Origin: a virus
IMG/VR virus record: IMGVR_UViG_3300050133_000036
Location: 1 to 33,238 of that record
Length of the DNA stretch: 33,238 nt
Strand: one strand, 5' to 3'
The notes below the pieces were generated by a model, which was not told the DNA's origin, ran no database searches, and was given only the letters and a program-made list of their open reading frames with translations. How positions within the stretch are numbered: the first letter of the stretch is position 1; each line of letters opens with the position of its first letter. The translations under genes were made by a program, and so were the position numbers. Positions 1-33,238 of this stretch are shown one piece after another.

Positions 1-23
1 GTTTTTGCTCAAAGGCTATGATC

Positions 24-74
24 TTAGAGCATTCTTGATATTGACATGTACCACCAACCGAGAAATGAAAACAT
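24..74 (-). CDS. possible 16-residue peptide or remnant of a gene start
   Basis: An ATG at 74 is preceded by a good ribosome binding site (AGAAGGTGA, about 5 bases away) but the frame closes after 16 codons (MFSFLGWWYMSISRML). The peptide is hydrophobic and tryptophan-rich. It lies downstream of a hairpin terminator at the extreme left of the window. It could be a true micropeptide, or the start of a longer gene that was cut by rearrangement. I do not recognise it. Confidence 0.22.
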   Translation of the reverse strand: MFSFLGWWYMSISRML

Positions 75-103
75 AAAAATCACCTTCTTTCAATATTTCT
101 ATA

Positions 104-127
104 TAAAAATAACACTCTTGAGAGTGC
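104..127 (-). terminator. possible intrinsic terminator
   Basis: Read on the minus strand, a short hairpin (CACTCT, 2-base loop, AGAGTG, with a flanking G-T pair) is followed by TTATTTTTAT. The stem is only 6-7 bp, so it would be a modest terminator. Confidence 0.4.
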
Positions 128-220
128 CTGAATTTGTTATATATAAATTAGAATAGTTGTATTAATTATTATTGTATATTTTTAAAGGTTTTTACATTAT
201 TTTGCAGAATAATGACTATA

Positions 221-236
221 TAGATTTAACAGGATA
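221..236 (+). repeat. left arm of a 16-bp perfect inverted repeat
   Basis: TAGATTTAACAGGATA here is the exact reverse complement of positions 609-624. The 372 bases between the arms contain a plus-strand reading frame, unlike the rest of the window. No obvious target-site duplication flanks the two arms. Confidence 0.6.
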
Positions 237-278
237 AAGAAATATGCTGAACTACATAGTAATGTGTAGAAGTAGTGA

Positions 279-566
279 ATAAAAAGTCATTACGATAACA
301 ATTTGGATACCGTGAATGAAAGTTTCATAAATGCTGCACAATCAGCTAAAGATCAATGTGACAAGTATGCAACTACATTTAAATCATTAGGACTTGTTAC
401 AAAATCGATTATAGACTTTCAAATCCCAAAAGTAGGTGAGTAATCGCCCGTTCATAAAGTAATTTATGAAATAGTATTGGGTAAATTCATAGAAACTCCT
501 ATATGGACAACTATGAGCCAAGCTATGGAAATTCATTTTGCGTACCATAGAAGGTGCAACGCATAG
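279..566 (+). pseudogene. possible decayed plus-strand gene fragment
   Basis: On the plus strand, opposite to every confident gene here, one frame is open from 279 to 566 except for a single in-frame TAA at 441. The first part can be read from GTG at 312 (VNESFINAAQSAKDQ..., 43 residues) but has no ribosome binding site. The second part continues as SPVHKVIYEIVLGKF... to TAG at 564. The first half looks protein-like (charged and polar with small hydrophobics) but I do not recognise a family. It lies wholly inside the 16-bp inverted repeat pair. In an AT-rich genome a frame of this size could still arise by chance. Bases 1-620 otherwise hold no recognisable gene. Confidence 0.2.
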
Positions 567-608
567 GTAGTGAAGAATGATACTAATAATCTACCCACGA
601 ACACCCGA

Positions 609-624
609 TATCCTGTTAAATCTA
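609..624 (-). repeat. right arm of a 16-bp perfect inverted repeat
   Basis: Reverse complement of 221-236. The outer end of this arm coincides with the TAG stop codon of the small gene at 622-789, so inversion of the enclosed segment would leave that protein unchanged. Confidence 0.6.
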
Positions 625-789
625 CATTTCTGATTTAGGTATTTTAATTTTCTTTGTTTCAATCTCTAATTTATACGTTATAATTTTTGAAACTGTTTCA
701 TTCAATTCTTCTATTAGAAAATTATATTTATAAATAAGTTTCTCGAGCCCATCACCGTTTGATTTTGTTACAATTGCAAAATCATCCAT
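622..789 (-). CDS. small charged protein, function unknown
   Basis: The 55-residue product starts at an ATG with GGAAAGGG about 8 bases upstream (MDDFAIVTKSNGDGLEKL...). It is helical in character, rich in Lys, Glu and Ile, and ends in a basic KIKIPKSEM. No signal peptide or membrane segment is visible, so it does not look like a holin or XhlA. It is separated from the tail operon by two terminators, so it is probably expressed from its own promoter or by readthrough. In related phages this place usually holds the lysis genes. I do not recognise it. Confidence 0.55.
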   Translation of the reverse strand: MDDFAIVTKSNGDGLEKLIYKYNFLIEELNETVSKIITYKLEIETKKIKIPKSEM

Positions 790-830
790 TTCGTTTACCC
801 TTTCCTTTCTAATATTTTTAGATATAAAAA

Positions 831-851
831 AGAGACTAACTAATAGCCTCT
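831..851 (-). terminator. second terminator after the tail operon, possible attenuator
   Basis: On the minus strand AGAGGCTA and TAGTCTCT pair (8 bp with one G-U) around a 5-base loop and are followed by TTTTTATATC. It sits between the 899-938 terminator and the 622-789 gene. A very short frame, ATG CGC AAC AGA GAG GCT ATT AGT TAG, runs into the hairpin. Confidence 0.6.
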
Positions 852-898
852 CTGTTGCGCATTTTTATCCGAATGTACAATAACTTAAATTAAAAAAG

Positions 899-938
899 GG
901 CAATAAAAAAAGACTATTCAAAGTCCTTATATATTGCC
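899..938 (-). terminator. terminator of the tail operon
   Basis: On the minus strand GGCAATA pairs with TATTGCC, enclosing a smaller GACT/AGTC stem, and is followed by CCTTTTTTAATTT. It begins 8 bases after the stop codon of the XkdX-like gene, as expected for the end of the late operon. Confidence 0.75.
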
Positions 939-945
939 AATTAAA

Positions 946-1104
946 TTATTCTTCTACTTGTGGAGTTGCAATTACCATATCATATTCTTCTTGAGTTAAA
1001 TACTTTGGAACTTTTGTTTGTAACACTTCTGCTGTAATTCTTCTCATAATCCACATGTTAAGATAAAAATTATAATAAACTGTAGCCATTGGTTGTACTG
1101 TCAT
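946..1104 (-). CDS. XkdX-like small tail protein
   Basis: This 52-residue protein (MTVQPMATVYYNFYLN...) has a near-perfect ribosome binding site, GGAGGTGATAT, just before the ATG. Size, position as last gene of the tail operon, and pattern (an aromatic W/Y/F-rich first helix, then ITAE, then KYLTQEEYDMVIAT) fit the XkdX family found after the fibre genes of PBSX-like phages. Its exact role in the virion is unknown in the family. A terminator follows directly. Confidence 0.7.
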   Translation of the reverse strand: MTVQPMATVYYNFYLNMWIMRRITAEVLQTKVPKYLTQEEYDMVIATPQVEE

Positions 1105-1119
1105 AATATCACCTCCATA

Positions 1120-1362
1120 TTAGTTTAATAACATCATAACTATATCCTCTACTGCTGTTATTCTTTCTGTATCTGTTGGCATTGGAATTACTGGAATAAT
1201 AATTTGAGCAATAAATTTTGTACCATCCCAAGTATCACCAGTAGAAATATTTAATCCTTCAATAGAAATAATGCTATATCCTTCCTGTGGTACAAAAGTA
1301 TCATCTGCAACTATTGTATTTTCTACAATACTATTTTTTATTAAAGCATAACTACCAAGCAT
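1120..1362 (-). CDS. tail-fibre-associated protein (XkdW-position)
   Basis: An 80-residue protein whose start overlaps the end of the fibre gene by 11 bases. It begins MLGSYALIKNSIVENTIVADD and carries GDTWDGTKF. This ALI-N-IVEN-IVAD...GxxWDGTxF pattern is common in small proteins encoded directly after phage fibre genes, where they resemble fibre-tip or assembly partners. The C-terminus (TDTERITAVEDIVMMLLN) is a short amphipathic helix. Translational coupling with the fibre gene is likely. Confidence 0.65.
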   Translation of the reverse strand: MLGSYALIKNSIVENTIVADDTFVPQEGYSIISIEGLNISTGDTWDGTKFIAQIIIPVIPMPTDTERITAVEDIVMMLLN

Positions 1363-2632
1363 AAACTATCACTCTCCCATTTCCACCTATTCCACCTCTT
1401 CCGCAAGTAACACTACCACTATAAGCGCCACCGCCAGCACCTCCGCCACCATAATTTCCACCATTACCTCCAGTGCCAGCAGTACCACTAGTAACACCTG
1501 CACCACCATTACCGCCAGCACCGCAAGTCAAGCTATTTCCATCTGCACCATTACTTCCAGCACTACCAAAACCATAAACTGAATATGATTTAATTCCGCC
1601 AAAACTAAAACTATTTCCACCATAACCACCAGCACCACCACCAGCACCACCACGTAATGCACTACCTCCATTTGTAGAATTACTACCATTAGCAGCTGGA
1701 TAACCTCCACCAGCACCGCCAAATTCAGCACACCCACCAGCAGAACTTATACTAGGAGAGCCTTGACCGCCTCCGCCACCTATAGCATTAATAGTTGTGC
1801 TAACAGAAGGTAATCCACCAGTAGTAGAAATACCATTACCACAAGTACCTCCACCGCCACCGCCAACACCACCACCACCAGCACCTCCATAAGCTGTTAA
1901 TATTCCAGCAGAACCAAATATAGAATTTCCACCAGCACCACCAGCCCTTCCAGCACCACCAATATTGCCTCCAGCAGTTCCTCCTAGACCTATTATAAAA
2001 GTTTCTGTTGTTCCTAATTCTGATGCTTTTATGAATTGTTCTGTATAAGCACCACCACCACCTCCGCCACCAGCGGCATTACTTGCATATCCACCACCAC
2101 CACCACCACCAGCACCAATACATACTATTTTTACAATAGTTGCACCTGCTGGCTTAGTCCATGTTCCAGAACTAGCATAATCATTTACAGTTGGAGCAGT
2201 TATTTGAGAACTAGATACTTTTCCATCACTACCCAAACTTGCTAATCCATTCACTTGTCCTTTTGTAGCTTCAAAGTTCGCATTTTCAGTCAAATGCGAA
2301 CTAAGATTTGCTTGAACAGCATCAGCTTTTGCCTGTGCTCCAGCAGGTGTTTCTTTTGTGCCTATTAGTGCAGTTATTGTGGCAGCATAATTAGGATCAT
2401 CACCTAATGCATCGGCTAATTCTTTTAGAGTATCTAGCGTTGCGGGCGAAGAGTTTACAATAGATGCAACTTTAGTATCTGTATAACCTTTTGCAGATAA
2501 AAGATTTGCTAAACTAGCAGCATCTATCTTATCCCAGTTATCATTTAACATAGTTTTTATATTAAAAGTATTATTTCCATCTACCGCAGGGTCTTCTTTT
2601 AGCAAAGAAAGATTTATTGTATTACTTGACAT
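1352..2632 (-). CDS. tail fibre with glycine-rich C-terminal domain
   Basis: A 426-residue receptor-binding fibre candidate. The N-terminus (MSSNTINLSLLKEDP... to DNWDKID, about 1-35) is the kind of segment that joins a fibre to an XkdU-type baseplate. Residues 40-130 are a helical shaft containing the common phage fibre motif TLDTLKELADALGDDPNYAAT. After about residue 150 (SGTWTKPAGATIVKIVCIGAGGG) the protein is a long Gly/Ala/Ser domain with many G runs, typical of phage glycine-rich tip domains. The DNA shows dense CCACCA-type repeats on the plus strand. The ribosome binding site is GGAGGTGCATA; the start overlaps the XkdU stop by one base. Confidence 0.85.
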   Translation of the reverse strand: MSSNTINLSLLKEDPAVDGNNTFNIKTMLNDNWDKIDAASLANLLSAKGYTDTKVASIVNSSPATLDTLKELADALGDDPNYAATITALIGTKETPAGAQAKADAVQANLSSHLTENANFEATKGQVNGLASLGSDGKVSSSQITAPTVNDYASSGTWTKPAGATIVKIVCIGAGGGGGGGYASNAAGGGGGGGAYTEQFIKASELGTTETFIIGLGGTAGGNIGGAGRAGGAGGNSIFGSAGILTAYGGAGGGGVGGGGGGTCGNGISTTGGLPSVSTTINAIGGGGGQGSPSISSAGGCAEFGGAGGGYPAANGSNSTNGGSALRGGAGGGAGGYGGNSFSFGGIKSYSVYGFGSAGSNGADGNSLTCGAGGNGGAGVTSGTAGTGGNGGNYGGGGAGGGAYSGSVTCGRGGIGGNGRVIVYAW

Positions 2633-3165
2633 TATGCACCTCCTGCAAATTTATTTAACAGAGTTGATTCTAATTGATTTATTGTCATTATCTGATCAAT
2701 ATCTTTAATTAATAAATACGAGTAAGTATAAGTTACTACTAAATGAGCAGGTTTAATTTGTTCAAGTGCATCTTTTAAGTCCTGTAAATTTGGCGGAATA
2801 CCAATTACACTTGAAAATTTAACTTCAAAACTATATATACTTGGATGCTCGGTAATAGTAACTTTCCCATTATTAAATGAATTTGCTACATTTTGAAGCA
2901 TACTTACTGTAACAGTTCCCTGTCCTCTTATCTTTGATTTAGCGACTGTTCTTCTATAGCTTATATCTTTGCTTAAATCTGTAGTTATTCCCAGAAAACT
3001 CTCCCAATAAGCAAGACCCCAGGTCGCGGTATCTATAAAGCATTGGTTTACGATATCTTTAATTGAACTATTTGTATTATTTATTTCTAATTGCTCTGAG
3101 TTATAAGTTGCACTCATTGTTTTACTTTGACTTATAAATTTTGGAACATAATCTTTAAGGAGCAT
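2632..3165 (-). CDS. xkdU: XkdU-like baseplate-fibre connector (DUF2313, YmfQ family)
   Basis: I start this protein at the ATG at 3165 (MLLKDYVPKFISQSKTMSAT, 177 residues) rather than an upstream TTG at 3192, because the family begins this way and GGTGG lies just before it. The middle GLAYWESFLGI and ISYRRTVAKSKIRGQGTVT are hallmarks of the YmfQ/XkdU family, which links the baseplate wedge to fibres. It overlaps the baseplate J gene by 11 bases and touches the fibre start (TAATG). Confidence 0.88.
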   Translation of the reverse strand: MLLKDYVPKFISQSKTMSATYNSEQLEINNTNSSIKDIVNQCFIDTATWGLAYWESFLGITTDLSKDISYRRTVAKSKIRGQGTVTVSMLQNVANSFNNGKVTITEHPSIYSFEVKFSSVIGIPPNLQDLKDALEQIKPAHLVVTYTYSYLLIKDIDQIMTINQLESTLLNKFAGGA

Positions 3166-4216
3166 CAACTTCCACCGTCCCTTGGATAGCAACTTGTTCT
3201 TCTCCTATTGCTATATTTACAGTTCCATTATTTAAAGTAAACGAAGAATAATCAATTACTCCCTGACAAGACATTATTAAACTTCCTATGAACCCATAGC
3301 TAACATAATTTTGTTTAGAATATATTCCCTTTAAATAACTTATTATTGAAATTGTTAAAGCGGCTATAATATCTGCCTGTGTATAGGCTGTATCTCTGGT
3401 TACATTTACGCTTATATCAATAGGTAATGCTATTGCACTCTCATAGGTAATCGTTGCTCCTATAGGTCTTACTGACTCTATATAGGTTGTTAAAGCAGTC
3501 AATAAATCGTTTGATAGAGGTTGCGTATTGCTATCTACTGCAGTAACTTTTACTGTTCCAGGTCCGTCCCAAAGTGGAAATACTATTGCTTCACCTATAC
3601 CGTCTACGCTTAAGGCCCATTGTTTATAATGTGCTGAGTTTCCAGAGGTTGCAGGACTTTGAACTTGCACTAAGTATCTATTAAGTAATGATGAATCTGT
3701 TTCTATATCTGTTCCACCACTAGTTACTATTGAATTTGAAACTCCTGTGATGCCACTAATAGATGTAGGAATTTGTACAATAATATCAGAGGGAACATTA
3801 TAAATTGAACTAATTTCCATAGCTTCAATATTTACAGTAGCAGTGCCATTCGTAATTACTCCTGCTGTAGTGGTTATATATTGCAGTCCACCTGTTGTCT
3901 GTATAACCGTTCCAATGGGTATAGGAGTTGTCTCAGTTCCACTGAATGTTGCTTGCCCTGTTGATTTAGTCCCATTTTTTTTAATAACTCCAGACTCTTC
4001 GCATCTTTGCTCAAGTTCTGTAGAATATCCGTTAGCCGCCGCGCTTGTAGCGAATACTTTAAGTAAAACTTCATTTAGTTGTACGTTAGATTGTCCTATT
4101 TCTTGTGATACAGGAGATAAATTGTCATATGAAAAAGAACCCTCCGTAGTGTCTATATCACTAGGAACGTTCCCTTGCATTCTATTTAAAATTATTGAAC
4201 TATCTACTTCATACAC
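3155..4216 (-). CDS. xkdT: baseplate J-like protein (XkdT, T4 gp6-type wedge)
   Basis: A 353-residue baseplate J family protein. It begins at GTG 4216 with GGAGGTAGG upstream, overlapping the XkdS stop by 8 bases. Family traits are visible: the LNxxLLKVFATSAxGxxLExxxxExGV-like region (about 45-75), a Gly/Thr-rich beta region with IPIGTVIQT, and SGNSAHYKQWALSVDGIGEAIVFPLWDGPGTVKV (about 190-225). It forms the baseplate wedge ring that triggers sheath contraction. Confidence 0.92.
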   Translation of the reverse strand: MYEVDSSIILNRMQGNVPSDIDTTEGSFSYDNLSPVSQEIGQSNVQLNEVLLKVFATSAAANGYSTELEQRCEESGVIKKNGTKSTGQATFSGTETTPIPIGTVIQTTGGLQYITTTAGVITNGTATVNIEAMEISSIYNVPSDIIVQIPTSISGITGVSNSIVTSGGTDIETDSSLLNRYLVQVQSPATSGNSAHYKQWALSVDGIGEAIVFPLWDGPGTVKVTAVDSNTQPLSNDLLTALTTYIESVRPIGATITYESAIALPIDISVNVTRDTAYTQADIIAALTISIISYLKGIYSKQNYVSYGFIGSLIMSCQGVIDYSSFTLNNGTVNIAIGEEQVAIQGTVEVDAP

Positions 4217-4619
4217 TAATTCCTACCTCCCCATAAACTGTGCTAGCTGTAAAATCTATACTTAACTTATGCTTATCTATTGTTGCAATTATATCTTTAA
4301 TGCCTGTTATATTTTTATTAACAAGCAAGCTTTCTTTTAAATATCTTCCTATTTCACTTTGAATAGCTGCATCACTAAATTTTCCACCTATTAGTTCATC
4401 AAATTCATTACCGTAATTTTGTGTATAAGCCATATACTTATATTTTGGTATTTTCAGTGCTTTATATATCCATACCTTTAAGGCTTCAATTCCAGTAACT
4501 ATTGTAAATTTTCCATTCTCAATTAAAAAATCATTATTTGTAAAATCCCATGCATATTCTTGTATTGTTATATCTTCTTCGGTTTCAAAGCTTCTAGTAT
4601 CCGTTGGAAATATGCTCAT
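4209..4619 (-). CDS. xkdS: XkdS-like baseplate protein (DUF2634, T4 gp25-like role)
   Basis: A 136-residue protein with the order expected for XkdS: after XkdR and before baseplate J. It shows TEEDITIQEYAWDFTNNDFLIENGKFTIVTGIEALKVWIYKALK, typical of DUF2634, followed by YTQNYGNEFDELIGG. It corresponds functionally to the gp25/gpW wedge protein that initiates sheath polymerisation. The start overlaps the upstream stop in an ATGA. Confidence 0.88.
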   Translation of the reverse strand: MSIFPTDTRSFETEEDITIQEYAWDFTNNDFLIENGKFTIVTGIEALKVWIYKALKIPKYKYMAYTQNYGNEFDELIGGKFSDAAIQSEIGRYLKESLLVNKNITGIKDIIATIDKHKLSIDFTASTVYGEVGISV

Positions 4620-4867
4620 AGATCCACCACCTTACATAAGATAATATATTTTTGACCATTGTTAACAGATATTGTTGCTACTTCATCACCAGTTTTCAAA
4701 GTATTAAGTAGATTATCTGCAATTCTCAAATCAATCTTATTTACTTGTAAATCTCCCACTTTTAAGGTATTAGTATTAATCATAGTTCCTAGTTCAAGAC
4801 TTGGAGAATTATATTTTTTACCTTGCCTTTGCATATGTCCAAATAGTTCCACGTATTTATTTTTCAT
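4616..4867 (-). CDS. xkdR: XkdR-like tail protein (DUF2577)
   Basis: An 83-residue protein preceded by AGGAGC. Its pattern (SPSLELGTMINTNTLKVGDLQVNKIDLRIADNL then LKTGDEVATISVNNGQKYIILCKVVDL) matches the DUF2577 family, a small beta-rich protein always found between XkdQ and XkdS. Probably a hub or baseplate component. Confidence 0.85.
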   Translation of the reverse strand: MKNKYVELFGHMQRQGKKYNSPSLELGTMINTNTLKVGDLQVNKIDLRIADNLLNTLKTGDEVATISVNNGQKYIILCKVVDL

Positions 4868-4877
4868 GTTTATGCTC

Positions 4878-5831
4878 CTAATTGGTAACTAAATTAAGTT
4901 GCATTGTATATTGATTTGTTTCTATATCCCATGTGTGCGTGTCACCGTCTATTAATAATTTAATATCTTTCATGCTATCAATATAAAATATTTTTGCATT
5001 AATAAGAAAGCCTGTTCTACAAAGCCAATTTCCAAGTGCTTCTTCTGAATAAGTTTCTTCTACACCTTTTAATAATTTTTTTGCTTCAACGGTAGAGTCT
5101 TTTCCATCTTCTGCCGTATAGTTTTCTTGTAGAGTTCCATATTTGTTTTTGTCTGCCGTATTTTCTACTGAACTTAGATATTTGCCATTTTCATCATATA
5201 TCTTAACTTTATTTACCATACCATCGAGTGTAGGTGTGTACACATTTGATATCATATTATTGCCTTCACCAGTTTTATTTATAGTTAATATATAATTAGC
5301 AATTAATAAACCTTTCTGGATTACATTTAATTTAATGCCTGTGATTGTAAGTAAAAAGCCATTCGTCTTAACTTGATCATACATTTGCATAATCGCATCA
5401 CACCCAGTAACTTGACTAAGTAATCTATTAACTTTTTTATTTGTTACTGCTATATCGCCAGTTTGTACACCTAAATCACTACATATTGTTTTAGTAGCAC
5501 TTTCTGGCATTATGTTAGCGAAGTTATAAGTTACTTTACTTTTATTTATATAAATCAAGTAATCATATGCTGTAATTGTTAATTCCTCGTCTGAGTTATC
5601 ATCTGGAGTCCATACAATGCCCCTGAATATTTCTTCATCATCTAATGTCATCCAAATTTTTGTACCAGGTGGAATTGATAAAAGAGGTTGGTTGCTATCC
5701 CATATAGGATGAGCAAGAGTTAAAGTCAATTTCCTTGCAAGCGTTGAACTATCTCCGCTATTAGTAACAGATTTAACTAGGTTTGTTATTTCAAGCTGTA
5801 TAATACCTGGGATACAATATATTCTAATCAT
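4878..5831 (-). CDS. xkdQ: XkdQ-like hub protein (gpD / T4 gp27-like)
   Basis: A 317-residue protein in the tail-hub position. The N-terminal half (IPGIIQLEITNLVKSVTNSGDSSTLARKLTLTLAHP..., PPGTKIWMTLDDEEIFRGIVWTPDDNSDEELTITAYDYLIYINKSKVTYNF) is characteristic of the XkdQ/late-control D family, which forms the hub between tail tube and baseplate. A good ribosome binding site, GGAGGCAAG, precedes the ATG. The gene is 10 bases upstream of XkdR. Confidence 0.9.
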   Translation of the reverse strand: MIRIYCIPGIIQLEITNLVKSVTNSGDSSTLARKLTLTLAHPIWDSNQPLLSIPPGTKIWMTLDDEEIFRGIVWTPDDNSDEELTITAYDYLIYINKSKVTYNFANIMPESATKTICSDLGVQTGDIAVTNKKVNRLLSQVTGCDAIMQMYDQVKTNGFLLTITGIKLNVIQKGLLIANYILTINKTGEGNNMISNVYTPTLDGMVNKVKIYDENGKYLSSVENTADKNKYGTLQENYTAEDGKDSTVEAKKLLKGVEETYSEEALGNWLCRTGFLINAKIFYIDSMKDIKLLIDGDTHTWDIETNQYTMQLNLVTN

Positions 5832-5860
5832 AACTCTTGCCTCCTTTTATTTTGTAATAG

Positions 5861-6811
5861 TTAAATAGCACTATCACTGGCCCAGTCTTGCCAACCGATA
5901 TTTTGCAATTGAACTTGATATTCTACCGAATAGCCTGGCATATTTTTTAAGGTAATTTTTATAGCTTCTATTCTAAGGCCTTTCCCTACGGTTCCTGCAG
6001 TTTGCCCATCGCTTATAAAAGGCATCCAACCTATCCCTTGAACATGAACTTGGTATTGTATACTGGCTCCTTCTGGCGCATTTACAAGTTTTATTTTAAT
6101 AGCTTCCATTCTAAGGCCTTGTCCTACAGTTCCGGCAATTTTGCCATCACCCATCCAAGCCATCCAACCTATATTTTGAACATGTGATTCATATTGAATA
6201 TAGCAATCAGTTGATCCAATAAGTTTTATTATGATTGCTTCCAATCTACGTGCTTGCCCTACCGTTCCGGCTACATTTCCAGTCCATGCACCATTTTCTT
6301 TTAAATAATACCATTTGTCTTTATATAATAGCCATCCTATTTTTTTAGTTCCGTTGCTCAGGTAATAATACCAAATCCCCCCTGAACTGATCCATCCTTC
6401 TTTTGCTACGTCTACAATTCTTTTATATTCTTTTAGCTGTAAACTGAAATGTATATCGCCACTGGCATCGCTCTCGCCATATTCAAATGTATCTACAGTA
6501 CATTCAATATTTAATTTTGTTTCTGTTATGAAAAATCTTATTATAGTACCTTCAGTTCTCCATTTTTCAATAAGATCAACACATTCATTTGGAGATGGAA
6601 AATTATTATATTGGCAAAAACTATATGCTTGTAGAGGAAAGAACGTTTCTATTGGTGTTATTTCTGCAAGTTTATCTTTACCAGTGAAGCTTATTTCTCC
6701 TAATCCCAAAACAACTACTGTGCTACTGCTAGTTGCTTTTTTTATTTTATACTCTGGTGGAGGTACTGGTAATTGCAATTGTTCGTCACCATTTGTTAAC
6801 CAAAATTCCAT
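5861..6811 (-). CDS. XkdP-position tail protein with choline-binding-like and ChW repeats
   Basis: A 316-residue protein where PBSX-type phages carry the LysM protein XkdP. Residues 1-135 are XkdP-like (ending in HFSLQLKEYKRI, the usual last strand before LysM). In place of LysM, residues 139-178 hold two aromatic repeats (GWISSGGIWYYYLSNGTKKIGW, WYYLKENGAWTG) of choline-binding type. Then three ChW repeats follow at about 181-225, 226-271 and 272-316, each with AGTVGxxxRxEAIxIxL and VQxIGWxxW. ChW domains are typical of Clostridium surface proteins. The domain probably contacts the cell wall during infection or assembly. The three repeats are also visible in the DNA and could change in number by recombination. 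Confidence 0.82.
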   Translation of the reverse strand: MEFWLTNGDEQLQLPVPPPEYKIKKATSSSTVVVLGLGEISFTGKDKLAEITPIETFFPLQAYSFCQYNNFPSPNECVDLIEKWRTEGTIIRFFITETKLNIECTVDTFEYGESDASGDIHFSLQLKEYKRIVDVAKEGWISSGGIWYYYLSNGTKKIGWLLYKDKWYYLKENGAWTGNVAGTVGQARRLEAIIIKLIGSTDCYIQYESHVQNIGWMAWMGDGKIAGTVGQGLRMEAIKIKLVNAPEGASIQYQVHVQGIGWMPFISDGQTAGTVGKGLRIEAIKITLKNMPGYSVEYQVQLQNIGWQDWASDSAI

Positions 6812-6824
6812 GTAGTACCACCTT

Positions 6825-9428
6825 TTAAACCATATTTGGTTCTAATTCATTAAGATTGTCTATTATTACACTGACAACATATTCAGCAAATTTTTTATTC
6901 CCGATAACATTTCCATTTATATTTATATTTAAATTTATAAGATTTGATCCATTCTTATTTCCTAATATCCTAGTGGTCTTATCCGCGCTAGTAACCTTTT
7001 CTCCACCTTTAAATTCAAGTAACTCTGGGCCATCTTCTCCTACTACATGCATGCCCTTCATAGCATTTCGTGTTCCTTTTGCATATCCTACATAACCGCC
7101 TCCATTTCTTAAGGATTTAACTCCAGGAGTATTAGCTATTGAGCCATATTGCGAAATTTGATATCTAATACTGGAAATCAAATTATCAACCGGTTTAAAT
7201 ATTTGGCCAAATCCGGCTAACTTATGGGCATCAAATGTGCTTTGTATCATCTGAGCAATTCCCATACTAGGTGTTCCTTTAAGCCAGTTTGAGTCCCATC
7301 TGTTCACTGCCATTGGGTCTCCACCTGACTCGCCCATTACAACTTGTTTCAATTGAGAAAAATATTTCATAGGTGTTCCTGTAATTGCCATTGCTTGCAT
7401 TAGCCAACTGTTGAGTTGCCCGCCGCCTGCTCCACTACTGCCAAATGCACCCATCATTGAGCCCATTTGTTTCTTGATAAATCCGGTTAAATCTTTCGCC
7501 TTAATCCCATTAATGACACCTTGCCCCACATGGCCACCAATAACAGTGGTTTTTTTGCTTGGTGAATGTATATCAAATCCTAATCTAAACGCTGTTATAA
7601 CCTTATCAGTCAAAGACTTAGTTACTAATGTTAAGTCACCTTCACTAGATTTCATACCGGCTGACAAACCATTTGTAACATCTTTTCCAAGTGGATTTGT
7701 GTTATTTGCTAATTTACTAAATACATCTTTGACATGAGTAGCTAAAGTATTTGTAGCTGCTATAGGGATTACACTGTTATTAGTTATCCCAGTGCCAAAG
7801 TTTTTAATTAATCCTGTTGTCATTGCTGCCATTGAATTTAATAATACTGGTGTAGTTTTTGCAATACCCTGTGTTAAATTTGTTGGAATTTTTGCTCCTA
7901 TTTTAGCAAAATCTTTTGAGGTGTCATAATTTTTAGCATTTAACATTTCATTTAAATTACCAGATTTAAATAGATCTTTTGTTTTATTTGCGGTGGTTAC
8001 TGTACTTCCTTTTGCTAAATTTATAATCTCAGGACCAAGTTCTCCAACTAAAGTTGCACCACCACGCCAGTTATTTGTACCTAAAGCATTACTACCCACA
8101 TGTTTCGCATTTGAAACATTTTTTGCTACATTGTATTTATCTACTGGACCAGTTTTTAATATTGGGTTTAATATTGGACCTAAAGTACCATTTTGTGAAA
8201 TATTAATTACTACATCTTTAGGCTCTATTTTAGTACCACTCCATATTTGTAAAGCATTAGTAGCTTTACCAATAGCAGTTGTAATGGCATCCCAATGAAG
8301 TGCGATTTCAATGAGTGCTGTAATTAATATTGCAGCCCATCCCATCGGTGTCAGCTTAAGCGCTCCACCAGTCAATACTATAGCTAATTTCAATGCATCA
8401 AATGCGAACTTTAAACCCCAAACTATTTTTATAGCTGCCGCAAAACTTGCAAATGCTTTTGCAAATTCAGTTATTGCTTGTTTATGTAAAACCACAAAAT
8501 CAATTACTTTTTTTACTGAATTATATATATTAGTAAACCCTATTGTTGCATTACTTGCAATCTTTTGTATCGTTCCATCATCTTGCCACTTTTGAAAAGT
8601 ATCTGCTGCTTGTTTAACTTTTGTTTTAATAGTATCTAATAGACTCCCTTGCTTTATAGTTCCATCAGCTTGCATACCAATGACTGTTGCTAATGAGGTT
8701 TTGGTTATCCCAGTAATAGTACTCCATAAGCCTTTAGTCGTATTTGCTAATGCTAATGCTCCGCCCTTAAATTTAGTTTTCATCATTTCTTGTAAGACAT
8801 CCATTAATTTTGATTGATCTACAACTTGACCTTTTGCATTAATTACTGAGTCTTTACCATATTTTTTATCAGATGCTAGCATTAACATGTTTTTTGTAAT
8901 TCCAAATTCTTTAATTCTTTCAAATTCTCCTACCGATACATCTGCCATTGCCTCTGTAGCTTGCTCTATACTCTTATTTGTAGCTCCTGCCATATCTGCT
9001 GTATCAGATAACCAACGTTTACTGCTTAACCCATAGACTTCCATTTTAGCAGTAGCCTCAACAATTTCTCCTGTTTCAAATGGAGTTGCATTCGCAAATT
9101 TTACCGCATCACTCATTAATTTACTTGCTTTAGCAGTATCCTTAGTTGCTGTAATTAGTTGAACCCTATACCCTTCCATGTCAAATGCTTCACTAAACCC
9201 AGTTTTTACAGCTAGTCCTGCAACAACTAATGCCATTGCGCCGGTAGCTTTAACTGCTTTATCAGCCATTCCCAACATGTTTTTTCCAAAATTATTAGCC
9301 ATATTCACACTTTGTATACTGGCTTTTTGCATTTCCTTGCTCATTCCGGCTACTTTTGCGGATATGCCTATAATTTTTGGAGACATTTGGTCGTGAAACG
9401 AAAGTATAGTTGCTATAGTCTTACTCAT
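6825..9428 (-). CDS. tail tape measure protein with lytic transglycosylase domain
   Basis: At 867 residues it is the longest gene in the window and follows the frameshifted chaperone, as tape measure genes do. Residues 1-300 are helical (including LVVAGLAVKTGFSEAF and the DMAGATNKSIEQATEAMADVS region). Hydrophobic segments lie at about 330-395. Two GELGPE/GEDGPELLEF motifs occur (the second near 797). Near 672-760 there is a soluble lytic transglycosylase-like domain with GESGGDPMAVN, where Glu about 700 would be catalytic, and GTPSMGIAQMIQSTFDAH. The protein sets tail length and probably opens peptidoglycan during DNA entry. The start has AAAGAGGTGAGAAA upstream. Confidence 0.93.
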   Translation of the reverse strand: MSKTIATILSFHDQMSPKIIGISAKVAGMSKEMQKASIQSVNMANNFGKNMLGMADKAVKATGAMALVVAGLAVKTGFSEAFDMEGYRVQLITATKDTAKASKLMSDAVKFANATPFETGEIVEATAKMEVYGLSSKRWLSDTADMAGATNKSIEQATEAMADVSVGEFERIKEFGITKNMLMLASDKKYGKDSVINAKGQVVDQSKLMDVLQEMMKTKFKGGALALANTTKGLWSTITGITKTSLATVIGMQADGTIKQGSLLDTIKTKVKQAADTFQKWQDDGTIQKIASNATIGFTNIYNSVKKVIDFVVLHKQAITEFAKAFASFAAAIKIVWGLKFAFDALKLAIVLTGGALKLTPMGWAAILITALIEIALHWDAITTAIGKATNALQIWSGTKIEPKDVVINISQNGTLGPILNPILKTGPVDKYNVAKNVSNAKHVGSNALGTNNWRGGATLVGELGPEIINLAKGSTVTTANKTKDLFKSGNLNEMLNAKNYDTSKDFAKIGAKIPTNLTQGIAKTTPVLLNSMAAMTTGLIKNFGTGITNNSVIPIAATNTLATHVKDVFSKLANNTNPLGKDVTNGLSAGMKSSEGDLTLVTKSLTDKVITAFRLGFDIHSPSKKTTVIGGHVGQGVINGIKAKDLTGFIKKQMGSMMGAFGSSGAGGGQLNSWLMQAMAITGTPMKYFSQLKQVVMGESGGDPMAVNRWDSNWLKGTPSMGIAQMIQSTFDAHKLAGFGQIFKPVDNLISSIRYQISQYGSIANTPGVKSLRNGGGYVGYAKGTRNAMKGMHVVGEDGPELLEFKGGEKVTSADKTTRILGNKNGSNLINLNININGNVIGNKKFAEYVVSVIIDNLNELEPNMV

Positions 9429-9440
9429 TTTCTCACCTCT

Positions 9441-9665
9441 TTATCTACTAGCCATTATTACTTTCATCATTATTTTCATTTTTAATTTTTCGAGCTCAAT
9501 TGTTTCTTCAATTCGAACATTCATAGCTTCAATAAAAAATAGTTTCTCCATTTCCGTTAAATTGAGAAGGTAGTCTAGTTTATGTCCTTTAGCTATATAC
9601 CAGGATACCCAATATAAATCACCATATTTGATATCTTCACCACTGCCTTCTCGTATTAGTTTTTT
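9441..9665 (-). CDS. -1 frame extension of the tail assembly chaperone
   Basis: This segment has no start of its own. It is reached by a -1 shift at A AAA AAC (9665-9659), then reads LIREGSGEDIKYGDLYWVSWYIAKGHK... to TAA at 9443-9441, adding 72 residues to the upstream protein. In contractile and long-tailed phages the gene pair just before the tape measure (gpG/gpGT in lambda, XkdN and its extension in PBSX-like phages) makes such a fusion, which chaperones tape measure folding. The tape measure ATG follows 13 bases later. Confidence 0.8.
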   Translation of the reverse strand, partial: KKLIREGSGEDIKYGDLYWVSWYIAKGHKLDYLLNLTEMEKLFFIEAMNVRIEETIELEKLKMKIMMKVIMASR

Positions 9666-10072
9666 ATTTTACTTTGTATCTCCGCATCTATAAACTCTGT
9701 TGATATCTTACCCGATATCTCTATAGCTTTTGTTACTCCAAATACTTTTGTTACAATATCCAATGGATCCACTACTTCTAAGGATTTTTGTAATTCAGTA
9801 TTATTTAAAAAACTACAAGTACCATATATTAGATTTTTACTTGCGTTTAACATCATATTTAAATCTTGGCTTATTTGGTTGCCATTTTTATCAATTACAA
9901 CTGCAGTAGCTACTTCACTCATATATTTTAATAATTTGTTTTCGGATGGTCTGGTAAATGTTAATGTTCCTATATCTTTCACATCTATTTCCATACTTGT
10001 TTTCCTGTCTTGATATCTTTTTGTAGCTTTTGCAATAAAATCTTCTAGCGTTACCTTATTTGTCTTTGCCAT
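9656..10072 (-). CDS. xkdN: tail assembly chaperone, short form (XkdN-like)
   Basis: I start this at ATG 10072 (MAKTNKVTLEDFIAKATKRYQ, 138 residues), with GAGGAG 8 bases upstream, rather than the GTG at 10081. The pattern DVKDIGTLTFTRPSENKLLKYMSEVA and MLNASKNLIYGTCSFLN resembles XkdN-like chaperones. It ends at TAA 9656 directly after a slippery heptamer, so ribosomes that slip make a longer product of about 210 residues. A strong hairpin terminator lies just upstream, which would lower its amount relative to the tube protein. Confidence 0.85.
   Translation of the reverse strand: MAKTNKVTLEDFIAKATKRYQDRKTSMEIDVKDIGTLTFTRPSENKLLKYMSEVATAVVIDKNGNQISQDLNMMLNASKNLIYGTCSFLNNTELQKSLEVVDPLDIVTKVFGVTKAIEISGKISTEFIDAEIQSKIKN
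9659..9665 (-). promoter_or_regulatory. programmed -1 ribosomal frameshift site
   Basis: Minus strand A AAA AAC in the zero frame ATA AAA AAC TAA. This is a canonical X XXY YYZ heptamer placed one codon before the stop, exactly where tail chaperone frameshifts occur. Confidence 0.85.
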
Positions 10073-10098
10073 TAAATTCACTCCTCACCTCATAATAA

Positions 10099-10124
10099 AA
10101 GAGTAAGACTTTTGTCTTACTCTT
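10099..10124 (-). terminator. internal terminator between tail tube and chaperone genes
   Basis: A perfect 11-bp stem (AAGAGTAAGAC / GTCTTACTCTT) with a 4-base loop, followed on the minus strand by TTATTATG. It starts 6 bases after the tube gene stop. Partial termination here would give high tube expression and lower expression of the chaperone, tape measure and baseplate genes. Confidence 0.8.
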
Positions 10125-10130
10125 AATTGA

Positions 10131-10562
10131 TTAAACCATTTCTATACGGTCCAAATAATTATAGTCACTAGCATCAAAAGGCATTTCCTCATCCGTAGGA
10201 TTGTTTGCTTCTAAATCAACTAGTTGTAGTTCTGTAAAACTTACATCTTCAATACTCACACGTTCCACTCCGCCTGATAATTTAGCTTGACTTGTAATTA
10301 TTTTTATATCCGGCACAATACCGGATTTAATGCCATCTGCTAGTAATATGCTTGCTCTACTATCAACCTTTTTACCAGTTAAGCTGCCTGATACCTTATA
10401 CCCTTTAAATCTTTTATAAGTTTTAGGGTCTCCAACAAAAGTAACGTCGTCATATTCTGCAGTTGCTTTTGCATTTATTTTAGTTATGTTAGTCCATATA
10501 ATTCCATTCACATAAATAGTACCTTCATTTGCGCTTAATACTTCATTTCCTCTGTTTGCCAT
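10131..10562 (-). CDS. xkdM: tail tube protein (XkdM-like)
   Basis: A 143-residue protein (MANRGNEVLSANEGTIYVNG..., KRFKGYKVSGSLTGKKVDSRA, DVSFTELQLVDLEA) matching the XkdM tail tube family, which forms the inner tube inside the contractile sheath. It lies directly downstream of the sheath gene, the usual order, and is followed by a terminator. Confidence 0.9.
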   Translation of the reverse strand: MANRGNEVLSANEGTIYVNGIIWTNITKINAKATAEYDDVTFVGDPKTYKRFKGYKVSGSLTGKKVDSRASILLADGIKSGIVPDIKIITSQAKLSGGVERVSIEDVSFTELQLVDLEANNPTDEEMPFDASDYNYLDRIEMV

Positions 10563-10584
10563 TTATATCACCCTACCCTTTCTA

Positions 10585-11673
10585 TTATTGCATAGATATT
10601 GAAAAATCTAAGTCTGTTAGAGATTGTAATATCTTTATTTGACCTGATAAGAACATTTGTCTTTTAAATGAATTGTTTTTAACTATTGCATCTGTCCATA
10701 AAGCCGCCTCTGCTGTACCTGCATCTACCCAAGCTTTCCTCTGCGCCTCTACATCTATAGCTGATACATTTGCAAAATTTTTATCTAATATAGTTGAATC
10801 TGCTAATGCTGTTAAATAACCATTGACTGCACTAATAAAGATGATTTGGTTATCCGGGTTATTTCGATACTTTCCGATAAAACTATTTTTAAATGTTTTT
10901 CTAATATCATCAAGTATCATATCTTTTACTTCAATAACTTCAATTTGTTGCATGTCTTCTGTATGTGTCTCATCTAGTTCAGTTAATGAGTTAATTCCAA
11001 GACCAATTTTTACAACACCCTCATCATTTATCAGCATTAATTTGCCTAAGTTAAGTTGTTCATTAATGTCCGTATCTGACATTGCAGTAGTTGAATCTAA
11101 GTTACTCATAGCTAAATAAGTTGTACCTTTTTCTACATTAGCACCTGCTAAAAATCCAGTGAGTGTTGGCAAAAACTTTTCTGATGTTACAATTGACCTA
11201 GTATCTAAAAATGTAACCTCTGCATTTCCTAGTTCAACTACTCCTTCATCATCGGATGGAGCTGTAGGTTCAAATACTACTGCTTTAAATGTTTTCTTTG
11301 CTAGTCTTATTTGTTTAGCCCATGTTGCTAATGTATCCATCTCTGTTTTAATTCCATCAGCAATGCATATCCATCCTGTGTTATATCCTTCGGCTATTGC
11401 TAACGCATCAGCAAGCACTCCAGCTATTGCAATTCTTATAACTATGACTTTGTTAGGTAACCCTAGCATACAATCTTTTATATACTGTAAATTTGATGTG
11501 GTATATAAAGGTACATCCTTTTCGACCTCAGTAACAAGCGTGTACTCTTTAGTGTTAAATGTAATATTTGTTTCATCTTTTACAATTAATATTACTAACC
11601 CTCGTTGACTTCTAGCGACAAATGAACTTGCTTGTTGCTTAAAACTTATATCAATATTTGGTAATTGCATCAT
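10585..11673 (-). CDS. xkdK: contractile tail sheath protein (XkdK-like)
   Basis: About 362 residues. Three ATGs lie close together; 11673 or 11670 is best placed after GTGAGGT, since the ATG at 11679 touches that site. The protein shows sheath features: LPNIDISFKQQASSFVARSQRG near the start, the LPNKVIVIRIA region, GYNTGWICIAD, and a C-terminal domain with GKYRNNPDNQIIFISAVNGYLTAL and LSGQIKILQSLTDLDFSISMQ. Its presence makes this a myovirus-type phage. Confidence 0.93.
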   Translation of the reverse strand: MMQLPNIDISFKQQASSFVARSQRGLVILIVKDETNITFNTKEYTLVTEVEKDVPLYTTSNLQYIKDCMLGLPNKVIVIRIAIAGVLADALAIAEGYNTGWICIADGIKTEMDTLATWAKQIRLAKKTFKAVVFEPTAPSDDEGVVELGNAEVTFLDTRSIVTSEKFLPTLTGFLAGANVEKGTTYLAMSNLDSTTAMSDTDINEQLNLGKLMLINDEGVVKIGLGINSLTELDETHTEDMQQIEVIEVKDMILDDIRKTFKNSFIGKYRNNPDNQIIFISAVNGYLTALADSTILDKNFANVSAIDVEAQRKAWVDAGTAEAALWTDAIVKNNSFKRQMFLSGQIKILQSLTDLDFSISMQ

Positions 11674-11702
11674 ATTCATACCTCACTTTTACTTTTATTT
11701 TA

Positions 11703-12149
11703 TTAAATATTTGTATCTAGTTCTTCGAGTTGCTCTGTTCCCTCTTCATCCAATGTTTCTAATGTGTTTAGGTCTAAAGATAGTATCAAGTAGCCATCTT
11801 TCTTATTTGTTTCAAAGTCACAGCTATGAATAGAAATATAATAATCTTCTGTTATTTTTAAACTAGTTGTAAAGATATCACTTAAAAGGTCTTGCATTTC
11901 TAGTACTTCTATCTTTGCATTATTCTTTTTTTGTGCAAAATAAAAGAGCTCCAGCTTCACGCTTCGTTCTTTTGAATGCTTCAACATTAAATTGGTTTTA
12001 TTATTTGAAAAATCTACATAGAAACATGGTCTAGTTATTTTTTCCACAATATCAGTGCTACTAAATGTCACTGTATTATATAAAGTATCTTTTAAACCCT
12101 CAGTAACTTGTGACACTATTGATTTGTCTATATCCTTAAGTGTTATTAT
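11703..12149 (-). CDS. tail terminator-like protein (DUF6838-type), probable AUA start
   Basis: The protein ends ...LETLDEEGTEQLEELDTNI. The only standard start in frame is GTG at 12116, which lacks a ribosome binding site. Upstream the same frame is open to 12149 and reads (ATA) ATA ACA CTT AAG GAT, giving a start like MITLKDIDKSIVSQVTEGL, the expected beginning of this family. AGGTG lies 7 bases before this first ATA. I therefore infer an AUA start at 12149 (148 residues). The place between HK97 gp10-like and sheath genes is that of the tail terminator or completion protein. RPCFYVDF and SVKLELFYF fit that family. Confidence 0.72.
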   Translation of the reverse strand: MITLKDIDKSIVSQVTEGLKDTLYNTVTFSSTDIVEKITRPCFYVDFSNNKTNLMLKHSKERSVKLELFYFAQKKNNAKIEVLEMQDLLSDIFTTSLKITEDYYISIHSCDFETNKKDGYLILSLDLNTLETLDEEGTEQLEELDTNI

Positions 12150-12164
12150 ATTCCATCACCTGCT

Positions 12165-12599
12165 TTATAATCCTTTAACTATATTAGCAATAAAATCGTC
12201 TATTGAACGGTAATAGCCATCTTCAAATTGTTCCTTTGCTTTTTCAATGAAGTGGTAACCTTCAACCCACGTTTCTTCACCAGTTTTATCTTCAAATCCA
12301 CCTTTGTGGATATATCCTGCATCAAACAAATGTCCTAGGGGATGAGAACAATAAGCTCTACAGTTTAAATCACCTGCATATTTATAAGTTTTACCTGATT
12401 TAATTGATTTCAATATTTCCTTCTCGATTATCCCTGATTCACCAATGCCAAAACTTTTAAATGTGTTTTTTTGTACTTTGCTTAAGTCTGTAGCACTCTT
12501 TTTTAAAAACTTTTTACACTCTTTGGGTATTACTTCATTAAGTTCTGTCATATCTCGTATATACGCTTCTATTTCAGCAGTATCAAATCCATACCCCAT
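12165..12599 (-). CDS. HK97 gp10-like neck or tail-completion protein
   Basis: A 144-residue protein in the usual place after the head-tail adaptor. The N-terminal helix (KECKKFLKKSATDLSKVQKNTF) is followed by a beta region with CSHPLGHLFDAGYIHKGG and YHFIEKAKEQFEDGYYRSIDDFIANI, the spacing found in HK97 gp10-like proteins (His-Leu/Phe-Glu/Asp-x-Gly then HF-xKA). Confidence 0.82.
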   Translation of the reverse strand: MGYGFDTAEIEAYIRDMTELNEVIPKECKKFLKKSATDLSKVQKNTFKSFGIGESGIIEKEILKSIKSGKTYKYAGDLNCRAYCSHPLGHLFDAGYIHKGGFEDKTGEETWVEGYHFIEKAKEQFEDGYYRSIDDFIANIVKGL

Positions 12600-12608
12600 A
12601 ATAGCACC

Positions 12609-12953
12609 TCACTCCAGTATTATTTTACACTGCAATTCCCACCATTCTTTGAATATATAATCTGTACAATAGGATATAACTTCATATTTAAATTTATCTT
12701 GATCTATAAAGAACATATCTATTTGAGGAATTTTAATACTTAACTTTCTACACCTTATTTTATGTGTAATTTCAGCATAATCCGTTATTGGTGTAGTTTT
12801 ATCATATTCATTATAATTGGGAAAAATCTGTACAAATATATTCTTTATTTTTTTTTCTTTTTTATCATTCTCATTTAGTTCATTTACAAAATCAACCGTT
12901 CCCCATAATTCCATCAGAGTATTTAATTTGCTTGTAAATGTTCTATTGTCCAT
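12609..12953 (-). CDS. head-tail adaptor (head closure) protein
   Basis: 114 residues; the start overlaps the connector stop by 11 bases. Begins MDNRTFTSKLNTLMELWGTVD and carries a beta-rich middle with TDYAEITHKIRCRKL, the signature of SPP1 gp16/phage head-tail adaptor proteins (AEVTHKIRxRY-like). It would close the connector after packaging. Confidence 0.8.
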   Translation of the reverse strand: MDNRTFTSKLNTLMELWGTVDFVNELNENDKKEKKIKNIFVQIFPNYNEYDKTTPITDYAEITHKIRCRKLSIKIPQIDMFFIDQDKFKYEVISYCTDYIFKEWWELQCKIILE

Positions 12954-13251
12954 CTACAAGCACCTCATATGTTCCGTAAGTCATTTGTTGCAAATTAGAT
13001 TGTATTAGTAGCTTATATTTTTCTTGCTTGTCTGTAGCTAGCTCCTTGTTACTATACATCTCATTTATTAATACTTTCATGCAATATTTAGCTTTACGTG
13101 CAAATCTATCATTTAAAATTTTAATATCATAATCATCAAAGCAATCTGTTAAATAATCTTCTGCATTTGCTAGATAATCAGCTAAGTCGACATCTTCATC
13201 CGTATAGTCTATTTTGAGAAATCCTTTAACTTCTTCTAATGTTAAAATCAT
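12943..13251 (-). CDS. head-tail connector protein (gp6-like)
   Basis: 102 residues beginning MILTLEEVKGFLKIDYTDEDVDLADYLANAEDYL, the classical N-terminus of HK97 gp6-type connectors (EVKxxLRID..DxxL..LI..A..Yl). It assembles as a ring under the portal. It is preceded by GGAGG and overlaps the next gene. Confidence 0.88.
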   Translation of the reverse strand: MILTLEEVKGFLKIDYTDEDVDLADYLANAEDYLTDCFDDYDIKILNDRFARKAKYCMKVLINEMYSNKELATDKQEKYKLLIQSNLQQMTYGTYEVLVDGQ

Positions 13252-13274
13252 TTTATATCTACCTCCTAAAAGGC

Positions 13275-13296
13275 AAGGAGAAAATTAATTCTCCTT
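13275..13296 (-). terminator. weak hairpin after the capsid gene
   Basis: On the minus strand AAGGAGAA and TTCTCCTT pair (8 bp, 6-base loop), followed by GCCTTTTAGG. The T-run is short and offset, so this may be a leaky terminator or an mRNA stabiliser that favours high capsid protein expression. Confidence 0.4.
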
Positions 13297-13299
13297 TAA

Positions 13300-14553
13300 T
13301 TATGCTAATTTAATCAATAATATTTTTACTGCTTGAATATTTTGTGGTTGTAGTTTACCATCAAATCTGAAAATTCCTTTTAACTCAGTAGTATCATTTC
13401 TCCAAGTATCTCCACCAATGTTTGTAGATGCTACACTCATTAGTGCCCTATCATACATCGTATAGAGTTGCTTAAGGTCTCCAATTATGAAAGGTGTCAA
13501 TGTATTTATGTCAACTACAACATTAGCAAGGAATTTTTTAGGAAGTTTAATAATTTCTCTACCCAAAAATGTAAATCCGCTCTTTACGGTTACGTCTGGT
13601 TGTAGGTAAGGCTTGCCGTATGTGTCCATTAAACCATCAATATAATCATAACCATCAGCGTTAGTGAATATTTTAATGTTATCTCCGACTACAGTTTCTA
13701 AGTCTACATTAAATGTTGTTTTAAGCTTTTTAATAAAGGCTACTGCCGTTGCATATACTGTTGCTATTTCTTCCGTTCTTGTCAATAATGCACCAGTTGA
13801 TGGGGTTGTTGCTTCTGTCATAATACCCTGTGCGCTCTTTACTCCTGTTCCATTAAGAACTTGGTAAGCATAAGTATTAAGTTCATTCTCTGCAATCCAT
13901 TTAACAATATAAGCGTAAATATTAGCGGTAGAATCCGCTAATAACTCATTTGTTAGTGGAATATATCCTGCGTACTTTCTGACTAAATATGCTAGTTCGT
14001 CAAAAGTTGGTTCGTATAGTGCTTGAATGTCTCCACCTTCATCTACGCTTGCAAATCCTGCAGCTTCAGGTTGATTTACTGCGTATGGTCTTGAACCCTT
14101 TAAGGTTGATACTGGTTCTATTGTAAGGTAAGGTCTAATATCAAACATTCTAGTAGCATCTTGATACACTTTTATTTCTGTTACAATATCACTTGGAATT
14201 GCAACTCCGCCTTTTGTTCTGTCACCCTCTAATACTAGGTTCTTAATTTGTGACATTTCATCTGCAGATGCTGTTCCTATTATTGCTTTAGCGAACACTA
14301 ATTTGTCCATAGGTTCTTTTCCGCCTTTAGATTTACCTTTTCCACCTATTAATATACTGTTATTTTTAGCTTCTAGTTCTGCTGCTTCGTCTGCTTCTAG
14401 TCCTTCTTGCATAGATATTTTAGCTTGCAGAGTTTCAATTTCTGTATTCTTGGCTGTTATATCCTCAACTTTAGCCTCTTTATTGCCAATTAATACTTTT
14501 GCGCTGTTCTTTAATACTTCTAATTCTTGTTTCATTTCTGCTGATTTTAACAT
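13300..14553 (-). CDS. major capsid protein, HK97 family
   Basis: 417 residues. Residues 1-75 form a coiled-coil scaffold-like delta domain (MKQELEVLKNSAKVL...EDITAKNTEIETLQAKI) that the adjacent protease would remove. After a basic Gly/Lys linker (GGKGKSKGGKEPM) the HK97 fold begins: DRTKGGVAIPSDIVTEI, PYLTIEPVSTLKGSRPYAV, DEGGDIQALYEPTFDELAYLVRKYAGYIPLTNELLADS, and a C-terminal region with GDTWRNDTTELKGIFRFDGKL. The start directly follows the protease stop (TAAATG) with GGAGGAATT upstream. Confidence 0.95.
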   Translation of the reverse strand: MLKSAEMKQELEVLKNSAKVLIGNKEAKVEDITAKNTEIETLQAKISMQEGLEADEAAELEAKNNSILIGGKGKSKGGKEPMDKLVFAKAIIGTASADEMSQIKNLVLEGDRTKGGVAIPSDIVTEIKVYQDATRMFDIRPYLTIEPVSTLKGSRPYAVNQPEAAGFASVDEGGDIQALYEPTFDELAYLVRKYAGYIPLTNELLADSTANIYAYIVKWIAENELNTYAYQVLNGTGVKSAQGIMTEATTPSTGALLTRTEEIATVYATAVAFIKKLKTTFNVDLETVVGDNIKIFTNADGYDYIDGLMDTYGKPYLQPDVTVKSGFTFLGREIIKLPKKFLANVVVDINTLTPFIIGDLKQLYTMYDRALMSVASTNIGGDTWRNDTTELKGIFRFDGKLQPQNIQAVKILLIKLA

Positions 14554-15273
14554 TTATAAATTCCTCCTTAAACTTAGTTTAGCTTTTGCTAATGCAATTC
14601 CATTGTTAATTGTATTTTCTTTTTCAATTTTTAAATTATTTTCTTTTAATTCTTTATTCTTTTTTTCTATGAGTTCATTTTTAACTTTGTTTATGACCTC
14701 AGCAGGCAGAGTTTGAGAATTATTAAAACTAGCAACTAACTTGTTACCCTCGTCAAACAGGATTTCATCAGCAAATCCTTTTTCTTTTGCCTGTTGTGCA
14801 TTGAGCCAAGTTTCATCATTCATCATCCCTAATAATTCTTCCTGTCCCAAATTGCTTTTAAGTGAATACGCATTTACTATAGATTTATTTAAATTTAAAA
14901 TAACATCTGCTTCATGTTGTAAGTCCCTATAATCGCCACTAGCACTTGAAGAAACGTTATGTATCATAATTGAAGCGGTTGGAGATATTGAGAGTTTATT
15001 TACAGCCATAGCAATAAAACTTGCAGCACTTGCAGCTATACCAACTATTTTGCCAGTTGTATTCCCGTTGTAACTTTTTAAAGCAGTATAAATTTCACTT
15101 CCTGCAAAAATTGACCCTCCGGGGCTATTGATTTCAACGTTTAATTCTTCACCGTCTTTTGCTTGTGATATTAAATCATTAATTTTTTTAGGTGAGACAC
15201 ATTCCATGCCAAAATAATCGTAAATCCAAGCATCATCATTACCGACTATCACGCCCTTTATATCTATTTTCAT
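14554..15273 (-). CDS. head maturation protease, ClpP-type
   Basis: 239 residues from ATG 15273, which has GGAGG 8 bases upstream; a GTG at 15282 is less well placed. ClpP fold motifs are clear: LNVEINSPGGSIFAGSEIYTAL, the nucleophile Ser82 in GIAASAASFIAMA, His105 in MIHNV, and a candidate Asp153 in NDETWLNAQQAKEKGFAD. A Lys/Glu-rich C-terminal tail follows, perhaps scaffold-like. It lies between portal and capsid genes, as usual for HK97-type heads, and would cut the capsid delta domain. Confidence 0.93.
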   Translation of the reverse strand: MKIDIKGVIVGNDDAWIYDYFGMECVSPKKINDLISQAKDGEELNVEINSPGGSIFAGSEIYTALKSYNGNTTGKIVGIAASAASFIAMAVNKLSISPTASIMIHNVSSSASGDYRDLQHEADVILNLNKSIVNAYSLKSNLGQEELLGMMNDETWLNAQQAKEKGFADEILFDEGNKLVASFNNSQTLPAEVINKVKNELIEKKNKELKENNLKIEKENTINNGIALAKAKLSLRRNL

Positions 15274-15274
15274 T

Positions 15275-16519
15275 CTATTCACCTCCTCCCGCTTTATAGT
15301 TAACTCCTGCTATTACATTTGTTAAAGTTGTATTTGCTCCCTGACTTAGTAATTCGTCTCCACCATCTTTAGGTGATAGGTTTTCTTTGGATCTAACTTC
15401 ATTTGGTGTCATTATAGAATTATTTATCATAGTGCTGTAAGCTAATGCTCTATCTTTTATATTGGATCTTAAAATTACATCTACATTGTAGTAAAAATAG
15501 AAATTTGCTTTTATTTCTTTTGGGTTAAATAGTTTACAACCATTTTCTGTTTCATACTGATTTATTATAGGTAACAAAGTATCCCTATATAATCCATCTT
15601 GTAATACTCCAACATTAGCAAAATTTGCTTTATCTAAATTATTTAAATAGCTTGGAGGTATGCCAAATGCACTTGCAATTTGCATTGCTGTAAATTTGCT
15701 TAAGTCTAAAAACTGGCTATCTACAAGTTTACTGGCTAGATTTGTAGCTGTTATTCCCAGAGGTAACGGAATGAATTTTCCACTGTTACTTTTAGAATAA
15801 CTTTCAACATTATTAACTAATGCTGTCTTTGCACTATCCTTTAAATCTCCTGTATATTGCAAAATTATTTTATCTGTAACCATGCCATTTTTAATAAGAT
15901 TATTTACAAAATAATTACTTTGCTGACTTGTATCAATATAGGAATTCAAAATATCTTTTACACTTTTCCCAACTATTCCATTTTTTTCAGTAATCCAATT
16001 TTTATAATGTAATATCTCTGAGTTAGCAAATCTATATGACTTGCCTGTAAAGTTATCGAGCCATACATACCATAGGCTATTAGTAGTATCAAATAATCCT
16101 ATATCATCCATGAATATTTGCATTTCATCGCTCGGTATCTGCCAAAGAGACTTTACTTTTCCATTAAATTTATCAGTTTTTATATAAGCGAAGCTGTTAC
16201 CCCAGTAGTTTCTATCTTTTTCTAATCCGCTCCAAAATATTGAAGCATTTTGATAAGGGTTAGGTCTCTTTTGAAGGATATAATTCAAATAATGGTTCTC
16301 ATATTTACTTGCAATGCCATCGCTTGAGGAATAAACACCCACCGGAATGCTTCCCATTTTATCGCTAAGTGTTTTTAAACAAGTATAAAAAGTAATTTCA
16401 CCTATATTTTTGGGATTTAAAGCTGAACTACTTTCTAGTCCTAACATTTCTAGGAGGTTTGCACTTGATAAACTCACTGAATTTTTAAATTTGCTTAAAT
16501 CTTTTCCAAATAATCGCAT
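15275..16519 (-). CDS. portal protein, HK97 type
   Basis: 414 residues. HK97 portal traits: FYTCLKTLSDKMGSIPVGVY, HYLNYILQKRPNPYQNASIFW, GNSFAYIKTDKFNGKVKSLWQIP, LHYKNWITEKNGIVGKSV, and ITATNLASKLVDSQFLDLSKFTAMQIASAFGIPPSYLN. It forms the DNA gate of the head and the docking site for terminase. Ribosome binding site GGGGGTGATT. Confidence 0.95.
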   Translation of the reverse strand: MRLFGKDLSKFKNSVSLSSANLLEMLGLESSSALNPKNIGEITFYTCLKTLSDKMGSIPVGVYSSSDGIASKYENHYLNYILQKRPNPYQNASIFWSGLEKDRNYWGNSFAYIKTDKFNGKVKSLWQIPSDEMQIFMDDIGLFDTTNSLWYVWLDNFTGKSYRFANSEILHYKNWITEKNGIVGKSVKDILNSYIDTSQQSNYFVNNLIKNGMVTDKIILQYTGDLKDSAKTALVNNVESYSKSNSGKFIPLPLGITATNLASKLVDSQFLDLSKFTAMQIASAFGIPPSYLNNLDKANFANVGVLQDGLYRDTLLPIINQYETENGCKLFNPKEIKANFYFYYNVDVILRSNIKDRALAYSTMINNSIMTPNEVRSKENLSPKDGGDELLSQGANTTLTNVIAGVNYKAGGGE

Positions 16520-16523
16520 CTAA

Positions 16524-16712
16524 TCACCCCCTTTGAACTGCTAAGATTATCCCTGTTATAAATAAGATAAAACCTGTAAGATACATACCACCTACGAAAC
16601 TTCTTGAAAAAGTTATATATATAATAAAAAAAAGTCCTAATATTATCATAATTTCCGGTAATACTTGACCCATCATTTTTATTAAGCTATTAAATTTTGT
16701 TTTAAATTTCAT
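16524..16712 (-). CDS. small membrane protein between terminase and portal
   Basis: 62 residues with two hydrophobic segments (about 18-33 IMIILGLFFIIYITF and 42-58 YLTGFILFITGIILAV) and a basic N-terminus (MKFKTKFNSLIKMM). Its ATG shares a base with the TerL stop. Small membrane proteins often occur at this place in Clostridium phages; the role is unknown. Confidence 0.65.
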   Translation of the reverse strand: MKFKTKFNSLIKMMGQVLPEIMIILGLFFIIYITFSRSFVGGMYLTGFILFITGIILAVQRG

Positions 16713-18439
16713 TAAATCACCTTTTCTTGTAACTTACTGAAAAAATTATTTATATAATCTTCTGTAAGTTCTAATGGTTTTGGCTCATTTCTCATACTCA
16801 TTTTATGTGCATCTACCCATGCCGCTATAGGATCTATTCTTTTAAATCTGCTATTTTTATCTAACATTATAAATCCGTTTCGAGGTTGCGTAAACTCACA
16901 ATTATTTATAGTCCATGTTAATAATTCATCATTTCTATTGTAAAGTATATTGGTTGCTTCAACTTCATATTTTATATCCATTACGCTATCATTTAGACTC
17001 TTAGAATTTTGATATATATCTAAACAATCTACTCCAAACTCTTCTAAATCATTTAAAAAGGCTGCTGCATTGGCAGGATCATAACAAATTAGTGTGATTT
17101 TTAAATCATATTCTCGGATTGTATCTTTTATATATTTAAATACTTTCCTGTAATCTGTTTTAATTCCTCCAAGTGCTGTCGTTGGGGTTAATAAACCTTC
17201 TTTTAACCATAGATTATAAGGCGCATTGTCGGTTTTTTCATGCTCAGCAATACGCATTTTAGGGATAAAAGAGTGCTGATGTATAAAATATTTCTTTTCT
17301 TCGCCAATAAATCTTGTAAATTCAAAAATTAGTGAAGTTAAATCTCCACCAGAACTTAGATCTATTCCTAGGATAAAATCTTGTCCTCTAAAATCTTCTA
17401 ATGTTAAATCGCAGGCACATTCACCCCACATTGTCATGTTCATATATTTCTTTTCAGTAAATTCTACCCACATATTTAATTGCTTTGTAAGAAAATCATT
17501 CCAGTCTTTACCACCCATTGACTTTGCAGTTTTATAAACTGGTATTAAATTTTCTAATGCTTCTTTATCGTATTCCAATAATGGGTTTGCCTTAATCCAA
17601 TTTTGAGGATTATCTAATAGATCATCTTCATCCATTTCAGCTATAAATATAAATTTGCTTTCGTTTGTTTCTGTGCCATTTAATACCTTTTTACAATACT
17701 GGTACATCTTATGGCATGGCCCTTCTAAATAAAACCCTGCTGTGGTTATTACAGATATTAAAGTTTGTTTAGCTTTTTTCTGACCGCCTTCTAAGAGTTT
17801 ATACATTTGATTGTCTTTGTGGGCATGGTACTCATCAACGATACCCAGTAAGGGTCGAAACCCATCAATAGACTTTGTATCTCTTCCTAATGCCCTGATA
17901 ACTGAATTAGTGTTTTTGCATATGATAGTAGATTTATAATCTTGCACAACAAATAGTTCTTGCAAGTCAGGATCAGAATTTATAAACTTAACCATTTCAT
18001 CAAAAACTAGTTTAGCCTGGTCATGTTTAGTTGCTGTACAATATATCTGACCATAATTATAACCGCCAAAGTTACCAAGATAAGTCCCAGTGATACCATT
18101 TATAAATGTTTTTCCATTTTGCCTTCCCAGTTGTACGTAACTACTTCTAAATCTTCTATATCCATCCTGTTTAGTAACCCATCCCATTAAACTACCTAAT
18201 ATAAATTCCTGGAACGGATAGCATGTTAAAGGGGTAGGCTCTTCGCCTTCTGCAATAACTAAGTTATTAGCAAAATCTATTATTTCATTACTTTTATCAA
18301 CATCAAATTTATATTTATAAGGTGCTAATTTGCTCTTTTCTATGTCATTTAAATGCCTTTGACATGCAAGTTTTACTGAGTCACCGGCAATTATTTTATT
18401 ATTTAATACATTTAATGCAAAATTAGTAACCCTATCCAT
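16712..18439 (-). CDS. terL: terminase large subunit (packaging ATPase and nuclease)
   Basis: I start at ATG 18439 (MDRVTNFALNVLNNKIIAG, 575 residues), matching the family start; a TTG at 18454 is the alternative. Walker A GRQNGKT lies at about 105-111 and Walker B LLGIVDEYH at about 197-205. The nuclease domain has acidic residues in FILGIDLSSGGDLTS (about Asp360 and Asp366), CYDPANA (Asp454) and DPIAAWVDAH (Asp536, Asp543). It overlaps the TerS stop by 8 bases. It cuts and pumps DNA through the portal, together with TerS and the HNH protein. Confidence 0.95.
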   Translation of the reverse strand: MDRVTNFALNVLNNKIIAGDSVKLACQRHLNDIEKSKLAPYKYKFDVDKSNEIIDFANNLVIAEGEEPTPLTCYPFQEFILGSLMGWVTKQDGYRRFRSSYVQLGRQNGKTFINGITGTYLGNFGGYNYGQIYCTATKHDQAKLVFDEMVKFINSDPDLQELFVVQDYKSTIICKNTNSVIRALGRDTKSIDGFRPLLGIVDEYHAHKDNQMYKLLEGGQKKAKQTLISVITTAGFYLEGPCHKMYQYCKKVLNGTETNESKFIFIAEMDEDDLLDNPQNWIKANPLLEYDKEALENLIPVYKTAKSMGGKDWNDFLTKQLNMWVEFTEKKYMNMTMWGECACDLTLEDFRGQDFILGIDLSSGGDLTSLIFEFTRFIGEEKKYFIHQHSFIPKMRIAEHEKTDNAPYNLWLKEGLLTPTTALGGIKTDYRKVFKYIKDTIREYDLKITLICYDPANAAAFLNDLEEFGVDCLDIYQNSKSLNDSVMDIKYEVEATNILYNRNDELLTWTINNCEFTQPRNGFIMLDKNSRFKRIDPIAAWVDAHKMSMRNEPKPLELTEDYINNFFSKLQEKVI

Positions 18440-18989
18440 TGTTGAATTTGTCAAATTTATTCACTTTCTTTGCAATAGGTGCTTTTGGTATATTCTTTAC
18501 TTTAGCGAGAGGATTTAAAAATAATCTATCCTCCATTTTTATAAGCATATCCATTTTTTTATTTACTGCAGTGTCTAATTTTAAAATATAATCGGTACTG
18601 ACCATATCACTTAATTGATTTTTAATTCTATCATTAAATTCTCCACTGCTCTCAATATAATCTAGCACATCGTCACTATCTTCGCTGATATTATTTATTC
18701 TTTTTCTTCTTTTCAATAATTCAATGTACTCAGAATGTGTCATGCAATATCTAGCGAGTAATCCTACGTCACCACTTGAAACAAAGTCAGCATTTTTATA
18801 GATTTTTAATATTTCTTTCCATTTTGCGTATGCTAAAGTATTGTTTCGTATGAAAGTCGGACTTCTTAAAGTTGCACTTCCAATTTTAATTTCTGTCTGT
18901 TTTCTAATTTCAATTTCTGCTTTAGTCAAGCGGTTTGGATTGCCCTCTGCTATGTGCAAAGAGATAGGTTTTGCATTTCTGCCACCCAT
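18432..18989 (-). CDS. terS: terminase small subunit, P27 family
   Basis: 185 residues from ATG 18989, with GGAGGTGG 8-9 bases upstream (a GTG at 18998 is less likely). The start GGRNAKPISLHIAEGNPNRLTKAEIEIRKQ is the P27 terminase hallmark, followed by SPTFIRNNTLAYAKWKEILKIY and an ARYCMTHSEYIELLKRR helix. It recognises the packaging site next to the HNH gene. Confidence 0.93.
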   Translation of the reverse strand: MGGRNAKPISLHIAEGNPNRLTKAEIEIRKQTEIKIGSATLRSPTFIRNNTLAYAKWKEILKIYKNADFVSSGDVGLLARYCMTHSEYIELLKRRKRINNISEDSDDVLDYIESSGEFNDRIKNQLSDMVSTDYILKLDTAVNKKMDMLIKMEDRLFLNPLAKVKNIPKAPIAKKVNKFDKFNNG

Positions 18990-18999
18990 AACAGCCACC

Positions 19000-19139
19000 T
19001 CCTTTTAAAATAGGCCAAATCCCATAAAACGATTTTGTGCGTGAAAAGCGACATCAAGCGGTGAGCAGGGCAACTCTAAATACTTTCAACGACACCCCCA
19101 CACCTTAAAATTTTTATTTATGAATGTTGGTTTTTAAAA
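19000..19139. other. intergenic gap, candidate cos region
   Basis: About 140 bases without a gene between HNH and TerS. The part at 19035-19105 is clearly richer in G and C than its surroundings, with a G-run on the minus strand (GGTGTGGGGGTGTC). Phages with an HNH endonuclease next to a P27-type terminase usually package from cos sites near here. Exact cleavage positions cannot be read from the sequence. Confidence 0.4.
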
Positions 19140-19580
19140 TCATGCAATATCAAACTCTTTCAGGTATCTATTAATTAAATCTTTTAATAACAATTTAGTT
19201 ACATTTTCATCCTGTTTATATAGCACATGTATAAGACTATGCGTCTCTATGCTACAGGTGAATAGGTTGTCTACATCTAGTCTCTTACTCCAATCGTCTC
19301 TTACTTCAACAACATGATGGATTGTGTTAGCAACTATGATCTTATTATTAATATAATAACTATATAGATCTATATGGTTGTATCTATTGAGTATGTATGC
19401 CCTTAGTCTTAGCCACTCATTGGTATGATAGAACCTGTACTCCTTATCATCCTTACGTTTGTTATCATACTGTCTGTTACTCTCTGCCTTTTCACTCTTG
19501 TTACTACTCATACACTTACTACAACATCTATCAGCATAGTCAATGATAGCACCACATCTACACATCTTCTTAAGTGGCAT
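19140..19580 (-). CDS. HNH endonuclease (packaging-associated)
   Basis: 146 residues. A treble-clef Cys cluster near the N-terminus (CRCGAIIDYADRCCSKC) is followed by FYHTNEWLRLRAYILNRY and the HNH core ANTIHHVVEVRDDWSKRLDVDNLFTCSIETHSLIH. Such proteins sit next to terminase genes in cos phages and assist terminase cutting. It overlaps the upstream gene by 11 bases in the last codons. Confidence 0.9.
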   Translation of the reverse strand: MPLKKMCRCGAIIDYADRCCSKCMSSNKSEKAESNRQYDNKRKDDKEYRFYHTNEWLRLRAYILNRYNHIDLYSYYINNKIIVANTIHHVVEVRDDWSKRLDVDNLFTCSIETHSLIHVLYKQDENVTKLLLKDLINRYLKEFDIA

Positions 19581-19740
19581 TGCTATCTACCTTCTTAACC
19601 AACTCATTGTATTCGTCTAACCATTCATCAGGTATCTTCATACATACTGATGTATACCTTCGTATTGCTGCTCTTATATCTTCTAATCGTCTTAGTTCCC
19701 ATATATCTTTAGGCATTATTCCTAATGGTATATACAACAT
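19570..19740 (-). CDS. small conserved phage protein near HNH gene
   Basis: 56 residues from ATG 19740, placed 5-6 bases after AGAGGTG; the upstream ATG at 19758 lacks such a site. Sequence MLYIPLGIMPKDIWELRRLEDIRAAIRRYTS..KIPDEWLDEYNELVKK. Short proteins ending IPxEWIxEYNxL are common directly before HNH or terminase genes in clostridial phages. Function unknown. Confidence 0.65.
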   Translation of the reverse strand: MLYIPLGIMPKDIWELRRLEDIRAAIRRYTSVCMKIPDEWLDEYNELVKKVDSNAT

Positions 19741-19849
19741 CACTACACCTCTTAACATCTATATGTCCTTTGCTATCTTGCATCATGTATTGTAGTTCTT
19801 CTTGCTGCTTTGTTAGTTCCTCTTCTGTTAACTTAATCTCCTTATACAT
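19709..19849 (-). CDS. possible 46-residue protein
   Basis: Frame MYKEIKLTEEELTKQQEELQ..., highly charged and helical at its start. It begins just after the stop of the upstream gene and overlaps the next gene by 32 bases in another frame. The ribosome binding site is weak. It fits the tight gene spacing but may be chance. Confidence 0.4.
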   Translation of the reverse strand: MYKEIKLTEEELTKQQEELQYMMQDSKGHIDVKRCSDVVYTIRNNA

Positions 19850-19851
19850 TG

Positions 19852-20058
19852 TTACTTAACATCTGGTATTATTTTAGTACCTTTGCTTAACACACATAGT
19901 TCTGGTCCACTATCACCTAGCAACATACCGTACATACATTTGGATACATCATTTGTTCCAGGTGTATATCCTTTGTAATCTACTGGTGCTCCATTCCCAT
20001 ATCGCCATTGTCCATCTATATATTTTATTACCTTGCCATCCTTCATTGCAGTTTCCAT
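19852..20058 (-). CDS. small protein of unknown function, first late gene
   Basis: 68 residues from ATG 20058, preceded by AAGGGGG; the upstream ATG at 20124 has no such site. Sequence METAMKDGKVIKYIDGQWRYGNGAPVDYKGY..., with a motif MLLGDSGPELCVLSKGTKIIPDV at the end that recalls small beta domains. It is the first gene after the early-late terminator, so it probably leads the late transcript. No family recognised. Confidence 0.6.
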   Translation of the reverse strand: METAMKDGKVIKYIDGQWRYGNGAPVDYKGYTPGTNDVSKCMYGMLLGDSGPELCVLSKGTKIIPDVK

Positions 20059-20164
20059 AATATCAACCCCCTTAATATATTTAAATAGAAAAGGAACATT
20101 CATCTTTGAACATTCCTCTGTCACTCTATTGCCTTTATATTTAGTTATTATATTTACAAATGCA

Positions 20165-20198
20165 AAAGTGCACCTCCAATATGTTTGAGGTGCACTTT
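20165..20198 (-). terminator. strong terminator at the early-late boundary
   Basis: A perfect 12-bp stem (AAAGTGCACCTC / GAGGTGCACTTT) with a 10-base loop, followed on the minus strand by TTTGCATTTG; it may work in both directions. It separates the late-regulator gene from the late genes, so late transcription must start between it and 20058 or read through it. Confidence 0.8.
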
Positions 20199-20277
20199 AA
20201 TCTTTGGGGAAAATCACGCTTTGAACTAATATCATAATATCACATTTTATCCCCCCATTACTGCCAACTTTCAATAA

Positions 20278-20757
20278 TTAAATATTTATTTTTTCAATCC
20301 TTAGTCCTCTTTCTAATGCAAATATATCTCTTGCCTGTCTTAACCCTCTATATATAGACCGTTCACTTAAGTGTATTTCTGTTTCAGCAATGCATACTCT
20401 ATTATGGATATCGCCTTTTATAAGTTCTTTATCGGAATTTTTAAAGTAAACAAACTCAATTGCTTGTACAATGCTTCGTCCTGATCCGTATCTCATTACC
20501 TCTAATTGTTTAAGAGTTATTTCAATAGCCTCCATATCTTTTACTTCAGCTATTTTATCATTCACCGCTTTTTCAGCTTCTAACAATGCTGATTCCGTTG
20601 GACTTCCTTGACTACCTTTTGTTTGAACTTCTCTTCTTCTTATTGTTTCCAAGGCTTCATCATATATTTGTCTTTTATATTTTTCTGCTGATTTACCATT
20701 TTTAGCATAAAATCTAAATGCTGCCGTTGCATAATCTCTTATATAATCTTTCAACAT
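20278..20757 (-). CDS. ArpU/sigma-like late transcription regulator
   Basis: 159 residues. A central segment (LKQLEVMRYGSGRSIVQAIEFVYFKNSDKELIKGDIHNRVCIAETEIHLSERSIYRGLRQARDIFALERGL) has the layout of ArpU-like and sigma-70 region 4-like phage regulators: helices, then a helix-turn-helix near the C-terminus. Such genes occur just before the late operon in Gram-positive phages and activate it. The start has GGAGGTATA upstream and touches the preceding stop. Confidence 0.7.
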   Translation of the reverse strand: MLKDYIRDYATAAFRFYAKNGKSAEKYKRQIYDEALETIRRREVQTKGSQGSPTESALLEAEKAVNDKIAEVKDMEAIEITLKQLEVMRYGSGRSIVQAIEFVYFKNSDKELIKGDIHNRVCIAETEIHLSERSIYRGLRQARDIFALERGLRIEKINI

Positions 20758-20966
20758 TATACCTCCATCTTATTTAATGCCTCAAACATATTTATTTGCC
20801 CTTTTATTAATTCTGCCTTTCCCTTATTCGCTTTCTGTCTGGCTTTCTTTTTCTTTTTATCTTCACTAGTTAATTTCATAAGTCTATTAAAACAAGTGGT
20901 GCCTATTTTTCTTTGTATGCTCTCTGGAGATTTTAATTGCCTGTGACAAACTAAACAGCGTACCAT
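20757..20966 (-). CDS. small zinc-finger-like protein (DUF6011-like)
   Basis: 69 residues. The N-terminus RCLVCHRQLKSPESIQRKIGTTCFNRL has the CxxCxRxLKSPES-x-GxxC pattern of DUF6011, a small presumed zinc-binding domain common in phages. A very basic Lys-rich tail (KKKKARQKANKGKAE) may contact nucleic acid. Coupled to the late regulator gene. Confidence 0.75.
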   Translation of the reverse strand: MVRCLVCHRQLKSPESIQRKIGTTCFNRLMKLTSEDKKKKKARQKANKGKAELIKGQINMFEALNKMEV

Positions 20967-20978
20967 TTTTACACTTCC

Positions 20979-21815
20979 TTACTCAAACTTTTCTGCTATT
21001 TTCATAAGCTCGTCCTCAGTTTTTCGTGTGTAAATCCTAGTTGTATTTATGTCTGTATGCCCTAACAGGTCGGCTAACTCATCTATTGTAATATTTCTTT
21101 CTCTAATGCATACAAGTGCATATAAATGTCTAAAATTATGAGCATGAGCACGTGATAACTTTACTTTGGCTTTTCTTGCATACTTTTTTATAATATCATT
21201 TACTGTAAATCTACTAATAGGACCATGTACACCAGTGAATAATAAACTACTTGTTTGTTTTCTCTTAGATTGATATTGATTTAAACATTTGTTTAATTCC
21301 ACAGGAATTATGACTCTTCTTTCTTTTGAACCTTTACCCAAAATAAATATCTTCTTTTTACCTACATCAGAAAGTCTAAACTGTATTAGCTCGCTCACTC
21401 TCATACCTGTAAGATATAAAGTTTTAAATATTGCAACTGCTCTATAATCATTTGCCCTTTCTGCAACTCCAAGTAATTTCTTATAGTCTGTCATTGTAAG
21501 CATTTCTTGTAAGTATTCCTGACTTTGTACTTTTTCATTTTTAAAGGTAATATCTAAATTTATTGCTTTATAAGTATTTAAAAACTTGATAAATCGATTA
21601 ATTGCAGTAAGTTTTCTATTTATTGTCTTTGCTTTAAATTCTTGTTTTCTTAACCATGCTTTAAAGTTTAAAATATCTGTACTTTGGATAGAGAGTATAT
21701 CTCCAGAGATGAATTCAATTAGTTGATTAATATCTGATCCATAAGTTTTAACTGTATTTATACTTTTTTCATCTTCTAGCATTTCAAACTGAAATTCTTC
21801 TAAGTAACTATCCAT
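20979..21815 (-). CDS. tyrosine recombinase, second of a tandem pair
   Basis: 278 residues. Residues 1-90 are an SAM-like core-binding domain. The catalytic set is complete: Arg139 (TGMRVSEL), Lys161 (GKGSKERRV), His226 and Arg229 (HNFRH), His253 (LLGHTD) and Tyr262 (RIYTRK). Start ATG with AAAAGGAGGGAAA. Size and lack of an arm-binding domain resemble XerC/D-type enzymes more than lambda Int. It may integrate the phage, resolve dimers or invert DNA. It lies 174 bases downstream of a second recombinase. Confidence 0.92.
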   Translation of the reverse strand: MDSYLEEFQFEMLEDEKSINTVKTYGSDINQLIEFISGDILSIQSTDILNFKAWLRKQEFKAKTINRKLTAINRFIKFLNTYKAINLDITFKNEKVQSQEYLQEMLTMTDYKKLLGVAERANDYRAVAIFKTLYLTGMRVSELIQFRLSDVGKKKIFILGKGSKERRVIIPVELNKCLNQYQSKRKQTSSLLFTGVHGPISRFTVNDIIKKYARKAKVKLSRAHAHNFRHLYALVCIRERNITIDELADLLGHTDINTTRIYTRKTEDELMKIAEKFE

Positions 21816-21989
21816 TTTCCCTCCTTTTCATCCGTTTTCTTAACAAAAGTTAAATTATGTTAAAAACTTTTCAATAGCTCTAAATCATTGTGTTGTAAAA
21901 GGTTTTAGCTATTTTAGTTATATTTTTCTGGAATTCTCAATTGATAGGTTATACCTAAAATTTTTTATCTCTTCAATTTTCACTCCTCC

Positions 21990-22985
21990 TTAAGAAATTC
22001 TTCTAACTTCGTGTTGAATATTTTCTTGACTTAATTCTGCATAAATCATTGTAGTATCAGCTGAGGAATGTCCCATTAAATTTTGTAATATTGGTAATGG
22101 CATACCTGCATTTAAGTTATGTGTAGCAAAACTATGCCTAAATAGGTGAGGAAAAACTGGCTTGTCAAAGTTTGCAGCTTTAGCAATTTTATTAATCGAA
22201 CATTCTATTGCTCTACTTCCGATTCTTTGGAACGGAAATCTTTCACTTATAAATAATGCATGATTTATACCTTTTCTATTTTTGATATATTTTTTCAATA
22301 AGATTTTAGCTTTTGTAGTAAAATATACTTTTCTTTCTTTTTTGCCTTTTCCAATTACAAACAAACTCATTTCATGAAAATCAATTTGATCTATATTAAT
22401 GCTTATAGTTTCTGATAGTCTGCATCCAGTACTAACTAAAAATTCTACGAGTGCCTCATCCCTGTCCTTGGTACAAACTTGTCTTAAATTCTCTACTTCT
22501 TCATCTGATAACGGATGCCTTAGTACTTTTTGAACTTTTGTTTGCTTAAGTTTTGATGTTGGATTTTTAGGTATATATTCTTCTTCAAACAGCCAACCGA
22601 AAAAGGATTTTAAAACAGATATTTTTGTATTAGTACTTGTAGCCTTAAGATTTTTACATCGTACTGCTAAAAACATTCTTAGGTCCATAGTATTTACCGT
22701 TGCTAATGGCTTTCTGATATAATTAGCGAATATTTGTAAGTCTTGAGTATAACTTTTTAATGTAATTTCACTTAACCCATCTAATCTTTTACAACTAATA
22801 TAAATTTGTATCTTTTGAGGCGCATCTGATGTTACAAGTGCTGTTTCTGTTGATGTTATTTCATATTTATAAAGCACCATTTCAGCAATTTTTCTAACTT
22901 TTAATTGATCTATGTCCGGAAATTCAAGCGTTAATTTTCCAACTAGCTTGATTATTACTTCATCTTTTGCATTATCTGTATTCAT
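21990..22985 (-). CDS. tyrosine recombinase, first of a tandem pair
   Basis: 331 residues. An N-terminal extension of about 55 residues precedes the core-binding domain (about 60-145). The catalytic residues are Arg189 (TGCRLSET), Lys213 (GKGKKERKV), His280 and Arg283 (HLFRHSFATH), His306 (MGHSSADTT) and Tyr315 (MIYAELS). It is Xer-like. The start has GAGGAGGAAATT upstream. Its leader contains a perfect palindrome (23010-23039) and faces a possible antisense RNA. It is only moderately similar to the recombinase downstream, so this is not a recent duplication. Confidence 0.92.
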   Translation of the reverse strand: MNTDNAKDEVIIKLVGKLTLEFPDIDQLKVRKIAEMVLYKYEITSTETALVTSDAPQKIQIYISCKRLDGLSEITLKSYTQDLQIFANYIRKPLATVNTMDLRMFLAVRCKNLKATSTNTKISVLKSFFGWLFEEEYIPKNPTSKLKQTKVQKVLRHPLSDEEVENLRQVCTKDRDEALVEFLVSTGCRLSETISINIDQIDFHEMSLFVIGKGKKERKVYFTTKAKILLKKYIKNRKGINHALFISERFPFQRIGSRAIECSINKIAKAANFDKPVFPHLFRHSFATHNLNAGMPLPILQNLMGHSSADTTMIYAELSQENIQHEVRRIS

Positions 22986-23009
22986 AATTTCCTCCTCTGT
23001 TTTTTAAAG

Positions 23010-23039
23010 GAGATATATGGTATAATTTTCATATATCTC
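23010..23039. promoter_or_regulatory. perfect 10-bp-arm palindrome in the recombinase leader
   Basis: GAGATATATG, 10 bases, CATATATCTC. The centre contains GGTATAATTTT, a consensus extended -10 box on the plus strand. It lies 25 bases upstream of the first recombinase start codon. It could be an operator, an RNA hairpin in the leader or a recombinase site. Confidence 0.65.
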
Positions 23040-23090
23040 AGTAATGGGATAAGAGAGTTAACAGTTGTCAAGGCTTGGACTCTCTTTTTT
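23033..23090 (+). ncRNA. candidate plus-strand small RNA facing the recombinase leader
   Basis: TGGTATAAT at 23018-23026 on the plus strand is a perfect extended -10. About 60 bases further on, AAGAGAGT (23051-23058) and ACTCTCTT (23079-23086) form an 8-bp stem followed by T residues to 23090, an intrinsic terminator oriented for the plus strand. The two signals define a transcript of about 58 nt with no reading frame of note. It would be antisense to the 5' leader of the first recombinase mRNA. The -35 region is poor, so a regulator or weak expression must be assumed. Confidence 0.38.
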
Positions 23091-23095
23091 ATTAT

Positions 23096-23593
23096 CTAAA
23101 ATTTCATATCTTTTCTCATTATTTCAAACAATGTGGTATTATAAAGTTTACCGTCTAATAATTTATTGCTATTGGTATATATGCCGACTATGCGACCGCC
23201 ATATTTATTTATAAACCTTCTGTACATTAACTCAGGTTCTCCACCAGTAAATGCACAAAATTCAAATTTACTAGCGTTATATGTGTCTCTTAAGTTTCTT
23301 ATAAAATTCATTAGATCCTTAGAAAATGTAATATTGATCTTTTTAGTGAAATTCATTATTCCAAAACAACTAATCACCCTGCTATCTCTATCAATATCTG
23401 CCGCCATATATCCTATTAAATTATTACCAGTATCTACTGAAACCATTTGTATTTTCCAACAATCATCATTTGCTAGTTGAAAAGTAAATGTCCTGAAAGA
23501 ATTTGAAATGTAAAATTTAAAGTGGTCGTCACATATAGCTTCAAGGTATTTCCTTTTTAATTTTTCTTCATACAATATTGCTTGTTTTAACAT
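23096..23593 (-). CDS. possible GNAT-fold protein
   Basis: 165 residues from ATG 23593, which has AAAGGAGTAAAG directly upstream (earlier in-frame ATG has none). The order of elements, N-terminal helices, TGNNLIGYMAADIDRDSRVISCFGIMNF strands, then FAFTGGEPELMYRRFINKYGGRIVGIYTNSNKLLDGKLYNTTLFEI, resembles phage GNAT acetyltransferase-like proteins, whose ends often read YGFRxVG...LxDGxxYDxxLFEI. No clear acetyl-CoA binding Q/RxxGxG/A motif is seen, so it may be inactive or another fold. It lies upstream of the recombinase pair. Confidence 0.5.
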   Translation of the reverse strand: MLKQAILYEEKLKRKYLEAICDDHFKFYISNSFRTFTFQLANDDCWKIQMVSVDTGNNLIGYMAADIDRDSRVISCFGIMNFTKKINITFSKDLMNFIRNLRDTYNASKFEFCAFTGGEPELMYRRFINKYGGRIVGIYTNSNKLLDGKLYNTTLFEIMRKDMKF

Positions 23594-23622
23594 CTTTACT
23601 CCTTTCAATCATTTATAAATCG

Positions 23623-23964
23623 CTAACATTTATTTTCTTCTATCAATTTTATTTTATTTAAAAATTCTTTAATTGCTTCATCTGAATAGCCAAATGCCTT
23701 ACCTAGAACCCAATTATCATAAATGGTTTTTGGCTCATCTGGGAGCGATTTTATTATTTCTAGCATATAATCATCCTTATAAATCCATATCGTTTTCCAT
23801 CCTTCCGCAAGATCCTCACCATATGTTTTTAGCTTAAATACATTCCTAATTCTTATATTCATTCCTTCAAAATATCTGTCTTGGATTGACTCACATGCAC
23901 AAGGTTTGCCCCTAAGTACCATATAACAATATAAATCTATAGTTCCAGTTAATACGTCATCCAA
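23623..23964 (-). CDS. conserved phage protein of unknown function, TTG start
   Basis: 113 residues from TTG 23964, placed well after GGGAGGTAATAATA. Pattern GTIDLYCYMVLRGKPCACESI...WKTIWIYKDDYMLEIIKSLPDEPKTIYDNWVLGKAFGYSDEAIKEFL; proteins ending in TIYDxWVLGKxFGYSxEAIxEF occur in clostridial phages but have no known role. Upstream lies a dense operator-like region (24001-24051). Confidence 0.65.
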   Translation of the reverse strand: MDDVLTGTIDLYCYMVLRGKPCACESIQDRYFEGMNIRIRNVFKLKTYGEDLAEGWKTIWIYKDDYMLEIIKSLPDEPKTIYDNWVLGKAFGYSDEAIKEFLNKIKLIEENKC

Positions 23965-24000
23965 TATTATTACCTCCCTCGTTGCAATTTATATTTGTAA

Positions 24001-24051
24001 TACACTAAAGTTAGTGTAAACATGCTGTAAACACTAGTAGTTAATTGTTTA
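24001..24051. promoter_or_regulatory. operator-like cluster upstream of 23964 gene
   Basis: Contains the palindrome TACACTAA-AG-TTAGTGTA (24001-24018), two direct copies of TGTAAACA (24015-24022 and 24026-24033, 11 bases apart) and an inverted TTGTTTAC (24045-24051 region). Such density in a gene-free gap suggests repressor or activator binding. Confidence 0.5.
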
Positions 24052-24061
24052 CGCTTTATTG

Positions 24062-24070
24062 CGCCTTATT
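24062..24070 (-). repeat. AATAAGGCG intergenic motif, copy 1
   Basis: Minus-strand AATAAGGCGC, just after the end of the 24081 gene; a variant AATAAAGCG follows at 24052-24060. One of four exact copies, all in early intergenic gaps. Confidence 0.55.
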
Positions 24071-24080
24071 TTTGCTACAT

Positions 24081-24236
24081 TTATACCCATAAACTAGGTT
24101 TTACATCTTCTAAATATTTTACCGCCTGCTTTTTACATTGTTTCCATGACCTAAATCTCTTATTTATAATAAATATCTGATTAGTATTAAATATATTTTT
24201 AGTTGCTTTATAAACTTTTTTTTGAAATTTATTCAT
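24081..24236 (-). CDS. small basic protein, unknown
   Basis: 51 residues from ATG 24236, which follows AAAGGGGATATTTT; an upstream ATG at 24266 has no site. Very basic and aromatic (MNKFQKKVYKATKNIF...NKRFRSWKQCKKQAVKYLEDVKPSLWV), which suggests nucleic-acid or membrane-surface contact. No family recognised. Confidence 0.55.
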   Translation of the reverse strand: MNKFQKKVYKATKNIFNTNQIFIINKRFRSWKQCKKQAVKYLEDVKPSLWV

Positions 24237-24281
24237 AAAATATCCCCTTTCACTTTTCGATTTCAAATCGGTTGGTTGTTG

Positions 24282-24290
24282 CGCCTTATT
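24282..24290 (-). repeat. AATAAGGCG intergenic motif, copy 2
   Basis: Minus-strand AATAAGGCGC in the gap between the 24307 gene end and the 24236 start. Confidence 0.55.
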
Positions 24291-24306
24291 TGGATACGAA
24301 CCTGGT

Positions 24307-24576
24307 TTATTCTTTTTCTTTAAGAGTTATATAAGCTTTCCAATCTTTTATAAACCTTTCAGCTTCACTATCATCTATTGAAATAAAGACTGCATTTTCC
24401 CATTGGCTATCAAAATCTTCTAAAAGTCTGCTATCTCTAAAAACAACTAAAATACCAGTAAAAACTTTATTATCCCTGTTAATTGAGCATAAGGGTTTAT
24501 CTGTATATTGTTTTTCTATGAATAGTACATCTTTAAAAGCAAATATATCTGAAAAACCTTCAAAATAATTATTCAT
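24307..24576 (-). CDS. phage protein of unknown function
   Basis: 89 residues, MNNYFEGFSDIFAFKDVLFIEKQYTD..., acidic in the second half (DDSEAERFIKDWKAYITLKEKE). Ribosome binding site GGAGGC. Mixed alpha/beta character, no membrane segment. Not recognised. Confidence 0.55.
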   Translation of the reverse strand: MNNYFEGFSDIFAFKDVLFIEKQYTDKPLCSINRDNKVFTGILVVFRDSRLLEDFDSQWENAVFISIDDSEAERFIKDWKAYITLKEKE

Positions 24577-24608
24577 TTTAATGCCTCCAATTATTGAATG
24601 TTTATCAA

Positions 24609-24689
24609 CTAATAGCAGTCACCTTCATAAGTACAATCACCATCCTCTGTTGCATAAGGGCAGCCTACACACTTATCATTATCATTCAT
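24609..24689 (-). CDS. Cys-rich microprotein (26 residues)
   Basis: ATG 24689 follows GGGAGGAAATC at good distance. The product MNDNDKCVGCPYATEDGDCT... has four cysteines (C7, C10, C19, C25) in the arrangement of a tiny zinc-knuckle and is strongly acidic. The clear start site and the even cysteine pattern argue that it is translated. Confidence 0.6.
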   Translation of the reverse strand: MNDNDKCVGCPYATEDGDCTYEGDCY

Positions 24690-24707
24690 TCGATTTCCTC
24701 CCTAAAT

Positions 24708-24935
24708 TTAATACCCTAATAATTGGCATATAAAGCATATAATCATACCTAATACACAAATACCCATAAGACTAAAATATATAATATTAACCCAATCATC
24801 AAAAGTTTTTTTATGAATAGATATGTCTTTCCTATTATTTTTTAAACCAATTTTAAGACCAGTTATGAATCCAAAAACTATAAAAAAGATATATATCAAA
24901 AGGCTAAGTATTAAAATTGGCATTGGTAAATACAT
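24708..24935 (-). CDS. small two-span membrane protein
   Basis: 75 residues with hydrophobic segments at about 5-27 (MPILILSLLIYIFFIVFGF) and 51-73 (IIYFSLMGICVLGMIICFI), joined by a basic loop (KIGLKNNRKDISIHKKT). Good site AAAAGGAGGAAAA. Lies among early genes, so a holin role is unlikely; superinfection exclusion is one possibility. Not recognised. Confidence 0.6.
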   Translation of the reverse strand: MYLPMPILILSLLIYIFFIVFGFITGLKIGLKNNRKDISIHKKTFDDWVNIIYFSLMGICVLGMIICFICQLLGY

Positions 24936-24990
24936 AAAATTTTCCTCCTTTTAGGTTAGTTCACATTTTATTTGTTAGGTATAACAATCG

Positions 24991-25194
24991 TTATATAGCA
25001 ATATCCTTTATAAAGATGTCAATACTAACTCCAAGTGTCCTACATATCGCTACAAAGCTTTTAAGATCAGGTGTTCTTTTCTCACTTTCGTATTGGCATA
25101 TAGCAGGACCAGTAATGCCACTTTTCTTAGCTAAACCTCTTTGGCTTAATCCTGCTGCATTACGATATTGTATAATTCTTTGGCCTATAGTCAT
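24991..25194 (-). CDS. XRE-family helix-turn-helix regulator
   Basis: 67 residues, essentially one Cro/CI-type HTH: IGQRIIQYRNAAGLSQRGLAKKSGITGPAICQYESEKRTPDLKSFVAICRTLGVSIDIFI. No protease or oligomerisation domain follows, so it resembles Cro-like or SinR-like single-domain regulators. It is transcribed together with the early genes. It is a candidate binder for the TGTATTTAC/GTAAACA sites nearby. Confidence 0.88.
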   Translation of the reverse strand: MTIGQRIIQYRNAAGLSQRGLAKKSGITGPAICQYESEKRTPDLKSFVAICRTLGVSIDIFIKDIAI

Positions 25195-25198
25195 AAAA

Positions 25199-25600
25199 TC
25201 ACACTTCCTTATTTTTTAATAACTCTGGATTTTCATAGATATTTCCGACAATGCTTGATACTTTTAACCAATATCCCAAATCTATTCTAACCATGCTTTT
25301 TAGTTCCTCATTTTGCCATTCAATATAAAACCCTATGTGATCTGTAAACTCATCGTCACAAATATTTTTGTAATTTCCATATTTAACGACTCCAAGTTTT
25401 TCATTATTAAATACATAAGGTATTAGATCACCTTCACATGCTTCTACACAATTATCATCTCTAAAACCTGTAAACTGCATTACTTTATATATTTGTGGAT
25501 GTTTTAATATCATGTCAAAACTATCTTTACAATTATCGATAGCATTGTTATACATTTTTTTATCAACTATATCCCATGCTCTGAAACTAATTTTTCTCAT
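25199..25600 (-). CDS. YopX family protein
   Basis: 133 residues from ATG 25600 (AAAGGAGTGGCA upstream). Starts MRKISFRAWDIVDKKMY and has MQFTGFRDDNCVEACEGDLI, GVVKYG, HIGFYIEW and VGNIYENPELL, the full YopX pattern of SPbeta and many Firmicutes phages. Its function is unknown; it is a fixed member of early accessory blocks. Confidence 0.92.
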   Translation of the reverse strand: MRKISFRAWDIVDKKMYNNAIDNCKDSFDMILKHPQIYKVMQFTGFRDDNCVEACEGDLIPYVFNNEKLGVVKYGNYKNICDDEFTDHIGFYIEWQNEELKSMVRIDLGYWLKVSSIVGNIYENPELLKNKEV

Positions 25601-25639
25601 TGCCACTCCTTTATTTTTTACTAATTTTCAATTTTATGT

Positions 25640-25648
25640 CGCCTTATT
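25640..25648 (-). repeat. AATAAGGCG intergenic motif, copy 3
   Basis: Minus-strand AATAAGGCGA, 34 bases before the YopX start region. Confidence 0.55.
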
Positions 25649-25683
25649 ATTGAAAGCCCTAATTATCGTGTTTTTACGATATA

Positions 25684-26043
25684 CTACTTATATACTTTTA
25701 TTTCGTGGATTTGATGGCAACCACCATGATACTTTTTATCTTTCATTTCTTTATCTATCCATTCAACAGCCTTATCTCTTGTTTCTGTTAATTTACATGG
25801 AATGTCTGTATTTTCTGCAAAACAGTGCATCATTACTAAAAACATAATACTTTCTTTTGAAGTTGTTATAATCGTAAATTCATTCCTATATAATCCAAAT
25901 CCTTTGGACAGTTGATTTTTAAATTGATATAAGTAAACTCCATAACCATGTAGATTGTCAGTCTTTACAACATTAATAATTTCAAGTTTTGCTCCATTGT
26001 CATTCTCTTTTACAATAGTATTATCTGGTATTCTTTCTTCCAT
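25684..26043 (-). CDS. phage protein of unknown function
   Basis: 119 residues from ATG 26043 (AAAGGAGAATAATC upstream) rather than 26103. Sequence MEERIPDNTIVKENDNGAKLEIINVVKTDNLHGYG..., with a beta-rich first half and a His-containing end (KYHGGCHQIHEIKVYK). Not recognised. Confidence 0.55.
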   Translation of the reverse strand: MEERIPDNTIVKENDNGAKLEIINVVKTDNLHGYGVYLYQFKNQLSKGFGLYRNEFTIITTSKESIMFLVMMHCFAENTDIPCKLTETRDKAVEWIDKEMKDKKYHGGCHQIHEIKVYK

Positions 26044-26104
26044 GATTATTCTCCTTTCTCTATGGTAAATATTTGCATTTATATTATATTTGAAAGCCGA
26101 CATA

Positions 26105-26326
26105 TTAAAAATGTGAATTATAAGAATTTATATTAGTTTCTATAATAGTTTCATAATACTTATCTTTAAGTTTATAACCTTGAATTAAAGCAAATATTAA
26201 AGCATTTTCTACACTCATATTGTTGTCAATTGCTCTAGTTATACATTCTTTAAATATATAATCATTTTGATATAATTCTATTAATTCTAAATTTCCACTT
26301 ATAACTTGTAAGATTGCTTTTTCCAT
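26105..26326 (-). CDS. small helical protein, unknown
   Basis: 73 residues, MEKAILQVISGNLELIELYQNDYIFKECITRAIDNNMSVENALIFALIQGYKLK...; all helical in appearance. Ribosome binding site GAAGGGGGATATT. Not recognised. Confidence 0.55.
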   Translation of the reverse strand: MEKAILQVISGNLELIELYQNDYIFKECITRAIDNNMSVENALIFALIQGYKLKDKYYETIIETNINSYNSHF

Positions 26327-26357
26327 AATATCCCCCTTCGATTGTTTCGACTTTTAG

Positions 26358-26573
26358 TCATATTTTTTCTTTTGGTAACTTAGGTAATGGCATCCAATGG
26401 GTTACATTCCAACAAGTTCTTCTGTCTCCGTAGACAGTACGAAAATCATATCCACATTCCCAATAAGCTACAGTAGGTGGGTAATAAGTACCAGCACTAT
26501 ACACTAAAACTATTTCTCCTTCTTTTGGTCTAGTTTCATTTTTGTTATAATCTATTTCAATCCATTCACTCAT
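26358..26573 (-). CDS. DUF551 family protein
   Basis: 71 residues. WIEIDYNKNETRPKEGEIVLVY... followed by VAYWECGYDF and the terminal WNVTHWMPLPKLP is the DUF551 signature (HWMPLPxPP). Common in phages, function unknown. Preceded by GAAAGGAGAAAAAT. Confidence 0.85.
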   Translation of the reverse strand: MSEWIEIDYNKNETRPKEGEIVLVYSAGTYYPPTVAYWECGYDFRTVYGDRRTCWNVTHWMPLPKLPKEKI

Positions 26574-26594
26574 ATTTTTCTCCTTTCATTACTT

Positions 26595-26603
26595 CGCCTT
26601 ATT
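26595..26603 (-). repeat. AATAAGGCG intergenic motif, copy 4
   Basis: Minus-strand AATAAGGCGA, 22 bases before the DUF551 start; a 21-bp palindrome lies 31 bases upstream in the same gap. Confidence 0.55.
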
Positions 26604-26633
26604 CTCATAAGCCAACCTAATATTTAACTTTTA

Positions 26634-26654
26634 TGTAAATATATTGTATTTACA
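26634..26654. promoter_or_regulatory. 21-bp operator-like palindrome
   Basis: TGTAAATA, spacer TATTG, TATTTACA: perfect 8-bp arms. The half-site TGTATTTAC recurs twice at 27415-27434. It begins immediately after the stop of the upstream gene and precedes the DUF551 gene. Confidence 0.6.
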
Positions 26655-26655
26655 G

Positions 26656-26964
26656 TTATTCTTCTATATTCCATTTATCATTAAAAACCCTAATTATTTC
26701 TTTACCAGAGCATGCACTTAAAAAGCATAATAAATCTTCATAACATTTGTATACTGGAAAATTTATAGGTTTAATTCTTTTACCACTATTTATTGCTTCC
26801 ATGAATGTTACTGGTTTTTCTACTATTTTAAATTCACTTTTTAAAAAAGTATCGTGAAAAGTGTGAGCTGTAAATTTTTCTTCCCCTGGTTGTCGAGACT
26901 CAATATTTAATGATGGATTTTCTTCTAACTTTTTAATAATTTCCCAAGTCTTATAAGTTTTCAT
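26656..26964 (-). CDS. phage protein of unknown function
   Basis: 102 residues, MKTYKTWEIIKKLEENPSLNIESRQPGEEKFTAHTF... The first part (KTWEMIKxLxENP) is a frequent opening of small early phage proteins in Firmicutes. Site GGAGGATTATTA. Role unknown. Confidence 0.65.
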   Translation of the reverse strand: MKTYKTWEIIKKLEENPSLNIESRQPGEEKFTAHTFHDTFLKSEFKIVEKPVTFMEAINSGKRIKPINFPVYKCYEDLLCFLSACSGKEIIRVFNDKWNIEE

Positions 26965-26975
26965 TAATAATCCTC

Positions 26976-27188
26976 CTAGCTTACTTTTTCAATTCGTTTG
27001 CCAAGTACCTGGGCGAGCATATAAGCATCATGCTCTCTACCTTTTATTGCTCTGATGTATTCCTCGCTTACATAGTTTAAAGCTGCTTCAATCAAATCTG
27101 TAGCTGTCTTACCACTGGCATTTTGCATTTCTGTGATTTTATTTAATGTCGATTGACTCATCCTATAAGTTCTCATTATTTTCGCCAT
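26976..27188 (-). CDS. ribbon-helix-helix-like protein
   Basis: 70 residues. RTYRMSQSTLNKITEMQNASGKTATDLIEAALNYVSEEY matches the ribbon-helix-helix layout (one beta strand, two helices) of small DNA-binding proteins. The C-terminal helix is extra. Preceded by TTAAGGAGGATATA. It could be a transcriptional regulator of the early block. Confidence 0.62.
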   Translation of the reverse strand: MAKIMRTYRMSQSTLNKITEMQNASGKTATDLIEAALNYVSEEYIRAIKGREHDAYMLAQVLGKRIEKVS

Positions 27189-27213
27189 TATATCCTCCTT
27201 AACTAATCAATAC

Positions 27214-27390
27214 TTACTCTAACCAATAGCAGTTTTGCACATCTTTTTCGATATGAATTTCTTTTTTATTTACCATGTCACATACAGTATTGCAATTTTT
27301 ATATGATGGACAGTAAAAACAGCAGGTTCCATGTCCTTTGCAATCTGTTGCAAGATTACATTTATTCATTAACTTATCTTTCTGTCTCAT
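27214..27390 (-). CDS. Cys-rich microprotein (58 residues)
   Basis: ATG 27390 follows GGAGGTAAGC. The product has eight cysteines, including NKCNLATDC, GTCCFYC, NCNTVC and QNCYW. The spacing suggests one or two zinc sites or an iron-sulfur site. It is one of several such Cys-rich microproteins in this phage and lies downstream of TGTATTTAC direct repeats. No family recognised. Confidence 0.65.
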   Translation of the reverse strand: MRQKDKLMNKCNLATDCKGHGTCCFYCPSYKNCNTVCDMVNKKEIHIEKDVQNCYWLE

Positions 27391-27414
27391 GCTTACCTCC
27401 TAATATCTTTACAA

Positions 27415-27434
27415 TGTATTTACGTTGTATTTAC
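27415..27434. promoter_or_regulatory. TGTATTTAC direct repeats
   Basis: Two plus-strand copies of TGTATTTAC (27415-27423 and 27426-27434) spaced 11 bases, one helical turn, in the gap before the 27390 start. Same half-site as the 26634-26654 palindrome. Confidence 0.5.
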
Positions 27435-27453
27435 CTTTTCCTCAAAATACGCA

Positions 27454-27660
27454 TTACTGATTTTGAACCCATTCTAAAAAATCTTTTATTTCCTCTACCT
27501 CATTGACTAAAGTATCTTTTATATTTTTAAAATTATCAGCATTTTTATTAAGTTGACCATCTATATACCCTTGTAAATTTGTTAAATGTACTAACGAAGA
27601 ATTTACACCTTGCTTCATATTAGTCAATCTTTGGTCCAATATTTCTCTTTGATGTTTCAT
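27454..27660 (-). CDS. small coiled-coil-like protein, unknown
   Basis: 68 residues, MKHQREILDQRLTNMKQGVNSSLVHLTNLQGYIDGQLNKNADNFKNIKDTLVNEVEEIKDFLEWVQNQ; helical throughout with heptad-like hydrophobics. Site AAGGAGGAAATT. Not recognised. Confidence 0.55.
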   Translation of the reverse strand: MKHQREILDQRLTNMKQGVNSSLVHLTNLQGYIDGQLNKNADNFKNIKDTLVNEVEEIKDFLEWVQNQ

Positions 27661-27691
27661 AATTTCCTCCTTAAATTTATTAAAATATAAA

Positions 27692-28291
27692 TTAAATCTT
27701 TAATTGTTCAGAAGCCATTTGTAATCCAACTATATAACCATATATTCTACTTGGTACTGCTCTCCCTATTTTATAAATCCATTCCCAATAATCACAATCT
27801 TCTTCTGATATAAAATCATTATATTCGCCATTAATATATTCATAAGCCCATTGTTCTTCACTACTACAATCTTTTGTTCCTTCAATAAGTCCATTAATAT
27901 TATCCATAAATCCTTCTTTATCAATTTCATCTTCAAATTCCTTATCTTCAAGCAATTCCTTTTTCCATTCTTTTAATCTAACAGTTGCTTCATCACTATC
28001 AAAATCATATCTGCTATCTGAATATGCTCTCATTTTTTCCATAAAATAATGTGTACTTATACCATTAAAAGAGTGAACATCTGCTTTCCATGTAAGCCAG
28101 AATAATGCTTCGCCTGTATCACCTGTTATATACATTTTATTTCCATCAAATACATACCTAATAGCATAACAATTGCTTTTAGGGTTTCTCCAATCTAGTA
28201 CAGTTAAATCACCTTGCTTTGTTAATGTGGCTTTATGTTCTTTAAACCAATTTTGTTTTATTTCTTGTTTTATCCGTTCCTCTTTAATCAT
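27692..28291 (-). CDS. conserved phage protein of unknown function
   Basis: 199 residues. TKQGDLTVLDWRNPKSNCYAIRYVFDGNKMYITGDTGEALFWLTWK is a recurring motif of uncharacterised phage proteins (LDWRxPxSxxYxxRYVxDxxxLxVxGDxGEAxY). The rest is acidic and helical. Site AGGGGGTTATT. Confidence 0.7.
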   Translation of the reverse strand: MIKEERIKQEIKQNWFKEHKATLTKQGDLTVLDWRNPKSNCYAIRYVFDGNKMYITGDTGEALFWLTWKADVHSFNGISTHYFMEKMRAYSDSRYDFDSDEATVRLKEWKKELLEDKEFEDEIDKEGFMDNINGLIEGTKDCSSEEQWAYEYINGEYNDFISEEDCDYWEWIYKIGRAVPSRIYGYIVGLQMASEQLKI

Positions 28292-28300
28292 AATAACCCC

Positions 28301-28717
28301 CTATAAATCTTTAATATCAAACACAATTCCTATACAAAATATCTCGTTACCCTCCATTATGTTAAAAGTTTCGTGAGGTATATCTGTATCATAGGTCCAT
28401 GAAATACAATCATGGTCTGGTTCAGTAGGTTCGCACCATAAAGCATTGATATATTTACATTTTAGCTTTGCTTCAATCGAATATTTACATTCACATTCGC
28501 AATCTTCAAACAATCCATCTTTATCAAGAAATATCTCTCCACCATTAAAACAACCAGTTTCAGTATAAATTGCACCTCTAAATTCCATATTATCGTCACT
28601 ACTACCAAATACTACAACTAATCCTAGTTGCCTTAGTGAATTACATTCATCCATTGTAATTTCATCACCATATTGTCTACCATTTAGTGAAATAGCTGTT
28701 GCCTGTTTATTATTCAA
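28301..28717 (-). CDS. conserved phage protein of unknown function, TTG start
   Basis: 138 residues from TTG 28717, 7 bases after AAAAGGAGA. Opening NNKQATAISLNGRQYGDEITMDECNSLRQLGLVVVFGSSDDNMEFRGAIYTETGCFNGGEI resembles a group of uncharacterised phage proteins. Six cysteines, of which a CECECKY cluster might bind metal. Confidence 0.7.
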   Translation of the reverse strand: MNNKQATAISLNGRQYGDEITMDECNSLRQLGLVVVFGSSDDNMEFRGAIYTETGCFNGGEIFLDKDGLFEDCECECKYSIEAKLKCKYINALWCEPTEPDHDCISWTYDTDIPHETFNIMEGNEIFCIGIVFDIKDL

Positions 28718-28794
28718 TTAATTATCTCCTTTTCAGTTATCCGGTATTTCCGGACTACTGCTTTTCATTTTGCAAATCTTCCAGGTCTTGCGCT

Positions 28795-28875
28795 TTATTC
28801 TTCATCTAAATTCCATCCTTCTTGGTTTTCTAAAAATTGTTTTACAGTCATTAATGTTTTTTTATTTGCTTTCAT
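28795..28875 (-). CDS. 26-residue microprotein
   Basis: MKANKKTLMTVKQFLENQEGWNLDEE with a very good site (GAAAGGGGAAAAT). Mildly amphipathic helix with an acidic end. Short, but the start signal is as strong as those of neighbours. Confidence 0.5.
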   Translation of the reverse strand: MKANKKTLMTVKQFLENQEGWNLDEE

Positions 28876-28924
28876 ATTTTCCCCTTTCAATTTTTCGTAT
28901 TATATTGATAAATATGAACTATAT

Positions 28925-29167
28925 TTATTTAATACCTAAAATTACATAACCTTGAGGAACAAACATCTTTTCATCTTCATTTCTACCTAGAATATAAGTT
29001 ATTTTTGCTATACATTCAGCACGTTGACTTTCCCCATTTTCATATCTTAGTAATATTAGAGTGTCACCTATTTGAAAGTTTCTGTCATCTTTTCTTACTT
29101 CAAAAGTTTTCATTCCATCACATACTGCATTAAAATATTTTGGTAAAGTTTTTAAAGTGTGTTTCAT
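28925..29167 (-). CDS. DUF3850/ASCH-like protein
   Basis: 80 residues. HTLKTLPKYFNAVCDGMKTFEVRKDDRNFQIGDTLILLRYENGE is the DUF3850 pattern (KxxPxYFxAVxxGxKTFEvRKNDRxFxxGDxLxLxE), a PUA/ASCH-type fold that may bind RNA. A fixed part of many early blocks. Site AGGGGGATATT. Confidence 0.88.
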   Translation of the reverse strand: MKHTLKTLPKYFNAVCDGMKTFEVRKDDRNFQIGDTLILLRYENGESQRAECIAKITYILGRNEDEKMFVPQGYVILGIK

Positions 29168-29234
29168 AATATCCCCCTAATCAATCATTCTTTATCTAAC
29201 AAATCAAGCATTATTCTTTCTATTTCTGAACCTC

Positions 29235-29537
29235 TCATATTTGCTTTATCTCATAGGTCCTTTTAAGTTCCCATCCTCGACCTTTGAGTTTTGAATTGTG
29301 TATTTCTATTTCCTTTTTCAAATCCATATTTCCATTGCTTAACTTGTCTAATAATCCTATAACAACTTGTATTACGTCTAACGCTTTCTCTGCTATGTGT
29401 TCATTATCTGTTAGGGTTAATGCTTCCCTAAGTTCTTTACTCTCTTCATGTAGTTTCCTAGATATATCTTTAAATGTCCATTTGCTATTATCTAAATTCA
29501 ATCTTTCGTTTTTATCTAAAACATATAGTTTAATCAT
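29235..29537 (-). CDS. MazG-like nucleotide pyrophosphohydrolase
   Basis: 100 residues. The metal-binding pattern HEESKELREAL...EHIAEKALDVIQVVIGLLDKL (ExxxE and ExxxD) followed by HNSKLKGRGW is typical of small phage MazG-like enzymes, which hydrolyse nucleotide triphosphates and alarmone-like compounds. Preceded by TTTAAGGAGGCAAAC. Confidence 0.78.
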   Translation of the reverse strand: MIKLYVLDKNERLNLDNSKWTFKDISRKLHEESKELREALTLTDNEHIAEKALDVIQVVIGLLDKLSNGNMDLKKEIEIHNSKLKGRGWELKRTYEIKQI

Positions 29538-29552
29538 GTTTGCCTCCTTAAA

Positions 29553-30368
29553 TTATTTTTGTATTGCGTCATAAAAACTAGATTGGGTTTTAAAATTGCT
29601 TGATCGCTTTTGTTCTAATTCTTGTTGATAAATTGAAATTTGTACGTTTTGTGCCAAATCAGAATTAAATAATTCAACATATTCTTTTTTTATTTCAAAA
29701 CCATATGATTTTCTGCCTAACATTTCCGCAGCAAGTAGGGTTACTCCGCTTCCGGCACAAGGATCTATTACCACATCTCCGATATCAGTAAAAATTGTTA
29801 TGAGGTTTTTTATGACATTTATACTTTTTTGCGTTGGATGTATTTTGGGCGTTGTAGTATCTCTCTTATAATCCATGCAATTAAATACCATTTTCCTGTT
29901 ATTATTGAATTTAGGTAATTTATCCCTATATAAGAGGATTGCATATTCACAATTCCCAACTATTTTCATATTTGCTTTTAATACTTGAGCTGAATAATTT
30001 TTCCTAAAAACAAGGTTAATATAATGATTAAATCCATATTCCTTGCCTTTTTGTATAAGCATAAATTGTTGTTCAAATTCACAAAATACAATCATGCAAC
30101 CTGCTTGCCCTGGTTCTTTCGGCTCTTTTTTTAGCATTGTGTTGACAAAGTGCATAAATTCAGCTATTCTAAAGTCTTTATCGGTATCAAAGAAGGTTGT
30201 TTTTGCTAACTTGCTTTCTCCGTTTTTATTATCACCATCTTTATACCAGCCAGGATTTGAAGCATACGCATTAATCCCTATGTTATAAGGTATATCAGCA
30301 ATTATTAATTGTGCTTTTGGTATTCCATAATGCTTGTAGTTCTGAAAATGATCATGATAAAGTTCCAC
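29553..30368 (-). CDS. orphan DNA methyltransferase (N6-Ade/N4-Cyt type)
   Basis: 271 residues from GTG 30368 with AAGAAGGA upstream. Catalytic motif IV is DIPY at 25-28 (usual DPPY/F), the SAM motif I is DPCAGSG at 202-208, with HPTQK at 177-181 before it. The order IV-target region-I is that of the beta group, PF01555. No restriction nuclease is encoded nearby, so it probably protects phage DNA or marks it for regulation. Proline to isoleucine in motif IV is tolerated in some phage enzymes. Confidence 0.88.
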   Translation of the reverse strand: MELYHDHFQNYKHYGIPKAQLIIADIPYNIGINAYASNPGWYKDGDNKNGESKLAKTTFFDTDKDFRIAEFMHFVNTMLKKEPKEPGQAGCMIVFCEFEQQFMLIQKGKEYGFNHYINLVFRKNYSAQVLKANMKIVGNCEYAILLYRDKLPKFNNNRKMVFNCMDYKRDTTTPKIHPTQKSINVIKNLITIFTDIGDVVIDPCAGSGVTLLAAEMLGRKSYGFEIKKEYVELFNSDLAQNVQISIYQQELEQKRSSNFKTQSSFYDAIQK

Positions 30369-30445
30369 AATGCATTCCTTCCTTCTTTATTTTTAATTTC
30401 TATATTTAAATTTACCTTTGCTGGTGTATTTTCAATTCTTTCCAT
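30305..30445 (-). CDS. doubtful overlapping 46-residue frame
   Basis: MERIENTPAKVNLNIEIKNKEGRNALWNF... begins just after the DUF4406 stop and fills the gap before the methyltransferase, but it runs 64 bases into that gene in another frame and has only a weak ribosome binding site. Confidence 0.25.
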   Translation of the reverse strand: MERIENTPAKVNLNIEIKNKEGRNALWNFIMIIFRTTSIMEYQKHN

Positions 30446-30447
30446 GT

Positions 30448-30789
30448 CTACCGAGCACCATCAAATTCAATAGTTGCATCACGATTTAAGAAGTAACATG
30501 GCTTTTTATCTTTAATAGTCCAATAATATTCCTCATTGCAACCCTTTGATTTTTCCCAATTTTGACAGAAAATCACTTCATCACTCGCTTTGTATAAATA
30601 ACTGCATTTATGCATTGCCTCTTGCTCACTGACACCTGATGGCATTATTACAGTTGGATTAATAACCTTTATTCCATATCTTATTTTTAAGAGTATTTCT
30701 ACTCTCTTAGCATCTTTTATATTCATTAGTTTTTCACCGTATGTAGTATATGGATGTGATAAGTAGTAAAGTTTTAATTTATCTAACAT
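30448..30789 (-). CDS. DUF4406-like protein (nucleoside deoxyribosyltransferase fold)
   Basis: 113 residues. LYYLSHPYTTYGEKLMNIKDAKRVEILLKIRYGIKVINPTVI then EQEAMHKCSYLYKASDEVIFCQNWEKSKGCNEEYYW follows the DUF4406 layout, a Rossmann-like fold related to nucleoside 2-deoxyribosyltransferases; the Glu-Glu-Tyr near the end is in the catalytic position. With MazG and the methyltransferase it may alter the nucleotide pool or DNA. Confidence 0.82.
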   Translation of the reverse strand: MLDKLKLYYLSHPYTTYGEKLMNIKDAKRVEILLKIRYGIKVINPTVIMPSGVSEQEAMHKCSYLYKASDEVIFCQNWEKSKGCNEEYYWTIKDKKPCYFLNRDATIEFDGAR

Positions 30790-30790
30790 T

Positions 30791-30991
30791 TTATTTATCC
30801 TCCCCAGTTATATTGTTTGGATCTACCTCAATCCAATAGAAAATAAACATTTGAGTTTCATATTTTTGTATTATGTTAATAATGTGATGCGTTTTCTCAA
30901 ATTCACCGGACAGTTTTTCTATATCTTCAGCTTTTCCCATAAGTATTTTCACAGCTTTTTTGACTGTTTTATAGTTATTAAAATCCTCCAA
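30791..30991 (-). CDS. small acidic/helical protein, uncertain start
   Basis: 66 residues if it begins at TTG 30991, directly after the helicase-loader stop; an ATG at 30940 would give 49 residues. Neither has a well-placed site (GGAGG overlaps the TTG itself). Sequence ends QKYETQMFIFYWIEVDPNNITGEDK. Not recognised. Confidence 0.5.
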   Translation of the reverse strand: MEDFNNYKTVKKAVKILMGKAEDIEKLSGEFEKTHHIINIIQKYETQMFIFYWIEVDPNNITGEDK

Positions 30992-31795
30992 TTACTTAGC
31001 AAACTTTCTTAGCTTATAATCATATTTTTTACCTTCAAAAACGGTGATGTTACCTTCACATGGTACAATAATTCTTCTTGCAAGTGCTTCATCCAAGTTC
31101 AAAAGTATTTCCGGGGTACATTCAGAACTTATGACTATTGGCTTATGATTTATATACCTGAAATTTAAAATGGGGTATATCTGCTTTATATCTGCCTCTG
31201 TCAATCCAACTGAATAACCATTAATTTTTATTAAATTACCGTTTTTAAGCTTATCTCTAAATAAATCATCAATAATTAATAAATCAGCATTTATATATCT
31301 GCTAAAAAGTTTGTTATAATATCCCTCATTCAAAACATTTGATTTTAATTCTTTTGTTGCTTCTATGTATGGCATGTAAACAACTTTCAATGGCTCTTTA
31401 TCTCTGTTTAGAAGAGTAGCTCCTACTGCAATTGCAATATGCGACTTACCTGCCCCAGATTGTCCCAACAATGCAAAGCTGTTTTTTTCACTATTCCTAT
31501 TTAAATCAAAGTTTTCAATATATTTTATTGCCTTTTGTTTTACAACTTTTGTTAATTCGTCAAATGTTTCATAATTATTTAATTTTTGTATTTTATCAGG
31601 GTCAACACCAAAATTAATCCATAATTTTTTCAACAAATTAGTTTTATAACAGGAGCATCTTACATATTTATTTTCTGTTGTCTTTAACCAAGTTGTATCC
31701 CTACAAATATTACAATTATATTTTTCCTCTGAGTTTTGCGGAGTCGTAATAGTTTGAGACTTTTTCATTCTGTTTAATATTTTTTCTATTTCCAT
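30992..31795 (-). CDS. DnaC-like replicative helicase loader
   Basis: 267 residues from ATG 31795 (AAAGGAGAATCTA upstream; an ATG at 31813 has no such site). A zinc-like cluster (C28, C31, C47, C49) precedes the AAA+ domain: Walker A GQSGAGKSH at 111-119, Walker B LLIIDDLF at 172-179, sensor-like NFRYINHKPIVISSECTPEIL. It loads helicase at the phage origin, partnered with the replisome organiser whose gene overlaps it by 80 bases. Confidence 0.93.
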   Translation of the reverse strand: MEIEKILNRMKKSQTITTPQNSEEKYNCNICRDTTWLKTTENKYVRCSCYKTNLLKKLWINFGVDPDKIQKLNNYETFDELTKVVKQKAIKYIENFDLNRNSEKNSFALLGQSGAGKSHIAIAVGATLLNRDKEPLKVVYMPYIEATKELKSNVLNEGYYNKLFSRYINADLLIIDDLFRDKLKNGNLIKINGYSVGLTEADIKQIYPILNFRYINHKPIVISSECTPEILLNLDEALARRIIVPCEGNITVFEGKKYDYKLRKFAK

Positions 31796-32501
31796 TAGAT
31801 TCTCCTTTCCCATCCGTAGTCCAGTTTTTAAGTATGGTTTCCATATATGCTTGTATAAATCTGCCTTTTTTATTAATCACTATTTCAAGTGATTCTTTTA
31901 CCCATTCATAAGTATAAGTTTCTATGAGTATATTTAATTCTGCTAAATGTTGAGTTATAGTTTGTCCAGGTTTAAGTTCTGAGTAATATGTGCATAATTC
32001 TAATGCTTTATCATTTTGAGATAAATCTCCTTTTTCAATCTCTCTCTCTATCTCTTTCTCTTTCTCTATCTCTTTCTCTCTCTCTTTCTCTCTCTCTCCG
32101 TTACATATTGTTACGTCAGTGTTACTATGTAACAATTTCTGTTTGTCTCTATACTTCCTAACCCTTTCAGCTACCTCGGTTTCGCTACCCATATTCTCCA
32201 TTGCATAAGGCAAAAGAAATTCAGTATTGCTTATTTCTATTATCAATTTATGTTTTTGCAAAAATAGTATTGTCATTTTGACATTTTCTGTTTCTTCGTC
32301 AAGTTCCAATGCCATTTCTTCAATGAATGTATCTTCTATTCCGTCATATTCCAATTTGCCCTCATTTTTCAAACTGAGTAATTGAAGTTTTAAATAAATA
32401 ATTGTAAAAGTATCACCTCCAGCTATTTTTCTAAGCTTTTTTATTTCTTTTTGAATAAAAAAACCGTCTTGTAATTTTAACCAAAAATATCTTTTGCTCA
32501 T
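31716..32501 (-). CDS. replisome organiser (phage replication initiation, DnaD-like)
   Basis: 261 residues. The N-terminus (KRYFWLKLQDGFFIQKEIKKLRKIAGGDTFTIIYLKLQLLSLKNEGKL) is the phage replisome organiser winged-helix domain. A charged linker made of Glu/Lys/Arg/Ile (about 135-156) is encoded by a polypurine microsatellite, followed by a DnaD-like C-terminal part (YYSELKPGQTITQHLAELNILIETYTYEWVKESLEIVINK). It binds the origin and recruits the helicase loader. Confidence 0.9.
   Translation of the reverse strand: MSKRYFWLKLQDGFFIQKEIKKLRKIAGGDTFTIIYLKLQLLSLKNEGKLEYDGIEDTFIEEMALELDEETENVKMTILFLQKHKLIIEISNTEFLLPYAMENMGSETEVAERVRKYRDKQKLLHSNTDVTICNGEREKEREKEIEKEKEIEREIEKGDLSQNDKALELCTYYSELKPGQTITQHLAELNILIETYTYEWVKESLEIVINKKGRFIQAYMETILKNWTTDGKGESNGNRKNIKQNEKVSNYYDSAKLRGKI
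32041..32098. repeat. polypyrimidine/polypurine microsatellite inside the initiator gene
   Basis: 58 bases of C and T with only two A residues on the plus strand (TCTCTT/TCTCTC units). It encodes the Glu/Lys/Arg linker of the replisome organiser. Phage origins often lie inside the initiator gene at such tracts, so it is an origin candidate and is prone to length change. Confidence 0.7.
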
Positions 32502-32550
32502 AAAACACCTGCTTTGATTGATTTATTTGTTTATGACATGATATAATTAA

Positions 32551-32691
32551 TTAGTTTGTTTTCCCTTTAGAGGCTCTCTCCAGAGAGTCTCCTTTTACTT
32601 GCTCTTTTTCTTCTGCACATTCATCGCATAGCCCATTATTATCATCACGTTCAACCCAGCAAATACTTTTACCGCATTTATCACAATTCAT
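32551..32691 (-). CDS. zinc-ribbon microprotein (46 residues)
   Basis: MNCDKCGKSICWVERDDNNGLCDECAEEKEQ... has CxxC...CxxC spaced for a zinc ribbon, then a charged tail. Excellent site (GAGGGGGTGAATAAAA). Located just upstream of the replication genes. Confidence 0.72.
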   Translation of the reverse strand: MNCDKCGKSICWVERDDNNGLCDECAEEKEQVKGDSLERASKGKTN

Positions 32692-32705
32692 TTTTATTCA
32701 CCCCC

Positions 32706-32852
32706 TCAATTTAGATTAATTAGAAGTATTATTATTGGAATTAGAAACGCTGCTTTCCATCCTTTATCACCTTTCTTAAATTCTTTGATCATGATGTATA
32801 ATAAAACTACTATGCTATAAGCTGTAATTAGTAACTTGGCTTCTTTGATCAT
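32706..32852 (-). CDS. small membrane protein (48 residues)
   Basis: MIKEAKLLITAYSIVVLLYIMIKEFKKGDKG...: two hydrophobic segments (about 6-22 and 34-47) joined by a basic loop. Its ATG overlaps the upstream stop in an ATGA arrangement and GGAGGAGAGG lies before it. Confidence 0.6.
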   Translation of the reverse strand: MIKEAKLLITAYSIVVLLYIMIKEFKKGDKGWKAAFLIPIIILLINLN

Positions 32853-33238
32853 TTCGATCCTCTCCTCCCAAAATCAATTAGTCTTAAATGTTGCCTAACC
32901 GCGCATTCACTCCTACTAAGGATTTTAGCAATTTCTTTATAATCTGCTCCTTTGGAGAATAAGTTAAGAAGTTTTTGGTCTTGAATATCATCCCATTTAT
33001 AAAAATGTTTCTTTGGTCTAAGTTGATCTTTTTTCTTTCTTTGTTTAAACCAATCCGGTTCTGTTATCCAAAGAGAATATTTCATTTTTCTGCTATCCCA
33101 ATAACCCTTATAACTTTTTAAAAATTCTTCTAAATCCTCAAGTTTTATAGAATATATTTTTTCATCAGTTTTCGCTCTAGTGATTTTTAAACCTTTATTG
33201 CCCCATCTTTTAACGGTCTTTGCTGTTATTCCTAAAAG
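32849..33238 (-). CDS. double helix-turn-helix protein, 5' end beyond the window
   Basis: The frame is open to the window edge: at least 129 residues, so the ATG at 33085 is internal. The visible part begins LLGITAKTVKRWGNKGLKI, a MerR/excisionase-type helix-turn-helix, followed by IYSIKLEDLEEFLKSYKGYWDS. A second helical unit (WDDIQDQKLLNLFSKGADYKEIAKILSRSECAVRQHLRLIDFG) resembles a SANT/Myb or sigma-4-type DNA-binding domain. Phage proteins of this form are often early regulators or origin-associated DNA binders. Confidence 0.75.
   Translation of the reverse strand, partial: LLGITAKTVKRWGNKGLKITRAKTDEKIYSIKLEDLEEFLKSYKGYWDSRKMKYSLWITEPDWFKQRKKKDQLRPKKHFYKWDDIQDQKLLNLFSKGADYKEIAKILSRSECAVRQHLRLIDFGRRGSK

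Follow-up and report, generated by a model that had tools for sequence, protein, structure and literature searches.

We sought to explain what a promoter and a terminator pointing along the plus strand are doing in the leader of a recombinase gene that is itself read from the minus strand. The arrangement occurs in a virus sequence of 33,238 nucleotides (IMG/VR record IMGVR_UViG_3300050133_000036, hereafter the window). The original prediction had proposed that the two signals frame a small RNA antisense to the recombinase leader, and that the -10 element lies in a palindrome at which a bound protein could switch both directions. It had also placed all genes of the region on the minus strand, which agreed with what we found for the main and large open reading frames.

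Plus-strand signals upstream of the recombinase

The gene behind the leader (recombinase 1) was recognized as a 331-aa tyrosine recombinase by its Phage_integrase domain (Pfam, 2e-35), by PDB matches that were XerC/XerD-like, and by an invariant catalytic R-K-H-R-H-Y set (R189, K213, H280, R283, H306 and Y315). Downstream of it in the window lie a second tyrosine recombinase (20979-21815) and then packaging genes, and in genome G094 a sigma-70 region-4-like gene comes after the recombinase. This gene neighbourhood places the proposed switch close to the early-to-late gene change, in terms of its site and not of its timing. The element itself lies in the gap bounded on one side by the recombinase Shine-Dalgarno (SD) sequence and on the other by the upstream open reading frame, which ends at 23096.

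Table 1. Positions in the window of the antisense signals, the leader parts and the target gene.
Feature	Position	Strand	Basis
Extended -10 TGGTATAAT of antisense promoter	23018..23026	+	sequence; hexamer at matching place in 22 relatives
Predicted antisense RNA, about 58-62 nt, inferred start	23032..23090	+	folding and comparison
Intrinsic terminator hairpin, 20-nt loop with conserved GTTGTC motif, T-run	23051..23090	+	sequence and covariance model
Tyrosine recombinase 1, 331 aa, Xer-like, target gene	21990..22985	-	domain, residue and structure matches
Shine-Dalgarno AGGAGG of recombinase	22991..22996	-	read in sequence
Arm B, mRNA 5' arm of palindrome, predicted to mask arm C	23030..23039	-	sequence and leader folds
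Arm C plus CU, with anti-SD CUCCU (23012-23008)	23008..23019	-	sequence and leader folds
First stem-loop of recombinase leader, mirror of antisense terminator	23051..23086	-	leader folds

Both plus-strand signals were present as originally described, the extended -10 exact to the base and the terminator with its 8-bp stem formed by AAGAGAGT (23051-23058) and ACTCTCTT (23079-23086) and a T-run reaching 23090. The palindrome was likewise confirmed, with arms GAGATATATG (23010-23019) and CATATATCTC (23030-23039) that are 100% complementary and enclose TATAAT in a 10-nt loop. In the 22 relatives with a hexamer at the matching place, it read TATAAT, TATACT or CATAAT. A transcript with putative ends near 23032 and 23090 would be about 58 nt long; folded over about 23033 to 23092, it gave a z of -3.6 and two hairpins, a better fold than all 200 shuffles. 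The antisense promoter and terminator lie inside the target leader with full complementarity, as a matter of anatomy, and, taken with the comparison below, this sequence very likely constitutes a gene for an antisense RNA of about 60 nt. A consensus promoter and terminator scan of the window did not list the element, since its -35 is poor (2/6) and the terminator pattern does not allow for a loop as long as 20 nt. Rfam returned no family at or above the gathering threshold for the whole window, and the best match within 22950-23150 was far below threshold. We also asked whether the terminator loop could recognize some other phage mRNA, and found no second match in the window.

Elsewhere, genome G084 carries a similar antisense module (L148:979-1549; TGTTATAAT, loop GTTATCTAGACGAG, T-run) directly upstream of a sigma-70 region-4-like gene, and no relative of recombinase 1 was found in that locus; the sigma-70 region-4-like gene is 85% identical to the gene that follows the recombinase in L158. 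The window also contains a 15-nt inverted repeat at 20165-20198 (93%; AAAGTGCACCTCCAA / TTTGAGGTGCACTTT, 4-nt spacer) between the minus-strand open reading frames 20278-20757 and 19852-20124. This repeat includes a core resembling an SD and may form a further leader structure.

Conservation of the element among recombinase relatives

A promoter-like string and a stem could coincide by chance in an AT-rich intergenic stretch; the consensus scan listed many promoter-like sites across this window, which is AT-rich. We therefore turned to relatives of the recombinase, drawn from genomes and viral contigs as well as from a set of 207 Clostridiaceae genomes. Counting distinct, complete leaders with a recombinase at least 55% identical, the -10/terminator pair was kept in 16 of 22 (the window, L001, L150, L154, L149, L175, L153, L023, L176, L156, L157, L026, L025, L158, L151 and L174). 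L155 had a degenerate form, and L172 was excluded from the count because its match lacked the N-terminus. The element was absent from the close relatives L002, L003, L022/L027, L152 and L177, and is therefore dispensable. Conservation of the pair, which the original prediction had itself named as a check that could refute it, stood in the majority of leaders and broke down in these few, so that the prediction was not refuted. Read opposite the gene, the leaders shared one order. A hexamer resembling TATAAT lies 35-54 nt ahead of the start codon and, across a short spacer, is followed by an 8-14 bp stem and then a T-run. The terminator began 17-32 nt past the reverse-strand -10 in most cases, and its loop in the relatives was mostly 15-19 nt.

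With a fixed automatic test, the pair appeared in 16 of 108 leaders irrespective of identity, compared with 0.65% of dinucleotide shuffles; L025, L158, L151 and L174 are not in this list, and the same test finds the pair there. As a control, we scanned 280 gene starts from these AT-rich loci, counting those of the recombinases, and just five matches fell on non-recombinase genes. The relatives are not independent, and combined p-values overstate the significance.

We further built a covariance model (R1) from five cleanly aligned loci, leaving the window out. R1 scored the window at 34.6 bits (E 3.8e-6), and its matches above 50 bits in the 207 Clostridiaceae genomes were exclusively antisense and just upstream of this recombinase. 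In an alignment of 15 sequences, which leans towards the stem because it was fitted to it, 97.3% of stem cells were paired and four pairs had changed on both sides (1 of 500 shuffles); sliding the stem partner gave pairing of at most 66%. The terminator loop GTTGTCCAGAC was also conserved. It is this conservation across relatives, and not the single sequence, that excludes chance; with the covariation and the controls also contradicting it, we find a coincidence scarcely credible. A search of viral contigs with the exact stem/loop pattern returned five stretches, one of them the L001 contig, although this pattern is loose and chance matches are possible. Weak R1 matches in Bacillales and in L145-L147 were dismissed, as they resemble ordinary terminators.

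The layout extended to more distant relatives with different stems, namely L160 (51% identity), L163/L165/L170/L171 (about 43%) and L092 (34%). L160 and L174 have one stem family in common, and L163/L165/L170/L171 share another. In L092 the whole layout recurs in unrelated sequence, with TGATATACT and a terminator whose stem is long; immediately upstream is a strong promoter for the sense strand (TTGATA-17-TGGTATAAT). Taken together, the conserved promoter, terminator, covarying stem and position strongly support, by sequence comparison, the originally proposed small RNA antisense to the recombinase leader, and we are confident that such an RNA would regulate this recombinase.

Several leaders differed in other ways. 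Genomes G105 (L151, L176) and G108 (L149, L174) each contain two recombinase copies with differing antisense stem/loop types, so that the two circuits would stay separate, which is suggestive only. The leaders of L028-L031, L046 and L173 have another inverted repeat of 8-10 bp (GAGAATGAAG..CTTCATTCTC or GAGAATAG..CTATTCTC) with no clear antisense terminator, which may be a simpler or decayed version. In L099 and L100, a sense-strand hexamer of -10 type precedes a strong stem-loop, roughly 50-150 nt in front of the recombinase; the stem-loop of L099 ends with a sense T-run and resembles a transcription attenuator. More distant relatives of this sort may use another kind of leader control.

The palindrome and the predicted leader switch

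The palindrome could in principle act as DNA. As an operator, bound by a repressor or by the recombinase, it would govern the promoters of both strands, much as originally suggested. Perfect 10-bp arms around a -10 would suit such a site, and the Bacillales relatives L038 and L039 show dyads of another type upstream of the recombinase, repeats of ATAAGTTATATAACTTAT near likely promoters, as for protein repression. The arms, however, differ widely between recombinases that are 57-74% identical and nevertheless stay complementary, their variation partly tracks complementarity to the SD, and the palindrome is single in the window even with three mismatches permitted. These observations, together with the anti-SD sequence that the 3' arm supplies as RNA and that the 5' arm would mask, speak against the protein-switch part of the original prediction, and we regard an operator as very unlikely. 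A pair of inverted arms, each about 10 bp and close to the gene of a tyrosine recombinase, is also usual for recombination core sites, and just such arms lie beside this gene, so that the palindrome might be the recombinase's own att or dif-like core site and the promoter and terminator features incidental. Against this, the arms vary and their spacing is not fixed (27-31 bp from GAGA to TCTC, with bulges), and in L163/L165/L170/L171 the leaders lack a comparable B:C palindrome while the antisense -10 and terminator remain. We consider a core site more improbable still.

On the mRNA, by contrast with these DNA readings, the palindrome is a hairpin of arms B and C, and the B:C duplex reached p <=0.01 against shuffles in 15 of 23 leaders. 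The end of arm C carries an anti-SD, which is CUCCU in the window's group, CCUCC in L151 and CUUCC-like in the L165 group, where the partner of arm C is the 5' arm of the first stem and not B. The predicted antisense RNA covers arm B except for its last base or two. In the mechanism that we propose, the plus-strand promoter within the palindrome would drive transcription as far as the terminator hairpin, giving an RNA of about 60 nt whose complementarity to the leader extends from that hairpin through arm B. As long as this RNA is missing, B:C pairing would keep the anti-SD of arm C concealed and the SD open. Once present, the RNA would pair with the leader, the conserved loops probably making the first contact; the sense loop GUCUGGACAAC is conserved and includes a YUNR motif, and YUNR motifs speed loop-loop pairing in plasmid antisense systems. 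Arm B would then be taken up, C would be freed to pair with the SD, and translation of the recombinase would be turned off. Production of the RNA, its binding, the repressive sign and the phase of the phage cycle are all points that we infer.

We compared folds of each leader alone with folds in which the part covered by the antisense RNA was blocked, a thermodynamic calculation that ignores the order of transcription. Mean predicted SD:C pairing rose from 0.30 to 0.69 on blocking, a change of 0.40 compared with 0.05 for shuffled C. The predicted switch was clearest in L025 (0.03 to 0.99), L151 (0.01 to 1.00), L158, L160 (0.02 to 0.99), L170 (0.00 to 0.95) and L092 (0.09 to 0.80), and mutually exclusive folds with the SD hidden on blocking were predicted in the window and in roughly half the relatives. 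In the window the value went from 0.70 to 0.99, that is, the free leader was already mostly SD-paired. The free leaders of L001, L026, L157, L149, L176 and L023 were predicted to be partly or fully closed already and showed no switch, nor was one seen in L095, L156, L150 and L155. Since these leaders lack it, SD switching may not be the common mechanism. The excess of SD switching in predicted folds is real over the set of leaders, whose members are not independent relatives.

The main rival to SD sequestration is a direct effect of the duplex, in which the antisense RNA represses through RNase III cleavage, transcript instability or direct hindrance of the ribosome. Full complementarity over about 60 nt and conserved loops fit this explanation, as do L095, L150, L156 and L155, which keep promoter and terminator where no SD switch is predicted. 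It accounts less well for an antisense RNA that ends within the palindrome and leaves the SD uncovered, and for B:C hairpins and C:SD pairing above chance over the set; we hold it to be unlikely, though clearly less so than the DNA readings. On the strength of the folds, SD sequestration on antisense pairing appears to be the best single mechanism, and the chances that repression runs specifically through it are about even. The broader reading, a cis-encoded antisense RNA gene together with a recombinase mRNA whose leader has two states, is probable.

Relation to known antisense systems and implications

The closest parallels are plasmid systems, among which RNAI of pSK41 (staphylococcal RepA_N plasmids) is an antisense RNA of about 83 nt to the rep leader, proposed to induce an RBS-sequestering stem-loop (PMC5703833). 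Both that RNA and the phage element are antisense to a leader, and hiding of the RBS or SD is proposed for both. They differ in that the target here is a phage tyrosine recombinase and not a plasmid replication gene, with no sequence relation shown; in pSK41 the RNA pairs some 100 nt ahead of the translation start region, whereas in the phage element the antisense promoter lies inside the switching hairpin. In pT181 (RNAI/repC) and pIP501 (RNAIII), the antisense RNA occupies a pre-emptor and a downstream stem-loop forms (PMC5703833). The pre-emptor corresponds to arm B, but the plasmid stem-loop is a transcription terminator, whereas the leaders that we read had no U-run after arm C and no intrinsic terminator of the pT181/pIP501 type in the sense leader. 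Because this U-run is missing, control would be translational, and sense-strand transcription attenuation was rejected. By analogy, the element would work like a plasmid antisense attenuator from outside those families, given its different target and the lack of a shown sequence relation.

Antisense RNAs are also known from other mobile elements. Asr9 of ISPpu9 is antisense to a transposase 5'-UTR and raises translation by opening the RBS (PMC8450116). It shares with the phage element the structured leader of a DNA-moving enzyme, in a fold that likely includes the RBS, but its effect is opposite to the repression predicted here, the enzyme class is different and there is no sequence relation. 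Among phages, P22 sar, P1/P7 c4 and lambda OOP have antirepressor, immunity or regulatory genes as targets, unlike the present element with its recombinase. These are short RNAs that pair with phage mRNAs, and the 2025 review of phage small RNAs that covers them makes no mention of an integrase or recombinase (PMC12197685). Our search of the open-licence literature found no antisense RNA on a phage tyrosine recombinase.

Antisense leader attenuation has so far come mainly from plasmid replication genes, and here we seemingly have a conserved and diversified version of it on a phage site-specific recombinase in many Clostridium phages and prophages. It is conceivable, though we give the idea little credence, that these RNAs serve as an incompatibility system between phages: the RNA of a resident prophage would act in trans to silence the recombinase of an incoming phage that shares its leader, and stem/loop diversity, with its two types in G105 and in G108, would represent escape, as with plasmid copy-control RNAs. 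If the antisense control is real, it would add an RNA layer over when phage recombinases act, and it would offer a defined RNA switch in Clostridia that can be tested quickly. It would also provide an annotation rule by which more such elements may be found, namely a reverse-strand -10 followed by a terminator in the leader.
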